Shown here: positions 1 through 64,000 of the stretch, piece after piece
Layout: the number at the start of each line of letters is the position of its first letter
Numbering within the stretch: position 1 is the first letter of the stretch
NCBI RefSeq assembly: GCF_020171365.1
Contig: NZ_JAIUZO010000002.1
Location: 62,001 to 126,000 of the forward strand
Direction: 5' to 3'
From: Qipengyuania gaetbuli
Lineage (GTDB): Bacteria; Pseudomonadota; Alphaproteobacteria; Sphingomonadales; Sphingomonadaceae
Length of the DNA: 64,000 nucleotides
Position numbers and translations under genes: made by a program
Notes under the pieces: model-generated
The model's database searches: none
What the model was told of the DNA's origin: nothing
What the model saw: only the letters and a program-made list of their open reading frames with translations

Positions 1-43
1 CTGCCATCGAGATGGCTGCAGCTGCCATAGCGATTTTCTTCAT
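1..43 (-). CDS. N-terminus of a secreted protein, truncated by the window edge
   Basis: Only the first 14 codons are inside the window, read leftwards from the ATG at 43. They give MKKIAMAAAAISMA, a positive start followed by an alanine-rich hydrophobic run, which is the beginning of a Sec signal peptide. A good ribosome binding site (AGGAGA, about 51-56) lies just upstream on the minus strand, which makes the start convincing. The mature protein and its function cannot be seen. It is divergent from the polysaccharide operon. Confidence 0.6.
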   Translation of the reverse strand, partial: MKKIAMAAAAISMA

Positions 44-469
44 CAAAACTTCTCCTAGTTATTCTTCTGTCTTTAACACCGTTGAGCCGCCCTACGACTC
101 AGCTTCTCAATAGTCAACCGGTCAGCGGCGGAACGTGCCGTTGGCGTGTGCAGGCGGGAGAGGCCCACACTGAATCGCCGCTGCAGTCTTCTACCGACCT
201 ATTCCGCACAAGTGCAAGAAGAGCATATAAAATAAGTAAACGTGCCGATTAACTGTTGCATATTGGTCAGTGCACATACCCTAGCAATGCCTTGCAAACG
301 CAAGACCCGTCGCCATCCGCCACCCTTGACGCACTAGGCAATAGATTGCACAGCGCAACAGAACGCAGCCTGGTGGACGGCCAGGATGTGGGCATTCCCT
401 ACAGGCCCGAATGCCGGGCTGCGGAAAAAGTTCCGCTGTTTCAAACGGTAAAATCCCGTGTGGAGAACA
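44..469. other. Divergent intergenic region upstream of the polysaccharide operon
   Basis: This gap of about 425 bp separates the leftward secreted-protein start from the rightward polysaccharide operon. It is more AT-rich than its flanks around 221-240, where TATAAAAT (226-233) could be a -10 element, but no good -35 box is visible at the right distance. A perfect 6-bp hairpin (GCGGAA/TTCCGC, 421-436, AAAG loop) lies 33 nt before the first gene and may be part of its leader. The open frames crossing the region show no coding character. Promoter positions are not resolved. Confidence 0.5.
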
Positions 470-1858
470 ATGGCCGGGTCGCGAACCAGACAGAAACTGC
501 AGACCCACGATGCCGAGGGTACGGGCGCGCGCGCGCCCATGATGCTCGCTGCGCTCCTGCTTTTCCTGGCGCTGCTGATCGGCGGCGGCGGACGGCCAGC
601 CTTCATTGCAGAAACGACTGCAATAATTGTGTCATTTATTATAGCCGCTATTTGGCTGGTCGCTGTTCGGGACCGTGATTTGGCGCCCGATAGAGCGATG
701 TCGGTACTCGCAGGGTGCTTCATCGCAGTCCCGGTCCTCCATCTCGTACCGATGCCCCAATTCATCCTCGGCTTGCGGCCGCTGGAAGTGACGATCGCCG
801 GTTCTCTCTCGGTTGTGGGCCAAGGTGATGATTTCAGGGCGATTACAATTGATCGGGGCCGGACAATTGCTGCCTTGCTCTCGATGCTGCCGCCTTTGAT
901 CCTTTGGCTCATGTTGCGCACCTTCCCGGTCCGAGATCGTCTGGCTTTTGGCGGAGTAATCCTACTTGCCGTTCTGGCATCCGCGATGCTGGCCGCCGTG
1001 CAGGTCGCAAGCGGCGGCGCGTTCGGCCATATCTACAAGACCCATTTCGGCTTCGCTTCCGGCGTGATGGCAAACCGCAACTCCGCAGCTGACTTCTACG
1101 TGATCGCGATTTGCATCCTTGTCGTGGGGTATACCCACATCAAGGCGCGGCGCCGGCACGCCAAGATTGCCCTGCCCTTCATCGGCCTCGGCATCCTGCT
1201 TGCGGTCGCCACCATCCTGACCGGGTCGCGCAGCGGGACGGTCCTTTTGCTGCTGCCCGCCGGACTCTGCCTGTTCCTCAACCGAGGCAAACTTTCCAAC
1301 CGACAGCTGCTCTTCATCGCCGGAGGCGCTGCCGCCCTGATCATCGTGGTCCTTCTCCTCGCCTCCCAAATTCCGATGGTCGAGCGGACGCTGGCACGGT
1401 TTTCCATTACCGGGGACGGAAGGTATTCTCTCTGGGAAGACGCGCGGTTCGCAATCAGCCAAGCCATGCCGCTCGGGTCAGGCATGGGCACAGGCGACAT
1501 CATGATGAAGTGGGCCGAAAACCTCGACAGCCTCGACCCGCCCTACCCCAACCGCGTGCACAACGACTATCTGGAATTCGTGCTCGAAGCGGGTGTGCTC
1601 GCTGCATTGCTGCTGGCTGTATTGGCGATCTTCCTCGCGGTCAGAACGGTTCGACTGTTGTCGAGCGGAGATCACGATGAGAAAATGGCTGCCATCCTTG
1701 CTTCTGCGATAGTCGCTATCATTGCATTGCACTCGGCGGTCGACTATCCGCTGCGCTCGATTACGATATCGATGGTCGCAGCTTTCGCCCTGTCACTCGT
1801 TTCCAATTCGCAGCACGCAGGACCGCGCAAGGTTCCGCGTTCGAAAGCTCCTGTATAG
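470..1858 (+). CDS. O-antigen ligase/polymerase family membrane protein (Wzy/WaaL-like)
   Basis: This is a 462-residue polytopic inner-membrane protein with many hydrophobic segments across its length. Near residue 360 is a periplasmic-loop signature, HNDYLEFVLEAG, typical of Wzy_C family O-antigen ligases and exopolysaccharide polymerases; the His in this loop is functionally important in the family. The likely role is polymerising lipid-linked repeat units, or transferring glycan, at the periplasmic face. The ATG at 470 is preferred over the in-frame GTG at 458 because GGAG (462-465) sits just upstream. It heads the operon and is followed after 9 bp by the Wza-like exporter. Whether it acts as polymerase or ligase cannot be told from sequence alone. 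Confidence 0.8.
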   Translation: MAGSRTRQKLQTHDAEGTGARAPMMLAALLLFLALLIGGGGRPAFIAETTAIIVSFIIAAIWLVAVRDRDLAPDRAMSVLAGCFIAVPVLHLVPMPQFILGLRPLEVTIAGSLSVVGQGDDFRAITIDRGRTIAALLSMLPPLILWLMLRTFPVRDRLAFGGVILLAVLASAMLAAVQVASGGAFGHIYKTHFGFASGVMANRNSAADFYVIAICILVVGYTHIKARRRHAKIALPFIGLGILLAVATILTGSRSGTVLLLLPAGLCLFLNRGKLSNRQLLFIAGGAAALIIVVLLLASQIPMVERTLARFSITGDGRYSLWEDARFAISQAMPLGSGMGTGDIMMKWAENLDSLDPPYPNRVHNDYLEFVLEAGVLAALLLAVLAIFLAVRTVRLLSSGDHDEKMAAILASAIVAIIALHSAVDYPLRSITISMVAAFALSLVSNSQHAGPRKVPRSKAPV

Positions 1859-1867
1859 AGAGTACTG

Positions 1868-2578
1868 ATGTCCTATTCTCACACCGTTTCGCGTACGGCG
1901 CTGTCCCTCGTCGCCCTGACGACGCTGGGCGCCTGCGCGACGACGAATTCGAACCTGCCGCAAGGCGCGGCCGCCTACGACAACTTTCCCGCTGTCGAAG
2001 AGCGCTCCGGGGTGGAAGATTACCGCGTCGGCCCCCTCGACGTGCTCAACATCCGCGTGTTCCAGGAACCTGACCTGACCTTCGAGGAAGTGACCGTCGA
2101 TGCCGGCGGAAGTCTGCAATTCCCGCTGATCGGCGACGTGCCTGCTGCCGGAATGACCGCCAGCGAGCTTTCCGACGAACTCGAAAGGCGCCTGGGCGCG
2201 CGCTTCCTGCGCGATCCCCAGGTCGCCGTGTCGGTCGTGCTTGCACGGTCGCAGCAGGTAACGGTCGAAGGGCAGGTCGAGGATCCGGGCGTCTACGATA
2301 TTGCCGGCCCGACCACGCTCCTCGGCGCGCTCGCCCGAGCGAAGAGCCCGACGCAGGTTGCCGCGCTCGATGAGATTGTCGTGTTCCGCACCGTCAACGG
2401 TCAGCGCATGGGCGCCCGTTTCGATCTTCGCCGCATCCGTAACGGTCTAGATCCGGACCCGCAGATCCTGGGCGGAGACGTCGTGGTCGTCGGCTTCGAT
2501 TCCCTCAAGGGCGCTTTCCGCGATGTCTTGCAGGCTGCACCCTTCTTCAATGTTTTTGCCGTGCTCGCGCGGAACTAG
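1868..2578 (+). CDS. Polysaccharide export outer-membrane lipoprotein (Wza/GumB family)
   Basis: The 236-residue protein opens with a lipoprotein signal peptide and lipobox LGAC, with the lipidated Cys at about residue 23. The Poly_export domain follows from about residue 50 (YRVGPLDVLNIRVFQEPDL), and then an SLBB-like segment around 130-200 (VTVEGQVEDPGVYDI). Proteins of this family form the periplasm-spanning outer-membrane channel for capsular or exopolysaccharide. It lies between the polymerase and the tyrosine autokinase, the usual Wza-Wzc order. At 236 residues it is shorter than enteric Wza (about 380) and closer to the GumB/alphaproteobacterial type. Confidence 0.88.
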   Translation: MSYSHTVSRTALSLVALTTLGACATTNSNLPQGAAAYDNFPAVEERSGVEDYRVGPLDVLNIRVFQEPDLTFEEVTVDAGGSLQFPLIGDVPAAGMTASELSDELERRLGARFLRDPQVAVSVVLARSQQVTVEGQVEDPGVYDIAGPTTLLGALARAKSPTQVAALDEIVVFRTVNGQRMGARFDLRRIRNGLDPDPQILGGDVVVVGFDSLKGAFRDVLQAAPFFNVFAVLARN

Positions 2579-2587
2579 GACCGACCA

Positions 2588-4852
2588 GTGACCTACGAAA
2601 ATTCCAACTCTCTCGTACTCGGCGGTCGATCCGAAGACATGCCTCTTCGTGGCACCGGCGCACTCGCCAACTCCGACGAGGATACGGCACTCAACATCGA
2701 CCTGCGCGACCTGTTCTACATGATCAGGCGGAACCTGTTGCTGATCGTCGGTGCAATCGTCGCCGCGATCTTGCTTGGCATTGCCGTGTCCTTGCTGATG
2801 ACGCCGAAATACATTGCAACTGCCCAGGTTCAGATCGACCAGTCGGCCGACCGCGTGCTTGGCGAGAATGAGACCGTCCAGCCGGACGTAGCGATCCAGG
2901 ATGCAGACCGTTTCCTCCAAACGCAGGTCGACGTGCTCAACAGCAGGACGATGGCCTTGCGTGTCGCGCGCTCGCTCAACCTCATCGGCAATGAAGAATT
3001 CTTCGCCGAAATGAACAAGAAGCTGCCGGAAAACACCGGCGCGGTGGATTACAACAAGTCGCTGACCGAAGCGACGATCAAGCTGATCCAGGACAATATT
3101 TCCATCTCGCTGCCGCGCAATTCGCGTGTCGTGAGCATCTCCTTCGAAAGTCCCTCGAGCGAGCTAGCGGCGCGGATCGCCAATGCCTACGCAGAAAATT
3201 ACATCGCGTATAACCTGCAGCGGAAGTACAACAGCTCGGAATATGCTCGCGAATTCTTGTCCGACCAGCTTGCGGAGGCAAAGACCCGGCTGGAAGCCAG
3301 CGAAGAGGCACTCAATGCCTACGCCCGCTCGGCCGGGCTCATTATTACGGACTCTCCCGCAGGCGACGGAAATGGCGAGGCCGGCCGCAGCCAGTCGCTC
3401 AACTCGTCCAGCCTGGTGCTGACGAACAGCGCGCTGGTTGACGCTGCTACCGATCGAGCCGAGGCTGAAGCGCGCTGGCAGGCGGTTCGCAACGTCGCGC
3501 CGCTCAGCATTCCCGAGGTACTGTCCAACAACGCCGTTCAGGAACTGCTGAAAGATCGTGCAGCTGCCGAGGCAGCATTGCGCCAGGAACGCAGCCGCCA
3601 CCTCGACGAGCACCCCAATGTCCTCATGATGCGCGAACAGGTCGCCGAACTCGACCAGCAGGTCGATGCACTAGCGTCCCAGATCAAGCGTTCGATCTAC
3701 TTGCAATACCAGTCCGCCCAGCGCCGCGAGAACGAGATCGAAGGCCAGGTAAACCAGTTCCGCAATGTCAACGAGCGCGAGCAGGATCTTGGTGTGCAGT
3801 ACGGCATTCTTGCTCGCGAGACCGAGACGAACCGCGTTCTTTATGAAGGGCTGCTCCAGCGCTACAAGGACATCAGCGCCGCTGCCGGTATCGCGACGAA
3901 TAATGTCTCGATGGTCGATGAGGCTACAGCACCGGTCATCCCGTCGTCTCCCAATCTGATAATCAACCTTGCCTTGGCACTGGTTGGCGGCCTTCTTCTC
4001 GCGGGTGGTCTCGTTCTGCTTCGAGAGCAGCTAGACGATACGATCCGGGTGTCGGAAGACCTCGAATTCAAGCTCGGCCTTTCGCCGCTCGGCGTCGTCC
4101 CCGTCTACGATGGCGACGAGACGATCGAGGAAGCCTTGGAGGACACCAAGTCCCATGTGGCGGAAGCGTTCAATTCGATCCGCACCGCACTGCTTTACTC
4201 GACCAGTCACGGCCTGCCGGACTGCCTTTCGGTCACCAGCTCCGAGGCTGGCGAAGGCAAGACCACCTGCAGCTACGCACTGGCCAAGGCGTTCGGCCGG
4301 CTTGGAAAATCGGTGGTGCTTGTCGGCGCCGACATCCGTCGTCCTTCGATCCACAAGTTGATGGGGGTGGAAAACCACCAAGGTCTTACCGACCTGCTCG
4401 TCTCAGAGCGGCCTCCGCATGATTTCGTGGTGAAGACGGCACACGAGAACGTCTCGCTGCTTCCCGCCGGCCCGACGCCTCCGAACCCGACCGATCTACT
4501 CGGCGGTACGCGGATCAGGGAAGTCATCGCTCAGTTGAGGGAAGAATTCGATCTCGTGCTGATCGACGGCCCGCCCGTTCTCGGCCTCGCCGATGCGCTG
4601 ATCCTCGGCCAGATTGCAGACGGCGTGCTGTTCGTGGTCGAATCCAACCGCGGTTCGCGCGGTCGCACCAAGTCGGCCCTGCGCCGTCTTCGCCAGGCCA
4701 ACGCCAATATGCTTGGCGGCATCCTGACCAAGGTAGATTCCCGCCGCCTCGGCTCCAGCTACGGCTATTATTACGAGCAGGACTATTACAACTACGAGGC
4801 CGAGAAGCCGGCCGCTCGTTCGGGTAGCCTGAGGAGCAAACTCGGCCTGTGA
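2588..4852 (+). CDS. Polysaccharide co-polymerase / BY-type tyrosine autokinase (Wzc/GumC-like)
   Basis: This 754-residue inner-membrane protein controls chain length and export. The start is GTG, 9 bp after the export gene. An N-terminal Wzz domain begins with TM1 near residues 47-68, followed by a long coiled-coil periplasmic region (about 200-420) and TM2 near 455-480. The cytoplasmic kinase has Walker A (GEGKTT, about 555), Walker A' (VLVGADIRRP, about 577) and Walker B (LVLIDGPP, about 656). The C-terminus carries a seven-tyrosine cluster (about 725-738) that would be autophosphorylated. Kinase and co-polymerase are fused in one chain, as in proteobacterial Wzc, rather than split as in Gram-positive CpsC/D. 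Confidence 0.92.
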   Translation: MTYENSNSLVLGGRSEDMPLRGTGALANSDEDTALNIDLRDLFYMIRRNLLLIVGAIVAAILLGIAVSLLMTPKYIATAQVQIDQSADRVLGENETVQPDVAIQDADRFLQTQVDVLNSRTMALRVARSLNLIGNEEFFAEMNKKLPENTGAVDYNKSLTEATIKLIQDNISISLPRNSRVVSISFESPSSELAARIANAYAENYIAYNLQRKYNSSEYAREFLSDQLAEAKTRLEASEEALNAYARSAGLIITDSPAGDGNGEAGRSQSLNSSSLVLTNSALVDAATDRAEAEARWQAVRNVAPLSIPEVLSNNAVQELLKDRAAAEAALRQERSRHLDEHPNVLMMREQVAELDQQVDALASQIKRSIYLQYQSAQRRENEIEGQVNQFRNVNEREQDLGVQYGILARETETNRVLYEGLLQRYKDISAAAGIATNNVSMVDEATAPVIPSSPNLIINLALALVGGLLLAGGLVLLREQLDDTIRVSEDLEFKLGLSPLGVVPVYDGDETIEEALEDTKSHVAEAFNSIRTALLYSTSHGLPDCLSVTSSEAGEGKTTCSYALAKAFGRLGKSVVLVGADIRRPSIHKLMGVENHQGLTDLLVSERPPHDFVVKTAHENVSLLPAGPTPPNPTDLLGGTRIREVIAQLREEFDLVLIDGPPVLGLADALILGQIADGVLFVVESNRGSRGRTKSALRRLRQANANMLGGILTKVDSRRLGSSYGYYYEQDYYNYEAEKPAARSGSLRSKLGL

Positions 4853-6060
4853 TCGTCACGCGCGTCTTTCTTCTGGGAGCCCTCGTGCTGGCAAGCGGTG
4901 CCGCAGTCGCCAGCTTCGACGAGCGAGCGGCAGCATTCGGCATGTCCGTCCTCCCCGAAGAATACGCGATCGGCTCCAAGCGGCTGCAAGTCGCAGCCAT
5001 TGCTCACGCAGAAGATGGGAATATCGAGGATGCGAAGGCATCCGCACGGCGTGCGATCGTCCGCAGCCCGCTGGATCAGGGCCCGCTCTCAACCCTGGGT
5101 GCGATCCAGTTCGACAATGGCGAAGCTGAAGCGGCGCAGAAAAGCTTCCGCGCAGCCGGCGCACTCGGCTGGCGCGATCTGGCAACCCAGGCCTACATCG
5201 TAGAACAGGCCACACAAGCCCGTGATGCAGTTGTCCTTGCGCAGAGGATCGATGCGATATTGAGGCTTGGCACCCCATACGAACGCGTGGCCAACTTGGT
5301 GCTCACAGCCGAAAGCTACGATTCCGAATACGCCGCGATGCCGTCCCGCCTCGCATCGTCTCCTCCATGGCTGAGCAACTACATCGTCGATGCCGGGGGG
5401 CTTTCCGGCCCTGCCCTCGAACGACGGGTAAAGATGCTCCGCGCCGGGAGGGATCAGGGCATGCCCCTCAATTGCCGCCCGGTCGGCTGGGCGAGCCAGA
5501 AGATGATAGAGAGCGGCAACATGGCCAGGGCTATCGACACCTGGCAGCAACTGGGATGCGGCGAAATATCGCCGAGTAACCTTGGCCGGATTGCAGGCGG
5601 GTTCGAAGAGCAGGTGCGCGGTCAGGAAACAACTACACTCCTGCAATGGAACCTCGAACAGAGTGGTGACATTCAGGCCGCTATCGAAACTGCCCCACAC
5701 CAGATGGGTGGCAAAGCCTTGCACGTGATCGACAATGCCCCGGGAGAAAAGCTTGCCGCCATGCGGGCCATCCGTTTGGGTTCGGGCCGTCATATATTGC
5801 AGTGGCAGGATCATTCACCGGCCCAGGGGAGCGATTATGCCGTCGAGGTCGACTGTGTGCACAGCGGTCGCAAGCTGTCGCAACGGAGCATGTTCGAGGC
5901 CGACTCCGGCTCCGAGACAGGCAAGCGTGAACTTACCTTCGAGGTCGACGGCGAAGCCTGCGATGGTCAGCGCATCCGGATCTTCTCGATCGGATCCGGC
6001 CAGAGGGCCGATTTCTGGCTCGATGCCTTCATTGTGCGCACTGCCCGCCGGACCCGGTAG
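4849..6060 (+). CDS. Secreted TPR-containing protein of the polysaccharide operon, function unknown
   Basis: This 403-residue protein starts at a GTG that overlaps the kinase stop by 4 bp (GTGA), indicating translational coupling; GAGGAG lies upstream. Residues 1-22 form a signal peptide (FLLGALVLASGAAVA). Helical repeats with TPR spacing follow (about 45-130, for example KSFRAAGALGW). The last 110 residues look like a beta-rich domain ending in FWLDAFIVR, possibly a jelly-roll carbohydrate-binding fold, but that is inference. Position suggests a periplasmic scaffold or glycan-binding subunit of the export machine. No catalytic motif was recognised. Confidence 0.7.
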   Translation: MIVTRVFLLGALVLASGAAVASFDERAAAFGMSVLPEEYAIGSKRLQVAAIAHAEDGNIEDAKASARRAIVRSPLDQGPLSTLGAIQFDNGEAEAAQKSFRAAGALGWRDLATQAYIVEQATQARDAVVLAQRIDAILRLGTPYERVANLVLTAESYDSEYAAMPSRLASSPPWLSNYIVDAGGLSGPALERRVKMLRAGRDQGMPLNCRPVGWASQKMIESGNMARAIDTWQQLGCGEISPSNLGRIAGGFEEQVRGQETTTLLQWNLEQSGDIQAAIETAPHQMGGKALHVIDNAPGEKLAAMRAIRLGSGRHILQWQDHSPAQGSDYAVEVDCVHSGRKLSQRSMFEADSGSETGKRELTFEVDGEACDGQRIRIFSIGSGQRADFWLDAFIVRTARRTR

Positions 6061-6069
6061 CTCGAAACT

Positions 6070-7425
6070 ATGTTGGGACATTTTCGAAGCTTGGCGAGAT
6101 ATCCTCTCGCTCGAAGGGTAATATCGAGCTTGCTGGCAAACGGCGTGCGGGTTGTCCTGCAGGCCGGCACAGGCCTCATTCTCGCACGCCTGCTTGGCGC
6201 TTCAGATCTCGGCACCTACGCCTGGGCGATGGCCATCAGCGCATTGATGGTCGTGCCTGCACAGTTTGGCACCTCCACCCTGCTGATCAAGGAGAGCGCT
6301 GCAGCGGTAGCCGAAGGGGATCAGTCAAAGCTGAAGGCGCTGTGGCTGTGGACATTGAAGACCACCGCGGTGGCGTCCGTTGTTTCGATTGCCCTTCTGT
6401 TGGGGGCGATATTCGCCTTTCAGGAGCATATTTCGACGCTCGATTGGCGGGTTTTCCTGCTTGCTGTCGCCGTCATTCCCTTCGCCGTCCTGATAAACCT
6501 TGGCGAAGCGGCCTTGCAGGGCACGGGCAACACTTCGGCCGGTTTGATGGCCGGATATTATGTCCGGCCGCTGCTGTTTATCGGCTTGCTCTTATCTATC
6601 TGGGCGTCGGTTTGGGCAGTCGATCCGGTTAATGCAATGCTGGCCCAACTGGTTGCACATGCCCTCGCAGCGGTCACCGTCGTGATCCAGATGCGCCGGA
6701 TACACGGCGAAACCCTTTCAGCGACCCCGTCTCCCGCTTCCGTTTCTACGGGATGGCGGGGCACGGCCATGTCGTTCCTGCTCATACACGGGCAATGGGT
6801 CGTTCTCGCCCAGATGGACATCCTCATCCTCGGCGCCATGTCTTCGGCAGAGCAAGTCGGGCTTTACCGCGTCGCCTCTCTCGCCGCCGGCTTCGTGGTC
6901 ATCGGAACCCTCGCAATGAGGGGGGTCTTCAACGAGCGCCTCTCCAATGCCTGGACCACCGGTGATACGCAGTTGTTCAAGGATCGTGCAGCCCTCGGTT
7001 GCATGATGGCCAGCGCGGTAGGACTGCCGATTGCGGCTGTTTTCGTCTTTTTCGGAGCGGAATTTCTGGGGTTCGCGTTCGGTGCCGAGTTCGAGACTGC
7101 AGACACGGTGCTTTTGATACTGACCTTGGGCCAGGTCGCGCTCCTTCTCCGCGGAAGCGCAGATGCCGCATTGGCAATGACCGGTCACGAGCGCGCAATC
7201 GGTCGCATGACGACCATATCGGTTATCGTGAACCTCGTGCTCAATCTGGCCCTTATCCCGATCTTCGGCGCAACCGGTGCAGCTGCAGCGACGGCAATCG
7301 CCCTCTCGGTCCAGTCCGTCCAGATGTGGTGGTTGGCGCGCCGCACGCTGAAGGTCGACATGGGCTTCCTCGCGTCAATCCTGCCGACCGCCCGGATGGT
7401 TCGTCGGAAACTGGGGTTGTCCTGA
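6070..7425 (+). CDS. Lipopolysaccharide/polysaccharide flippase (Wzx/MATE-like)
   Basis: A 451-residue polytopic membrane protein with about 12-14 hydrophobic helices, consistent with the polysaccharide biosynthesis (Polysacc_synt/MVF) superfamily. The N-terminal segment has the family's look (VLQAGTGLILARLLGASDLG). Its expected job is flipping undecaprenyl-linked repeat units to the periplasm, where the Wzy-like protein polymerises them. It sits 9 bp after the TPR gene, and its TGA overlaps the next gene's ATG by one base. The C-terminus is short and basic, without extra domains. Confidence 0.82.
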   Translation: MLGHFRSLARYPLARRVISSLLANGVRVVLQAGTGLILARLLGASDLGTYAWAMAISALMVVPAQFGTSTLLIKESAAAVAEGDQSKLKALWLWTLKTTAVASVVSIALLLGAIFAFQEHISTLDWRVFLLAVAVIPFAVLINLGEAALQGTGNTSAGLMAGYYVRPLLFIGLLLSIWASVWAVDPVNAMLAQLVAHALAAVTVVIQMRRIHGETLSATPSPASVSTGWRGTAMSFLLIHGQWVVLAQMDILILGAMSSAEQVGLYRVASLAAGFVVIGTLAMRGVFNERLSNAWTTGDTQLFKDRAALGCMMASAVGLPIAAVFVFFGAEFLGFAFGAEFETADTVLLILTLGQVALLLRGSADAALAMTGHERAIGRMTTISVIVNLVLNLALIPIFGATGAAAATAIALSVQSVQMWWLARRTLKVDMGFLASILPTARMVRRKLGLS

Positions 7426-8609
7426 TGAGCGCGCCGAAGCCACGCCTCGTCTGTTTCGCGCGGGACCAGTACCCGCTTAACCGAGCCGATGTCGCGATCC
7501 TGTTCGGTTTGCATCTTTCTGCAGACCTCGACGTCACCTGGTGCGTCAGGGGAACTGCCGCGGATCAGGGAGTTCATGCGGAGAAGGTCGGAGTTGTGCG
7601 CGTTGCGGGCTCCGTACTTGCGCAGATAGGCATGCACTGCCGAGCCTCCTTCGAAATCCTTGCGCGCAGATACGACGTGGTCCAGTGCCGCGATCTGATC
7701 ATCATTTCCGCCTGGTACGCCCTGATAAGCCGGCTGGCCGGCAAGCCGTTCGTCTATTGGATGTCGTTCCCGATCGACATCGGATACCGGAACCTGGCCC
7801 AGCGCTACGGTCGCTTCAGCCCTTCCCGTCTCGCACGGGCGACCCTCGCAAACATTGGATCCTTCCTTCTCAACCGGTGGACTTTGCCCTCGGCCTCCAT
7901 GATTTTTGCTCAGAGCAATCTGATGGTCGAGAAACTCGCAGGACGCGGCCTCGATACCGATCGTCTTGTGGCCGTCCCGATGGGGTTCGAGCCGACCTTG
8001 TTTTGCGCCGAGGGAAGCTCGGCACACTTGGACAGTATAGCGGAAGGCACCCGGGTCGTTCTCTATGTCGGAACCCTCGACACCGAACGGAACCTGGCAG
8101 TCGCATTTGAGGGCGTCGCGAGTGTGCTGGCCCGATTGCCGGATGTCGTATTCGTGGTTGCGGGACCAGCCACGGATGCACAGCGCGTAGAAATACTTGA
8201 AATCTTTTCTCGCCAGCACGCAGACGAGCGGGTGCATTTCCTCGGTGCGGTCCCGCTGCAGGAACTGCCTGCCGTGATAAGGAGGGCGACAGTCTGCCTG
8301 TCTGCTGTGCCCAACACCGAGATGTTCGATGTATCGACGCCCACCAAGCTTGTAGAATATGTTGCGTGCGGCCGCCGGGCGGTGGTCAACCACCTGCCCG
8401 ACCACGATCTTGTGGCCTTCATGACAGGCTATTGCGAAGTGGTCGAATTCACTCCGGAAGGGTTTCAGTCAGGGGTCGAGCGGGCACTGTCCCTAGGTCC
8501 CGTCCCGACCGGCACGCTGGAAAATGCCCGATCCTGGCTAGTCGAGAACAGGGCTTATCCTGCACTGGCGGAACGCTGCCGCATCGCCTACGGCAGGCTG
8601 TTCTCATGA
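7425..8609 (+). CDS. Glycosyltransferase family 4 (GT-B fold)
   Basis: The 394-residue protein begins at the ATG at 7425 inside TGATG, overlapping the flippase stop by one base; the longer open frame upstream is out-of-frame flippase sequence. The N-half holds the acceptor domain (CRDLIIISAWYALISRLAGK). The C-half is a Rossmann-like donor domain with VVLYVGTLDTERN and the late acidic/Pro region STPTKLVEYVACGR, typical of GT4. It would add a sugar to the growing lipid-linked repeat unit on the cytoplasmic face. Donor and acceptor specificity cannot be read from the sequence. Confidence 0.82.
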   Translation: MSAPKPRLVCFARDQYPLNRADVAILFGLHLSADLDVTWCVRGTAADQGVHAEKVGVVRVAGSVLAQIGMHCRASFEILARRYDVVQCRDLIIISAWYALISRLAGKPFVYWMSFPIDIGYRNLAQRYGRFSPSRLARATLANIGSFLLNRWTLPSASMIFAQSNLMVEKLAGRGLDTDRLVAVPMGFEPTLFCAEGSSAHLDSIAEGTRVVLYVGTLDTERNLAVAFEGVASVLARLPDVVFVVAGPATDAQRVEILEIFSRQHADERVHFLGAVPLQELPAVIRRATVCLSAVPNTEMFDVSTPTKLVEYVACGRRAVVNHLPDHDLVAFMTGYCEVVEFTPEGFQSGVERALSLGPVPTGTLENARSWLVENRAYPALAERCRIAYGRLFS

Positions 8610-10021
8610 GCGCAGGTCTCCTTCTCGTAATCGCCCTGGCCGGACTTGTTGGCGGCATTGCAGTTCTCGTGCTGCGAACTTCGTTCGTTTATTTCGTCAC
8701 CTTCTTCGTGATCACGGTCGCGATAGGCCTCGCACATTACTACGGCGGTGAAGAACGGTCCTATTGGCTGGCGGCGGTGTTCTGCGGAGCCGTTGCCGGG
8801 AAATATTTCCTCGAGTTCTTGCAGCAGCCGGCCTCGCTGCGCCTCATGCGCCATCGACCAATCAAGCTTCTTGCAGCATTCCTGCTGTGGGGCACGTTCG
8901 TCTCCGTCGTTGCAGGCATCGGACAGTCGCAGGCCCTTCTCGCGCTGAAGAATTATTTCGCGATCTGGCTTGTTGCGATCCCCGCCGTCTGGCTGGGCAT
9001 GAGAAGCCAGTTCCTGTCCCGCTTCGAATGGGCGCTGCTGGGCCTCTTCGCCCTGCAACTGCCTTTCGCGGTCTGGCAGAACTTCACCACCGACAACTGG
9101 GACGCGGTGGTGGGAACGTTCGGCGGTGATGTCGAAGGCGGCGGCGCAAGCGGCACCCTGATGGTGTACGTGATCGTCGGCACGCTCGTGGCGATTTCCT
9201 GGTGGCAGCGGCAGAAGGCAGCGCTTTGGTTCGCAGCGTTAGCTGTGGCGTTGGCGTTCCTCATCATGATCCAGGGCGAGGTGAAGGCCTTCTTCATCAT
9301 GATGCCACTAGGCGTCGCAGTCATGCTGCGCCGGCTGATGCTGAAACGCCCACTCCAGAGTGGCCTGCTGCTCGTCAGCGTCGCGCTGGGAAGCTATGTC
9401 ACCCTCGGGATTTACGCCGACAGCGAGGCGGGGTCCTCAACCGGCCGCAGCGAGCGCATCACCTCCTCTTTCGAATACTTCTTCGACACGACCTACGTCT
9501 CTGCAAGGACCGGAGAGGTTTCGCGCGGCGCTTCGATCGCCCTGTGGTTTGAAAGCGGCGGAAACACAGCCGAAAGACTGGTCGGTTACGGACTTGGAGC
9601 AAGCCGCCTTTCCGACACGGTGGAAGGCGGTAGCGTGACAGAGAAGTTCGGACAGGCCGTGATCAATTCCACCACGATTGCCCAGCTCCTTTGGGATACG
9701 GGCATCATTGGCCTGTGCCTGTACGTTTCGATCTTCATCTCTGCCTTGCGACTGGCATTTCGCATAGCGAGAGAGGCTCCCAATCGCACTATCCAATCCA
9801 GGGCGGATTTGATGGCCGGCATTATCGTGTTGGCTTTCCCATTGCTGATCTACGACCGCTCGCTCGTCGACGGCCCCGCAATTCATTTCCTTTTCGCAAG
9901 CTGCGTCGGCATGCTTTGCGGCCTAGAAAAATACGCTGCCATCGTGCGCGGACAAGCCATGGCGGAGTTCCGGCAAGCGCGGCAGGCGAACGCACTGCAA
10001 GGCACGGCTCCGGCCACTTAG
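8606..10021 (+). CDS. Second O-antigen polymerase-like polytopic membrane protein
   Basis: This 471-residue protein starts at the ATG at 8606, overlapping the GT stop by 4 bp (ATGA). It has about ten hydrophobic segments. A large polar loop around residues 275-350 contains RSERITSSFEYFF and GGNTAERLVGYGLG, which resembles the big periplasmic loop of Wzy/O-antigen ligase proteins, although the HND motif of the first polymerase is absent. It may be the actual repeat-unit polymerase, leaving the first gene as ligase, or the reverse. It shows no enzymatic signature other than this topology. Confidence 0.65.
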   Translation: MSAGLLLVIALAGLVGGIAVLVLRTSFVYFVTFFVITVAIGLAHYYGGEERSYWLAAVFCGAVAGKYFLEFLQQPASLRLMRHRPIKLLAAFLLWGTFVSVVAGIGQSQALLALKNYFAIWLVAIPAVWLGMRSQFLSRFEWALLGLFALQLPFAVWQNFTTDNWDAVVGTFGGDVEGGGASGTLMVYVIVGTLVAISWWQRQKAALWFAALAVALAFLIMIQGEVKAFFIMMPLGVAVMLRRLMLKRPLQSGLLLVSVALGSYVTLGIYADSEAGSSTGRSERITSSFEYFFDTTYVSARTGEVSRGASIALWFESGGNTAERLVGYGLGASRLSDTVEGGSVTEKFGQAVINSTTIAQLLWDTGIIGLCLYVSIFISALRLAFRIAREAPNRTIQSRADLMAGIIVLAFPLLIYDRSLVDGPAIHFLFASCVGMLCGLEKYAAIVRGQAMAEFRQARQANALQGTAPAT

Positions 10022-10040
10022 GAAATTATCGAGACGAACC

Positions 10041-10721
10041 GTGACGATACCGCGCAAAATCCATTATTGCTGGTACGGCGGGAAGCCGCTGACACCCCTC
10101 GCTCAGGCTTGCGTCGAAAGCTGGGAGCGCAAAGCCGGGGAGTTCGAAATCATTCGCTGGGATGAATCCAATACGCCCATAGACGACCATCCATATATGC
10201 GGATCGCGTACATGCGGGGACTCTGGGCTTTCGTGGCAGACTACGCTCGCCTGCAGGCTCTCATCGCACATGGCGGCATCTATCTCGACACGGATATGGA
10301 GGTGGTCAAGCCCCTTGAGAAATTCCTGGAACACACGCATGTGGTGGGGAATGAATCCGACGGCCAAATAAGTGCCGGCATTATCGGGGCACACCCACAT
10401 TCTGCCTTCCTCAAGGCCTGTCTCAAATGGATGGACCGTGACGCCTCAGCCGGAAGCCCGAGCTTCACATCAATTCCGAAGATCATGCAGCAGGTCTACG
10501 ATGCCGGCGATTTCGACGTGACCATCTACCCGCCCCGCTACTTCTATCCGTACAACCCGTATGATCCTGATCAGCCGGTAAAGCAGCTGCTGTACTCCGA
10601 CATCACCGAGGAAACCTACGCTATCCATCATTGGAGCGCGTCCTGGGTAAAGCCGAGGACATGGACCCAGTACGCGAAATCCGTGCTGAAATACGCCTAT
10701 CGCAACCTCCCCAAGAGGTAG
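10041..10721 (+). CDS. GT32-like glycosyltransferase with DXD motif
   Basis: This 226-residue cytosolic enzyme has the capsular-polysaccharide GT32/Gly_transf_sug pattern: IPRKIHYCWYGGKPL at the N-terminus, then ADYARLQALIAHGGIYLDTDMEVV, cited here as two overlapping signatures (ADYARL and YLDTDMEVV). The DTD is the metal/nucleotide-sugar binding DXD. The start is GTG at 10041, 19 bp after the polymerase-like gene. It is the last enzyme of the rightward operon. The conserved WSASW near the C-terminus is also typical of the family. The sugar transferred is unknown. Confidence 0.85.
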   Translation: MTIPRKIHYCWYGGKPLTPLAQACVESWERKAGEFEIIRWDESNTPIDDHPYMRIAYMRGLWAFVADYARLQALIAHGGIYLDTDMEVVKPLEKFLEHTHVVGNESDGQISAGIIGAHPHSAFLKACLKWMDRDASAGSPSFTSIPKIMQQVYDAGDFDVTIYPPRYFYPYNPYDPDQPVKQLLYSDITEETYAIHHWSASWVKPRTWTQYAKSVLKYAYRNLPKR

Positions 10722-10800
10722 GGTCGGCCGGAGAGTTTTCTTCTTTCCTACAGAACATACTGAGAATTAATGGCAATCTCCCTTTCAATGAGGAGACGCC

Positions 10801-11229
10801 ATGTCCTTGCCTTCCATCAACGCTCCTGCGGGTTTCGTGCCTTCGGTCGCCATCTCGTACGGGACCATCGATGAAGAAGCCCGACCGGTTTCGATCGAAT
10901 CGCCCCTGCCCGTCAGTCACACCCAGACCGTAGCCACTTCCGTGCCTCTCGTCGGTTCGGCCACCGCCAGTGCTACCTTCGGCCCCTTCAAACCCCAGAT
11001 CGGGCGCGAAATCGTTCTGACCCTTTCGGGGCAATGGTCCGGCGATGTCACGCTCGAACGGTCGATAGACGGCGGAGCCACGCGCATGCCTGCGACGCTC
11101 GCGGGACGCCCTCTCGTCTGGTCACAGAATATCAACGAGATCGTGTGGGTCGAGACCGAGGGATCAGCCTCGCTTTACCTCGACGCTGAGTTGATTGGCG
11201 GCACGCTCGATTATCGGGTGGCCCAATGA
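10801..11229 (+). CDS. Small beta-rich protein resembling phage/prophage tail-associated proteins
   Basis: This 142-residue protein has a strong ribosome binding site (GAGGAG about 10 nt before the ATG). It has no signal peptide. Polar beta-strand-forming segments dominate (EIVLTLSGQWSGDVTLERS, GTLDYRVAQ). I recognise this style from proteins beside tail-fibre genes in sphingomonad prophages, but that is recall, not a search result. It is coupled by ATGA to the SGNH hydrolase and sits inside the polysaccharide locus. The two may form one module acting on acyl-decorated glycan. No established function. Confidence 0.6.
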   Translation: MSLPSINAPAGFVPSVAISYGTIDEEARPVSIESPLPVSHTQTVATSVPLVGSATASATFGPFKPQIGREIVLTLSGQWSGDVTLERSIDGGATRMPATLAGRPLVWSQNINEIVWVETEGSASLYLDAELIGGTLDYRVAQ

Positions 11230-12557
11230 GCGCGGCCATGGCGCTGCAGCCTGCGGCCATCGCGCGCGCGGCTTTCGATCAGGCTGGCCTGGCGCGTCCT
11301 CTCTCCACGCTCGCCGCGCTCGGTGACAGCATGACCTTCCAGAATTCGGATGGCAGCCCTTGGTGGAAGCGGCCTTACGGTTACCTCTCTTGGGCTGAAA
11401 TCCTCTCCGGCGGCCGGCTGATATCGCCGGCAGAATTCAACTTCGGCGTTTCGGGTGAACGCAGTGACCAGATGCTGGCCCGCGTCGGCCGCGTCGTCGC
11501 TGCACGGCCCGACATCTGCGTCGTATTCGGCGGCGTGAACGACCTGCCCACGCTTACGGCGGCGCAAACGATCCGAAACCTTGAGCGGATCTACGACAGG
11601 CTGCGGGATGCGGGCATTTTCGTGGTTGCGGTCCCGCCTATCCCCGCGGGAGTACTGGCGGGACAGACCCTGACGGATGCACAGCAGGCCCATCTCGCGC
11701 AGGTCAGGCACCACATCCGGGCGCGCTCCGTAGGTAGCGGCTTCGCAGTAGCCGACGCAGGCCCGCTGCTGCTCGATCACGCCAGTTCCAAGGGGCTTCC
11801 CATCGGCGGCGCGCCAGCCGGTTCGAGCATCCCCACGGCCATGACCTACGACGGTCTGCATCCCTCGATCCGTGGCGCGTTCTGGATCGGCAAGACGATC
11901 GCGGGGGTTCTCGAAAACCGCCTGTACGGAAGGCCGCCACTACTGGACGGAGCGCACGACCAGTTCGATGCGCTCACCAATCCGACGGGCTCGAAACTCG
12001 GCCCCGCCCTCGCGCTCGGCACGCCAGGTGGTACGGTTTCCGGCGGAGCTTCTGGAACCGCGCCGGCGGGCTGGGTCCTCCAGCGTCAATCGGCAGGCGG
12101 GTCGCTAACCGGCGCCTTCGAAACGCAGGCGCTGGCCAATGGCATGTCGCGCCCCGCGTACAGTATAACCGCTTCGGGCAGCCAGGCATCTGGTGAAGCA
12201 AGAGGGCGGCTCTACCGCCAGATCTATTCTTCCTATGCACCTGGCGAAAAAGTCGAAGGATTGGTCGAAGTCGAGGTGTCGGGCATTGGCCCGTCAAGCC
12301 TGACGGAACTGCAACTCCAGGTCGCAGACACTACAGGCCAGCTGGCCCGCGTGCTTGGCACACAGGCCGGTGTGCCGACGGGGACGAAGTTCTGTTACCC
12401 CGACCAGACTTGGTCCGGAGTCTTGCGGACCAGCCCCATCGTACTCGGAAATACCGCGGCACTTGATTTTGTCGTCAATCTGGGTGTTGCAGGGATCGAC
12501 GGAGCATCGGCAAGCGTGAGGCTCACAGGAGCCAAACTGGCGCGATGCATTAGCTGA
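11226..12557 (+). CDS. SGNH/GDSL-family hydrolase with C-terminal accessory domain
   Basis: The 443-residue protein starts at the ATG overlapping the upstream stop (ATGA). All SGNH blocks are visible: block I AALGDSMTF (nucleophile Ser, about residue 36), Gly in NFGVSGE, block III FGGVNDLP (Asn), and block V YDGLHPS (catalytic Asp and His, about residues 208-211). The first 240 residues are the esterase. The last 190 are beta-rich and may bind carbohydrate. A likely role is removing O-acetyl groups from the polysaccharide, opposing the nearby acetyltransferase. No signal peptide is evident, so how it would reach exported glycan is unclear. Confidence 0.8.
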   Translation: MSAAMALQPAAIARAAFDQAGLARPLSTLAALGDSMTFQNSDGSPWWKRPYGYLSWAEILSGGRLISPAEFNFGVSGERSDQMLARVGRVVAARPDICVVFGGVNDLPTLTAAQTIRNLERIYDRLRDAGIFVVAVPPIPAGVLAGQTLTDAQQAHLAQVRHHIRARSVGSGFAVADAGPLLLDHASSKGLPIGGAPAGSSIPTAMTYDGLHPSIRGAFWIGKTIAGVLENRLYGRPPLLDGAHDQFDALTNPTGSKLGPALALGTPGGTVSGGASGTAPAGWVLQRQSAGGSLTGAFETQALANGMSRPAYSITASGSQASGEARGRLYRQIYSSYAPGEKVEGLVEVEVSGIGPSSLTELQLQVADTTGQLARVLGTQAGVPTGTKFCYPDQTWSGVLRTSPIVLGNTAALDFVVNLGVAGIDGASASVRLTGAKLARCIS

Positions 12558-12575
12558 GGCACATCAATCCGCTCC

Positions 12576-12615
12576 GTGACAGCACCTGCAGCAGCCCTCT
12601 GCGGGGTGCTGTCAC
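12576..12615. terminator. Bidirectional stem-loop between convergent genes
   Basis: An 11-bp perfect stem (GTGACAGCACC, 12576-12586, with GGTGCTGTCAC, 12605-12615) encloses an inner GCAG/CTGC stem. It lies between the stop of the SGNH hydrolase and the stop of the convergent acetyltransferase. No long T-tract follows on either strand, so it may terminate weakly or mainly block 3' exonucleases. Confidence 0.65.
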
Positions 12616-12622
12616 CTGGCGC

Positions 12623-13066
12623 CTACCCGTGCTGGTCGGAAGCTTCTGCCGGCTTCTTGACGACTGCCGGGACCCCCGCGGCCATGACACCCGGAGGCAG
12701 ATCGCCAATCACGACTGCGTTCGCTGCGATCACGGTGCCCCTGCCGACGGTGATCGGCCCGATCAGCTTCGCCCCTGCATGGACAATCACGTTATCTTCG
12801 AGAGCAGGCGCGCCAATGATGGGCGCCTTGCCGCCTAGGACGACGTGAACTCCGATCCGGCAGTTCTCACCGATCACGCTGCGCTCGTTAAGCACCACGC
12901 CAAGGCCGCTGTGTTCGAAGAATGCGGACCGCGCGATCTGCGCCTTGCCGGGAACGACAGCTCCGAACAGGACACGGATGATACCGTCCACTATCCTGCC
13001 GACGACAGGCAGCCGCCACCGGTAGAAGGTGGAGGATATCCGGTGAAGGCGCATGATGGTCTGCAA
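12623..13066 (-). CDS. Serine acetyltransferase-like left-handed beta-helix acyltransferase
   Basis: About 147 residues. The C-half is made of hexapeptide repeats (IGENCRIG, VIVHAGAKLIG, VIAANAVVIG) ending in GVPAVVKK, the CysE/WcaF-type left-handed beta-helix that binds acetyl-CoA. In polysaccharide loci such proteins O-acetylate sugars. The start is uncertain: a TTG at 13066 has GAGGA at ideal spacing (13074-13078), while the ATG at 13054 has no Shine-Dalgarno, so the TTG is preferred. It follows the GT4 gene by about 10 bp in the leftward operon. Serine biosynthetic CysE is longer (about 260 residues), so a glycan acetyltransferase is likelier. Confidence 0.8.
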   Translation of the reverse strand: MQTIMRLHRISSTFYRWRLPVVGRIVDGIIRVLFGAVVPGKAQIARSAFFEHSGLGVVLNERSVIGENCRIGVHVVLGGKAPIIGAPALEDNVIVHAGAKLIGPITVGRGTVIAANAVVIGDLPPGVMAAGVPAVVKKPAEASDQHG

Positions 13067-13076
13067 TTTACGGTCC

Positions 13077-14267
13077 TCAGTCCGCAGTCTTCCAGAGACT
13101 ATCGTATGCGGCAAGCAGCTTGGGCGCCTCGTATTTCCATTCGAGTTCGTTGATCACGCGGTTGCGGCCGAACTCGCCCATCTTCTTCCGGCGTTCGGGA
13201 TCGTCGAGCAGTGCGATGATCTTGTCCGCCATGTCGTGCGGATCATTATGCTGCGCATAGAGCGAGGCATCCTGTGCCGAATATCGCCCTTCGGTCAGAT
13301 CGAACTGCACAATCGGCTTGGCCAGCGCCATGTATTCCATGATCTTGTTCATGGTCGAGGCGTCGTTCATCGCATTGGCGACGTCGGGATTGACGCAGAC
13401 ATCCGCCGTATTGAGCATGTCGAGCAGGTCGGCATCGCTGACGCGGCCGGTGAAGGTGACGTAATTGTCCACGCCGAGTTTACCGGCGAGCTCCTTCATC
13501 TCGTCGAGCGAGGTGCCGCCGCCGACAAGGCCGAAATGAATGTCCTGGCGTCCCTTTTCGTGCACGAGAACGCGCACGGTTTCGAGCAGCAGGTCGATAC
13601 CTTCCTGCTTGCCCATCACCCCGACGTAGCCGACCAGGTACTTGCGCCCTTGCTTGAGGTAGGCCTTAGGCGGGACGAGCTTCAGCCTGTCCAGCTTCGG
13701 CCCGGAGCGGACGACGAAGACCTTGTCCGGATCCATGCCGCCGCGTTCGATGGCGATCTTGCGGTAACTGTGGTTGGTCGCGATCGACATGTCCGCGAGC
13801 CGGAACGTCAGCCGCTCCGCCCACAGCATGAGCCGGTAGAAGAAATCCCGGCGCCCGAACTTGGCTTCGTAAAGCTCGGGATTGATGTCATGATGATCGA
13901 ACACGAACTTCTTGCCGAATGGCTTGAAGAACGCGGCCACCATGAAAATGAGGTCCGGCGGATTGCACGCGTGGATCACGTCGAAGCCGCGCGAAAACGC
14001 GATCTTCGTTGCCAGGTAAAGCTCCCAGAACAGAGCACTGCCATATTCCAGGGCATAGCCCACCGCCCCATCTGCCTCGTGCGGCAGCGGGTGGCGATAT
14101 ACTTCGATACCGTCGATCGTCTCGCGGCGCTTGGGATAATCCTTAGTCGCCGGGCAGATGATGCTGACCGAATAGCCTGCATCGCGCAGGGTACTGGCCT
14201 CCTGCCAGACCCTTCGGTCGAAGGGTACGGGCAGGTTTTCGACAATGATCAGGACACGGCGGGTCAC
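13077..14267 (-). CDS. Glycosyltransferase family 4
   Basis: About 396 residues, starting at the GTG at 14267 directly after the dehydrogenase stop; this start gives MTRRVLIIVENLPVPFDRRV, a typical GT4 opening. A longer ATG start (14309) would overlap the upstream gene. The N-domain contains DVIHACNPPDLIF. The C-domain has LVGYVGVMGKQEGIDLLLET and the EX7E-like region NKIMEYMALAKPIVQFDL. It probably transfers a sugar, possibly a uronic acid made by the adjacent dehydrogenase, to the repeat unit. The specificity is inference. Confidence 0.85.
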   Translation of the reverse strand: MTRRVLIIVENLPVPFDRRVWQEASTLRDAGYSVSIICPATKDYPKRRETIDGIEVYRHPLPHEADGAVGYALEYGSALFWELYLATKIAFSRGFDVIHACNPPDLIFMVAAFFKPFGKKFVFDHHDINPELYEAKFGRRDFFYRLMLWAERLTFRLADMSIATNHSYRKIAIERGGMDPDKVFVVRSGPKLDRLKLVPPKAYLKQGRKYLVGYVGVMGKQEGIDLLLETVRVLVHEKGRQDIHFGLVGGGTSLDEMKELAGKLGVDNYVTFTGRVSDADLLDMLNTADVCVNPDVANAMNDASTMNKIMEYMALAKPIVQFDLTEGRYSAQDASLYAQHNDPHDMADKIIALLDDPERRKKMGEFGRNRVINELEWKYEAPKLLAAYDSLWKTAD

Positions 14268-14268
14268 G

Positions 14269-15576
14269 TTACCAGCAGATGCCTTCGTAGCCTTCGACAG
14301 CCGAGGCATCGCCCTCGATACGGACGAGGTCGATGATGTTCTGGTCGTCGCGGAACTTGACGTCGGCGAAGGCCGGATCCGAATTGCCGATGATGATCGT
14401 GTCGCAGTCCGCGACCACCTCTTCGGCAGTTTCGCGCATGAGACGGCTGATGTGCGGAATATGGTTCAGGATGTAGTCCCGGTTCCCGCCCTTCAGCGCC
14501 GCGATGCTGACATTCCGGTCGTAGAGCGCAAGTTCGTACCCCTTGCCGAGCAGGCGTTCGATCAGTTCGACGATCGGGCTTTCGCGCAGGTCGTCGGTCC
14601 CCGCCTTGAAGCTGAATCCGAGAATGCCGACCTTTTTCTTGCCGCCGCGAGTAACGAGCTCGAAGCCGCGATCGATGTGGCGTTCGTTGCTGGCCATGAT
14701 CGATCCGATCAGCGGCAGGTCGAGATCGAGCGAATTGGCGCGATAATTGAACGCACGAACGTCTTTGGGCAGGCACGATCCGCCGAAAGCAAAGCCGGGC
14801 TTCATGTAATAGCTCGACAGGTTCAGCTTCGTGTCGAGGCAGAAGATGTCCATGACCTTGTGGCTGTCGATGTCGAGCGACTTGCACACTGCGCCGACTT
14901 CGTTGGCGAAGGCGACCTTGGTCGCGTGCCACACATTGTCGATATACTTGACCGTTTCCGCCACCTCTACCGAAGTGCGGATCAGCGGCGCGTCGAGATC
15001 GGCATAGAGGTCCGCCAGCATCGCGCCGCTACGCTCGTCCAGTTCACCGATGACCGTCTTGGGCGGGTTGCGATAGTCGTAGACCGCCGTCCCTTCCCGC
15101 AGGAATTCGGGGTTGTTGCACACGCCGAAGTCGACGCCTGCCTTCTTGCCCGAAGCTTCTTCAAGGACCGGGACGATCAGGCCCCGCATGGTACCTGGGA
15201 GGATGGTCGAGCGGATGACGACCACGAAATAATCGTCCTTCTCCCCGATGGCGCGGCCGATTTCCTCGCACACGCGGCGGACATAGGTAAGATCGAGCGA
15301 GCCATTGCGCTGGCTGGGCGTGCCCACGCAGATCAGGGCCATGTCGCTGGCCATGATCGCTTCGCGAGCATCGGTCGTCGCGCGCAGCATGCCGTTCTTG
15401 ACGGCAGCTTCGACCATCTCGCCGATGTCCTTCTCGATGATCGGGGAGTTGCCTGCGTTGACCAGGTCGACCTTTTCACGATTGGGATCGACACCGATCG
15501 TCTCGTGCCCGTCTGCGGCAAGACACCCCGCCGCGACCACGCCCACATAACCCAATCCGAATACGCTTAGTTTCAT
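14269..15576 (-). CDS. GDP-mannose 6-dehydrogenase-like nucleotide sugar dehydrogenase (AlgD-like)
   Basis: The 435-residue length matches AlgD (436). Signatures are the NAD-binding [59 protein letters not shown] and the catalytic-Cys motif GFAFGGSCLPKDVRA. These resemble AlgD more than UDP-glucose dehydrogenases. The reaction is GDP-mannose plus 2 NAD+ to GDP-mannuronate, so the polysaccharide probably contains a mannuronic-type residue. The start at the ATG at 15576 is set by the Rossmann motif and GGGAA upstream. None of the other alginate genes (alg8, alg44, algG) are present, so the product is not ordinary alginate. Confidence 0.85.
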   Translation of the reverse strand: MKLSVFGLGYVGVVAAGCLAADGHETIGVDPNREKVDLVNAGNSPIIEKDIGEMVEAAVKNGMLRATTDAREAIMASDMALICVGTPSQRNGSLDLTYVRRVCEEIGRAIGEKDDYFVVVIRSTILPGTMRGLIVPVLEEASGKKAGVDFGVCNNPEFLREGTAVYDYRNPPKTVIGELDERSGAMLADLYADLDAPLIRTSVEVAETVKYIDNVWHATKVAFANEVGAVCKSLDIDSHKVMDIFCLDTKLNLSSYYMKPGFAFGGSCLPKDVRAFNYRANSLDLDLPLIGSIMASNERHIDRGFELVTRGGKKKVGILGFSFKAGTDDLRESPIVELIERLLGKGYELALYDRNVSIAALKGGNRDYILNHIPHISRLMRETAEEVVADCDTIIIGNSDPAFADVKFRDDQNIIDLVRIEGDASAVEGYEGICW

Positions 15577-15617
15577 TGAAATTCCCGGTGGCAGCCGAAG
15601 ACCGCTCACTCCCTTGT

Positions 15618-16751
15618 TCAAGTGTTCAAATTCTGTTGCTTGTTGGCAGAAGCATTTGACAACGCTTCTTTCCAGATGACCGTCAGGCGCGGTAGATAGG
15701 TGCTGATATCCAGCATCTCGCGATGTGTCGAGCGCGCATTTTCGCCAAGTTTTCGGCGTAGTTCACCGTCTTCGATTACCCGCCTCAGGGCAGCGGTCAG
15801 CTCCTCGACATTGCCCGGCTGAACGATCAGGCCGTTGTCCTCGTCGGAGATGATATCGAGTACGGCACCGACCGGGGTCGTGACGACTGCCTTGCCTGCG
15901 CCCATGCCTTCGATAACCGACATCGGCAGGTTTTCATTGTAGGACGGAAGGACGATCACATCGCAGGTGCTCAGCAGCCTTGCCGAGTCCTGGGGGCCGA
16001 GCCAGCCCGGTATCGCGATCCGGTCACCGAGGCCGTGCTCCGCTACGACATTGCGCGTCTCCTCGACCTCTCCGTTTCCGGCAATCGTCATCTTCCATCC
16101 GGGCAGATCGGCAAGCCGGCGCGCGGCTTCCACCAGTTCAGGCACGCCCTTGCGCGCGCCTAGGGCGCCCAGGAACGCGACATGCACCTCGCCCGGTGAA
16201 TCGGCTTTTATCGGTACGTCGAGGGGTGCAGTGGCATTGTGCAGGATGACGGTATTGATCCGCCGGTCCATCTCCGAGACGAACTCTCGCCAGTAGCTGC
16301 CAAGCACGATCGCGGCGCGTGCATTTACGAAAGTCTCGCGAATGGCCTGCTGCTTGCCCGGGCTCGCGCTTTCGTAAAACTCGCGAAAGCGCGATCCATG
16401 GAGATGCAAAACATAAGGAACGCCGAGCATCATCGCGAAGCGGGCAACGATGCGCTTGCGGCTGAAGCTTCCCTGGCTCGACAGATTGATGTGGAGAATA
16501 TCGAGCCGACCCGTCAGCTTGAGGAGCGCCATCCGAAACAGGAATGCTGCCAGATAGACTGGCGAGAGCAGGATATGGCCCTTCCCCCTTGTCGAGCCGA
16601 AGCGGATGACCGCTTCCCTGTCCCCGGACATCTCGTACCGGTCGCGCAGGAGGTCCATCAGGCGGTCGATACCGCCATTACCACCCTTGCCGAGCGGTGT
16701 TGCGACCAGCACCTGAAGCGGGACGGCCGAATTGCGGGCCTGAGTTGTCAT
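15618..16751 (-). CDS. Glycosyltransferase family 4
   Basis: 377 residues, starting at the ATG at 16751 that overlaps the heparinase-like stop by 4 bp (ATGA). The N-domain has the donor-loop LVATPLGKGGNGGIDRLMDL and ILHINLSSQGSFSRKR; the C-domain has VAFLGALGARKGVPELVEAA and LPSYNENLPMSVIEGMGAGK, the classical GT4 EX7E region. It acts in the cytoplasm on the lipid-linked glycan. Translational coupling to the heparinase-like gene and co-direction with the AlgD-like gene put it in the same uronate pathway. The sugar is unknown. Confidence 0.87.
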   Translation of the reverse strand: MTTQARNSAVPLQVLVATPLGKGGNGGIDRLMDLLRDRYEMSGDREAVIRFGSTRGKGHILLSPVYLAAFLFRMALLKLTGRLDILHINLSSQGSFSRKRIVARFAMMLGVPYVLHLHGSRFREFYESASPGKQQAIRETFVNARAAIVLGSYWREFVSEMDRRINTVILHNATAPLDVPIKADSPGEVHVAFLGALGARKGVPELVEAARRLADLPGWKMTIAGNGEVEETRNVVAEHGLGDRIAIPGWLGPQDSARLLSTCDVIVLPSYNENLPMSVIEGMGAGKAVVTTPVGAVLDIISDEDNGLIVQPGNVEELTAALRRVIEDGELRRKLGENARSTHREMLDISTYLPRLTVIWKEALSNASANKQQNLNT

Positions 16752-18706
16752 GACCGCGCACCTTCCTGGATCGTAATCACAGTCCTGATCTGCGCGCGTG
16801 ATACACGTCCGGTCCAGCGGATCATCGGGGCTGCGCTCTTTTCGTCGAACCGACGCGAAATCCACCCTGCCGGCGGATCGGTCTCGCCCTCGAGAATGAC
16901 GGGCTCGAGCCGTGCATCTTCGCAACGGATACGGATGGTCTGGCCCGCCTTCCCGACAAGGACTTCGCCCTTGTCGATCCGGGCTGTGCACTCTTCTGCC
17001 AACTGAAAGGACAGTCCTACCTCGTGCTCTTCCGAACATTCCAGGAAGTCGGTCACAGTAACTACTCGCGCCGGTCCGTCCAGTTCGATACGGCGCCGGT
17101 GGGTCACAGGGTCTGCCAGGCGCCGGTAACCGTCATGCTCGCCCTCGAACAGGCCCGCCTCGGCATCGAACTGCACGAGCGATGCATTCGCCTTGTGCAT
17201 CCACATGAAGTTGCCGCCGATCACCGACTGGTCGAGACCGTCGATGCACAGGGTATTGTGCGCCAGGGTCGAGCGGAAATGGTCGCGCCACTTCTTCTCC
17301 GTATGGTAGGCGAATGTCCCCGGATCGATGAGCCATTCCATGCCGCCCGCCGACAGCGTGAAGGCCAGCGCGTCGGCATGACCGTGGGCGGCGATCGACA
17401 GGTATCCTAGCGGAGCACAATCGCACACCAGGCGGATTTCGTCTGCCTGTTCGAGATTGTGACCTAACACGTAGTACCCACCCTCGCTGAAGGTGGTGAC
17501 TGGGGGGCGCGCCGAAGGCCATGGCAGCGGCCGGTTCGGCAGCAACCAGCACGTCTTGTCGTCCATATGCCCGGCCTTGTGAGCGAAATCCTCTCGGTCG
17601 AACAATATCGCACCTGCAGCCAGCAGCGGCTTGTATGGATCGCTATGCTGATCGGGATCGAGGCGGGCTATTCGGGCATCGTCCGCATCGCCGATCATGG
17701 GCACATTCCCGCCGACATCCATGATCGCGGCAAGGAATTCGCACATTGCCTCGAGGCGTGCCCAGTACTCAACGGGGAAATCCTGCTCCTCTGCCCGGGC
17801 CAGCAGGCCCGCGAGGATCATCATGTCCATCACCTCGTGCTGGTAATAGACGGCCTGCTCCTTGTTGACCCCGTCCCGGCCGGTCTGGAGCAGGGCTTCG
17901 CGCAGGAAGCCTTCCCGTCCGAGCGACCGCCATTGGTGCGACTTGGCCCACAAGGGCCAGCGCGCACCGGCAACATACAGGCCAAGGTATTCGCCCAGGA
18001 TATGGTTGTTGGCGGAGGAATGGAAAGAGAGATGCCGCGCGATGAAATCCTGATGCAGATAGATGGATTTGAGCCAGTCTTCCCGCAGCGCTTCTCCACC
18101 CTCGCCATCGAACAGGCGTGACTGAAGTCCGCCGGTGAGGTCCCAGACGAACGACCAGTTCACCAGCCTGAGGCCCAGTTCGAGCGAGCTGGTCCAGTTC
18201 ACGCCGTATGGATACGGGCACTCGTCGAGCCAGCTACGAAGCAGCCCGGCAATCGCATCGAGATAGCGGGCGTCATCCGTCAGCCGCCATGCCTGGGCCA
18301 GCGTGACCAGTTCCTGGTGGCGGTTGGGCTCCCACAGGTACTTGATGTCGCCGACGATGGCTTCGTGCCGGTAATTTATGCCCTTTCCAAAACTTAGCGG
18401 CGCCTGCGTCCCGGTCTTGGGGTCCCGATTCCAGTGCGGCGGGAACGGCGCGTCGTCCTTTGCGAATACCCGCATCTGTCCGGAAAGGAGGCGATCCGCC
18501 GCTTTGCTGTAGGGACGACCTTCCAGCGAGTGATCCAACTCTGTCAGCAGGCCAGTGCCTTGCACTGAGAGATCGGGTGCAGGAACAGCCGGATCGAGCC
18601 TGAACCTTGCTTCCCACCCGTTCTGCACGACGTTGGATACACGGTGCGCTATCTCGGCGGGCGACATCAAAGCGAGACGCCTGAATTTCCAAACTAGATC
18701 AGCCAT
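16748..18706 (-). CDS. Heparinase II/III family polysaccharide lyase-like protein
   Basis: About 652 residues. The N-terminal alpha/alpha toroid (about 80-400) includes WTSSLELGLRLVNW and SANNHILGEYLGLYVAG. The C-terminal beta-sandwich contains AHGHADALAF and WLIDPGTFAYH, the hallmark of heparinase II/III and alginate lyase-like enzymes that cleave uronate-containing polymers by beta-elimination. No clear signal peptide appears with the chosen ATG at 18706; longer starts up to 18895 exist but have no ribosome binding site. In exopolysaccharide operons such proteins may trim or clear mis-localised polymer. Its presence agrees with the AlgD-like uronate enzyme. Confidence 0.82.
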   Translation of the reverse strand: MADLVWKFRRLALMSPAEIAHRVSNVVQNGWEARFRLDPAVPAPDLSVQGTGLLTELDHSLEGRPYSKAADRLLSGQMRVFAKDDAPFPPHWNRDPKTGTQAPLSFGKGINYRHEAIVGDIKYLWEPNRHQELVTLAQAWRLTDDARYLDAIAGLLRSWLDECPYPYGVNWTSSLELGLRLVNWSFVWDLTGGLQSRLFDGEGGEALREDWLKSIYLHQDFIARHLSFHSSANNHILGEYLGLYVAGARWPLWAKSHQWRSLGREGFLREALLQTGRDGVNKEQAVYYQHEVMDMMILAGLLARAEEQDFPVEYWARLEAMCEFLAAIMDVGGNVPMIGDADDARIARLDPDQHSDPYKPLLAAGAILFDREDFAHKAGHMDDKTCWLLPNRPLPWPSARPPVTTFSEGGYYVLGHNLEQADEIRLVCDCAPLGYLSIAAHGHADALAFTLSAGGMEWLIDPGTFAYHTEKKWRDHFRSTLAHNTLCIDGLDQSVIGGNFMWMHKANASLVQFDAEAGLFEGEHDGYRRLADPVTHRRRIELDGPARVVTVTDFLECSEEHEVGLSFQLAEECTARIDKGEVLVGKAGQTIRIRCEDARLEPVILEGETDPPAGWISRRFDEKSAAPMIRWTGRVSRAQIRTVITIQEGARS

Positions 18707-19069
18707 GTGGCTTGCGGTCTCGACGCTTTCGCTTCTGAGGGAATGGCGGGATTGTTTCGGCAGCGCACCTGGTAACTCGCGGTCCATAAGAAAAAAAAAC
18801 GATATAGAAAAGGAAGAGATGGGCACTGCCGGACATTTGTCCCCGCAAGTGGCCATCGCGCACCCGCAACAATAAAGTCTGTCGAAAAGAAACATTTTAG
18901 ACTAAGCGAAAAACGCTCGGAACTCATGTGTGGCGCAAGGCCTGCGGCAACGAGCCGAAGAACCAGAAAAAGAGGTAAGCAAGCGATCTGTCTGTCGATC
19001 ATGCCGGGGGTGAGGAGCTGGCATGCCAAACGCGAACACAGGCAGGGCGTCTGATAAAAATATCGCCTG
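18707..19069. other. Divergent intergenic region
   Basis: About 360 bp between the leftward heparinase-like operon and the rightward sugar-phosphate transferase. It is AT-richer than the flanks and includes a run of A residues near 18788-18797. It should carry promoters for both directions, but no convincing -35/-10 pair could be assigned. The open frames crossing it show no coding signs. Nothing else was recognised. Confidence 0.45.
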
Positions 19070-20449
19070 ATGAATAAGTTGAGCAATGAACTGACACGGC
19101 AAGCGGTGCCTTTCCCCCACTCGATGGAACGGCGCAGGCTTGCGTATCGGATTTCCATGATGTGCGTGGATATCGCGGTAATCTTCGCCATGTTCGGCGT
19201 GACCGGCCAGCTGTACTTCGGAGACTTCCTGTCCGACACAACCACGGCCAACGCACTGGCGTTTTCATCGATCTTCGTGGTCATCGGACAGTATTCCGGC
19301 CTCTATAATGCGCGCTCGCTCACGCAGGTATGGCAGGCGACTTCCGCGCTTGTCGTGACCCAGGCCATTTCCGCCCTCCTCCTGACCGCGGCGATCTTCT
19401 TCACCAAGTCGGCCGAGGACTTCTCGCGCTTCAGTTTCGGCCTGGGCATGCTGCTGACCTTCCCGCCGCTGGCCCTGGTCCGCTTCACGCTTACCCGTTG
19501 GCTGAAATCGCATGGGCGCAAGGATCTCGAGAGCGTACTGATCATCGACGATGGCGGTCCGCGGATTTCACTAGATGGTGCGGAACGGATCAGCGCCCGT
19601 GAGATGAACATAAATCTCGACGATCCGGGCCCGCTGACCTTGGACCAGATCGGGTCATACCTGCGCAACGTAGACCGTGCGATCGTCAGCTGCCCGGTCG
19701 AGCATCGGCAATTGTGGGCACCGATCCTGCGCGCCGCCGGCGTGAACGGGGAAGTCGTGTCGCACGGCCTGCAGGAACTCGGCGTCTCTCGCATCCGAAT
19801 CGAAGAATCGTTCATTTCGCTGGAGGTTTCGACCGGCCCGCTGACTCTACCGCAACGCCTGCTTAAACGGGTGATGGACCTGTCAGTTGCCGCGCTAGCA
19901 CTCCTCTTGCTCAGCCCGCTTTTCCTGCTCGTCGCGATCGCCATCAAGGTCGAGGACGGCGGCCCCGTGCTGTTCAGGCAGGCACGTGTCGGTCGCGGCA
20001 ACCGCTTCTTCCGGATCGTGAAATTCCGCACCATGAAAGTGGAATCGAGCGATTTCGACGGCAATGTCTCGGCATCGCGGGATGACGATCGCGTCACGCG
20101 CATCGGGGCGATACTCCGGCGCACGAGCATCGACGAACTGCCCCAGCTATTCAATGTCTTGGGCGGATCGATGAGCCTCGTCGGCCCTCGTCCGCATGCC
20201 ACCGGGTCGCTCGCGGGTAACAAGCTGTTTTGGGAAATCGACCGCAGCTACTGGCTGAGGCATGCCCTCAAGCCGGGGATGACCGGCCTTGCGCAGGTGC
20301 GCGGCTATCGCGGTGCGACGGAGAACGAGGAAGACCTGCTCAACAGGCTCTACAGCGACCTTGAGTACGTTTCGAAATGGAGCCCCCTTCTCGACTTCCA
20401 GATCCTGGCACGCACAGCACTGGTACTGGTCCACCGCAACGCATTTTGA
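19070..20449 (+). CDS. Polyprenyl-phosphate glycosyl-1-phosphate transferase initiating polysaccharide synthesis (WcaJ/GumD type)
   Basis: This 459-residue membrane enzyme has four to five N-terminal helices (about 28-130), a soluble CoA-binding-like domain, one membrane segment (about 270-292, LSVAALALLLLSPLFLLVAI) and the C-terminal bacterial sugar transferase domain. Catalytic signatures are GPVLFRQARVGRG, FRIVKFRTM, RRTSIDELPQLFNVL, MSLVGPRPHA and LKPGMTGLAQVRGYRG. It transfers hexose-1-phosphate to undecaprenyl phosphate, the first committed step for the repeat unit built by the flanking glycosyltransferases. The start lacks a strong Shine-Dalgarno; the ATG at 19124 is an alternative. 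Confidence 0.92.
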   Translation: MNKLSNELTRQAVPFPHSMERRRLAYRISMMCVDIAVIFAMFGVTGQLYFGDFLSDTTTANALAFSSIFVVIGQYSGLYNARSLTQVWQATSALVVTQAISALLLTAAIFFTKSAEDFSRFSFGLGMLLTFPPLALVRFTLTRWLKSHGRKDLESVLIIDDGGPRISLDGAERISAREMNINLDDPGPLTLDQIGSYLRNVDRAIVSCPVEHRQLWAPILRAAGVNGEVVSHGLQELGVSRIRIEESFISLEVSTGPLTLPQRLLKRVMDLSVAALALLLLSPLFLLVAIAIKVEDGGPVLFRQARVGRGNRFFRIVKFRTMKVESSDFDGNVSASRDDDRVTRIGAILRRTSIDELPQLFNVLGGSMSLVGPRPHATGSLAGNKLFWEIDRSYWLRHALKPGMTGLAQVRGYRGATENEEDLLNRLYSDLEYVSKWSPLLDFQILARTALVLVHRNAF

Positions 20450-20530
20450 CGTTGCGGCAGGCGGCGACCTTGCCCTCGCCCACACCTCTGCTAAAGCGCG
20501 CGCAAATCCATTCGAACTGACAGGAAACCC

Positions 20531-21751
20531 ATGGCCAAGATCAAGGTAGCCAACCCGGTCGTCGAACTCGACGGCGACGAAATGACGAAGATCATCTGGA
20601 AGTGGATTCGCGAACGGCTGATCCTTCCGTATCTCGACATCGACCTGAAGTATTACGACCTCTCGATCGAGAAGCGCGACGAGACGGACGACCAGATCAC
20701 CGTCGATGCAGCCAACGCGATCAAGGAACACGGCGTCGGCGTGAAGTGCGCCACGATCACTCCGGACGAAGCCCGCGTCGAGGAATTCAACCTCAAGAGC
20801 ATGTGGCGTTCGCCCAACGGCACCATCCGCAACATCCTCGGCGGCGTGGTCTTCCGCGAACCGATCGTGATCGACAACGTGCCGCGCCTCGTGCCCGGCT
20901 GGACCGATCCCATCGTCGTCGGCCGCCATGCTTTCGGTGACCAGTACCGCGCCACCGACACGCTTATCCCGGGCGCCGGCAAGCTGCGCCTCGTCTTCGA
21001 AGGCGAGAACGGCGAGAAGATCGACCTCGACGTGTTCGAGTTCCAGAGCCCCGGCGTCGCCATGGCGATGTACAACCTCGACGACAGCATCCGCGATTTC
21101 GCGCGCGCCAGCTTCTCCTACGGTCTCGACCGCAAGTGGCCGGTGTACCTGTCCACCAAGAACACCATCCTCAAGAAGTACGATGGCCGCTTCAAGGACC
21201 TGTTCCAGGAAGTGTTCGACGCCGAGTTCAAGGCCGACTTCGAGAAGCACGGCCTGACCTACGAGCACCGCCTGATCGACGACATGGTCGCCGCGGCCCT
21301 CAAGTGGAGCGGCAAGTTCGTCTGGGCCTGCAAGAACTACGACGGCGACGTGCAGTCGGACATCGTGGCGCAGGGCTTCGGCTCGCTCGGCCTGATGACC
21401 TCGGTCCTGATGACGCCGGACGGCAAGACCGTGGAAGCGGAAGCCGCGCACGGCACCGTCACCCGTCACTATCGCCAGCACCAGCAGGGCAAGGCGACCT
21501 CGACCAACCCGATCGCCAGCATCTTCGCCTGGACCCGCGGCCTCATGTACCGCGGCAAGTTCGACAACACGCCCGACGTGGTGCGCTTTGCCGAAACGCT
21601 GGAGGAAGTCTGCATCAAGACCGTCGAAAGCGGCAAGATGACCAAGGACCTCGCGCTGCTGATCGGTCCGGACCAGAGCTGGATGACCACCGAGCAGTTT
21701 TTCGAGGCGATCGTCGAGAACCTCGAAAAGGAAATGGCCAACTGGGCCTGA
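20531..21751 (+). CDS. icd: NADP-dependent isocitrate dehydrogenase
   Basis: A 406-residue cytosolic TCA-cycle enzyme converting isocitrate to 2-oxoglutarate, CO2 and NADPH (EC 1.1.1.42). It belongs to the homodimeric eukaryote-like subfamily common in alphaproteobacteria: [17 protein letters not shown] at the N-terminus, [17 protein letters not shown] for substrate binding, the metal/NADP region [19 protein letters not shown], and [14 protein letters not shown] for NADP. AGGAAA precedes the ATG. Its 3' end overlaps the frame of a peptidase-like gene. The length is typical. Confidence 0.97.
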
Positions 21752-22413
21752 AAAAGCGCCCCGGCCTCAAGAGTGCGGCGTCGTTCCTGAGCGGCGCCGC
21801 ACTCCTCCTACTGGCTTCGCCGCTGCTCGCACCGCAGTTGCTGGCCTTTCCCTACTCCACCGAAACCGAGATCGGCACGATCCGATCGGAGCGCGCGCTC
21901 GATCCGGCCATGGTCCGGCGCAGCGTCGCGACGGTCAAGGAAAGAATGGCGAGCACGCCGCTCGCTTCCGCGAACGAACGGCGGCCGATTTTTGTCACCG
22001 ACGGCGGATGGCGCTGGCATTGGCTCGCCAACACTTCGTCCGGCGCGCTCGCCATCACGCGACCTCTGACCGATGCGGTGGTCGTCAACGCGACCGATCC
22101 CGTAGAAGGAATCATCCCTGCGCTGGGAGCAAAGCGCTCTCTCGGCAGCGTCCTCGCGCACGAATTCACACATGGCCTGATCCGGCGCCGGTTCGGGATC
22201 CTGAAATCCCAGGCCTTCCCGACCTGGAAGGTGGAAGGGTATTCCGACTACGTCGCGGGCGAAAGCACTCTGTCAGACGAGCAGGCTGCAGCGCTCGAGC
22301 GCGATGGAACCGATCATCCCGCCTTGCCTTATTACCATGGACGCCGCCGCGTCGCCGCCATTCTTGTTGGCAACGGCGGGTCGGTCGAACAGCTCTTCAA
22401 CGCGGAAAATTGA
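21742..22413 (+). CDS. Membrane-anchored HEFTH metallopeptidase-like protein with a non-canonical start
   Basis: About 223 residues in a frame that runs out of the end of icd. The N-terminus ([13 protein letters not shown], then [11 protein letters not shown]) is a basic-hydrophobic signal anchor, so translation must start near the icd stop, yet no ATG, GTG or TTG is available there. CTG at 21742 (AAGGA 9 nt upstream) or at 21748 (CTGA overlap with the icd TGA) are the candidates. A later TTG (21838) would remove the anchor. The core has [16 protein letters not shown] (HExxH-like HEFTH, zinc site) and [14 protein letters not shown] with a possible third ligand Glu. Substrate is unknown. The next gene overlaps by one base. 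Confidence 0.65.
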
Positions 22414-24077
22414 TGCCAAACAGCTCTCCGGTCAGGAAAAAACGCCCGTCTGTACGTCGCAAGTCCTCCGAGAAGTTCGGCCAGCGCCGGCTCGAGGTGC
22501 GTAACGCCAAGATCAAGGACATTCGCGGCATCGCCGACCTCGTCCGACGCGTCTACGAGGACATGCCCGCCTATACCCACGGCGAAATCCGCGGCCAGAT
22601 CAACAATTTCCGCGAAGGCTGCTTCGTCGCCCTGCTCGACGACGAGGTGGTGGGTTATTGCGCCACCATGCAGGTCGCAGAAGCGCTCGCATTCCAGGAT
22701 CATGACTGGGACGAGATTACCGGCAACGGCTACGGCAGCCGCCACGACCCGACGGGCGACTGGCTCTACGGCTACGAAATGTGCGTCGACCCCAAGGTGC
22801 GCGGCGTGCGCATCGGGCGCCGCCTCTATGAAGAGCGCCGCGCGCTGGCGGAAGAGAAGGACCTGACGGGCATCGTCTTTGCCGGGCGGATGCCGAATTA
22901 CCGCCGCTATCGCCGCAGGGTCGAAGGCCCGCAGGATTACCTCGAAAAGGTGGTCGAGGGGAAACTGCACGACCCGGTCTTGCGCTTCCAGCTCGCCAAT
23001 GGTTTCGAGCCCGAGCGTATCATCGAAGGCTATCTGCCCGAAGACAAGGCGAGCATGGCCAATGCGGTCATGATGGTCTGGCGCAACCCCTATGTGGAAC
23101 GCGACCAGCCGGTGAAGAAGCGCCTGCCCCGCGGGGTGGAAGCCGTGCGCGTGGCCACCTGCCAGCTGCAGGCCCGCGCGGTGGCAGACTACGCCGAATT
23201 TATGCGGGCCATCGAGTATTTCATCGATGTTGCAAGCGATTACGAGGCGGACTTCATCGTCTTTCCCGAACTCTTCACGCTCATGCTGCTGAGCTTCGAG
23301 GAGAAGGAACTCTCGCCGGTAGAGGCGATCGAGCGCCTTTCGGAATACACCCCGCGCCTGCGCAGCGATATCTCCGACATGGCGATGCGCTACAACATCA
23401 ACATCATTGCCGGCAGCCACCCCACCCGCATGGAAGACGGCGATATCCACAATGTCGCTTACGTCTGCCTGCGCGACGGTTCGGTCCATGCGCAGGAGAA
23501 AATTCACCCCACCCCGAACGAGCGGTACTGGTGGAACATCAAGGGCGGCGACAAGGTCGAGGTCATTCAGACGGACTGCGGCCCGATCGGCGTACAGATT
23601 TGCTATGACAGCGAATTCCCCGAACTCAGCCGACGCCTCGCCGACGAAGGTGCGCGGATCATCTTCGTGCCATTCTGTACCGACAGCCGGCAGGGCTATT
23701 TGCGTGTGCGCTATTGCGGCCAGGCGCGTGCGATCGAGAACCAGTGTTTCGTCGTGCTGTCGGGCAATGTCGGCAACCTGCCCAACGTCGCCAACATGGA
23801 CATCCAGTACGCACAGAGCTGCATCCTGACGCCGTGCGACTTTCCCTTCGCCCGCGACGGTATCGCGGCAGAAGCCAGCGAAAACGTGGAGACGCTGACG
23901 ATTAGCGACATCAACCTCGCGGACCTGTCATGGGCGCGCGCCGAAGGCACGGTGCGCAACCTCGCCGACCGCCGCTTCGATCTCTATCGCATCGAGTGGG
24001 ATGAGGACGGGAAGCACCCTGGCAAGCCCCGCCCGCGCCGCGAACCGCTCGGTCCAAAGCATCCGGGCGGCGGCTGA
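22413..24077 (+). CDS. Bifunctional GNAT acetyltransferase / carbon-nitrogen hydrolase fusion
   Basis: 554 residues, with the ATG at 22413 overlapping the previous stop (TGATG). Residues about 25-225 are a GNAT domain; the acetyl-CoA loop lies in VDPKVRGVRIGRRLYEERRA. Residues about 245-520 are a nitrilase-superfamily amidase with the Glu-Lys-Cys triad visible in FIVFPELFTLM (about 286), HAQEKIHPTPNE (about 363) and GVQICYDSEFPEL (about 397). The fusion is a known family, presumably acetylating and hydrolysing amide or amine substrates. The physiological substrate is not known. It ends 4 bp from a convergent subtilase gene. Confidence 0.9.
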   Translation: MPNSSPVRKKRPSVRRKSSEKFGQRRLEVRNAKIKDIRGIADLVRRVYEDMPAYTHGEIRGQINNFREGCFVALLDDEVVGYCATMQVAEALAFQDHDWDEITGNGYGSRHDPTGDWLYGYEMCVDPKVRGVRIGRRLYEERRALAEEKDLTGIVFAGRMPNYRRYRRRVEGPQDYLEKVVEGKLHDPVLRFQLANGFEPERIIEGYLPEDKASMANAVMMVWRNPYVERDQPVKKRLPRGVEAVRVATCQLQARAVADYAEFMRAIEYFIDVASDYEADFIVFPELFTLMLLSFEEKELSPVEAIERLSEYTPRLRSDISDMAMRYNINIIAGSHPTRMEDGDIHNVAYVCLRDGSVHAQEKIHPTPNERYWWNIKGGDKVEVIQTDCGPIGVQICYDSEFPELSRRLADEGARIIFVPFCTDSRQGYLRVRYCGQARAIENQCFVVLSGNVGNLPNVANMDIQYAQSCILTPCDFPFARDGIAAEASENVETLTISDINLADLSWARAEGTVRNLADRRFDLYRIEWDEDGKHPGKPRPRREPLGPKHPGGG

Positions 24078-24081
24078 CGCC

Positions 24082-26523
24082 TCAAAACGTGGCGCGGTAG
24101 CTGACGGCGGCCCCGTAATCGGAGTTGGTATCGGCGCGGTGGAACGGGTCCTTGCGGTAGAATAGAGACGCTCCGCCCCAGCCCCAGCCCATCGGGCCGC
24201 TCCAGCGTGCTTCGCCCACTATCTCGCGCGATGAAGGCGTGAGCGACAACAGGCGGTCGCCGAACACGGCGCTTTCGGTGGCGTAATCGTACCCCACCGG
24301 CAGGCGCAGGTTGAGGCCCCCGCTTTCGACCCGCATCGGTTGCGAGAGGCGGAATGCAAGGCGATCCTGCGCATTGAAGACGCCCCTCCGGTCGAGATCG
24401 ATCGACCAGCTACTGGTGGCAAGGCGCGAATTCGCACCGATAAGCCCCGCAGTGTCGACCATGGTCCAGCCGCGGCGCAGTGTGCTGGCAAGCGTCCACT
24501 GCGGTGCGATATCGTAGCCCAGCGTACCGGTCAGCAGGACGGTTTCCGCCCCCTCGCCGCCCAGCGTCCCACCAAACCAGCCGCCAAGGACCGTGCTGTC
24601 CTCGCGGATCCAGTCCAGCGCCGTCGATCCGCGCAAATTGCCGAAGGAGCGGTCCAGTTGTCCACTGACACGGACATAGCGGTTGCGATCGAACAGGACG
24701 CGCGTGGGCTCCGGCAGCGGACCTTCGGAGGATACCGACACATCGCCGCTTTCCATCGAGAGGCTCAGGCCGGTGCTGGGGTCGATTTCATAGCGCGCTG
24801 CAATCGTGCGCGTACCGCGCGCCTGAAGCGGTGAGGCCCTGCCTGACCCTGCAACCAGGAACGCCGGAGCATCGCTTCCTTCCAGCTGTGCGGCAAGGCC
24901 GTCGCTGCCTTCTCTGATGGCAAAGCTCAGTTGCAGATTCGGCGAGATGCGCGCCGCAATGCGTCCGGCCAGCACCCGTGCCGCATCAGCCTCGTTCCTG
25001 CTGAGCAGCAGCTCCGCAACCGGCTCCAACCCGCTGTTCGCGGCAGAACGGTCCGTGACCGTAAAACCCATTGCGAGCCGCTCGTTGCCGGCCGACACGC
25101 GTCGGCCACCGGGTGCAAGTGCAGCCCTAAGTCGGTCGCTGCCCTCGAACCCGTCACGCATCCCGCGACCGAGGTCGACGGAGTAGGCGCGGTCGTACTT
25201 GTCTGTCGCAACCGTGGTCACGCCGCCGTTTCCGGACAGCGCATCGCCCATCGCGGGCGAGCCGACTGCCACGGGCTGGCCGCTGGAGACCGCCAGACTC
25301 GTTCCGGCAATCGAAAGTGCACCTGCCGGCTGGAATGCCCGAGCAATGTCGAGGATGCCGCGTCCGAAGGTCGTATCGGTCCCGGGGTCGCCCCCGTCCC
25401 TTGCGCTGTCGAGCAGCAATTCGACGATCTCCGCCCCGGTCAGGTTCGGGAAGGCCTGCTTGAGCAGAGCCACGGCGCCGGAAACCTGAGGTGCTGCGAA
25501 ACTCGTGCCGGAGAAGAGCACCACGTAATCGCCGCTAGTGTCTGTGCCCACGAAGATGCGGCCATCCTCGTAGACGCAGCAAAGGCGCTCGCCGCGAGCC
25601 GTCAGGTAGAAGTCCGCCTGCGCTCCTGCCGGATTGGCGAAACTGGAAAAAGCGCCGCTTTCATCGACCGAACCGACGATGATGACGTTGTTCCCCCCAG
25701 CATCGCGGATGGCGGAGGCAAAGGGCAGCGGCTGGAACCGGTCGAAATCGGGGTCGCTTCCGTCGCCGGAATTGCCCGAGGCGACGATGATCACGACACC
25801 CGCTGCCGAAGCGCGGGCAACCGCATCGAGCACCGCCTGCCCGGGCGCCCCTCCGCCGAGGGAGAGGTTGATCACGGTCGCACCGGCGTTGACCGCAACG
25901 TCGATCCCACGCGCGATGTCGCGATTGATGAAGCTGCAGCCGAGCGATGGATCGTCCGGTGTATCGGTAGCGCAGGTGCCCGGCGCATCGGCGCGCAGGG
26001 CAAGGACGTCGGCCTGAAAAGCGATACCCACGATGCCCTGGTTGTTGCGCGCGGCGGCTGCGATCAGGCTGACATTGGTGCCGTGATCATCCTCCGCCTC
26101 GATACCGCGGTTCCCGGCCACATCCTGCGACGCGGGATGGATGCGTCCGGCAAATTCCGGGCTGTCGCTGTCGATCCCTGTGTCGATCACGGCAATTACC
26201 GAACCCGTACCCGTGGCACCGGATTCCCAGGCTGTGATGGCCCCGTGGAATTCCGGCCCGTCGGACCGCTCGTACTCGGCCGTGACAAAGCCGCTTGGTG
26301 GCGGAGTGGGCGTAGGCGTTGGAGTCGGCGTGGGCGTCGGGGTCGGGGTCGGCGTGGGTGTCGGCGTGGGTCTCGGGGCCGAAACGGGCGGCCCTCCCCC
26401 TCCACCGCCGCACGCAGCCAGCATGAGCACGAGGCTCATCGCGGCGCCGGTCCTCGATAGGGACGTTCGGGAGGGGTATTTCTTCACGGTGCGACCTGGT
26501 CGAAGCAAATCTACGTCTTTCAT
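24082..26523 (-). CDS. Surface lipoprotein subtilase (S8) with C-terminal beta-rich, autotransporter-like region
   Basis: 813 residues. A signal peptide ends in lipobox LAAC at about residue 38, followed by a Gly stretch and a Thr-Pro linker of about a dozen repeats. The subtilisin domain has Asp in AVIDTGIDSDSPEF (about 116), His in DDHGTNVSLIAA (about 149) and Ser in SGTSFAAPQVSGAVALL (about 340). From about residue 450 the sequence is beta-strand rich and ends in Phe (AVSYRATF), like outer-membrane beta-barrels. It probably sits on the outer surface and cleaves proteins or processes itself. The basic N-terminal extension before the hydrophobic core suggests the start might be the internal Met at about residue 29. 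Confidence 0.82.
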   Translation of the reverse strand: MKDVDLLRPGRTVKKYPSRTSLSRTGAAMSLVLMLAACGGGGGGPPVSAPRPTPTPTPTPTPTPTPTPTPTPTPPPSGFVTAEYERSDGPEFHGAITAWESGATGTGSVIAVIDTGIDSDSPEFAGRIHPASQDVAGNRGIEAEDDHGTNVSLIAAAARNNQGIVGIAFQADVLALRADAPGTCATDTPDDPSLGCSFINRDIARGIDVAVNAGATVINLSLGGGAPGQAVLDAVARASAAGVVIIVASGNSGDGSDPDFDRFQPLPFASAIRDAGGNNVIIVGSVDESGAFSSFANPAGAQADFYLTARGERLCCVYEDGRIFVGTDTSGDYVVLFSGTSFAAPQVSGAVALLKQAFPNLTGAEIVELLLDSARDGGDPGTDTTFGRGILDIARAFQPAGALSIAGTSLAVSSGQPVAVGSPAMGDALSGNGGVTTVATDKYDRAYSVDLGRGMRDGFEGSDRLRAALAPGGRRVSAGNERLAMGFTVTDRSAANSGLEPVAELLLSRNEADAARVLAGRIAARISPNLQLSFAIREGSDGLAAQLEGSDAPAFLVAGSGRASPLQARGTRTIAARYEIDPSTGLSLSMESGDVSVSSEGPLPEPTRVLFDRNRYVRVSGQLDRSFGNLRGSTALDWIREDSTVLGGWFGGTLGGEGAETVLLTGTLGYDIAPQWTLASTLRRGWTMVDTAGLIGANSRLATSSWSIDLDRRGVFNAQDRLAFRLSQPMRVESGGLNLRLPVGYDYATESAVFGDRLLSLTPSSREIVGEARWSGPMGWGWGGASLFYRKDPFHRADTNSDYGAAVSYRATF
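26303..26378 (-). repeat. GGCGTN hexanucleotide tandem array encoding the Thr-Pro linker
   Basis: Read on the plus strand this stretch is a run of GGCGTN/GGGGTC hexamers. On the coding (minus) strand each gives one Pro-Thr pair. It joins the lipid anchor to the catalytic domain of the subtilase. Such arrays vary in copy number by slippage, and six-base units keep the frame, so only linker length would change. Confidence 0.85.
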
Positions 26524-26613
26524 GTGAGCAAATCATGAACTGCCTGATGACAGCTTCGATCCATCCCGCCTTAACCGGATGACAGAGCGGGTTTCTGCCC
26601 ATAAGACACCCCC

Positions 26614-28374
26614 ATGGCATCCGGCGAACTGGCTTCTCCCGCAATTTCCGACGCACTGGTGATCCTCGGCGCTGCCGGGCTGGTCATCCCGGTGTTTACC
26701 CGCTTCCGCATCACGCCGGTCATCGGCTTCATCCTGATCGGCATTCTTGTCGGTCCATATGGCCTCGGTCAATTGGTCTACGAGCGACCATTGCTCGAAC
26801 ATGTCACGATATCCGATCCCGAAGCACTGGAGCCATTTGCGGAGTTCGGAATCATCCTGCTGCTGTTCGCCATCGGCCTCGAGCTGTCGTTCAAGCGCTT
26901 GTGGCAATTGCGCAAGCTGGTCTTCGGCCTCGGCGCGATGGAGCTGATGATAGGCGGCATCTGCATTGCGGCGGTGCTGGCGATGATGGGCCAGTACTGG
27001 ACCGGCGCATTGGCGCTGGGTTTTGCCCTTGCATTCTCGTCCACTGCCATCGTCCTGCCGATCTCCGGCAGTTCCAGCCCCGTGGGCCGCGCAGCGCTTT
27101 CCATGCTGCTGTTCGAGGACATCATGATCGTCCCGATCATTTTCGTCCTTGGCGCAATGGCACCCAATGCGCAGGCGGACGGCTGGGAAGGCCTGCTGCA
27201 GACGCTGTGGCAGGGTGCGCTGGTGATCGGCGTGATGATGATTGCCGGCCGCATTCTCCTGCCCCGCCTGTTCGCGCAGGCAGCCCGGACCAAAAGCCCC
27301 GAACTTTTCCTCGCCGCCGCCCTGCTGGTGGTCATCGGGTCGAGCCTGGCCACTGCAGCCGTCGGCCTGTCGCCCATCGTGGGCGCGCTGATTGCGGGCC
27401 TGCTGATCGCCGAGACCGAATATCACGGCGAAGTCGAGACGATCATGGAGCCGTTCAAGGGCCTCGCGCTGGGTATCTTCCTTATCACCGTGGGCATGAG
27501 CATCGACCTCAGGACCATCTGGGAAAACCTAGGCGTTGTCGCCGTCGCGGTTGTTGGCGTGCTTCTGTTCAAGGCCTTGCTGACGGGCGTCCTCCTTCGC
27601 CTCATGGGTGCGCGCCGCAGCACGGCGGCGGAAACGGGCATCCTGATGGCCAGCCCTTCGGAAACGACGCTGATCGTGCTGGCGGCGGCGAGCAGCGCGC
27701 TGCTGATCCAGCCCGGCACGGCGCAGTTCTGGCAGATCGTGACTGCAATCGGCCTCACCATCACGCCCCTGCTGGCACGGCTCGGCCGCATGGTTGCCCG
27801 CCGTATCGAACCCGCCCCCGAACTGCCGCCCGAGGACGAGGGCGAACCGCGGGTCATTATCGTGGGTGCCGGCCGCGTCGGTCGCCTGATCGCCCAGATG
27901 CTTGAAGCGCACGACAAGCCCTATGTCGCGATCGATTCCGATGCCGACATGATCGAGAGCGCCAAGCGCAAGGGTTATCGGGCAACCTTCGGCGATGCCG
28001 CCCGAGGGGATGCGCTCAGGAGGCTGGGCGTCGACAATGCGCTGGCGGTCGTCCTGACCATGGACGAACCTGTGCTGGCCCAGCGGCTCGTTTCCAAGCT
28101 TCGCGCAGAGCACCCGGACCTGCTGATCGTCGCGCGTGCCCGTGACATCGCCCATGCATCGGAACTCTACCGTGCAGGCGCCAGCCATGCCGTGCCCGAA
28201 ACGCTGGAGGCGACGCTGCAGCTTTCCGAGGCGGTTCTGGTCGACATCGGCGTTGCCATGGGGCCTGTAATCGCCTCCATCCACGAGAAGCGCGACGAAT
28301 TCCGCGCCCGTATCGAGGAGGATGGAGCGCTGACCTACAAGCCCAAGCTGAGGTCAAGCACGGCGGAAGGCTGA
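26614..28374 (+). CDS. CPA2-family cation:proton antiporter with TrkA-N domain (Kef/YbaL-like)
   Basis: The 586-residue inner-membrane transporter has about 12 helices in residues 10-395 (GFILIGILVGPYGLG; LALGFALAFSSTAIVLPI), followed by a cytosolic Rossmann regulator (about 415-530) starting PRVIIVGAGRVGRLIAQML and continuing ATFGDAARGDALRRLG, which binds NAD(H) or a related nucleotide. It exchanges K+ or Na+ for H+ and is gated by its nucleotide-binding domain. It is divergent from the subtilase gene across a 90-bp gap. The N-terminus is complete, with the ATG at 26614. Confidence 0.9.
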   Translation: MASGELASPAISDALVILGAAGLVIPVFTRFRITPVIGFILIGILVGPYGLGQLVYERPLLEHVTISDPEALEPFAEFGIILLLFAIGLELSFKRLWQLRKLVFGLGAMELMIGGICIAAVLAMMGQYWTGALALGFALAFSSTAIVLPISGSSSPVGRAALSMLLFEDIMIVPIIFVLGAMAPNAQADGWEGLLQTLWQGALVIGVMMIAGRILLPRLFAQAARTKSPELFLAAALLVVIGSSLATAAVGLSPIVGALIAGLLIAETEYHGEVETIMEPFKGLALGIFLITVGMSIDLRTIWENLGVVAVAVVGVLLFKALLTGVLLRLMGARRSTAAETGILMASPSETTLIVLAAASSALLIQPGTAQFWQIVTAIGLTITPLLARLGRMVARRIEPAPELPPEDEGEPRVIIVGAGRVGRLIAQMLEAHDKPYVAIDSDADMIESAKRKGYRATFGDAARGDALRRLGVDNALAVVLTMDEPVLAQRLVSKLRAEHPDLLIVARARDIAHASELYRAGASHAVPETLEATLQLSEAVLVDIGVAMGPVIASIHEKRDEFRARIEEDGALTYKPKLRSSTAEG

Positions 28375-28429
28375 CTTTCTAAGAACCTTCACCTTTTCCG
28401 TGCGTTGGTCGGGAAAGGAGATAATTCTT

Positions 28430-28609
28430 ATGAGCAATCCCGATCCGACAAAGCCCACGCCGAACAGCGAGAAATTCAAGCCGCAGAACGTGGCCGATCC
28501 CCTCAAGGACCAGGCGCGCGACCAACTTCGCGGCAAGCCGGGCGACACCGAAGGCTACGATATCGAGCAAGGGTCCAGCGGCGTCACCAAGGAGACGCCC
28601 GCCGCCTGA
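28430..28609 (+). CDS. Small hydrophilic protein of unknown function
   Basis: 59 residues starting at the ATG at 28430 with a strong AAAGGAG (28414-28420). The protein is rich in Pro, Lys, Asp and Gln (KPTPNSEKFKPQ; KDQARDQLRGKPGDTEGYD) and is predicted to be disordered, without membrane or signal segments. It is a single gene between the antiporter and convergent alaS, with its own intrinsic terminator. No family was recognised. The good ribosome binding site and terminator are the evidence that it is real. Confidence 0.72.
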   Translation: MSNPDPTKPTPNSEKFKPQNVADPLKDQARDQLRGKPGDTEGYDIEQGSSGVTKETPAA

Positions 28610-28624
28610 ACCGGCTGAGACAGG

Positions 28625-28658
28625 AAACGCCTGGCGGTAACCGTCAGGCGTTTTCTTT
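28625..28658 (+). terminator. Intrinsic terminator embedded in the end of alaS
   Basis: A 9-bp stem (AAACGCCTG, 28625-28633, with CAGGCGTTT, 28645-28653) is extended by inner CGG/CCG pairs around a TAA loop and followed by a T-rich tail (28651-28658). It faces rightwards and terminates the small gene at 28430-28609. The alaS stop codon (28644-28646) lies within the stem. Confidence 0.88.
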
Positions 28659-31307
28659 GGCCAGCGCCTCTCGCACCGCGGCAATCGCATCCTCGGCCTT
28701 CGAGCCGTCCGGTCCGCCGCCCTGCGCCATGTCCGGACGGCCACCACCGCCCTTGCCGCCAAGCGCCTCGACGCCGACGCGCACGAAATCGACCGCACTG
28801 AAGCGAGAGGTCAGGTCATCGGTCACGGCAACCGCGAATGCGCCCTTGCCATCGTTGACCGCGCAAATCGCAGCAACGCCCGAACCGAGGCGCTTCTTCG
28901 CCTCATCAAGCAGCGGGCGAAGGTCCTTGGGATTGAGACCTTCGATCACCTGTCCGGAGAATGCGACGCCGCCGATCTCTTCGTCGGCCGGCCCTGCATC
29001 GCCGCTACCGCCACCGCCCAGTGCGAGAGCGCGCTTGGCTTCGGTGAGTTCCTTTTCGAGACGCTTGCGCTCCTCGACCAGTGCCGACACACGCGCGGCC
29101 GCCTCGTCCGGCGAGGTCTTGAGCGCGCCGGCAATGATACGCACCGCCTCGTCACGGGCGAGCAGCCACTGGCGCGCCGCTTCTCCGGTCAGCGCCTCGA
29201 TACGGCGCACGCCGGAACTGACGGCGCTTTCCGACACGATCTTGAACAGACCGATGTCACCTGTGGCTTCCACGTGTGTGCCGCCGCACAGTTCGACCGA
29301 GTAGTTGTTGCCGCCGTCGGCCTTGCGGCCCATCGACAGGACGCGAACCTCGTCGCCATATTTCTCGCCGAACAGTGCGAGCGCGCCCGCTGCCACCGCA
29401 TCATCGGGTGACATGAGGCGCGTGCCGACGCGTTCGTTGGCGCGAATCTCGGCGTTCACCTCGGCTTCGATCGCCGCAATATCATCGTCAGCAAGCGGCT
29501 TGGGGTGCGAGAAGTCGAAGCGGAAACGGTCGTCGGACACGAGCGAGCCCTTCTGCGTGACATGGTCGCCAAGCCGGTTGCGCAGCGCTGCATGGACGAG
29601 GTGCGTTGCCGAATGGTTCGCGCGGATGCGGTCGCGGCGATCGGCGTCGATTTCCAGATGCACTGCATCGCCGACCTTCACGCTGCCCTTTTCCACCTTC
29701 GCGACATGCGCATGCAGGCGGCCAAGCGGCTTGTTGGTCGTGCTGACGGTGATCTCGAGGCCTTCGGGCGTCCAGATGCGCCCGGCATCGCCGGTCTGGC
29801 CGCCGCTTTCGCCGTAGAACGGTGTCTGGTTGGTCAGCACGATCAGCTCATCGCCCGCCGAAGCGGTGGCGACTTCCTGCCCGTCCTTGACCAGTGCGAC
29901 CACTGCCGCCTCGCCCGTGTCGGAGCTGTAGCCGGTGAATTCGGTCGATCCTTCGCGCTCAGCGATGTCGAACCAGACTTCCTCGCTGGCCGCTTCGCCC
30001 GAACCCTTCCATGCAGCCCGTGCAGCCGCCTTCTGCTGCGCCATGGCGGCATCGAAACCGGCCTTGTCGACGCCGATGCCGCGATTGCGCAGCGCGTCTT
30101 CGGTCAGGTCGTAGGGGAAACCGTAGGTGTCGTAGAGCTTGAAGGCCGTCTCGCCGTCGAGCGTGCCGCCTTCGCCCATGTCGCCGGTCGCCTCGTCGAG
30201 CAGCTTGAGCCCCTTGTCGAGCGTGCGGCGGAACTGGGTTTCCTCGCGCTCCAGCACTTCCTGGATCAGCGCCTGCCCACGGACGAGTTCGGGATAGGCC
30301 GCACCCATCTCGCTCACCAGTTCCGGCACGAGGCGGTGCATCAGCGGCTGACTTGCGCCCAGCAGGTGTGCGTGCCGCATCGCGCGGCGCATGATGCGGC
30401 GCAGGACATAGCCGCGCCCTTCATTGCTCGGCAGGACGCCGTCGGCCAGGAGGAAGCTGGTCGAGCGCAAATGGTCCGCGATCACGCGGTGGCTGGCCTG
30501 CTGGTCGCCTTCGGCCTTCACGCCGGTGAGCGCTTCGCTCGCGCCGATCAGCGCCTTGAAGGTGTCGGTGTCGTAGTTGTCGTGCACGCCCTGCATGACG
30601 GCGGCCACGCGCTCGATCCCCATGCCTGTATCGATGCTGGGCTTGGGCAGGTCGCCGACGATCTCGTCGTTTTCCTGCGTGAACTGCATGAAGACGAGGT
30701 TCCAGATCTCGACGAAGCGGTCACCGTCCTCTTCCGGCGAACCGGGAGGTCCGCCCCAGATATGATCGCCGTGATCGTAGAAGATTTCCGAGCACGGCCC
30801 GCACGGACCGTCCGATCCCATCGCCCAGAAATTGTCCTTGGTCGGGATGCGGATGATGCGATCGTCGGCAAAGCCGGTGCGCTTCTTCCACAAGTCGAAC
30901 GCTTCGTCGTCGGTGTGGTAGACGGTGACCAGCAGCCGGTCCTTGTCCAGCCCCCATTCCTTGGTCAGCAAGGTCCAGGCATGGTCGATCGCCTGTTCCT
31001 TGAAGTAATCGCCGAATGAGAAATTGCCGAGCATCTCGAAGAAGGTGTGGTGCCGAGCGGTGTAGCCGACATTGTCGAGATCGTTGTGCTTGCCACCCGC
31101 GCGCACGCACTTCTGCGCAGTGGTCGCACGGGGCGCAGGCGGCGTTTCGAGTCCGGTGAAGGCGTTCTTGAACGGCACCATCCCGGCGTTCACGAACATC
31201 AGCGTGGGATCGCTGAAGGGGACGAGCGGCGCGCTCTGGATTTCCGCGTGCCCGTTGGCAGCGAAATAATCGAGGAAAGAGCGGCGGATTTCGTTGGTCG
31301 ACGTCAT
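28644..31307 (-). CDS. alaS: Alanyl-tRNA synthetase
   Basis: 887 residues. The ATG at 31307 gives the family start [20 protein letters not shown]; the upstream in-frame ATG (31343) adds 12 unlikely residues. The class II catalytic domain comes first ([33 protein letters not shown]). The editing domain follows, with the zinc-site motifs [12 protein letters not shown] and [13 protein letters not shown]. The C-terminal C-Ala/DHHA1 domain has the Gly-rich segment [20 protein letters not shown]. It charges tRNA-Ala and clears mischarged Ser/Gly. Length is typical. Confidence 0.98.
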
Positions 31308-31384
31308 GGGAGCGCAGTTAGGCAATCGGCGCGCAGCCGACAAGCGCGAATGCCCGTTCAGACTGTGCAGAGCCTGCGATCAGT

Positions 31385-32209
31385 TCACGCGCGCGCCGTC
31401 ACAATCCAGCTGGAGGCGGGAAGCGCCACCCGACCCCCGTCGAAATTCGCGGCCATCAACTCGCGAAGGCGCTCGATCGCGGTAGCGCGCTGCTCGCCAT
31501 CAAGGGCTGCAATCGCTCCCGCAGCAGGGCCGATGCGGAGGAAGTAGGACAGCGCATCCTCGATCGCATCGACCCCCTCGCCCGCAATCATGGGATAATC
31601 GACCGCTTCGAAACCGATGTCGCGCCAGCCCGCGGACGAAAGAAGCTGCTCCACGTATTCCGCATCGCCAAAGGCGAAAGGACCGGGCGCACGGGGGTCG
31701 GAAGGCGGCGATGCTTCTGCCGAAACCACGCCTGCAAGTTTCATCGCCCACTCGTTCTCGGATCGTGCACGGAAGCAGGAAAAGGCCAGGCGGCATCCCT
31801 CTTTGGCCTGCGCCCTGATATGCGCAAAGGCTGATTGCGGCTGGCCGAAGAACATTACACCGTGGCGCGACAGGATGAGATCGGGCCGTTCCTGCTCCCT
31901 CGCCGTCCACTTCGAGGCATCTGCGAACCGGAATTCGATATTGGCACGATCGCCGACCCGCTCGCGTGCCATGGACAGCAGGTCTTCGCTGATATCGACG
32001 CCGAGCACGCGCGCTTCACGGCGGGCATCGGCAAGACGGAGCGAGGTTTCCCCGGCCCCGCAGCCGATATCGAGCGCAAGGCTGAATGCCTCCCGCGTGG
32101 CAACCTCGACCAGCCTGTCCGTCAGTACGCCGAAACTGCGGTCGGTCCGGCGCCATTCATCGGCCCAGCTACGCCCGACGCGCCCTTCCCAGTCGGACCG
32201 GTCCGTCAT
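31385..32209 (-). CDS. Class I SAM-dependent methyltransferase
   Basis: 274 residues, beginning at the ATG at 32209. The SAM-binding motif I is ALDIGCGAGETSLRLAD (about 44-60), with motif II acidic VLGVDIS and post-I FRFADASKW. Such UbiE/COQ5-like enzymes methylate small molecules or lipids. The N-terminal WEGRVGRSWADEWRRTD is shared by uncharacterised alphaproteobacterial members. It lies 3 bp downstream of the 4-epimerase gene and is probably cotranscribed with the UDP-sugar genes, so glycan or nucleotide-sugar methylation is possible; that is inference. Confidence 0.82.
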   Translation of the reverse strand: MTDRSDWEGRVGRSWADEWRRTDRSFGVLTDRLVEVATREAFSLALDIGCGAGETSLRLADARREARVLGVDISEDLLSMARERVGDRANIEFRFADASKWTAREQERPDLILSRHGVMFFGQPQSAFAHIRAQAKEGCRLAFSCFRARSENEWAMKLAGVVSAEASPPSDPRAPGPFAFGDAEYVEQLLSSAGWRDIGFEAVDYPMIAGEGVDAIEDALSYFLRIGPAAGAIAALDGEQRATAIERLRELMAANFDGGRVALPASSWIVTARA

Positions 32210-32212
32210 CGC

Positions 32213-33235
32213 CTAGACCCGGTAGTAATCGCGATACCAGTCGGTGAAGCGGCGGACGCCTTCCCCGATATCGGTGTGCGGTACATAGCCGGTAAGCGAT
32301 TTCAGGAGCTCCGCATCGGCCCAGGTCGCGGGAACATCGCCCGGCTGCATCGGCATGAGGTTCCGCTTCGCCTCGATGCCCAGCGCGTCCTCGACCGCCG
32401 CGATCATGTCGCCCAGCTGGACCGGCTGCGAATTGCCGATGTTGACGACCCGCCACGGAGCGACGGGGGAGAGACTGTCGCCTTCCGCGATGTCATCGCG
32501 GTTTTCGGGGCGCACCGGCGGAGTGTCGATCAGGCGGCGGATCGCCTCGACGAGGTCTTCCACATAAGTGAAGTCGCGCATCATCTCGCCGTGATTGTAC
32601 ACGTCGATCGGATCGCCGTTCAGCATCGCCTTGGTGAACTTAAACAGCGCCATGTCCGGGCGGCCCCACGGACCATACACGGTGAAGAAGCGGAACATGG
32701 TGACCGGCAGGTCGAACAGGTGGGCGTAGGAATGCGCCATCGCTTCGTTCGCCTTCTTGGTCGCCGCGTAGAAGGACATCTGGTGGTCCGTCTTCATCGT
32801 CTCGCGATAGGGCATTTCCTCGTTCGCCCCGTAGGCCGAGGAGGTCGAGGCGAGCAGCATGTGCTGCGGCGGGTGCGCGCGGGCCGCTTCGAGCAGCTCG
32901 AACGTGCCGACCAGATTGCTTTCGAGGTATGAGCGGGGGTTCTCGATCGAATAGCGTACGCCCGCCTGTGCGGCGAGGTGGATCACCACGTCGGGCTTCT
33001 CATCCTCGAACATCTGCATCAGCAGTCCGGGTGCCTCGATCGGCTCATTCTCGATCCGGAAGCCGGCATTCTGCAGCAGTTCGGCTTGACGCCGGCGCTT
33101 GAGCTGCGGGTCGTAATAGTCGCTCAGGGAATCGATACCGACGACGCGGAAGCCGTCAGCCAGCAGGCGCTTGCAGGTGAAGTAGCCGATGAACCCAGCG
33201 GCACCCGTGACCAGCGCCGTGCGAGCTTCGCCCAT
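32213..33235 (-). CDS. UDP-glucuronate 4-epimerase-like SDR
   Basis: 340 residues. The start at the ATG at 33235 overlaps the Ugd stop by one base (TGATG). It is an extended SDR: TALVTGAAGFIGYFTCKRL (NAD site), IHLAAQAGVRYSIENPRSY, catalytic STSSAYG with the later Tyr-x3-Lys SFYAATKKANE, and FFTVYGPWGRPDMALFKF. This pattern is characteristic of UDP-GlcA to UDP-GalA 4-epimerases. Together with the upstream UDP-glucose dehydrogenase it makes UDP-galacturonate from UDP-glucose, a precursor for uronic-acid glycans. The precise substrate is inferred. Confidence 0.88.
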   Translation of the reverse strand: MGEARTALVTGAAGFIGYFTCKRLLADGFRVVGIDSLSDYYDPQLKRRRQAELLQNAGFRIENEPIEAPGLLMQMFEDEKPDVVIHLAAQAGVRYSIENPRSYLESNLVGTFELLEAARAHPPQHMLLASTSSAYGANEEMPYRETMKTDHQMSFYAATKKANEAMAHSYAHLFDLPVTMFRFFTVYGPWGRPDMALFKFTKAMLNGDPIDVYNHGEMMRDFTYVEDLVEAIRRLIDTPPVRPENRDDIAEGDSLSPVAPWRVVNIGNSQPVQLGDMIAAVEDALGIEAKRNLMPMQPGDVPATWADAELLKSLTGYVPHTDIGEGVRRFTDWYRDYYRV

Positions 33236-34401
33236 CAATCGGCCCCGAACAGGTCGCGGGTGAAGACCTTGTCGCTCACATCGGCAAGCTCGGGATCGAG
33301 GCGGTTGGCGATGATCACGTCGGCATCGGCCTTGAACCGCGCAAGATCGCGTTCAACGCGCGAGCCGAAGAAGCTGTCTTCCTCCATCACGGGTTCGTAG
33401 ACGATGACCTCGATGCCCTTGGCCTTGATGCGTTTCATGATCCCCTGGATCGAGGACTGGCGGAAATTGTCGGATCCCGCCTTCATCACGAGCCTGAACA
33501 CTCCGACTGTCGCCGGGTTTTTCTCGATAATGCGGTCGGCGAGGAAATCCTTCCGGGTCCGGTTGGCATCGACGATCGCGCGGATGAGGTTTTGCGGCAC
33601 CTCGCTGTAATTGGCGAGGAGCTGCTTGGTGTCCTTGGGCAGACAGTAACCGCCGTAGCCGAAAGAGGGATTGTTGTAGTGCGAACCGATGCGCGGATCG
33701 TGCCCGATGCCCTCGATGATCTGGCGCGTGTCGAGGCCGCGGGACAGGGCATAGCTGTCGAGTTCGTTGAAGAAGGCGACACGCATGGCAAGGTAGGTGT
33801 TGGCGAACAGCTTGATCGCCTCGGCCTCGTCCGCGTCGGTCAGCAGCACCGGCACATCGTCATCGAGAGCGGGCTGGAGCAGGAGGTCGGCAAAGCGCTG
33901 GCCCCGCTCCGAACGTTCACCCACGATGATCCGCGAAGGATGGAGATTGTCGTGCAGCGCCTGCCCTTCGCGCAGGAATTCGGGGCTGAACATGATCCGG
34001 TCGCTGCCGAAACGCTGCCGCGCAGAGGAAACGTAACCCACCGGAATGGTAGACTTGACCACGATGACCGTGCGGTCGTTCGCCGCAAGCACGTTTTCGA
34101 TGACGGAATCGACCGCTGATGTGTCGAAGAAATTGGTATCGACATCATAATTGGTCGGTACGGCCACAATGGCGAACTCCGCCCCTGCGACAGTTTCGAC
34201 AAAATCGGTCGTGAAGGTCAGGTCGAGGTCGGCTTCCGCAAGGTATTGCTGCACCAGTGCGTCCTGGATCGGCGACTTGCCATCCTGAAGCATGGCCACG
34301 CGATCAGACGATACGTCGCAGCCGACAACCGTGTTGTGCTGGGCGAGCATGATGGCGTTTGACAGCCCGACATAGCCGAGCCCGAAAACTGCAATCTTCA
34401 T
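33235..34401 (-). CDS. ugd: UDP-glucose 6-dehydrogenase
   Basis: 388 residues, the length of the short Ugd class. The start at the ATG at 34401 is fixed by [20 protein letters not shown]. Other signatures are [45 protein letters not shown] and the catalytic Cys in [16 protein letters not shown]. It oxidises UDP-glucose to UDP-glucuronate with 2 NAD+. The next gene, a 4-epimerase, takes the product. This gives the genome a second uronate supply beside the AlgD-like enzyme at 14269-15576. Confidence 0.93.
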
Positions 34402-34500
34402 CTTGTTACCCGTGTTGAAGGCGACGGCGGATGCCGTTCGGTCGGGGCGCATGTAGGGGCTCGGCCCGCCGGATTGCAAGGCCGGTGCGGCTCTGCGAGC

Positions 34501-35127
34501 CTACCAAACGAAATAGGGTCCGCCCCGCTCACGGGCGCGCTGCCATGCCGGACGGGCATGGACGGCCTCGACGAAACGCGCGAGCTTGGGCGCGCGCTCG
34601 CCATAGCCCTGCATGACGGCGATTTCTGCCGGGAAGCTCATCATGACATCGGCGGCGCTCCAGTCGTTGCCCACGAAATGCAGGTCGTCGGAGATCTTCT
34701 GTTCGGCGAAATCGATGTGTGCGGCCAGTTGTTCGTCCACGCGGGGCATCAGCGGCGCTGCGGCATCGCCCAGTCGGCCTGCGTAGATCTTGAGCATGAC
34801 GGGGACGAAGAACGAGCTTTCCCCGAACTGCATCCATTCGAGATGGTCGACCCACTCATCAGAACCTTGCGCAGGAAGCCATGCCTCGCCGCCGTGCCGG
34901 GCGCAGAGATATTCGATGATCGCGCCGCTTTCGGAGACCATCCGCCCGTCGTCCTCAATGACCGGAGACTTGCCCAGGGGGTGCACACCCTTCAGTTCGG
35001 GCGGAGCGAGATTTGTATCCGCATTGCGCTGGTAGGCCTTGATTTCATAATCCGCACCCAGCTCTTCGAGCAGCCAGAGGATGCGCTGCGAACGGCTGTT
35101 GTTGAGATGGTGGACGATGATGGTCAT
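34501..35127 (-). CDS. Glutathione S-transferase family protein
   Basis: 208 residues with the thioredoxin-like N-domain (MTIIVHHLNNSRSQRILWLL; KSPVIEDDGRMVSESGAIIE, the latter containing the glutathione-binding cis-Pro and Glu-Ser) and an all-helical C-domain ending DWSAADVMMSFPAEI. The position after HHL where the catalytic Ser/Tyr is found has Asn-Ser-Arg-Ser (NNSRS), suggesting a serine-type (theta/beta-like) GST. Substrate is unknown. It is a single gene downstream of recA, in the same direction. Confidence 0.87.
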   Translation of the reverse strand: MTIIVHHLNNSRSQRILWLLEELGADYEIKAYQRNADTNLAPPELKGVHPLGKSPVIEDDGRMVSESGAIIEYLCARHGGEAWLPAQGSDEWVDHLEWMQFGESSFFVPVMLKIYAGRLGDAAAPLMPRVDEQLAAHIDFAEQKISDDLHFVGNDWSAADVMMSFPAEIAVMQGYGERAPKLARFVEAVHARPAWQRARERGGPYFVW

Positions 35128-35192
35128 GCACGGCTCCTGGTGGTTTCGGCAGCCTGCCTATGCGCGTGGCCTGTCCATTACCATAGGCGGAT

Positions 35193-35245
35193 ACGGAAAA
35201 GCCGGTGCGGCAGCCATGGAATGGGCGCGCGCACCGGCTTTCCGT
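35193..35245 (-). terminator. Long stem-loop downstream of recA
   Basis: Near-perfect 16-bp inverted repeat (ACGGAAAAGCCGGTGCG at 35193-35209 with CGCACCGGCTTTCCGT at 35230-35245, one bulged A). It lies about 90 bp after the recA stop and before the GST start. The T-run is inside the stem rather than after it, so it is a plausible but not classical terminator. Confidence 0.55.
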
Positions 35246-35330
35246 TTCATCGGGAGCACCGGGGGACAGTCCGGCTTGCTGGCGGCAGGGGTTGAAGCGC
35301 CGCCCGCGCTCCCGCTTCGAGGAGTGAGGA

Positions 35331-36392
35331 TCAGTCGTCCGCGTCCGGACCGGTCATCATTTCCTCGGCGACCTCGTCGGTTTTGCCGCGAATGGCGGCT
35401 TCCAACTTGGCACACATTTCGGGGTTTTCCTTCAGGAAGGTCTTCGCGTTCTCGCGGCCCTGACCGATGCGAACGCTGTCGTAGCTGAACCAGCTACCCG
35501 ACTTCTCGACGACGCCGGCCTTCACGCCAAGATCGAGGATCTCGCCGATCTTGGAAATGCCTTCGCCGTACATGATGTCGAATTCGACCTGCTTGAACGG
35601 GGGGGCAACCTTGTTCTTGACCACCTTCACGCGGGTCGAGTTGCCGATGATATCGTCGCGGTCCTTGATCTGGCCGGTGCGGCGGATGTCGAGACGGACC
35701 GATGCATAGAACTTGAGCGCATTGCCGCCCGTCGTGGTTTCCGGATTGCCGTACATCACGCCGATCTTCATGCGCAGCTGGTTGATGAAGATCACCATGC
35801 ACTTGGAGCGGTTGATCGAACCGGTCAGCTTGCGCAGCGACTGGGACATGAGGCGAGCCTGGAGGCCGACGTGGCTGTCACCCATCTCGCCTTCGATTTC
35901 GGCGCGCGGCACGAGGGCTGCGACCGAATCGACCACCAGCACGTCGATCGCGTTCGAGCGAACCAGCGTGTCGGTGATTTCCAGCGCCTGTTCGCCGGTA
36001 TCGGGCTGCGAGACGATCAGTTCGTCGATGTCGACGCCCAGCTTCTTGGCGTAAACGGGGTCGAGGGCATGTTCGGCGTCGACGAAAGCGGCGGTACCGC
36101 CGGCCTTCTGCGCTTCGGCGATGACATGCAGCGCAAGCGTCGTCTTGCCCGAGCTTTCCGGGCCGTACACTTCGATAACGCGGCCTTTCGGCAGGCCGCC
36201 CACGCCGAGCGCGATGTCGAGGCCGAGCGAGCCGGTGGAGATGACCTCCACGTTCATGGCTTCCTTCTGGCCCAGCTTCATCGCCGAGCCTTTACCGAAT
36301 GCGCGATCGATCTGCGCGAGAGCTGCGTCCAATGCCTTCTGGCGATCTGCGTCCACTTGTTTTCCTTCCACGAGCTTCAGACTGGCCGCCAT
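35331..36392 (-). CDS. recA: Recombinase A
   Basis: 353 residues. The family core is unmistakable: Walker [14 protein letters not shown] (about 71-83), [15 protein letters not shown], Walker [22 protein letters not shown]1/L2 loop regions and [21 protein letters not shown]. RecA forms filaments on single-stranded DNA for homologous recombination and triggers LexA self-cleavage. A LexA-type box lies about 80 bp upstream. The C-terminus is acidic (MMTGPDADD), as expected. Length and start are typical. Confidence 0.99.
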
Positions 36393-36469
36393 GACACATA
36401 CCCCTTTCGTATTTCCAGAGCCGTTCGTGACTCTTCAACACAACAGGGTGTACCCACTTTGTTCCATAA

Positions 36470-36484
36470 GAACAAGAGTGGAAC
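36470..36484 (-). promoter_or_regulatory. LexA (SOS) box upstream of recA
   Basis: On the recA strand the sequence reads GTTC, seven bases, GTTC (plus strand GAAC-AAGAGTG-GAAC), the alphaproteobacterial LexA consensus GTTCN7GTTC. It is 78 bp upstream of the recA ATG, a position compatible with blocking the recA promoter. The match is exact in both half-sites. Confidence 0.85.
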
Positions 36485-36514
36485 GAAATTTTTTTGCCGG
36501 TCTGGAATTTACAC

Positions 36515-38137
36515 CTAGTCCTGCCGTTCGCGGAAACGCACAGCGCGGCGTGAATTCGCGGGCACCTCGAACTCGTAGATCACTCGCCCATCCTTGATCT
36601 TAGTGCCCGAAAGATTGCGCAGCCTAGTGTAGCCGGCCATGCCGAGATCGAGCCTGACGGTCACCGGCGCATCATTGGCATTGGAAACCTGCGCCCGCTT
36701 GCGGATCCAGCGTTTTCCATCGTCGAGCTCGTCGTCGTCCACGTGGCCGCACTGGGCGAAGACCTGCGAACTCGCACCGAGTTCCAGCTCGATATCTTCC
36801 GACAGGGCGAAATCGCGCAGGCGGGTTTCGGCGACAAGCAGGTCGCCTGCCGCAGTAGTCTCGTAGATCGCCATCCCGCCCATCGGCAGCGACTGGCCCA
36901 GCCCTTTCGCTTCCTCGTTGGCGGTCACGAGCAGCATCGGGACCGGATCGAAATATTCGACCTCGTCATAGGCATCGACTTCGCCATAATCACAGGAGAC
37001 CCGGTACACGAAACGGGCCTCGACCGCGTCCTTCTCGAGAAAGGCGATCTGCTTCTGGCCTTGCGCCGACACGGTGACCGGTTCCGGAATGCGATAGAGC
37101 TTTAGGTCGCCCAGCGCCTCCTCGGCGGCAATGACAGCGACCGGCGCGGCTGCTTCCGCCATGACCTTCTGCACCCGAGCCCCGGTGACGACAATCGCGT
37201 TGGCGCTGTCGTACATCATCGCTGCCGGAGGCGGCGGCGGAGGTGGTGGCGGCGGAGGCGGATAGGCGACCGGACTACCGCGCGCCGTGCTGCCGAAGGG
37301 ATAGCAGGTCAGCCGCAAGGGATTGGCCACCGGCTCTTCCGACAATTCGTCGAAGTCGCTCTCGATATTGAGCGTGCCAGCCACCGCCATCAAATCGGCG
37401 TCGGGAAAGCTCTGGTTGTTGTCGTTGAGAATGGTGAGCCAGGACAGCAGCTCCATCCGCAGCGTGCCATCGCGCTTCGCTTCCTGGAGGCGCGCGACAT
37501 AGTTCGCTTCCCAGTCGAAACCCCACGCGAGGTAGGACAGGGTTACCGTATAGGTGCCCCCCTCCTCGCTGCGCGTATCGATGGAGAACACGGGGTCCGA
37601 AGAAAGGCCGGACGGCACGCGGTCGAAGACGAGCTTTTCCGGTAGGCCCGAACAACGCACCGCTTCGTACCCTTGCTGCGTCTGCAGCACGAGGCCGCCA
37701 TCCGCCCGCGTCCTGACGATGGCATCTTCGGAGCGCGCGATGCCGGTGGCCGGATCGGTCCGCGTGATGGTGACACGGTTGCCGAGCGAACGGTCGACCA
37801 AGGCCGCCGGGCTCAGCAATTCGGCATTGCGGTTCTTCTCGATAGTGCCGCCGGGGAGCCCGGTGACGATGGCGCTCACCGCCACCATGCCCTCGGCAAC
37901 GCCGGTAAAGCGGATCGTCGAGACGCCCCTGGGCAGCGTGACGGTCCGCACCTCGCTGATCATGGCGAAGCCTTCGGGCCAGTCGCGGTTCATCCGGCTG
38001 TCTTCGTCCCGGCCCGGATCGCGGTAGACCGTCACGGCAAGGCTCTGCGGCTTCGAGGCATCGACCGCCTCGCGCGCGGCAGCGGGAGCCGCGATGGATG
38101 CCGCGAACACCGCCAGTCCGATGAGGATGCGCTTCAT
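36515..38137 (-). CDS. Secreted DUF4139-domain protein with poly-proline hinge
   Basis: 540 residues with an N-terminal signal peptide (MKRILIGLAVFAASIAAPAAA). The DUF4139/MuiA-like fold is suggested by SYLAWGFDWEANYVARL and the C-terminal VTVRLDLGMAGYTRLRNL and FEVPANSRRAVRF. Between the halves (about 290-320) is a proline run of about a dozen residues, followed by AIVVTGARVQK, which resembles the N-terminal plug motif of TonB-dependent receptors. It is preceded by a paralogue (38148-39671) in the same operon. Proteins of this family are periplasmic or outer-membrane; the function is unknown. Confidence 0.75.
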   Translation of the reverse strand: MKRILIGLAVFAASIAAPAAAREAVDASKPQSLAVTVYRDPGRDEDSRMNRDWPEGFAMISEVRTVTLPRGVSTIRFTGVAEGMVAVSAIVTGLPGGTIEKNRNAELLSPAALVDRSLGNRVTITRTDPATGIARSEDAIVRTRADGGLVLQTQQGYEAVRCSGLPEKLVFDRVPSGLSSDPVFSIDTRSEEGGTYTVTLSYLAWGFDWEANYVARLQEAKRDGTLRMELLSWLTILNDNNQSFPDADLMAVAGTLNIESDFDELSEEPVANPLRLTCYPFGSTARGSPVAYPPPPPPPPPPPPAAMMYDSANAIVVTGARVQKVMAEAAAPVAVIAAEEALGDLKLYRIPEPVTVSAQGQKQIAFLEKDAVEARFVYRVSCDYGEVDAYDEVEYFDPVPMLLVTANEEAKGLGQSLPMGGMAIYETTAAGDLLVAETRLRDFALSEDIELELGASSQVFAQCGHVDDDELDDGKRWIRKRAQVSNANDAPVTVRLDLGMAGYTRLRNLSGTKIKDGRVIYEFEVPANSRRAVRFRERQD

Positions 38138-38147
38138 CGCAATGGCC

Positions 38148-39671
38148 TCAGAAGCGCGCCTCGTAGGTCACGGTGATTTCGCGCTTGCTGTTGGCGGCAA
38201 CCGGCACGGTCCATTCGCGGCGGTCGAGGCCGGACCGGCGGCCCTGGATATCCTCGGAAATGACGCGGTAGTCTTCCGACCACCATCCGCGATAGAGGCC
38301 CGCCTGCGACAGCTCGACCTCGACCGGGACGGGCTTCGCATTGGTGATCGTATAGCGCATGGTGGTGCGCCAGAATTCCTTGGCCTCCTCCACTTCGACG
38401 TCGCGGATGACCTTGCTGTTCTCGATCACGCGGTAGCGCGCGGACTTTTCGAATTCGGCCGAGGTGATCTTCTCGCGCTCTACCACTTCGGCAAGCACGA
38501 GCACGTCGAAGGCATCGCCCGTTTGCAGAGTCAGCAGGCTACCCATGGGCGTGTGGCCGATGCCGCTTTCGCCGATGAACTGCGGGTTCCCCTGCGCATC
38601 GCGCTGGTAGAAACGGACCGTGCCGGCCGGGAGCGCATCGCCCAGCCCCTGATTACGGCTGGTGCTGAACTGCAACTGGCTGGCGACATTGATTGAGCCG
38701 GCATCATTCGTCAGCCAGTCGACTGTGCGCTCGTAACGCCGTTTGGCAGGCACGCTCTGCACGTCGAGGAAGCTGACCTGCTTGGTCTGCTGGTTGGCGA
38801 TCGTCGTGCGTTCGGACAGGGGATAGAGGTAGAAATCGCCCAGCTGCTCGCGGTTCGCCGTTTCCGTACCGGGACGCATCGTGTTCGACGGAGGCGGCGA
38901 CGGGCGGCGGCGCGGGTTGTAATTCCCGTTGTTGCCCCCGGTGGGACTGCCCGCGACCAACAGCGTATCTGCGCGATGAAAGGTCGTGCCGGTCTGGTTG
39001 GTCAGCGTCACCCAGCCCTGCATGTCGACGGCCCCGCGCTGTTCGTCGAACAGGGCGACGTAATCCGCACTCCAGCCGAGGCCAGGGGTGAGATAGCGGA
39101 TCGAGGCCGGACGTGTCCCGCTGCGGTCGCTCTCCACAGTGACCGACAATGTCGGGCGGGCGCGCAAATTGGTCGGCACGCGGTCGAAGATGGCGCGCAC
39201 TGGCAAGCCGTCGTCGCGCAGCACCTCGATGCGGTCGCCGATCTTCACCACCACGCCGCCGGCGGTGGACAGCACGGTCGCACGCTCGCGCGTTTCAGCG
39301 CCGGTCGCGGGGTTGGTGCGGATCAGCGTGATGGTCTGGCCGATGGCCTTTTCCATCAGCTTGGTGGGTGTCAGCAGGTCGAAGTCGAAGTTCTGTTCGA
39401 CGATGCCCGCACCCGCCGCCGCGAAGCTGAGCGTTTCGGGCCGGATGCGCGCGGAGACGTCCGGAAACTCGATCCGGCTGCGACCGGCACCGATGGCCAG
39501 TTGCCGCACGTCCTGAACCAGCGCCTGGTCGTTATTGTAGATGGTGACGGATACATCGCCCTGCGCAGTGGCGTCGGGATCGGCCAGCACCTGCTCTGCC
39601 GACTGGGCCAGCAAGGGTGCCGCCCCCAGCGCCGCAAGACCTGCCAGAGCCGTTATCGAATGCACCTTCAT
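38148..39671 (-). CDS. Secreted DUF4139-domain protein
   Basis: 507 residues with a signal peptide cleaved after ALGAAPLLAQ. It shares the architecture of the downstream paralogue: VSVTIYNNDQALVQDVRQ at the start, IRYLTPGLGWSADYVALFDE in the middle, and WTVPVAANSKREITVTYEARF at the end. A short Pro-Ser-rich linker lies near residues 258-280. The pair is separated by 10 bp, so it is probably a duplication within an operon. The protein ends in Phe after beta-rich sequence, but a barrel is not established. Confidence 0.78.
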   Translation of the reverse strand: MKVHSITALAGLAALGAAPLLAQSAEQVLADPDATAQGDVSVTIYNNDQALVQDVRQLAIGAGRSRIEFPDVSARIRPETLSFAAAGAGIVEQNFDFDLLTPTKLMEKAIGQTITLIRTNPATGAETRERATVLSTAGGVVVKIGDRIEVLRDDGLPVRAIFDRVPTNLRARPTLSVTVESDRSGTRPASIRYLTPGLGWSADYVALFDEQRGAVDMQGWVTLTNQTGTTFHRADTLLVAGSPTGGNNGNYNPRRRPSPPPSNTMRPGTETANREQLGDFYLYPLSERTTIANQQTKQVSFLDVQSVPAKRRYERTVDWLTNDAGSINVASQLQFSTSRNQGLGDALPAGTVRFYQRDAQGNPQFIGESGIGHTPMGSLLTLQTGDAFDVLVLAEVVEREKITSAEFEKSARYRVIENSKVIRDVEVEEAKEFWRTTMRYTITNAKPVPVEVELSQAGLYRGWWSEDYRVISEDIQGRRSGLDRREWTVPVAANSKREITVTYEARF

Positions 39672-39709
39672 CGCAGTCCCTCCCCGCGGCCAGATGCACC
39701 CGAAAAACC

Positions 39710-42193
39710 CTAGGCGTCGATCTTGGCCTGTTCTCCAAGCACTTCTGATACCTTACCGTTTATTTGCTGTACGCTGAACGGCTTAGGAATGAAGTGCATG
39801 TTGTCGATGTCGATTTCGTTGCGCAACTGCTCTTCGGCGTAACCAGACATGAAAAGGATCGGGATCTTCGGTTTTACCCGGCGGATTGCCCGCGCCATCG
39901 CCGGGCCATCCATGGCAGGCATGACCACGTCTGACACGATGAGGTCGAAATCGGCCTTGCCATTGGCCACGGCCGCCAGGCCTTCTTCGCCGTCACGTGC
40001 GGTGGTGACGGTATAGCCAGCCCGCGTAAGCGCGCGTTCGGCGACTGCGCGGACCATATCCTCGTCCTCGACCAGCAGGAGGTTGCCGCCGCCCGACCAT
40101 TCGCTGGCCTTGGCATCCTCGTTGTCGTCGGAGCGCTGGACGACGGGCATCTCGCCCTTGTGGACCGGCAGATAGATAGTGAAGCGCGCGCCCGAGGGCC
40201 GGCCGTCAGGCCCGCCGATATTGTCTGCGAAGATGAAGCCATTAGACTGCTTGACGATCCCGTAGACCGTCGAAAGGCCGAGGCCCGTGCCCTTGCCCTG
40301 TTCCTTGGTGGTGAAGAACGGCTCGAAGATCTTGCTGAGGTGTTCGGCAGGGATGCCCCCGCCCGTGTCCTGCACGATCAGCACGGTATAATCGTCGGCA
40401 GGCATGATATCGATGCCCATCTTGCGCACGTCGCGCGCGGAGACGCGGCGGGTGGCAAGGGTCAGCTTGCCCTTCCAGTTTTCCTTGCCCGAGCGCGCCG
40501 CATGGGCCTGCATGGCATCGCGCGCGTTCACGGCAAGGTTGATGATGACCTGTTCGAGCTGCTGCGGGTCGGCGCGGACCGGGCCGAGCTCGCGGTCATG
40601 ACGCACGGCGAACTCGATCTTGTCACCCATCAGGCGCTTCAACAGCTGGCTGACCTCGCTCACCACGTCGGGCAACTGGAGGACCACGGGGCGCAGCGTC
40701 TGCTGGCGACTGAAGGCGAGCAGCTGGCGGGTCAGGCTGGCTGCGCGGTTGGAGTTGGCCTTGATCTGCTGGATGTCGTCGTAATCGCTGTCGCCCGGCG
40801 TGTGGCGCAGCAGCATGAGATCGCAATAGCCGATGATGGCGGTCAACACGTTGTTGAAGTCATGCGCGACACCGCCAGCCAGCTGGCCGACGGCCTGCAT
40901 CTTGGTGGCCTGCGCGACCTGGCGGCGCAGGCGCTTTTCCTCGGTGGAATCGGTGATCGAGAGCAGCACCGCCGCATCGCCCAGCCCGCGCACACCGGCG
41001 AGGCCGATCGAGACCGGCTCTTCCTTGTCGCCGGCAAGCCGCACGGCCATGTCGCCGCTAGAAGTCGCGCCCTTGGCAAAGCGCCGCACCGTGTCGGCAA
41101 TGGCCGGTTTGTCCTCACGCACGACGAGGTCGGATGGGAATTGCGGCAGCCCCTGCTCCTCGCGCTCGACCGCGCGCAGGAACGCTTTGTTGGCGAAGAG
41201 GAAGCGCCCGTCGCGGTCGGTCAGTGCCAATCCCAGCGGCAGCGCGGAAAGCAACGCCTCCAGCTGCGGGATGGCTGCCTTGCCGCTGCCCTGCCAGCCA
41301 CCGCCGATGCCGACATTGCTGTCGACCAGCAGCATCAGCGACGGTGCCTTGTCCGCGGGTGCGCCAGCATCGCCGTCGGGCTGGTCGAGCGGGATGTGCA
41401 CCAGCGTCTGGGGCGTGCCCTGCTGGCCTTCGCGCGCAAAGAAAATACGGTCGCGGTCGTCGGACCTCAGGAGCTGCACGAATTCCTGCCCCACCAGCGA
41501 TCCGCCCTGCTCGCCCAAAGCCCGCTCTGCGAGGCCGGGCGTGGCCGACTGCACGATGCCGTCAGGCGCAACCAGTGCGAGTTCGATACCCGAGGCGGAC
41601 AGGAGCGCGCCGAACGGTCCGGCAATGCGGTCGGCAACGCCTTCCTGACCCTTGTCGTCGATCCTTTCGCCGAAACGCCAGACGAGATAGTCCTCGCCGC
41701 GCCCGACCCGCTCGACCTGCAGGGTGAAGCTCCGATCCCGTGCCGGGGTCGACAGCTCGTCGGTTTCGGCCGACCCTTCGCGCCATGCCTGCCGCGCCGC
41801 ATCGGCGAGCCGCTTGCGCGATGCGTCATCCAGCGCGATTTCATGCGGGGCGCCCTGCCCGCCGAACCATGCCTCGTAGGTAGCATTCGCACACACGAGC
41901 CGGTTGGCCCGGTCGATGATTGCCACGGCCCGGCGCCGGTTCTCGATCGCAGCGGCGGTCACTGCCCAGTCGGGCTGGGTCAGTTGGGCCGTCTCTTCCG
42001 TCGTCTTGAGCCGTGCCGCCAGCAGCAGGGTGAGCAGAACGGCCAGCAACGCACCGCCGTACGAAAGCGCCACCAGCGAGGTGCCGCCGACCAGCCAGAC
42101 CAGCCCGACCGATACGGCTAGCGCCAACAGGATGCCGAAGAGCAGCGGAATGGGCGGGAGGCTCGGCCCGTCGCCGTGACTGCCGAGGCTCAC
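39710..42193 (-). CDS. cckA: CckA-type hybrid sensor histidine kinase
   Basis: About 827 residues with the GTG at 42193 as start (GTGA overlap with the DUF2062 gene, AAGGAA upstream). Two membrane helices lie at about 15-60, then PAS-like domains (to about 420), HisKA with [19 protein letters not shown] (His about 443), an HATPase with [20 protein letters not shown] and [14 protein letters not shown], and a C-terminal receiver (about 700-820) with Asp in [12 protein letters not shown]. CckA, with ChpT, phosphorylates CtrA, the cell-cycle and motility regulator of alphaproteobacteria. The smpB/recA neighbourhood matches other members of the class. Confidence 0.93.
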
Positions 42194-42777
42194 TGGCCGT
42201 GTTCCTTGAGGCGTTCGACGAGGCGCTGCTCCATCTTCATCAGCCGCTTGCGGCGCTTGTGGGCGACGATGTAGCGCCATCCGAACCCAGCGATCAGGTA
42301 GCCGAGCGCCGCGCTGACCACGGCAAGGACCACAAAACCGAAGGCAGTCACACCCCCGACTTCGAGCCAGCGGGCCAGCACGCCGCTGTCTTCAGCCAGC
42401 GTATTGGCGGCACCTGCGCCCAGGGTGGCGTCGATGTTGAGCGTCAGTTCACCCACGCGGTTGGCAACCACCAGCCAGAAGGGCAGCGTGAAGGGGTTCG
42501 TCACGAAGGTCACGAGCGCCGACAACGGCACGTTCGCACGCGCGGGGAGCGCCAGGAAAGCGGCGAGGAATATCTGGCCCAGCGGCACGATGAAGGCTGC
42601 GAACAGCCCCAGCGCCACGCCGCGCGGGACGCTGCGGCGGGTAAAGCGCCAAAGTTCGGGCGACAGGAAACGGTGGGCAATGGGGCGCAAATAGCGGTTG
42701 GACGCCATTTCCTCGCGCGTGGGCATATGCTTGCGGATCAGGTCCGACAGCCAGGTCTTCGATCTGGGCCCGCTCAT
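42190..42777 (-). CDS. DUF2062 membrane protein
   Basis: 195 residues, starting at the ATG at 42777 with AGGAAG at good spacing (an alternative ATG is at 42783). It has three to four hydrophobic stretches including LGLFAAFIVPLGQIFLAAFLA and TFVTNPFTLPFWL, the hallmark of DUF2062. The C-terminus is basic and helical (KRRKRLMKMEQRLVERLKEH). It overlaps cckA by 4 bp and is presumably coupled to it. The biochemical role of the family is unknown. Confidence 0.83.
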   Translation of the reverse strand: MSGPRSKTWLSDLIRKHMPTREEMASNRYLRPIAHRFLSPELWRFTRRSVPRGVALGLFAAFIVPLGQIFLAAFLALPARANVPLSALVTFVTNPFTLPFWLVVANRVGELTLNIDATLGAGAANTLAEDSGVLARWLEVGGVTAFGFVVLAVVSAALGYLIAGFGWRYIVAHKRRKRLMKMEQRLVERLKEHGQ

Positions 42778-42901
42778 TGCCATCTTCCTGCAATGGGACG
42801 CGGCCCTGCCAAGCGCAAGGAGTGGCAATCAGATATCGGCAAGGAAAACTGCATGGTTGGCGACGGGATTAGCACGATTTGATTGCGGCTTGCTGAAAAG
42901 C

Positions 42902-43384
42902 TCAACCCTTCTCCCGCATCAGGCGCGCCTTGTCGCGCTGCCAGTCCCGGTCCTTGATCGTCTGGCGCTTGTCGTGGGACTGCTTGCCCTTGGCGAGAGC
43001 CAGTTCGACCTTCGCCCGCCCGGTCGAGTTGAAATAGATCGACAGCGGCACCAGCGTCATGCCCTTGCGCTCGACCGCGCCGAACAGCTTCTCGATCTCG
43101 CGAGCGTGGAGCAGCAGCTTGCGCGGCCGGCGCGGCTCGTGGTTCAGGCGGTTGCCGTGCGAATATTCGGGGATGTTGGCATTGACCAGCCAGACCTGCC
43201 CGTCGCGCACCTCGGCATAGGCTTCCTTGATCGACGCCTCGCCCGCCCGCAGTGCCTTTACCTCGGTTCCCTGCAGGGCAAGCCCTGCCTCGAACGTATC
43301 CTCGACATGATAGTCGAACCGCACGCGCCGGTTGTCGGCGACGGTTTTCTGCTTGTCGAAAGTGGCGGGTTTGGGACGAGCCAT
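42902..43384 (-). CDS. smpB: SsrA-binding protein
   Basis: 160 residues from the ATG at 43384. Signature segments are [39 protein letters not shown], the tmRNA-binding [12 protein letters not shown] and the basic C-terminal tail [20 protein letters not shown]. SmpB brings tmRNA to stalled ribosomes for trans-translation. The upstream extension of the open frame is not needed. No tmRNA gene was found in this window. Confidence 0.97.
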
Positions 43385-43479
43385 AGGGTGGGCGCATGTA
43401 GGCGAGGCATGCGCGATTGGAAAGGGCACAGGCGCGAATTCACTTGCCAAAGAGCGCCGCCGCGTGGCGAAAGCAGGCA

Positions 43480-44553
43480 ATGCACGCAGGAAATTCAAAC
43501 GAACCGTTTGCCATTCACGACAAGGTGATCGCTCCGGGGACCAGCGCGACGGTCTCGATCCCGGTCAGCCAGCACGTCACCGGCCTCGATTCCTCGCTGT
43601 CGCTCAAGGTATTCAACGGGGCAAAGCGCGGCGCCTGCATTTTCGTGAGCGGAGCGATCCATGGCGACGAGATCATCGGGGCGGCGGTGATCCAGCGACT
43701 GATCGAGCAGATCTCGCCCGAAACACTGTCTGGCACGATCATCTTCGCACCCGTGGTCAATATCTACGGCTTCGTCTCGCACAGTCGCTACCTGCCCGAC
43801 CGGCGCGACCTCAATCGCAGCTTTCCGGGCGCGGAACGAGGCAGCCTGGCAGCGCAATTGGCGCATTGCTTTCTCGAGAACGTGATCGACCGCTGTTCGC
43901 TCGGCATCGATATCCACTCGGCCGCAGTGCACCGCTACAACCTGCCGCAGATACGCATTGCCTCGGGCAGCCCCTACCTCTCCGAACTTGCCATGGCTTT
44001 CGGCGCGCCGATCATCATCGAAAGCCTCCTGCGCCCTGGTTCGATGCGTGCGCTTGCCGCCGAACGCGAGACCCCCATGCTGTTGCTCGAAGCGGGAGAG
44101 GCGCTGCGTTTCGACCGCTTCGCGATCGAGGTCGGCGTGGCCGGCGTACTGCGCGTGCTTGCCCACATCGGCATGATCGACGCCGACGACGGCCTTGAGG
44201 AAGTCGAGGTCCCGCTGCGATCGAGCCGCTCGACCTGGGTACGGGCGCCGCGAGGCGGAATCAGCCGCCGCGCCTGCAAATCGGGCGATGTCGTCCGCAC
44301 GGGCGAATTGCTGGCGATTGTCGGGGGGCTGTTCGGCGAGGATACCGAAGATCTCGTCAGCCCGTTCGACGGCGTGGTGATCGGCCACGCGACCCTGCCC
44401 ATCGTGAACCAGGGTGACGCGCTGTTCCATATCGCAGAGGTCGAAGGGCTCGACCACGCGGGCCAGCACGCCAACAGCATCGTGGAAGCGCTCGCCGTCA
44501 GCGCGCCGCCCTTCCCGGCGACCCCGCTGCTCGACGAGGACGAGGTGCTCTAG
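43480..44553 (+). CDS. Succinylglutamate desuccinylase / aspartoacylase family protein (M14-like)
   Basis: 357 residues from the ATG at 43480 (GCAGG upstream). The zinc site has [18 protein letters not shown] (His and Glu) and a second His in [30 protein letters not shown] is the arginine/substrate motif typical of the family. The C-terminal 100 residues form a lipoyl-like beta domain ([16 protein letters not shown]). It probably hydrolyses an N-acylated amino acid or amide. The true substrate cannot be assigned. It is convergent with dapA, overlapping by 4 bp. Confidence 0.85.
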
Positions 44554-45431
44554 AGCAGGCCTGCGATTTCCAGCGCCTCGTCGACTGCCCTGCGCGAAGC
44601 TTCGCTCGCCGGGACCAGCGGCAGGCGGACCTCGTCGGAAAACCAGTCGTGAACGCGGCTAAGCGCGTATTTGGCCGGCGCCGGGCTCGCGTCGGAGAAC
44701 ATCGCGTAATGAAGCGGGAACAGCCTGTCGTTCAGCTTGCGGGCCTTGACGAGGTCGTTGGCTGCGATTGCCTCGTGAAACTCCGCGCACAGGGCCGGGG
44801 CAACGTTCGCCGTCACGGAAATGCAGCCCGCACCGCCCGCAGCCGAATGCGGCAGCCACAATTCGTCATTGCCCGACAGCTGGCAGAAATCGTGGCCGAT
44901 GCCCATGCGGTGATCCGCCACGCGCGACAGGTCCCCGCTCGCATCCTTGATGGCGACGATACGGTCGGGATACTTGCGCACCAGTTCGACCACGGTTTCG
45001 TCCTCGAGGTCGGTCACCGTACGCCCGGGAACGTTGTAAAGGACGATCGGCAGGTCGCTGTTTTCCGCAAGGAAACTGAAATGCGCGATCAGGCCCGCCT
45101 GGCTCGGCCGGTTGTAATAGGGCGCCACGCACAGGCCCGCGGTCGCACCGGCCTTCTTCGAGAAATTCATGTGCAGCAGCGCATTGCGCGTGTCGTTCGA
45201 TCCGCAGCCGGCGATCACCGGCACGCGCCCGGCAGCCTGTTCGATGCAAACCTCGATCACGCGATGGTGTTCGGCATTGGACAGCGTCGAGGCTTCACCG
45301 GTGGTGCCGCAGGGCACGAGACCCTTGCTGCCGTTTTCGATCTGCCAGTCGACAAGCTTGCGGAAAGCGGCCTCGTCAAACGATCCGTCGCGAAAAGGAG
45401 TCGCCAGAGCCGGAATTGAGCCAGAGAACAT
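44550..45431 (-). CDS. dapA: 4-hydroxy-tetrahydrodipicolinate synthase
   Basis: 293 residues, a TIM-barrel aldolase of the lysine and peptidoglycan-diaminopimelate pathway, condensing pyruvate with aspartate semialdehyde. It shows LVPCGTTGEASTLSNAEH (GTTGE), the Tyr motif VLYNVPGRT and the Schiff-base Lys in RIVAIKDASGDL. It has the standard length and start (ATG at 45431). It is divergent from the lytic transglycosylase across a 95-bp gap. Confidence 0.95.
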   Translation of the reverse strand: MFSGSIPALATPFRDGSFDEAAFRKLVDWQIENGSKGLVPCGTTGEASTLSNAEHHRVIEVCIEQAAGRVPVIAGCGSNDTRNALLHMNFSKKAGATAGLCVAPYYNRPSQAGLIAHFSFLAENSDLPIVLYNVPGRTVTDLEDETVVELVRKYPDRIVAIKDASGDLSRVADHRMGIGHDFCQLSGNDELWLPHSAAGGAGCISVTANVAPALCAEFHEAIAANDLVKARKLNDRLFPLHYAMFSDASPAPAKYALSRVHDWFSDEVRLPLVPASEASRRAVDEALEIAGLL

Positions 45432-45526
45432 TTACGCGAGTCCTGCGTTAGAGCTATGAAAAGGGGCGCTTTGTGGCACCCCGTGCCGCAATTCATTCAG
45501 CGCCTGATAAGGAGGGGCCGGGCACT

Positions 45527-47476
45527 ATGTCCAGCATGGGCAGTAAATCTCTTGTTTCGTTCGTTTTCCTGGCCGGCAGCGCGCTGGCCTCACCTGCATT
45601 TGCGCAGACGATCGAAGTGCCCCAGCGGACCATGGTCGCCCAGCAGCCCACCCGGATGGCGGCAGCCCTGTCGCAGTGGGAATACCTGACCAAGACCGAC
45701 AACCTGTCTTTCTCGCAATATGCGGGCTTCCTTTCCACATATCCCAACTTCCCGAAGGCCGAACTGATCCAGCGCCGCGCTGAAGCCGCGCTCGACAATG
45801 ATGCGGTATCGCCGCAGTCGCTGGTCGCCTTCTTCGAGCAGAACCCGCCGCTCTCCAACGGCGCCAAGGCGCGCTATGCCCTCGCCCTTGCCGCGATGAA
45901 CCGGCCCGAAGCCTTCGACCTTGCCCGCGCGGCCTGGCGCGGCGGCCGGATGAGCGGACCGGCAGAAGCCTATATGCAGGGCCTGTTCGGCCAGCGCTTT
46001 GGCCCCGAAGACCATGATGCGCGCATGGATGCGCTGCTATGGCAGGGCGAATCCGAAGCGGCCGTGCGCCAGATCGTGCGCGTGTCGCCCGCCTATCGCG
46101 ACATGGCGCAGGCACGCCTCTCGCTCCTGCAAGGGACCGATCCGGCCAGCATCGGCCTGCGGGTTCCCGCAGGCGCGATGAACGATGCGGGCTATGTCTA
46201 CAATCTTGCGCGCTTCAAGCGCAGCAGCGGCAACCTGCCCGAAGCGGTGAACCTGCTCGCCACCCGTGCGCCGGCATCCGCCCCCGCCTTCGACGGCACG
46301 GATTTCGTCGTCGAGGCGCTGCGCATCGCCAAGGGCGCAGGCACCTCGCAGGCCGTCGCTATCGCAAGCAAGGTCGACGACCTGTTCGCCCCCGGCACCG
46401 ACATTTCGCAGGGCAGCTTCCAGCTGCGCGACAAATACACCGACCTCATGTGGCTCGGCGGCACGAAGGCGCTGTGGTCGATGGGCGACGGCGCGAAAGC
46501 CGCCCCGCTATTCTATCGCTACGGCTCCGCAGCAAAGAGCCAGCTGACCCGCGCCAAGGGTTTTTACTGGGCCGGCCGCGCCGCGGCGCGCGCAGGCAAT
46601 CGCGAAGAGGCGCAGCGCTATTGGGAAATGGCCGCCCGCCATCCCGAATATTACTACGGCCAGCTCGCTCTGAGCGAACTGGGTCGCCCGATGAAGCAAT
46701 TTGCCGGCGGCCTGCCCGTCCAGCCCTCGCCGGAACAGCGTGCCGCGTTCAACGCGCAGCCGCTGACGCAGGCCCTGCGCGAAATCTCGCGCAACCGGCG
46801 CGCCTGGCAGACGGAACGCGCTTTCTTCGAAGCCATCGCCGAAAATGCCAGGACGCCCGAAGACATGGCCCTCGTCGCCGAACTCGCGCGCGAGACAGGC
46901 CTTGAAGAAATGGCCGTCGTCGCCGGCATGGTCGCTGGCGAGCGCGATTTCGCCGATTTCGAATGGCTCGGCTTCCCGACCGTGCCCACCCACTCGGGCG
47001 CGAACTGGACGATGGTCCACGCGATTGCCCGGCAGGAAAGCGAATTCGACCGCACCCGTGTCAGCCATGCCGGCGCGCGCGGGATGATGCAGCTGATGCC
47101 CGGCACCGCCCGCGAAGAGGCCGGCAAGCTCGGCATCACCTACATGTCGGCCAACCTGACCGACAGCCCGGGCTACAACATCCGCCTCGGCGATGCGCAT
47201 TTCGCGCGGCTGATGGATCGCTACAACGGCGCCTATCCGCTCGCCATCGCAGCGTACAACGCGGGGCCGGGACGCGTGAACGAATGGCTGCGTCTCAATG
47301 GTGACCCGCGCACGGGAGCCGTCGATTGGATTTCGTGGATCGAACAGATCCCGTCCAATTTCGAGACCCGCTATTACGTCATGCGCGTGATCGGGAACGC
47401 GGTTACCTACGCCAATCTGCATCCGGACAAGTCGGCCCCCTACGAACGCGATATTCGCCATTACGTCGGGCGCTGA
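45527..47476 (+). CDS. Soluble lytic murein transglycosylase (SLT family)
   Basis: 649 residues. The ATG at 45527 follows AAGGAGG (45509-45515). A signal peptide ends near FAQTIEV. Alpha-helical superhelix repeats fill about residues 40-460. The C-terminal SLT domain has the catalytic Glu in HAIARQESEFDRTRVSHAGA, then RGMMQLMPGTAREEA and PLAIAAYNAGPGRVNEWL. It cleaves peptidoglycan to give 1,6-anhydro ends in the periplasm. greB follows after 23 bp. Confidence 0.93.
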   Translation: MSSMGSKSLVSFVFLAGSALASPAFAQTIEVPQRTMVAQQPTRMAAALSQWEYLTKTDNLSFSQYAGFLSTYPNFPKAELIQRRAEAALDNDAVSPQSLVAFFEQNPPLSNGAKARYALALAAMNRPEAFDLARAAWRGGRMSGPAEAYMQGLFGQRFGPEDHDARMDALLWQGESEAAVRQIVRVSPAYRDMAQARLSLLQGTDPASIGLRVPAGAMNDAGYVYNLARFKRSSGNLPEAVNLLATRAPASAPAFDGTDFVVEALRIAKGAGTSQAVAIASKVDDLFAPGTDISQGSFQLRDKYTDLMWLGGTKALWSMGDGAKAAPLFYRYGSAAKSQLTRAKGFYWAGRAAARAGNREEAQRYWEMAARHPEYYYGQLALSELGRPMKQFAGGLPVQPSPEQRAAFNAQPLTQALREISRNRRAWQTERAFFEAIAENARTPEDMALVAELARETGLEEMAVVAGMVAGERDFADFEWLGFPTVPTHSGANWTMVHAIARQESEFDRTRVSHAGARGMMQLMPGTAREEAGKLGITYMSANLTDSPGYNIRLGDAHFARLMDRYNGAYPLAIAAYNAGPGRVNEWLRLNGDPRTGAVDWISWIEQIPSNFETRYYVMRVIGNAVTYANLHPDKSAPYERDIRHYVGR

Positions 47477-47499
47477 TCGGCGCTAGGGCCCCTCGCCTG

Positions 47500-47979
47500 A
47501 TGCAGGGCAAGACCAATCCAATCACCCCGGCGGGCTATTCCGCGATGAAGGCGCGTTACGACCATCTGCTGGGCAAGGAACGGCCGGAGATCGTCGAAAT
47601 TGTCAGCTGGGCGGCGGGCAATGGCGACCGCAGCGAGAACGGCGATTACCTCTATGGCCGCAAGCGCATGCGCGAGATCGACCGCGAACTTGCCCATCTC
47701 GCCCGGCGGATGAAGGCCGCGCGCGTCATCGAACCTTCCGAGCAGCCCGATAAGAGCCGCGCTTTCTTCGGCGCGCGCGTCACGCTGGCGGACGAGGACG
47801 ATGTCGAGAAAGTCGTGACGCTCGTCGGTGATGACGAACAGGACGCGAGCGCCGGCAGGATCGGCTGGTCCAGCCCCCTTGCCCGCGCGCTCAAGGGTGC
47901 AAGCGTCGGGGATTTGCGCAGTGTGCGGCTTCCATCGGGCGACAAGGAATGGGAAGTCATCGCGATCGTCTATGCGTAG
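47500..47979 (+). CDS. greB: Transcription elongation factor GreB
   Basis: 159 residues from the ATG at 47500. The N-terminal coiled coil is NPITPAGYSAMKARYDHLLG, with the acidic tip in NGDRSENGDYLYGRKRMREI; the GreB-type YGRKR is present. The C-domain runs from about residue 80 (RAFFGARVTLADEDDVEKVV) to DKEWEVIAIVYA. It rescues backtracked RNA polymerase by stimulating transcript cleavage. Its stop overlaps the next gene by 8 bp. Confidence 0.93.
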   Translation: MQGKTNPITPAGYSAMKARYDHLLGKERPEIVEIVSWAAGNGDRSENGDYLYGRKRMREIDRELAHLARRMKAARVIEPSEQPDKSRAFFGARVTLADEDDVEKVVTLVGDDEQDASAGRIGWSSPLARALKGASVGDLRSVRLPSGDKEWEVIAIVYA

Positions 47980-48457
47980 CCTGTTCCTCGCCTCCCTCCC
48001 CCTGCTCCTCGCCGCGCCGCTGGCAGCAAAGGACAGCCTGGGCGTGTTCGGAGACTGGGGTGCCTTTCGCGATGCAAGCGTGCCGCGTTGCTATGCGATT
48101 TCCTCGCCCATCCCCGATCGCGGGGCCACCAATCGCGGGGCCTTTGCCAGTGTCGGCACCTGGCCGCGCCAGCGCGTTCGCGGACAGGTCTATTTCAAGC
48201 TGTCACGGCCTGCCCCATCGAAGAGCGCGACGCTCCGCATTGGCCGGCAGAGCTTTTCCCTGAGGGCCGAAGGCGACGGGGCTTGGGCGCGCGATGCAAA
48301 GATGGATGCCGCAATCGTCGCGGCCATGCGCTCCGCCGGCGAAATGACCGTCCGCTCGCGCGGAGCCGACGGGCGCAGCTATTCCGCCACCTACCGGCTC
48401 GGCGGCGCTGCCAGCGCGCTCGACGCGGCAACTTTGGCCTGTGCCCGGCGCAAATAG
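47972..48457 (+). CDS. Secreted protein resembling invasion-associated locus B (IalB)
   Basis: 161 residues from the ATG at 47972, overlapping greB by 8 bp. The signal peptide is MRSLFLASLPLLLAAPLAA. The mature part has FGDWGAFRDASVPRCYA, like the Gly-Asp-Trp/Cys pattern of IalB family proteins, and later ATLACARR with a second Cys that could pair with it. IalB-like proteins are periplasmic and poorly understood. The match is by eye and moderate. Confidence 0.65.
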   Translation: MRSLFLASLPLLLAAPLAAKDSLGVFGDWGAFRDASVPRCYAISSPIPDRGATNRGAFASVGTWPRQRVRGQVYFKLSRPAPSKSATLRIGRQSFSLRAEGDGAWARDAKMDAAIVAAMRSAGEMTVRSRGADGRSYSATYRLGGAASALDAATLACARRK

Positions 48458-48459
48458 AA

Positions 48460-48493
48460 ACGGGGCCGGCAGCACCATGGCTACCGGCCCCGT
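48460..48493 (-). terminator. Intrinsic terminator for the porin gene
   Basis: A 10-bp perfect GC stem (ACGGGGCCGG, 48460-48469, with CCGGCCCCGT, 48484-48493) with a 14-nt loop. On the minus strand it is followed by TTTCTATTT, so it terminates the leftward porin gene, and it may also serve the convergent IalB-like gene. Confidence 0.85.
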
Positions 48494-48511
48494 CCATCGG
48501 TTTAGCTACGC

Positions 48512-49174
48512 TTAGAAGCGGTAGCCGAAGCCGACCATGATCTGGTGGCGATCGGTGTCGATTTCGCCGAGATCCACGTCGGGCGCGTCACTTTCGAAGT
48601 CGAGTTCCGCGTCGCTGTAGTTCGAATAGCGGTATTCGACCTTGGCGAAGGTGTTCGGGTTGAGCGCATATTCGACGCCGGCACCCAGACGGAAACCGTC
48701 GGTGTCGATCTTCGAGTTATACTGCTCGCCGTCGAACGAGCTTTCGACGTTGTAGCGGGCGTTGGTGTAACCGCCCTTGGCGTAGATCAGCAGGTCCGGC
48801 TGGGCGAGAACGCCGACACGGGCACCGAGATAGAGGTCGCGGCCGGTTTCGACTTCACCGAGGCCGAAACCTTCGAAATCGCCGTTCTCGACATCGACGC
48901 TCGCGGTCGAGTCGGTCAGTTCGGCCTCGAGGCCGAGGACCACGCCGCCGGCATTGAAGTCGTAGCCGACGCCCACGCCGTAGCCGACGCCTTCGATCGA
49001 CTGGTCGTTGTCTTCGTTGATGTCGTCATCGACCGAGCTGCCGGCCTTGCTTACATCGTAACCGGCGAGGACTTCCACGCGCGGACCGGTGAAGGGCGTG
49101 TTGTCCTGCGCCATGGCGGGGGTTGCGACTGCTGCTGCCGTACCTGCGACCAGAAGGGCTGCGAACTTGTTCAT
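48512..49174 (-). CDS. Outer-membrane beta-barrel porin-family protein
   Basis: 220 residues, from the ATG at 49174 (GGAG upstream). The signal peptide is MNKFAALLVAGTAAAVATPAMA. Alternating strands (VEVLAGYDVSK, YGVGVGYDFNA, LGARVGVLAQPDLLIYAKGG) end with terminal aromatic FGYGYRF-type sequence (MVGFGYRF), the BamA-recognised C-terminus of eight-stranded OmpA/Opa-like barrels. An acidic loop (DDDINEDNDQ) is extracellular by topology. The role (adhesion, permeability) is not evident. Palindromic motifs upstream may regulate it. Confidence 0.88.
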   Translation of the reverse strand: MNKFAALLVAGTAAAVATPAMAQDNTPFTGPRVEVLAGYDVSKAGSSVDDDINEDNDQSIEGVGYGVGVGYDFNAGGVVLGLEAELTDSTASVDVENGDFEGFGLGEVETGRDLYLGARVGVLAQPDLLIYAKGGYTNARYNVESSFDGEQYNSKIDTDGFRLGAGVEYALNPNTFAKVEYRYSNYSDAELDFESDAPDVDLGEIDTDRHQIMVGFGYRF

Positions 49175-49262
49175 TGGGTAACTCCGTTGTTGTTTTCTAC
49201 GCACCGTCAGCGATGCGTGGACCCATTCAACGGAGCGGCGGGTATCGCGTTTCATTAACGCT

Positions 49263-49323
49263 GCACAACAAGAACACGTTGTTTTTGTGCAACAAATTCG
49301 TCGACGAGTTGCACACGTTGTGC
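49263..49323. promoter_or_regulatory. Cluster of TTGTGC/GCACAA half-sites upstream of the porin gene
   Basis: Four related half-sites occur in 61 bp: GCACAA (49263-49268), TTGTGC (49285-49290), TTGCACA (49309-49315) and TTGTGC (49318-49323). The first two are inverted and can also form a stem-loop; the last two nearly form a palindrome. The cluster lies between divergent porin and rlmN genes, 90-150 bp upstream of the porin start. This suggests a dimeric repressor or activator. The regulator is unknown. Confidence 0.4.
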
Positions 49324-49457
49324 GACGAAACGACGGGAACCGAAAAAATCGACGAGCCGGTCCGAATTGGGCGCCGGAACCGGAAACCGAACGCGCTTTT
49401 GCGGATTGGTCGCGCCCCTTTCCTTTGCGTGCGCTCGCGACTATATGCGCCGCTCCC

Positions 49458-50699
49458 ATGGCCGATACGACACTCATGAGCATCCCCGGGCAGATCGACC
49501 CGGTTCCCGTCGCGCGTGACATCACACCGCGCGCCGATGGCCGCATCGATTTGATCGGCCTGCCCAAGGACCGCATCCGCGAACTCTTCGCCGATGCAGG
49601 GCTCGATCCCAAGCAGGCCAAGCTGCGCGCCAAGCAGGTGTTCCACTGGCTCTACCACCGCGGCGTAACCGATTTCGAGGCGATGACCGACATCGCCAAG
49701 ACCATGCGCCCGTGGCTTGCGGAACGTTTCGTCATTGGCCGCCCCGAAGTGGTCGAGGCGCAGCACTCGGTCGACGGCACCCGCAAGTGGCTGCTGCGCA
49801 CGGCCGACGGCCACGATTTCGAGATGGTCTTCATCCCCGATGCGGATCGCGGCACGCTGTGCGTGTCGAGCCAGGTCGGTTGCACGCTGAACTGCCGCTT
49901 CTGCCACACCGGCACGATGAAGCTGGTGCGCAATTTGACCCCCGGCGAAATCGTCGGCCAGGTCATGCTGGCACGCGACGCGCTGGGCGAATGGCCCAAG
50001 GGTTCGATGGCCGGCCTCGACGAGGCCGAGGACGAGGGCCACTACACCTCGGACGGCCGCCTGCTTACCAACATCGTGATGATGGGCATGGGCGAACCGC
50101 TCTACAATTTCGACAACGTCAAGGGCGCGCTGAAGCTCGTCATGGACGGCGACGGGCTGGCCCTGTCGAAGCGCCGCATCACCCTGTCGACCAGCGGCGT
50201 CGTGCCGATGATGGACCGCTGCGGCGAGGAAATCGGCGTAAACCTGGCCGTTTCGCTCCACGCGGTGACCAAGGAAATCCGCGACGAGATCGTGCCGCTC
50301 AACAAGAAGTACGGCATCGAGGAACTGCTCGAAGCCTGCGCCGCCTATCCCGGTGCCAGCAACGCCCGCCGCATCACGTTCGAATACGTGATGCTCAAGG
50401 ACAAGAACGACAGCGACGAACACGCGCGTGAACTCGTCCGCCTGCTCAAGCACTACAAGCTGCCGGCCAAGGTGAACCTCATCCCGTTCAACCCCTGGCC
50501 GGGCGCGGAATACGACACCTCGACGCCCGAACGGGTGAAGCGTTTCTCCGACATCGTCTTCGAGGGCGGCATCAGCGCGCCAGTCCGCACCCCGCGCGGG
50601 CGCGACATCGACGCGGCCTGCGGCCAGCTCAAGACGGCGGCCGAAAAGAAAAGCCGCGCCCAGCTGGACCGCGAGGCGGCAGAGGCTGCTTCCGCGTGA
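49458..50699 (+). CDS. rlmN: 23S rRNA (adenine2503-C2)-methyltransferase (dual tRNA A37 activity)
   Basis: 413 residues from the ATG at 49458. It is a radical SAM enzyme with the [4Fe-4S] motif CTLNCRFC (C-x3-C-x2-C) and the catalytic conserved Cys in [13 protein letters not shown] C-terminal regions ([20 protein letters not shown]). Other matches are [32 protein letters not shown] and [14 protein letters not shown]. It methylates A2503 of 23S rRNA and A37 of some tRNAs. Its stop overlaps the next gene by GTGA. Confidence 0.95.
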
Positions 50700-51304
50700 G
50701 CGACAGCGCCACGCTGGCCTATTACGAGCGCGCAGCGCCCCGTTATACAGCCAGTAGCGCGCAGGATCGCCACCAACTGCTTGATCCGTTCCTCGACCGC
50801 TTGTCGCCGGGCGCGCAAATTCTCGAACTCGGCTGCGGCATCGGCCTCGATTCCGCGCACATCCTGAAACGCGGGTTCACCCTCGACGCCACCGATGGTG
50901 CTGCGGCCATGGTCCGCAAGGCGAACGAGCGTTTCGACGTCGGCGCGCGGCAGATGCGCTTCGACGAGCTCGCTGCGGTCGAACGCTACGACGCAATCTG
51001 GGCTCATGCCTGCCTGCACCACCTGCCGCGTGCGGACCTTCCCCCGGTGATCGCCAGGATTTTCTTGGCCCTAAAACCCGGCGGACTGCACTTTGCGAAC
51101 TACAAGCTGGGCGATGAAGACCACCCGTACGAAGGACGCGACACCACGGGTAGATGGTCAAGCCTGCCAGGTTCGGACTGGCTGGATGCGTCTTATGTCG
51201 AGGCCGGTTTCACAATCGAGCATCGTTACTCGTACAATGCCGCCAGCACCGACGGCACGCGGCGCGACTGGTATGCGCTGACCGTGCGGAAGGGTAAGCA
51301 ATGA
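50696..51304 (+). CDS. Class I SAM-dependent methyltransferase
   Basis: 202 residues, GTG start at 50696 overlapping the rlmN stop by 4 bp. Motif I is [19 protein letters not shown], followed by [11 protein letters not shown] and [15 protein letters not shown], and [16 protein letters not shown], a standard Rossmann methyltransferase. Coupling to rlmN and to the MOSC gene suggests a small modification operon. Substrate unknown. Confidence 0.83.
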
Positions 51305-51942
51305 CCTGCGAAATCCGGGCGATCTGCGTCGGCCTGCCCAAGCCCTTCAACGGTGCCGAACTGAGCGCAATCGCCAAGGCTCCGGTCGAAGGACGGGTAA
51401 ATATCCGCACCTTCGGCATCGAAGGCGACATGGTGGCGGACACAAAGCACCACGGCGGAGCCGACATGGCGGTGCACCACTATCCGGGCGACCACTATGC
51501 CGACTGGAACGACTGGCTCGGTGGCCACGAACTGCTCGCAGGCCCTGCCGCATTCGGCGAGAACCTCATGTCGCTCGGCCTTACGGAAACGCAGGTCCAT
51601 ATCGGCGACCGGTTCCGGCTCGGCACCGCGATCCTCGAGATCAGCCAGGGTCGCCAGCCCTGCTGGAAGATCGAGCACCGCTTCCAGCGCAAGGGCATGG
51701 TCGCGCGCATTCTCGAGACCGGCCGGTGCGGCTGGTACTACCGCGTGATCGAGGAAGGCGAGGCCGCTGCGGGCGACAGGCTTGAACGCATCGAGACCGC
51801 GGCCCCGGGATGGTCCGTGGCGCGCGTCTTCGCAGCGCTTTACGACAAGGCGAATCCGCCTTCGACCGAAGACCTCGAAACGATCGCCAATCTGGACCGG
51901 CTCAGCGCTGTCTGGCGCGGCAAGGCAGCCGCAAAGCTTTGA
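51301..51942 (+). CDS. MOSC domain-containing protein (YiiM-like)
   Basis: 213 residues starting at the ATG overlapping the methyltransferase stop (ATGA). The MOSC core has DTKHHGGADMAVHHYPGDHY, GPAAFGENLMSLGLTE and the conserved Cys in ISQGRQPCWKIEHRF, then the 3-alpha C-terminal extension (SVARVFAALYD) seen in YiiM. MOSC proteins bind the molybdenum cofactor and reduce N-hydroxylated compounds. A molybdoenzyme operon lies 700 bp further on. Confidence 0.87.
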   Translation: MTCEIRAICVGLPKPFNGAELSAIAKAPVEGRVNIRTFGIEGDMVADTKHHGGADMAVHHYPGDHYADWNDWLGGHELLAGPAAFGENLMSLGLTETQVHIGDRFRLGTAILEISQGRQPCWKIEHRFQRKGMVARILETGRCGWYYRVIEEGEAAAGDRLERIETAAPGWSVARVFAALYDKANPPSTEDLETIANLDRLSAVWRGKAAAKL

Positions 51943-52070
51943 ATTGCGAACAACTCGTCCCGCGTTTCGCCACGGTTTATCGCTAATTTCGAGTTAAGCG
52001 CATTCGTTCAGGCGCGGTTGTAATCGCTGGCGCATTCTTGCGGTCGAACAATCCTAAAAGGGACCGCACA

Positions 52071-52457
52071 ATGAAGAAGATCGCTCTCGCTTTTGCTGCC
52101 GGCACGATGGCCCTCACCGGCCTCGGCACTGCAGCGCCCGCCGCCGCCGACCCGCCGCACTGGGCCCCCGCCCACGGCAAGCGCGCCAAGGACCGCGCCA
52201 TGTACGATTCGCGCGGCTATTACATCGAGCCGCGTCGCATCAGCCGCGACAGCTACATGTGGCGCGGCCGCGATGGCCGTTACTATTGCAAGCGCGACAA
52301 CGGCACGACCGGCCTGGTGATCGGTGCAGGCGTCGGCGCCCTTGCCGGCCACGAGCTTGCCGGTCGCAGTGACAAGACGCTCGGCGCGATCCTCGGCGGC
52401 GCGATCGGCGCCGTGGTCGGACGCGAAATCGACCGTGGCAGCCTGAGCTGCCGTTGA
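52071..52457 (+). CDS. Glycine-zipper 2TM-domain secreted protein
   Basis: 128 residues from the ATG at 52071 (AAAGGGA upstream). The signal peptide is MKKIALAFAAGTMALTGLGT. The middle holds conserved aromatic residues (YYCKRDNGTTG), and the C-terminal glycine zipper (VIGAGVGALAGHELAG, ILGGAIGAVVGREID) resembles outer-membrane stress proteins such as the Rick_17kDa/SlyB class. It ends with a possible disulphide Cys. Single gene. The next operon begins after a structured intergenic region. Confidence 0.82.
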   Translation: MKKIALAFAAGTMALTGLGTAAPAAADPPHWAPAHGKRAKDRAMYDSRGYYIEPRRISRDSYMWRGRDGRYYCKRDNGTTGLVIGAGVGALAGHELAGRSDKTLGAILGGAIGAVVGREIDRGSLSCR

Positions 52458-52571
52458 CCTTGTAGGGCTTTCCTACCTGCGCCAGCGCCGCTAGGCGTTG
52501 GGCATGCAAGGACCGCAAAGCCTTCCCAAGAATTATGGCGCCGCTCCCGATCCGTCGGGGGCGGCGTTTTT
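52458..52571 (+). ncRNA. Candidate structured leader RNA with pseudoknot and terminator
   Basis: This 114-nt stretch folds on paper into a compact RNA. P1 is CCTTG (52458-52462) with CAAGG (52507-52511). Inside are hairpin P2 (TAGG, 52463-52466, with CCTA, 52472-52475) and hairpin P3 (CCAGCGCC, 52482-52489, with GGCGTTGG, 52494-52501). The P2 loop (GGCTTT, 52466-52471) is perfectly complementary to AAAGCC (52517-52522), a potential pseudoknot. An intrinsic terminator follows immediately. The octamer GCGCCGCT occurs in P3 (52485-52492) and in the terminator 5' arm (52538-52545), allowing alternative pairing. It matches no riboswitch class I recognise. It could instead be the 3' UTR of the preceding gene. 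Confidence 0.45.
52539..52571 (+). terminator. Strong intrinsic terminator / possible attenuator
   Basis: A 12-bp GC-rich stem (52539-52550 with 52555-52566, one T-G wobble), a four-base loop and TTTTT (52567-52571). It ends either the glycine-zipper gene transcript or a leader for the downstream operon, whose first ATG is only 46 nt beyond the T-tract. Confidence 0.88.
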
Positions 52572-52575
52572 GCTG

Positions 52576-52609
52576 CAGGACCGTGTTCCATCCGTTCCAT
52601 CCTGTAGGA
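52576..52609 (+). repeat. Dispersed 34-bp repeat, copy A
   Basis: Matches a minus-strand sequence at 61577-61610 at 32 of 34 positions. The core TTCCATCCGTTCCA contains a direct repeat of TTCCAYCC. Copy A starts 5 nt after a terminator and ends in AGGA, which supplies the Shine-Dalgarno of the next gene (ATG 52617). Origin unknown. Confidence 0.75.
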
Positions 52610-52616
52610 GTATGCG

Positions 52617-53384
52617 ATGAGCTCTCGTGCCGTGCTCGTGACGGGTGGAGCCGCGCGGATCGGTGCCGCGATCAGCCGCGCCTTCGCCGCTGCCGGATGG
52701 CACGTGGTCATCCATTACCGCGATTCCAGCGATGAGGCAGAAGCCCTCGCCGCCACCCTGCCCTCCGCCGAAACGGTCCGCTGCGACCTGTCGGACATGC
52801 AGGCGGCGGTGGCGATGATCGCCAATCTGGCAGAACGGCTCGATGACTGGCGGGTGCTGGTCAACAATGCCTCACTCTTCGAGTGGGACGATGTAACCGC
52901 GCTCGACCTGCCGACGAACGAGCGGGCGATGCAGGTCAACGCCCAGACGCCCGCGCGCATGGCGCAGGCCTTTCTCGCCCACGCCAGGGCGAAGGGCGGG
53001 CGCAGGGTCATCCAGGTCACCGACCAGAAGCTGCGCAACCCGAACCCCGACTTCTTCAGCTACACCATGAGCAAGCACGCTCTGGACGCGACCATCCCGA
53101 TGCTGGCGATGGGCGCAGCGCAGCCCGAAGACCGAATCTACGGACTGGCGCCGGGTGCCATCCTGCCGAGCCACGACCAGTCCGACGCGGAAGCCGAAGT
53201 GTCGCACCGACTGAACCTGCTCGCTCGCCGCACCGGACCCGCTGAAATCGCGGATGCCGCCCTGTTTCTCGCATCGGGAGCGCTGGCGAGCGGCCAGACG
53301 CTTTACATCGACAGTGGGCAGCACCTGATGCGGCAGGACCGCGACGTCATCTATCTCGCCCGCGAAAGCGCCGGGGCATCGTGA
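52617..53384 (+). CDS. SDR-family oxidoreductase (pteridine reductase/FolM-like)
   Basis: 255 residues. The Rossmann start AVLVTGGAARIGAAISRAFA is that of pteridine reductases. The cofactor loop VIHYRDSS and NNASLFEWDDVTAL follow; the catalytic Tyr-x3-Lys is in FFSYTMSKHALDA. FolM-like enzymes reduce dihydromonapterin or dihydrobiopterin. The start uses AGGAG from the repeat. It is coupled by GTGA to the cytochrome gene, and through it to a molybdoenzyme, hinting at a pterin or redox link. That link is inference. Confidence 0.82.
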   Translation: MSSRAVLVTGGAARIGAAISRAFAAAGWHVVIHYRDSSDEAEALAATLPSAETVRCDLSDMQAAVAMIANLAERLDDWRVLVNNASLFEWDDVTALDLPTNERAMQVNAQTPARMAQAFLAHARAKGGRRVIQVTDQKLRNPNPDFFSYTMSKHALDATIPMLAMGAAQPEDRIYGLAPGAILPSHDQSDAEAEVSHRLNLLARRTGPAEIADAALFLASGALASGQTLYIDSGQHLMRQDRDVIYLARESAGAS

Positions 53385-54052
53385 GCCGCCACGCCCTTTC
53401 TACGCGGCTGTGGCACTGGGTGAACCTCGTGTGCGTGGTGGTCCTGTTCATGTCGGGCCTCATCATCTCGAACGCCCACCGGCTGCTCTACTGGGGCGAT
53501 TGGGGCTTCTCGCGCTCGCAGGCATGGCTCGAAGTACCGCGCTTTCCCGACTGGATGACCATTCCGGGCTATTACGACCTCGCCCTTGCGCGGGACTGGC
53601 ACATCCTGACCGCCTGGCCCTTCGCCTTGGGATTGCTGTTCATGTGGGCCGCGATGCTGGCAAACCGGCATTTCCGCCGCGATATCGCGACCAAGCGCAA
53701 CGAATGGCGCTGGCCGGCAATCCGCGAAGACATCCTCCGTCACCTGAAGCTCGATTTCGGCCACGGCGATGGCAAGTACAACTTCCTCCAGAAGCTCGCT
53801 TACGGGCTCGTCCTCGGCGTCTTCCTGCCGATGATGGTGTTCACGGGGCTGGCGATCAGCCCGGGTATCGAACCCGTGCTCGGCTGGATGGTCGACCTGC
53901 TCGGCGGCAGGCAATCTGCCCGCAGCCTGCACTTCATCTTCGCCTTCGCGATATTCGGCTTCTTCCTCGTCCACCTGGCACTCGTGCTGCTGTCCGGTCC
54001 GGTGAAGCAGGTGGGCGCGATGATCACAGGGGGCCGCAGCGATGAAGCGTAG
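53381..54052 (+). CDS. Cytochrome b561/b6-type membrane protein
   Basis: 223 residues with a GTG start overlapping the SDR stop (GTGA). It has four to five hydrophobic helices. Histidine-containing helices appear as STRLWHWVNLVCVVVLFMSG, DWHILTAWPFALGLLFMW, KYNFLQKLAYGLVLGVFLP and RSLHFIFAFAIFGFFLVHLA, giving candidate axial ligands for two b hemes, as in Ni,Fe-hydrogenase and formate dehydrogenase b subunits. It overlaps the molybdopterin oxidoreductase gene by 11 bp and likely passes electrons from the quinone pool to it. Confidence 0.87.
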   Translation: MSRHALSTRLWHWVNLVCVVVLFMSGLIISNAHRLLYWGDWGFSRSQAWLEVPRFPDWMTIPGYYDLALARDWHILTAWPFALGLLFMWAAMLANRHFRRDIATKRNEWRWPAIREDILRHLKLDFGHGDGKYNFLQKLAYGLVLGVFLPMMVFTGLAISPGIEPVLGWMVDLLGGRQSARSLHFIFAFAIFGFFLVHLALVLLSGPVKQVGAMITGGRSDEA

Positions 54053-54782
54053 GGGCTTCCTTGCCGTGATGGGCGCAGCATTCGTGGCCGGCTGCAACAA
54101 GCTCGCCGAAAGCGAGACAGGATCGCGCCTGCTCGGGGCGGCGGACGGCTGGCACAAGAGCGCGCATCGCTTCCTGCAGGATCGCAAGGCGCTGGCACCG
54201 GAATTCCCTCGCGCTGCGATCTCGCCCTACTTTCGCGGTAACGGCTCGGTCGATCCACAGAACGGGGACTATCCCGCGCAGGCGGCGAACGGATTTGGCG
54301 ACTGGCGACTGGAAGTGCGCGGGCTGGTGGAAACACCGCTTTCGCTCAGCCTCGACAACATCAGGCGCCTGCCCCAGCGCACACAAGTTACGCGCCACGA
54401 TTGTGTGGAAGGGTGGAGCGCGATCGGGGAATGGACCGGGCCGCAATTGTCCGTCCTGCTCGATGCGGCCAGGCTGAAGCCGGAGGCAAAGTTCATCGTG
54501 TTCCGCTGCGCCGACAATCTCAACGGGCAGGACTATTACGAAAGCGTCGACCTCATCGATGCCTACCACCCTCAGACCATCGTGGCGCATCTGTTGAACG
54601 GCGAACCGCTGCCGATCCGCAACGGGGCGCCGCTGCGGATGCGGATCGAGCGGCAGCTGGGCTACAAGCACGCCAAGTATCTCACGGCTATCGAAGCGGT
54701 CGGCAGCCTCGACGACATCGGCGGCGGGAAAGGGGGCTACTGGGAAGATCGCGCCGGATACCAGTGGTACGCCGGCATCTGA
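54042..54782 (+). CDS. Periplasmic molybdopterin-dependent oxidoreductase (sulfite oxidase fold, MsrP-like)
   Basis: 246 residues. The N-terminal MKRRGFLAVMGAAFVAGC has a twin-arginine (RRGFL) and a lipobox-like AGC, suggesting Tat export and lipid anchoring. The Mo-binding Cys is in VTRHDCVEGWSAIGEWTG. Other sulfite-oxidase-superfamily segments are IVFRCADNLNGQDYYESVDL and GYKHAKYLTAIEAV. It lacks the C-terminal dimerisation domain of sulfite oxidases, like MsrP. With the preceding cytochrome b it forms a two-component MsrPQ-like system; substrate unknown. Confidence 0.87.
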   Translation: MKRRGFLAVMGAAFVAGCNKLAESETGSRLLGAADGWHKSAHRFLQDRKALAPEFPRAAISPYFRGNGSVDPQNGDYPAQAANGFGDWRLEVRGLVETPLSLSLDNIRRLPQRTQVTRHDCVEGWSAIGEWTGPQLSVLLDAARLKPEAKFIVFRCADNLNGQDYYESVDLIDAYHPQTIVAHLLNGEPLPIRNGAPLRMRIERQLGYKHAKYLTAIEAVGSLDDIGGGKGGYWEDRAGYQWYAGI

Positions 54783-55220
54783 CTATTCGGGGTAGAGCCG
54801 CGCCATCGCGTCCCAGTCGTTGCGAAGCATCTCCTCCAGCACCGCCATGTCTACGTCGGCCAGCTTGTTGATGTAGAGGCAGCTCTTGCCGGTGGAGTAC
54901 TTGCCCAGCTTCGCCAGCATCGCATCGCGACGCTTGCCGGTGATCTCGTCGCAATAGCCGCCCATCAGGTAGAGCGAATGCTTCGCCTTGCGAGGGCTGA
55001 AACCGGTCCGCATCCAGTGCACGTCGCGGCCGCTGGCATAGGTGGTCCGGTACTGGCCATAGCCGATGATCGACGGGCCCCACATGACGGGCGGCTCGCC
55101 GGTCACCTTGCGGAACAGGGCATCGAGGACCAGCGCCTCCTCCCGGCGCCGCTCGGGTTCGACCCCGGCGATGAAGTCGGCAGGCGACTGGTCCGTGATC
55201 GTGGTTTTCGCCTCGGCCAT
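54783..55220 (-). CDS. DUF1801 domain-containing protein
   Basis: 145 residues from the ATG at 55220. The DUF1801 (YdhG/frataxin-like) pattern is complete: RRREEALVLDALFRKVTGEP, PVMWGPSIIGYGQYRTTYAS, TGFSPRKAKHSLYLMGG and GKSCLYINKLADVDMAVLEE. It is a small cytosolic protein of unknown function. Its stop abuts the molybdoenzyme stop (convergent). The longer open frame upstream is out of family. Confidence 0.9.
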   Translation of the reverse strand: MAEAKTTITDQSPADFIAGVEPERRREEALVLDALFRKVTGEPPVMWGPSIIGYGQYRTTYASGRDVHWMRTGFSPRKAKHSLYLMGGYCDEITGKRRDAMLAKLGKYSTGKSCLYINKLADVDMAVLEEMLRNDWDAMARLYPE

Positions 55221-55295
55221 GGGATCAAACCTACCACCACCCGCCGCCCAGCGCGACAGGTGACTTAACAGCAGGTGTGAAAACGCATATCCATA

Positions 55296-56549
55296 ATGCT
55301 CATGAGCAAGCGACTTCTCACGCGCTTCCTGGGATCGGTGGTCAAATCCGGCACGCTGGAGATCGCTTATGCCGATGGCACGCACGAGAAGCTCGGAACG
55401 CCCGTAGAGGGCTTTCGGGACGTCGCCATCCGCTTCACCGACGACAAGGCACCGCGCGATATCCTTCTCGACCCCCGGCTCGGCGCGGCGGAGGCCTTCA
55501 TGGACGGGCGGCTGGTGGTCGAGCGCGGCGGGATCATGGAACTCGTCGAACTCCTGCGCAGCAACCAGCCCTGGGACCGCGGCGGCGAACTGCGCGGGCC
55601 GAGCCTGCGCAAGCGGGTGATCAACTCGCTCGGTTTCGCACGGGAATCGGTCAACAACCGGATCGGCGCAAAGCGCAATATCGCCCATCACTACGACATC
55701 GGGAACGACTTCTACCGGCTGATGCTCGATGCAGAGCACATGCAATACAGCTGCGCATACTGGACGACGCAGACGGCGACACTCACCGAGGCGCAGGAGG
55801 CCAAGCTGGCGCATATCGCGGCGAAGCTGGCGATCGCACCGGGCCAGCGGGTGCTGGACATCGGGTGCGGATGGGGCGGCATGGCGATCTACCTCGCCCG
55901 GCATTACGACGTGCGTGTCCACGGCATCACGCTATCCGAAGAGCAACTGGCCCTGGCCCGCGTCCGGGCGAGCGAGGCCGGCGTGAGCGACCGGGTGCAG
56001 TTCGAACTCGTCGACTACCGAGATCTCGCCGCGCGAGGCGAAAGCTTCGACCGGATCGTTTCGGTCGGCATGTTCGAACACGTCGGCCGCCCGCAGTTCG
56101 AGGCGTTCTTCCAGGCCTGCACCGCGCTGTTGAAGGCAGACGGCGTGATGCTGCTGCACACCATCGGCCGCTTCGGCTCGCCCGGCACCACCGATGCCTT
56201 CACGCGCAAGTACATCTTCCCCGGCGGCTACATCCCGGCCCTGTCCGAGACGATTGCGGCTAGCGAGAAGTATCGCCTCATCGCGACCGACATCGAGACG
56301 CTGCGCCTGCATTACGCGAAGACCCTGCGCGCCTGGTATGCCAAGTGCGAGGCGAACCGCGAGGCCATCGTCGCCATGTACGACGAGCGCTTCTACCGCA
56401 TGTGGACCTTCTACCTCGCCGGGGCGACGGCGGCCTTCGAATGGGGCGGCATGGGCAACTACCAGATCCAGTTCGCCCGCAGCCGCCACGCCCTGCCCCT
56501 CACCCGCGACTACATGGCGGCGGAGGAGGCGAAGCTGTTGTCTCGGTAG
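55296..56549 (+). CDS. Cyclopropane-fatty-acyl-phospholipid synthase family methyltransferase
   Basis: 417 residues. The family signatures are AHHYDIGNDFYRLMLDAEHM, YSCAYWTTQTATLTEAQEAK, SAM motif VLDIGCGWGGMAIYLARHY and FDRIVSVGMFEHVGRPQFE. CFA synthases methylenate cis double bonds in membrane phospholipids using SAM, often on entry to stationary phase. The start may be the ATG at 55296 or at 55302; neither has a strong ribosome binding site. Confidence 0.9.
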   Translation: MLMSKRLLTRFLGSVVKSGTLEIAYADGTHEKLGTPVEGFRDVAIRFTDDKAPRDILLDPRLGAAEAFMDGRLVVERGGIMELVELLRSNQPWDRGGELRGPSLRKRVINSLGFARESVNNRIGAKRNIAHHYDIGNDFYRLMLDAEHMQYSCAYWTTQTATLTEAQEAKLAHIAAKLAIAPGQRVLDIGCGWGGMAIYLARHYDVRVHGITLSEEQLALARVRASEAGVSDRVQFELVDYRDLAARGESFDRIVSVGMFEHVGRPQFEAFFQACTALLKADGVMLLHTIGRFGSPGTTDAFTRKYIFPGGYIPALSETIAASEKYRLIATDIETLRLHYAKTLRAWYAKCEANREAIVAMYDERFYRMWTFYLAGATAAFEWGGMGNYQIQFARSRHALPLTRDYMAAEEAKLLSR

Positions 56550-57869
56550 TTACCCCCGCACCCACCGATACACCGGCCCGAACCCCACCAGCGCCGCGCC
56601 CACGAAAGGCAGCGCCACCACCCATAGCCGCACGCCGGTCACGCCTTCGGGGCTGGCGATGCTGATGGCGGCGGTCATGGCTAGCCCCACGCAGATCGCG
56701 ATCATGCCGATGACGAGGCGCAGGCGGGGTACCGGGCGCTCGCGGGCAGCGGGGACGCTACCGCGCTCGTAGCGGGCGAAGATTGCGATCAGCGGCAGCA
56801 GGGCCGCGATCCAGAGCGCGAACCAGACAGGCCGGCTCAGCCACCATTCACCCGTGCCCGGCATGACGCGCAGGCCGATGCCTCCTGCCAGCCATGCCGC
56901 CACCATCACCAGCACGTAAGCCGTCAGGTGCCAGAGATAGACGGTCATGATCATGCCGTTCATCAGCACGGTCGTGGTCCAGACCGTCAGATTGTCGAGC
57001 AGCTTCCGGCCCCAGGGCTCCAGTGCAAGCACCAGTCCGGTCTGCGTCATGCCCAGTGCCAGCAGTGCAAGCGTGGGCGGCATGGAATTGGTGATCTCCG
57101 CCCCCGGAACGCCGATCATGGCAATCGGGTACGGGCCATAGATGGTGAGGCCGACCAGCACTGCGAGGCCCACGAGGAACAGCGCCAGCGCCCTGTTCGG
57201 CACCAGCCTCCCCTGCTGCCAGGCATAACCGAGCTGGTGGATGCCGACCCACACGAAGATGAAATTGGCAAAGTTCACGTAAGGCACACTGCGCGCCAGC
57301 GTCAGCCAGTCCACCGCAACGGCGCCTGCGACTAGCAGGGCGACGCTGCCGAAGCCCAGCCTCTCCCACAGTTTCCACGTCAGCGGGGCGAGTGCGGTCA
57401 CCAGCAGATAGACCGCGAGGAACCAGACCGGGATCAGCGCAAGGAAGACCGCCATCCGCACGGTTTCGCGCGCCATCCCCATTTGCGTGGCGGCAAAGGC
57501 GAATGCGGCCCAGACCAGCAACACGGGGAATACGGGGTTGATCAGGCGCTGGATGCGGCTGGCGAACCAATCGGAATAATGGCCGCCCTTGGCGCGGGTC
57601 GAGGCCCAGCTCACGCCGTTGGAATAGCCGCCCACGAGGAAGAACACCGGCATGACCTGGAAACCCCAGGTGAGCCACTGCGACCAGGGCAGTATCCCGA
57701 GCAGGTGGCCGCCGACCACCTCCCCGCTCGCATCGATATAGGGCGCCGCGACGAGCCAGTGTCCGACCACGACGGCAAGGATCGACAGGGCGCGCAGGAA
57801 ATCGACATAGCGGTTGCGCTCGGGCGGAGCCTGCTGCGCCAGCCCCTTCGCCTTGCTCCACATGCCCAT
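56550..57869 (-). CDS. Acyltransferase 3 family membrane protein
   Basis: 439 residues with about ten helices. The N-terminal RNRYVDFLRALSILAVVVGHWL carries the conserved Arg/His pair of acyltransferase 3 (OafA/NolX) proteins. Others are FQVMPVFFLVGGYSNGV and the C-terminal cytosolic tail after about residue 400. Such proteins O-acylate surface glycans or lipids. Its stop directly abuts cfa in convergent fashion. Substrate unknown, though a surface polysaccharide locus exists 45 kb away. Confidence 0.85.
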   Translation of the reverse strand: MGMWSKAKGLAQQAPPERNRYVDFLRALSILAVVVGHWLVAAPYIDASGEVVGGHLLGILPWSQWLTWGFQVMPVFFLVGGYSNGVSWASTRAKGGHYSDWFASRIQRLINPVFPVLLVWAAFAFAATQMGMARETVRMAVFLALIPVWFLAVYLLVTALAPLTWKLWERLGFGSVALLVAGAVAVDWLTLARSVPYVNFANFIFVWVGIHQLGYAWQQGRLVPNRALALFLVGLAVLVGLTIYGPYPIAMIGVPGAEITNSMPPTLALLALGMTQTGLVLALEPWGRKLLDNLTVWTTTVLMNGMIMTVYLWHLTAYVLVMVAAWLAGGIGLRVMPGTGEWWLSRPVWFALWIAALLPLIAIFARYERGSVPAARERPVPRLRLVIGMIAICVGLAMTAAISIASPEGVTGVRLWVVALPFVGAALVGFGPVYRWVRG

Positions 57870-58025
57870 CAGCTATGCCCTCCCCCGCGGTGTCATGCCA
57901 ATCTAGGGTCTTGCCCCGCGCCGAACCAGTCATCGCGCCATCTTTCCCGCAACTTAGCGCTTCTTGATTGCCTATAGCGCCGCGCTCCTGCTAGCGGCGC
58001 GCCCGTAATCGAAAGGTGTGTCCGA

Positions 58026-59240
58026 ATGTCCGATATCAAGCGTGTCGTCCTCGCCTATTCCGGCGGCCTCGATACCTCCGTCATCGCCAAGTGGCTCGAA
58101 GTGGAACGCGGCCTCGAAGTCGTCACGTTCACTGCCGACCTCGGCCAGGGGGAGGAAATCGAACCGGCCCGGGCCAAGGCGCGCGCCATGGGCATTCCGG
58201 ACCAGCACATCTTCATCGAGGACCTGCGCGAGGAATTCGTGCGCGATTTCGTGTTCCCGATGATGCGCGCCAATGCCCGCTATGAAGGCGACTACCTGCT
58301 CGGCACCAGCATCGCGCGCCCGCTGATTTCCAAGCGCCTTGTCGAGATCGCGCACGAAACCGGCGCGGACGCCATCGCGCATGGCGCGACCGGCAAGGGC
58401 AACGACCAGGTCCGGTTCGAACTGTCGGCCTATGCGCTCGATCCGGACATCAAGGTCATCGCCCCGTGGCGCGAATGGGATCTGACGAGCCGCACCGCGC
58501 TGATCGCCTGGGCCGAAGCGCACCAGATCGCCGTTCCCAAGGATAAGCGCGGCGAAAGCCCGTTCTCGACCGATGCGAACCTGCTGCACACCTCGTCGGA
58601 AGGAAAGGTGCTGGAGGATCCGTGGGAAGAGACGCCAGATTACGTCTATTCGCGCACCGACCATCCTGAGAACGCCCCGGACACGCCCGAATACATCACG
58701 ATCGATTTCGAGAAGGGTGACGGCGTTGCCCTGAACGGCGAGGCGATGAGCCCGGCGACCCTGCTTGCCGCGCTGAACGGTCTCGGCCGCGCGCACGGCA
58801 TCGGGCGCCTCGATCTCGTCGAAAACCGCTTCGTCGGCATGAAGAGCCGCGGGATGTACGAAACCCCCGGCGGCGAAATCTACGCCCGCGCCCATCGCGG
58901 GATCGAGCAGATCACGCTCGACCGCGGGGCGGCACACCTCAAGGACGAACTCATGCCGCGCTATGCCGAACTGGTGTACAACGGCCTGTGGTTCAGCCCG
59001 GAACGCGAGATGCTGCAGGCTGCCGTCGACCTCAGCCAGGAGAAGGTGTCGGGCACCGTCCGCCTCAAGCTCTACAAGGGCAATGCGATGGTGGTGGGCC
59101 GCAAGTCGCCCAACAGCCTCTATTCCGAAGCGCACGTCACCTTCGAGGACGATGCGGGCGCCTACGACCAGAAGGACGCGGAAGGCTTCATCAAGCTCAA
59201 CGCCCTGCGCCTCCGCCTGCTGGCGAAGCGCGACCGGTAA
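58026..59240 (+). CDS. argG: Argininosuccinate synthase
   Basis: 404 residues from the ATG at 58026 (AAAGGTG upstream). The N-terminal P-loop-like [36 protein letters not shown], and [14 protein letters not shown] mark the family. It condenses citrulline and aspartate in arginine synthesis with ATP. A GCGCCGC/GCGGCGC hairpin lies just before the gene (57977-58000). No terminator was seen directly after the stop. Confidence 0.97.
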
Positions 59241-59320
59241 TTGCGTGAAAGCGGGTGCGGGAAGCGCAAAATTGCGCATTCCCTACGCTTGACCTTCAGA
59301 AATTGCGACGAACCGTTGAC

Positions 59321-59363
59321 TTATCCACCTCCGTCCACAGCGAATTCGGGGGAAAGTGGATAA
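59321..59363. promoter_or_regulatory. Inverted pair of DnaA-box-like motifs
   Basis: TTATCCAC (59321-59328) and GTGGATAA (59356-59363) are an exact 8-bp inverted repeat with 27 bp between. Each matches eight of nine positions of the DnaA box TTATCCACA. No AT-rich unwinding region or dnaA/hemE gene is nearby, so an origin is not proposed; it could be a DnaA-regulated site or a stem-loop. Confidence 0.3.
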
Positions 59364-59529
59364 CTCGGCTCTTGCAAGCTTGAAGAATCGGGCGATCAGG
59401 CGCAGCTTCAATTCATCGGAACGGCGAAGAAAGCTTCCGGTCCAGACGGTCCAACGACCTGAAAGACTTAGGAAATTCGGAACCGGAAAGACGTAGCGGG
59501 ATCTGTCCGCGCGACTTTCGAGACCCTCG

Positions 59530-59937
59530 TGCAGAAGGCTTCGGCCAGACGCAAGGCGGGTCGATGACGGAGACGCGTAACATCCCATTATGGGCCGGAC
59601 CAACCCGGTCGGATGCCGAGGAGGCGTCGCAGCAAGGTCTTCGGACCGGATGGTGATGCAACCGCTCGAGGCTCCGGCCATCAACGGAAGGTCGGGCTGC
59701 GGAGCCGCCCGTCGAAGGTCGGCTGGGGAAGGTAAGCGAATGGCTTCGGCCACGACGCGACCTGACCGGGCTGATTGGAGGGTGGAGCCGGATGCCGGTG
59801 CGAGCGCCGGTGACAGACCCGGAAGACCGTCTTCGGACGGACAGAAGGGAAAAGCATCGGATGCCAAGCTCTCGTCTTCGGACAAGACCACGCATCGGTG
59901 AGAGTGGGGTCGGCAGCAATGCCGGCCCCATTTGCTT
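59530..59937 (+). ncRNA. Candidate structured RNA with multiple UUCG hairpins and an intrinsic terminator
   Basis: Within the 930-bp gap after argG (59241-60173) there is no gene, but the plus strand carries a series of hairpins with C(UUCG)G loops: 59537-59546 (3 bp), 59636-59647 (GGTC/GACC), 59741-59752 (TGGC/GCCA), 59827-59840 (CCGTC/GACGG) and 59874-59883. Other stems are 59593-59610, 59612-59628, 59670-59706 (GGCTCCG/CGGAGCC) and 59795-59810. The series ends in a terminator. This loop orientation only makes sense for RNA transcribed rightwards. No tmRNA tag, RNase P core or SRP motif is present. The 5' end is unknown. The two open frames crossing it lack codon bias. Confidence 0.5.
59905..59937 (+). 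terminator. Intrinsic terminator of the candidate RNA
   Basis: An 11-bp stem (TGGGGTCGGCA, 59905-59915, with TGCCGGCCCCA, 59920-59930, one T-G pair) closed by a GCAA tetraloop and followed by TTTGCTTT. It faces rightwards and lies 245 bp upstream of the RlpA-like gene, so it ends a transcript coming from the structured region. Confidence 0.82.
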
Positions 59938-60173
59938 TGGGCTCCCTTCCCCGCATCTCGCCATCCTCCGTCCAGGCATGCAGACCCTCGAATCACGCGA
60001 TAGTGTGATTGCCCTGTGCCACCCACGAGATGCTGTAGGAAAGTGCGCCCGATCCGCGCCGCGAGGCCGCAATCGCGACGAACTGTGGCCGAATCGAGGC
60101 AGCCGCCCCTGGCCTTAACGACTCCGCCTGCGGGGTCATCTATAGCCTCCCGAACCGAACGGGAGGTCCATTC

Positions 60174-60686
60174 ATGGCCAAACGCGCGCTACGCAGCATG
60201 CTCTTCTTCGCAGCCCTCACGCTGCCCGGTACCGCCGGTCATTCCGAAGAGCGTGAGCTTACCCCAGTATCCGACACCCAGTTCGCGGCCACTTTCGCCG
60301 CCTACGCGCCCCTGCCCGAAGCGCCTGCGCCGGGTCCGGAGGCGGTCGACCTCGCCACGATCGAGCCGGTAGTCGACGCGGAACCTGCGGGCACCTCGCT
60401 CGGCTCGGGCGTCGCCTCCTATTACGGCAAGCGTTTCCACGGCCGCCGCACCGCCAGCGGGGAACGGTTCGACATGAACGGCTACACCGCCGCGCACCGC
60501 ACCCTGCCCTTCGGCAGCCGCGTTTCGGTGACCAACCCGCGCACCGGCAAGTCGGTGGTGGTCCGCATCAACGATCGCGGTCCCTTCCACGGCGGCCGCA
60601 CGATCGACCTGTCGCGCGCCGCGGCAGAGGAGATCGGCATCGTCAACCGCGGCCACGGCGAAGTGGAACTGGCGCTGCTCGACTGA
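60174..60686 (+). CDS. rlpA: RlpA-like septal ring lytic transglycosylase
   Basis: 170 residues with a signal peptide near [19 protein letters not shown]. The double-psi beta-barrel (about 85-165) has the RlpA motifs [32 protein letters not shown] and [18 protein letters not shown], with catalytic Asp/His candidates. RlpA cleaves naked glycan strands during division. It has no SPOR domain, unlike the Pseudomonas protein, so it is a short form. Confidence 0.88.
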
Positions 60687-60705
60687 GCAAGCGCTCCGCG
60701 TCTCC

Positions 60706-61266
60706 CTATTCGCGCGTCCTGGCCCTGCGGGGCCGCTGCGCCGGATCCATCGCCTCCACCTTCGAGAAGTTGAGCGTCACCTGCTCGGCAGAGCAGGCCG
60801 TGACGGTCGCCACGGGCACACGCACCACCTGTGCGGTTTCCTCGTTGCGGATGGTGAGGTTGCGCAGCGTCGCGCCGACCTCGCACGCCATGCCCGAAGG
60901 CCGCGCCGCAGCCGCTTCGCGCACCTTCTGAACTGCGGGAAGCAGCAGGCTGGCCGCCTGCGGCCTCGGCCCCGGCGCCGCCACATCGCCCGGAGCGCCC
61001 GAGGCAGAGGCAGCGGAGTCGCGCCACACCTCGTAATCGCGCCCGTCCACCCGGCCATCGCCGCTCGCATCGGCCGTGCCGTCGTTCGTCACGTCCCCGC
61101 TCGCGACCTTCACGCCGCCGGTAAAGCCCTCGCCCTCGCCCTTGAAGCCCATTGCGGCGATCCGGCTTTCGCCCTTGATGCCGTCGAACTTCATGTAGGC
61201 CGCCGCCTGCGCCGCGCAGGGCAGTGCGAGTGCCCCCAGCGCTATGAACCAGTTCCGTGCATGCAT
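60706..61266 (-). CDS. Secreted EF-hand protein with Hcp-like ends
   Basis: 186 residues from the ATG at 61266 (GGGGAGAG upstream), overlapping the upstream gene by 25 bp. The signal peptide ends at AAQAAA. It then reads YMKFDGIKGESR, like the start of T6SS tube protein Hcp, and ends near VTLNFSKVE, like an Hcp C-terminus. The centre carries DVTNDGTADASGDGRVDGRD, an EF-hand/dockerin-type calcium loop, and disordered Ala/Pro sequence. It may be a degenerate Hcp homologue or an unrelated calcium-binding secreted protein. Function unknown. Confidence 0.6.
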   Translation of the reverse strand: MHARNWFIALGALALPCAAQAAAYMKFDGIKGESRIAAMGFKGEGEGFTGGVKVASGDVTNDGTADASGDGRVDGRDYEVWRDSAASASGAPGDVAAPGPRPQAASLLLPAVQKVREAAAARPSGMACEVGATLRNLTIRNEETAQVVRVPVATVTACSAEQVTLNFSKVEAMDPAQRPRRARTRE

Positions 61267-62117
61267 GATCTCTCCCCTTCCGTAGGGGAAGGTACGCCTT
61301 CGGGCAGAGTCGCACAATCGCCCCTGCCCACCGCGCGCAGCGCCGCCGCCAGCTCCTCCTCGGTGGTGAGCAGCCACCATTCGGGCACGCCCGCCTCGTA
61401 GGCCTCCATCTGCACCGCCTCCACGTCGTAGGGGTCGAGCTCCCACCCGGCGAGCTGGGCGAAGCTCTCCACCCCATCGGGCCGCGCGTCGTAGAACCGC
61501 TCGAGCCGGTTGCCGAACCACTGGCAATCGGCCTGCGTCAGCTTGGCGTCGGGATCGTCGCATTGCCCTCCGCACTTCCTACAGGGTGGAACGGATGGAA
61601 CAGGGTCCTGGGGAGAATTTCCGGCGGCATCCGAAGCATCGCCAGCATCGCAGCCGGGCCGGTCTTCCAGCGCGCACCCTTCGCGCAAAGTCTCGATATC
61701 CCCGTCGAGCGTGGCGAGCGCCGCGACCACCTCGGGCCGCTCCTCCAACCGGTCGAGCCGCGCCAGGTGCGCGAGCAGCAGGCGGCTGTCAAAGCGACGC
61801 CGCCGCGCGACCTCCTCGCCGTGGTAGAACACCGCCTCCTCCACCCCTTCGATCGCCCGCTCCGCCAGCGTAGCCTCCGCGTGCGCGCGCGCCGCGAGCA
61901 GCGCCGCGTCCCACGCCCGCGCAAGCGCCGCCGAGGCCCGCCGCTGGCGATAGGCCGTCTGCGCTGAGACCCGCGCCGCGCGGCACGCGAGCCGGACATT
62001 GCCGAACAGCTGGAGGCTGGCGAGAAACTCCGCCTGCCGCGCGGGCGAGAAGACGGTGTGTCCTTCGCCGTGCGGGCCGGCAGTGGGAGCGGGTTCGATG
62101 GGGACGAGAGCGTTCAT
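61242..62117 (-). CDS. HTH-like protein of unknown function
   Basis: 291 residues from the ATG at 62117 (AGGTGA upstream). The N-terminal region LQLFGNVRLACRAARVSAQT looks like a helix-turn-helix as in phage terminase small subunits and resolvases. It continues with a conserved-looking RAIEGVEEAVFYHGEEVARR. The central part contains Cys residues (CRKCGGQC, CDDP), possibly a metal site, and lies across the 34-bp repeat (61577-61610), which encodes part of this region. It overlaps the next gene. No function is assigned. Confidence 0.68.
   Translation of the reverse strand: MNALVPIEPAPTAGPHGEGHTVFSPARQAEFLASLQLFGNVRLACRAARVSAQTAYRQRRASAALARAWDAALLAARAHAEATLAERAIEGVEEAVFYHGEEVARRRRFDSRLLLAHLARLDRLEERPEVVAALATLDGDIETLREGCALEDRPGCDAGDASDAAGNSPQDPVPSVPPCRKCGGQCDDPDAKLTQADCQWFGNRLERFYDARPDGVESFAQLAGWELDPYDVEAVQMEAYEAGVPEWWLLTTEEELAAALRAVGRGDCATLPEGVPSPTEGERSCMHGTGS
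61577..61610 (-). repeat. Dispersed 34-bp repeat, copy B
   Basis: Minus-strand copy of the repeat at 52576-52609 with two mismatches. Here it lies in frame inside a coding sequence and contributes residues of the segment DPVPSVPPCRK. Its presence in both a leader and a coding region suggests a mobile or spreading element rather than a shared protein domain. Confidence 0.75.
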
Positions 62118-62206
62118 GGTTCACCTCATGAAGTGGAGTGAACCGGGTTAGTTATAGGGGAATTGGGGAGTAGGACAGATCGGAATTTGAGCCTAAACTC
62201 GGGGAT

Positions 62207-62956
62207 TTAGGGTACAATACACTGAGGCGTAATTCCGATCGCGAGGACCGGACAGCCTCCATTTCGTCCGGCGTCCAAGCGATAAAGCAGTTTGCCCATC
62301 CACGTCGTCGAAGCTCCAAACTTCTTGTAGACTTCGTCAGCGCCTTGGGTGCCATCCTTTTTGAGCACTTTTCCTAGTCCGCGGAAATAGTTGGTGTCGA
62401 GTGATGAACCTCGCGTAATAATCACACCAACATCAATCGCTCCCGCCTCATAAAACGCTGAAAACGCGTATAAATCTCGGTCGTACGTCTGGTCCTTTGA
62501 GTTCCATTCGAGATCAATCGCGACGCGACCTTGGAGAAAATCGATCCGGTGTCCGTCTAGGAATCCCTCGCGCACGTAAGAGTCTATTATCTGATCCTTC
62601 TTTTTCGCGTGCAGCAGTTTCACGTGAAGATCGGCCGAAATCCGCGACTCCTGCCAACCCGAATTCTGGTCGAAGAGTGTGTCGACGTATTTCGCTATTG
62701 GGCCCTTGCTACCGCCCGGCAACCGGATCATCGTCTCTGTGATTTGAAAATTGTTTAGCGCTGATTTTAGGTCAGCGAACTGCTGTGGGAAGCTTGAAGC
62801 CAATATTGCGGCCGCATTTCTGTAGCTACGGACCTCGAATTTCTCACAGATGTTTTTGCCTAACACTGATTCCGCTAGGATCGCAGGGTCGGCACCCTTC
62901 CCGGTCGAAACGTCATCGGCAGCTTCAAAATCGCCACCATAAAGAGAAGAGCTCAT
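62207..62956 (-). CDS. BglII/BstYI-family type II restriction endonuclease
   Basis: 249 residues. The catalytic part RIDFLQGRVAIDLEWNSKDQ has Asp139 with D148-x-E150 at the spacing of the D-x8-E-x-Q site in BglII. Immediately after it comes YDRDLYAFSAFYEAGAIDVGVIITR (shown here as YDRDLYAF and IDVGVIITR), typical of this PF09195-type family. The expected product cuts a six-base GATC-containing site (BglII AGATCT, BstYI RGATCY), but specificity here is not known. Its ATG overlaps the methyltransferase stop by 4 bp. The DNA is lower in GC than the flanks, suggesting transfer. Confidence 0.85.
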   Translation of the reverse strand: MSSSLYGGDFEAADDVSTGKGADPAILAESVLGKNICEKFEVRSYRNAAAILASSFPQQFADLKSALNNFQITETMIRLPGGSKGPIAKYVDTLFDQNSGWQESRISADLHVKLLHAKKKDQIIDSYVREGFLDGHRIDFLQGRVAIDLEWNSKDQTYDRDLYAFSAFYEAGAIDVGVIITRGSSLDTNYFRGLGKVLKKDGTQGADEVYKKFGASTTWMGKLLYRLDAGRNGGCPVLAIGITPQCIVP

Positions 62957-63597
62957 TCAGCAGCTACCGCCATCGAGTTGAAGGAGTAGGTGCTCCAAGT
63001 TGGGGCATAAGATTCGTCAGCTTGATTGCCCCAAACCGTCCAACCGTCACGTACGCCCCGACTAAACATTTCAAGTCTTGGACCCCAACTACATTCCTCA
63101 ATGAGTTGGTACTGCTCATCAGGTTTCCGGCTATGCTCACGCTTGCGCGACTGAATCATATTTACTTGGCTGCGGCCAGGGGGAAGCGTCCGAGCATTTT
63201 TCCCTCGCACGCCAAAAAGCAGAATCTCTGTTACATTACGGAAGTAAAACCCAACGCCCCTTCCGTCGGAGCCTCCGTCTTTCCGAATCTTATGCCAGAT
63301 AATATTTGAAACGTACCGAAATCCCCAAGCTTCCATTACCTTAAGTCCATCCGGCAATAATGCATTAGGAACCCACATATAAAGATGTGCCGGTTCGGCC
63401 GAAATTTCTTCTACCGGAAGCTCGCAAATTTCATCGAGCGCCATAGTTCCATAGCGCATTAGTCGCTTGTGCTCCGGGGCGACCTTCCCTGTTCTATTCT
63501 GGAACTGCCAAGGTGGGTCAGCCAGAATTGTTCCAAATTTGACGCCGTTTGCAACGCGTAGCAAGGCTGAAGCGGGTGTTTCGTCTTCTGAGAACAT
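62953..63597 (-). CDS. MT-A70 family DNA N6-adenine methyltransferase
   Basis: 214 residues from the ATG at 63597. The catalytic motif is DPPW (residues 27-30, ILADPPWQF), followed by the MT-A70 segments LYMWVPNALLPDGLKVMEAW, YVSNIIWHKIRKD and the C-terminal SRGVRDGWTVWGNQ. As in MunI-type enzymes, it should protect the host genome by methylating adenine in the recognition site of the coupled endonuclease. No Shine-Dalgarno is visible before the ATG. Adenine methylation paired with a BglII-like nuclease is unusual, since M.BglII is a cytosine-N4 enzyme. Confidence 0.87.
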   Translation of the reverse strand: MFSEDETPASALLRVANGVKFGTILADPPWQFQNRTGKVAPEHKRLMRYGTMALDEICELPVEEISAEPAHLYMWVPNALLPDGLKVMEAWGFRYVSNIIWHKIRKDGGSDGRGVGFYFRNVTEILLFGVRGKNARTLPPGRSQVNMIQSRKREHSRKPDEQYQLIEECSWGPRLEMFSRGVRDGWTVWGNQADESYAPTWSTYSFNSMAVAAE

Positions 63598-63693
63598 AGG
63601 GAGACCATGCTAAACGGTGTTCGGTGTGTCAACGAACTCTCTGCCTCTTGTCACCATATTGGATAAAGATGCTAATTCATTGGTGGCCAAAGC

Positions 63694-63897
63694 TCACTCC
63701 GCCGCCTCCCGCTGCCTCTCCAGCATCGGCTTGAGGTACTGCCCCGTATAGCTCTCCGGCACTTCCGCCACGTCTTCCGGCGTGCCCTGCGCGACGATCT
63801 GGCCGCCGCGCACGCCGCCGCCGGGGCCGAGGTCGAGGATGTGGTCGGCGGTCTTGATGACGTCGAGATTGTGCTCGATCACCACTGCCGTCGTCAT
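63694..63897 (-). pseudogene. Duplicated 3'-terminal fragment of uvrA
   Basis: 67 codons matching the C-terminus of UvrA ([40 protein letters not shown]). It lacks the rest of the ATPase and is not functional alone. The last 34 residues match the intact uvrA tail at 63894 onward at 26 of 34 positions, but the codons differ, so this is a diverged copy rather than a fresh duplication. Its first ATG overlaps the intact uvrA stop (ATGA). It lies next to the R-M genes, at the apparent edge of an insertion. Confidence 0.85.
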
Positions 63898-64000
63898 TCA
63901 GCCGCTTCCGCCCGGCGGTTCAGTAGCGGGGCGAGGTACTGGCCGGTGTAGCTCTCCGGCACCTCGATGACCTGCTCAGGTGTCCCGCTTGCGACAATCT
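63894..64000 (-). CDS. uvrA: UvrABC excision nuclease subunit A, C-terminus only
   Basis: The last 35 codons of UvrA, entering from the right edge of the window ([20 protein letters not shown], then [14 protein letters not shown]). UvrA is the damage-recognising ABC-type ATPase of nucleotide excision repair. The reading frame is intact to the stop at 63896-63894. The tail is followed directly by a second, diverged copy of the same region, so the gene's 3' end has probably been replaced by recombination. The rest lies outside the window. Confidence 0.88.

Follow-up and report, generated by a model that had tools for sequence, protein, structure and literature searches.

What lies in the long gap between argG and an rlpA-like gene of Qipengyuania gaetbuli, and is it a gene in its own right? 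The initial annotation of this DNA had described a non-coding gap of about 930 bp carrying a structured RNA that may be a new long ncRNA class. In the window (the whole stretch of 64,000 nucleotides that was analysed), the gap measures 933 bp (59241-60173). Its neighbours are as follows.

58026-59240, + strand: argG (argininosuccinate synthase), upstream neighbour, same orientation (Pfam PF00764, PF20979)
60174-60686, + strand: rlpA-like gene, downstream neighbour (Pfam PF03330)

Directly 3' of argG is an inverted repeat, GGGAAGCGCAA..TTGCGCATTCCC (59259-59283), which is possibly argG's own terminator and precedes the putative RNA promoter discussed below. Elsewhere in the window (62207-63597, − strand), a BglII-type restriction endonuclease (PF09195) sits beside an MT-A70 family methyltransferase (PF05063), an unusual-looking restriction-modification pair.

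UUCG hairpins on the plus strand

Five C(UUCG)G-capped hairpins had been reported on the + strand, and all five were found, with CTTCGG at positions 59539, 59639, 59744, 59831 and 59876. The − strand of 59530-59937 contains none. In 2000 first-order Markov shuffles, the mean number of CTTCGG motifs was 0.12 and the maximum 2, compared to the 5 observed in 59530-59937. The average over the whole window is 0.27 per 408 nt, and five copies occur in 1 of 2544 stretches of 408 nt (whole window, steps of 50, both strands). Folding of the + strand of 59500-59945 gave a z of –3.0, with 1 of 100 shuffles as good, whereas the − strand folds no better than shuffles (z –0.9, 19 of 100 as good).

Extent and spread of the conserved unit

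BLAST of 59241-59960 against 99 relatives identified the unit in 51 of 60 same-genus genomes, this one counted. Matches in these genomes mostly begin near 59303 and end at ∼59935-59960; the nearest copy is 99% identical, and in one of the 51 (G021) the unit is split in two pieces. The conserved unit thus delimited, 59303-59940, comprises a putative promoter region and a structured RNA. The feature start given earlier, 59530, has to be moved upstream, as the conserved unit begins at ∼59303 and the 5' end of the predicted RNA lies ∼115 nt before the claimed one.

Nine same-genus genomes are without the full unit. In the seven examined at argG (G041 and G054 were left out), an rlpA match follows 163-277 bp after the argG stop. 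Promoter and RNA disappear together in these seven, which delimits the unit and shows that it is dispensable, and its clean absence argues against a required central role in the cell cycle.

Of 298 genomes in a family sample, 136 give a match at E ≤ 0.01, and the weaker of these matches are short pieces. A covariance model of the 3' domain scores at least 60 bits in 78 of 296 genomes of an order sample, representing 20 genera, all of the same family. Matches at E ≤ 1e-3 (154/296 in the order sample, 12/289 in a class sample) overstate the spread; of those in the class sample, 3 score 60 bits or more and belong to that family as well, and weak terminator-type scores there overlap chance scores, up to 42.3 bits. 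One genome (G218) has a second match to the model, of 39 bits and away from argG (L124 2976-3111), which is possibly a paralogue or chance. Among the 80 of 106 core-pattern contigs listed are members of Qipengyuania, Erythrobacter, Altererythrobacter, Parerythrobacter, Porphyrobacter, Tsuneonella, Pelagerythrobacter and Pontixanthobacter, and further contigs assigned to Sphingomonadales, Sphingomonadaceae, Alphaproteobacteria or Proteobacteria.

Strong matches occur as a rule once per genome, in a syntenic place. In 55 of 56 units, argG precedes the RNA and has the same orientation; the gene was found at 98 of 106 contig loci; at 7 of the 8 others, the stretch stops ≤60 nt from the RNA. The eighth, L227, and L042, the single argG miss among the 56 units, are one locus. 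Here a response regulator, a sensor kinase and an HprK-like gene (by eye chvI-chvG-hprK; L227 1000-4500) lie upstream instead, and the boxes, promoter, RNA and rlpA are kept despite the missing argG. On the other side, rlpA was found at 93 of 106 contig loci, the misses including three with >2 kb of room; it is inverted in L133, and none was found in L121. Searches of 72,556 plasmid records and 50,697 phage records gave no match to the unit, and a profile search of viral contigs with the core pattern saw the RNA in 0 of 7.

Compensatory changes across relatives

Two sets of units were compared. One consists of 56 of 58 units (L031 and L032, duplicates of other loci, were dropped), 53 of which make up alignment A1. 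For the other, 201 units passed length and coverage filters, 141 of these were distinct, and 138 remained after a similarity cut. RNAalifold predicted a multi-branched fold with many compensated pairs from the 56 sequences (mean identity 63%). With the 138 rows, the consensus energy was –194, compared to a mean of –45 (sd 6) for 15 column-shuffled alignments.

To lessen circularity, we divided the 138 sequences by similarity into parts of 87 and 51 and scored the fold learned in one part in the other. The fraction of canonical cells was 0.760 and 0.774, versus 0.346-0.404 with slid partners and at most 0.472 with re-dealt ones. Double changes were seen in 85 of 140 and 79 of 131 pairs, compared to at most 73 and 64 after re-dealing, and 74 pairs were recovered from both parts. 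For the 3' domain plus terminator stem, 97.1% of cells are paired, 17 of 44 pairs show a double change, and 0 of 500 shuffles reach the observed value in all five measures; the covariation score of the 3' domain is 0.254, versus 0.131 in shuffles (0/500). Compensatory base changes are thus abundant in the stems of the 138-sequence fold and exceed the controls. On this comparative evidence, the element appears to be a structured RNA, as had been proposed. The UUCG hairpins, taken earlier as its hallmark, are upheld in their stems, which covary, but not in their loops, which are only partly kept: from 5' to 3', exact CTTCGG is present in 60, 39, 64, 48 and 14 of the 138 sequences.

G-U cells outnumber A-C cells (2293 versus 846; 2153 versus 812 in the other structure), which places the RNA structure on the + strand. 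A protein-coding gene was rejected, the reading frame being lost across relatives: 11% of 2861 indels (counted against L001) are multiples of three. The mean longest stop-free run, 174 codons, is slightly longer than in Markov shuffles (157). Two ATGs are conserved, at 59792 (128/138) and 59919 (120/138), and both lie inside the paired core or the terminator hairpin.

Anatomy of the predicted RNA

The predicted RNA can be divided into a 5' multi-branched domain, a 3' domain and a terminator-like hairpin.

59415-59936, + strand: predicted structured ncRNA, ∼520 nt (covarying fold; start at 59414-59417 deduced from promoter geometry, end at the terminator)
59415-59793, + strand: 5' multi-branched domain, closed by helix P1, 59415-59417/59791-59793 (P1 recovered from both split parts)
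59422-59485, + strand: branch 1, 59422-59430/59477-59485, with hairpin 59448-59451/59456-59459 (double changes in 11 of 11 pairs counted)
59493-59591, + strand: branch 2, 59493-59500/59584-59591, 59510-59518/59569-59577 and 59527-59532/59551-59556, with UUCG hairpin 59537-59539/59544-59546 (double changes in 8/8, 9/9, 5/5 and 3/3 pairs)
59593-59698, + strand: branch 3, 59593-59597/59694-59698 and 59607-59617/59670-59679 (consensus fold of 138 sequences), with UUCG hairpin 59636-59647 (56-sequence fold only)
59700-59790, + strand: branch 4, 59700-59709/59781-59790, with UUCG hairpin 59741-59744/59749-59752 (double changes in 5/8 and 4/4 pairs)
59788-59812, + strand: most conserved sequence core, CCGGATGCCGGTGCGAGCGCCGGTG (alignment A1)
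59794-59899, + strand: 3' domain, 59794-59802/59891-59899 around 59804-59812/59855-59864 and hairpin 59868-59875/59882-59889 (covariation)
59902-59941, + strand: terminator-like hairpin 59902-59915/59920-59933 with a GNRA loop, then a U-rich tail (nearly invariant stem)

Helix P1 is conserved, without double changes. Each of the four branches of the 5' domain bears a small hairpin, and the strongest single covariation, 59743/59750, falls in the UUCG hairpin of branch 4. The 3' domain carries the most conserved sequence, CCGGATGCCGGYGCGAGC, and its conserved stretches are mostly paired. Of the GNRA-capped terminator described earlier, the hairpin and its cap (a GCAA loop) stand; its stem is longer than stated, with 14 pairs rather than 11 bp. 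The terminator loop reads AGCAAT or AGCGAT in 120 of the 138 sequences, while 7 have CTTCGG instead. The hairpin sequence occurs as a single copy in 404 kb of sampled genome, which argues that it is not a stock terminator of this genome. A strict consensus scan of 59200-60300 listed neither a terminator nor a sigma-70 promoter.

A putative promoter region with DnaA-box-like sites and GANTC

We read the first ∼110 bp of the unit as a putative promoter. This region, with its DnaA-like boxes and GANTC site, is missing from the initial annotation. It contains the following elements.

59303-59320, + strand: conserved TTGCGACGAAC..GTTGA block upstream of the first box (column conservation, 138 sequences)
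59321-59328, + strand: DnaA-box-like site A, TTWTCCAC (43-bp geometry)
59333-59339, + strand: DnaA-box-like middle site, GTCCACA here (TCCAC 99-100% per column)
59356-59363, − strand: DnaA-box-like site C, inverted, GTGGAWAA on the + strand (conservation and geometry)
59379-59384, + strand: –35 element CTTGAA, with conserved TTG (T 100, T 95, G 99%)
59385-59389, + strand: GANTC (GAATC), CcrM-type methylation site in the spacer (GANTC in 113 of 138 spacers)
59403-59408, + strand: –10 element CAGCTT, xAnnnT (A59404 and T59408 100%)

The DnaA box consensus is TTWTNCACA; boxes A and C are without its final A. The middle site has the same form as the Caulobacter DnaA motifs GTCCACA, CTCCACA and ATCCACA (PMC4287350). 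Boxes A, middle and C are found in exact 43-bp geometry in 124 of 138 sequences, and the three sites are candidate DnaA boxes. We considered an RNA hairpin for the inverted repeat 59321-59363 and rejected it, as the W positions of A and C (59323/59361) do not covary (AA 59, versus AT 65, TT 5, GT 5 and TA 4, among the 138). The flanking pair 59320/59364 is C-C in 46 and G-G in 27 of the 138. The arms being non-covarying, we read them as DNA sites. The block at 59303-59320 fits no promoter spacing and is perhaps the site of a further factor.

TTG..A...T occurs together in 131 of 138 sequences, and the distance from TTG to xAnnnT is fixed at 29 nt, end to end, in 137; the –10 element here starts with C. 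The spacing from box C to the –35 element is constant in 130 of 138. TTGAC at 59316 was dropped as an alternative –35 element, for it has no conserved xAnnnT at 16-18 nt, whereas CTTG at 59379 has one. Caulobacter RpoD motifs mostly start 34-37 nt before the transcription start (PMC4287350). Counted from TTG, this would place the start at 59414-59417, where the paired region begins.

Within the spacer, GANTC occupies mainly three registers (43, 40 and 23 sequences) and is absent in 25 of 138. The use of three registers speaks for selection acting on the site itself and against a single inherited position. GANTC is scarce in the genome sample, at 0.93 per kb observed compared to 3.3 expected from composition. 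The genome encodes GcrA (PF07750 at C2:631752) and a RAMA-domain protein (PF18755 at C2:557059), which we take to be of CcrM type, the domain being typical of CcrM. With GANTC between its –35 and –10 elements, in a genome that encodes GcrA and a putative CcrM-type protein, the predicted promoter has the features of the GcrA/CcrM type.

The arrangement resembles that of several Caulobacter cell-cycle promoters described in PMC4287350. There, start sites that carry GANTC between –35 and –10 become active at 40-60 min of the cycle. In podJ P2, GANTC is found at –24 and a DnaA motif at –82, compared to –30 and –82 here when counted from 59415; in ctrA P1, GANTC is at –28/–29 (∼–30 here); and mipZ P2 has DnaA motifs at –52 and –83, where the boxes here span ∼–94 to –52. 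These three promoters drive protein genes, whereas the predicted product here is an RNA and the three boxes have a fixed geometry.

Probable diverged relatives in other genera

Divergent copies follow argG in genera g122, g113, g96, g88, g114 and g35, those in g113 being recognised from the box pair together with weak profile scores. The box pattern TTATCCACN{18,36}GTGGAWAA occurs in 102 of 298 family genomes, compared to 6 for a reversed control pattern. A tighter box pair lies 424-760 nt before the same kind of terminator in g28 and in one of the two g50 genomes that were fetched; a single TTWTCCAC is found at this distance in three g103, three g104 and one g69 loci, and in one further g104 locus the box is 1037 nt from the terminator. 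When 32 loci were scanned for terminator and boxes, 10 had no terminator match, and the other 22 had a box pair (9), a single box (8) or none (5). By eye, GACTC is present in the promoter region of 9 of 11 distant loci and absent in L348 and L356. The first 150 nt of one g104 unit (L128) contain no GANTC.

Units were obtained from 6 of 6 loci given for g28, 6 of 8 for g104, 4 of 5 for g103 and 2 of 3 for g122 (g122 was not folded). Within-genus folds gave canonical cell fractions of 0.94 (g28), 0.88 (g104) and 0.90 (g103), versus 0.34, 0.31 and 0.37 when slid by 2, which is weaker evidence than the split test in that fold and test use the same few rows. Profile searches with the full unit gave mostly nothing in the distant genera and no body-sequence hit between genera; in some, the signals of kinship are the box pattern and the terminator only. 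Neither a profile hit nor a box pair was seen behind argG in 23 of 30 further genomes. For six g104 loci (L122, L123, L125-L128), the 6-kb stretch contains no argG, and the distant version in G174 is on a different contig from argG. Judged by promoter, terminator and fold style, common descent of the distant RNAs is likely.

Eight loci from other genera were without an Rfam match. In L339 (g103), a locus with no Rfam match, the letters GAAGGAAAGTCCGAG close to the beginning of the RNA body resemble, to our eye, an RNase P motif; the likeness is probably chance.

Comparison with known RNAs

Rfam 15 at gathering score reports no family in the window, as the proposal of a new class would have it. 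At E ≤ 5, the 1.2-kb region matches just two microRNA families (E 1 and 1.3), which is chance level, and ARAGORN finds no tRNA or tmRNA in the window. RNase P RNA, alpha-tmRNA and 6S RNA are likewise structured housekeeping RNAs of bacteria, and each was rejected as the identity of this RNA on finding the genome's own copy elsewhere (C2:1870797, C2:2068917 and C2:2249875, respectively); the initial annotation had noted that the sequence lacks the RNase P P4 core, the tmRNA tag and the SRP domain IV sequence. Given the covariation, the negative Rfam result and these separate copies, the suggestion that the RNA may be a new long class stands.

The OLE, GOLLD and ROOL families are in Rfam. Like the RNA described here, they are large ornate bacterial RNAs (PMC12286853); unlike them, ours has no Rfam match and no match in the phage and plasmid records. 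A closer parallel in setting is CcnA of Caulobacter crescentus, an alphaproteobacterial cell-cycle ncRNA in a region with DnaA boxes (PMC8959179). CcnA is encoded at the replication origin, presumably under activation by CtrA (PMC8959179), whereas the locus here shows no skew switch (the skew is weak) and has no TTAA in 59303-59415; moreover, the RNA here is ∼520 nt long and predicted to be highly structured.

Among the matches listed from the open-licence literature, we did not find this RNA described, and an entry in the supplements of structured-RNA surveys (e.g. PMC8632094) is possible. Long structured ncRNAs in general are known; this RNA family, and a long structured RNA under a putative DnaA/GANTC promoter, we could not find described in the open-licence literature.

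Discussion

We propose, with a probability of about 0.7, that the locus is an independent gene for a ∼520-nt structured ncRNA (59415-59936, + strand) that is cell-cycle-linked, trans-acting and dispensable. Comparison of relatives shows the predicted fold and its strand, the boundaries of the unit, the lack of a kept frame and the fixed geometry of the promoter elements. The mechanism is more conjectural. Transcription would start at ∼59415 from a housekeeping (sigma-70 type) promoter, with DnaA binding the three upstream boxes and GcrA acting with the CcrM-methylated GANTC in the spacer. Synthesis of the RNA would follow passage of the replication fork, in S phase, a timing suggested by the Caulobacter GANTC start sites (40-60 min) and podJ P2, and transcription would end at the GNRA-capped hairpin, at 59936. 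The product may then act in trans as a folded molecule, in keeping with structure that is kept while sequence drifts, the genome in which argG is missing, and the mostly paired state of the conserved 3'-domain stretches. If so, the conserved 3' domain would most likely hold or titrate a protein partner, and the variable UUCG-capped arms could be a stabilising periphery. The RNA is not essential, as some relatives have lost the unit cleanly, and the argG-less locus with its boxes, promoter and RNA (L042/L227) argues for the independence of the unit.

The main rival concerns the mode of action. A long trans antisense RNA could base-pair with cell-cycle mRNAs, as CcnA and EcpR1 are reported to do, rather than bind a protein. 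The promoter logic does resemble that of cell-cycle genes, CcnA has been proposed to act on ctrA and gcrA mRNAs (PMC8959179), and EcpR1 of Sinorhizobium modulates the cell cycle (PMC4414408). Much of the sequence here is held in helices, however, and the body diverges between genera, which makes this mode unlikely, if the most probable of the alternatives. We give lower odds to a cis element, in which the structure would be a 3' UTR of argG or a leader of rlpA acting on those mRNAs. The near-constant presence of argG upstream, in the same orientation, is what one would expect of such an element. But the unit has its own promoter elements, its terminator lies 240 nt before rlpA, rlpA is inverted in one locus and not found in another, and promoter and RNA persist where argG is missing; distant versions, too, occur without argG in the 6-kb stretch or with argG on another contig.

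Similarly improbable is that the locus is a conserved DnaA-binding site, either an origin or one of the kind named datA or DARS, with the RNA incidental. Three DnaA-like boxes in a fixed 43-bp geometry, with W positions that vary independently as expected of DNA sites, would suit this idea. It does not account for RNA covariation over the ∼520 bp downstream or for the constant spacing from boxes to promoter. A replication origin in particular was rejected, as the locus has negative GC skew on either side and no switch in the two genomes sampled (G000, 40 stretches; G031, 20 stretches), although the skew is weak and noisy. The main sign changes are elsewhere: in G000 near 1.55-1.6 and 2.3-2.6 Mb, with the skew falling to near zero from 160 kb on, and in G031 near 1.4-1.55 and 2.65-2.85 Mb. 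Least probable by far is a selfish or mobile RNA element, or a remnant of one. HEARO and GOLLD are long ornate RNAs that ride on mobile DNA, and the unit has been lost in some genomes. Against this stand the single strong match per genome, as a rule, in a syntenic place, and the negative searches of plasmid, phage and viral sequences.

An independent gene for a trans-acting RNA thus remains the preferred reading. To our knowledge, there are few long structured bacterial RNAs that have no known function, and those that are known have proved unusual. The RNA described here is chromosomal and conserved over many genera, as a rule with one copy in each genome, and to judge by the predicted promoter it would be produced in step with the replication cycle. 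The proposed RNA can be tested for in culturable strains. We also entertain a broader idea, which is tentative and on balance doubtful: long structured RNAs under a promoter governed by DnaA and CcrM/GcrA might form a superfamily that is present in much of the family and is an unseen RNA arm of the alphaproteobacterial cell cycle, in which promoter and terminator are kept, the body evolves fast, and the RNA feeds the state of replication to a protein partner. Accounts of cell-cycle control in Alphaproteobacteria deal mostly with proteins and DNA methylation. A conserved long RNA subject to those controls would, if true, add a new kind of component.
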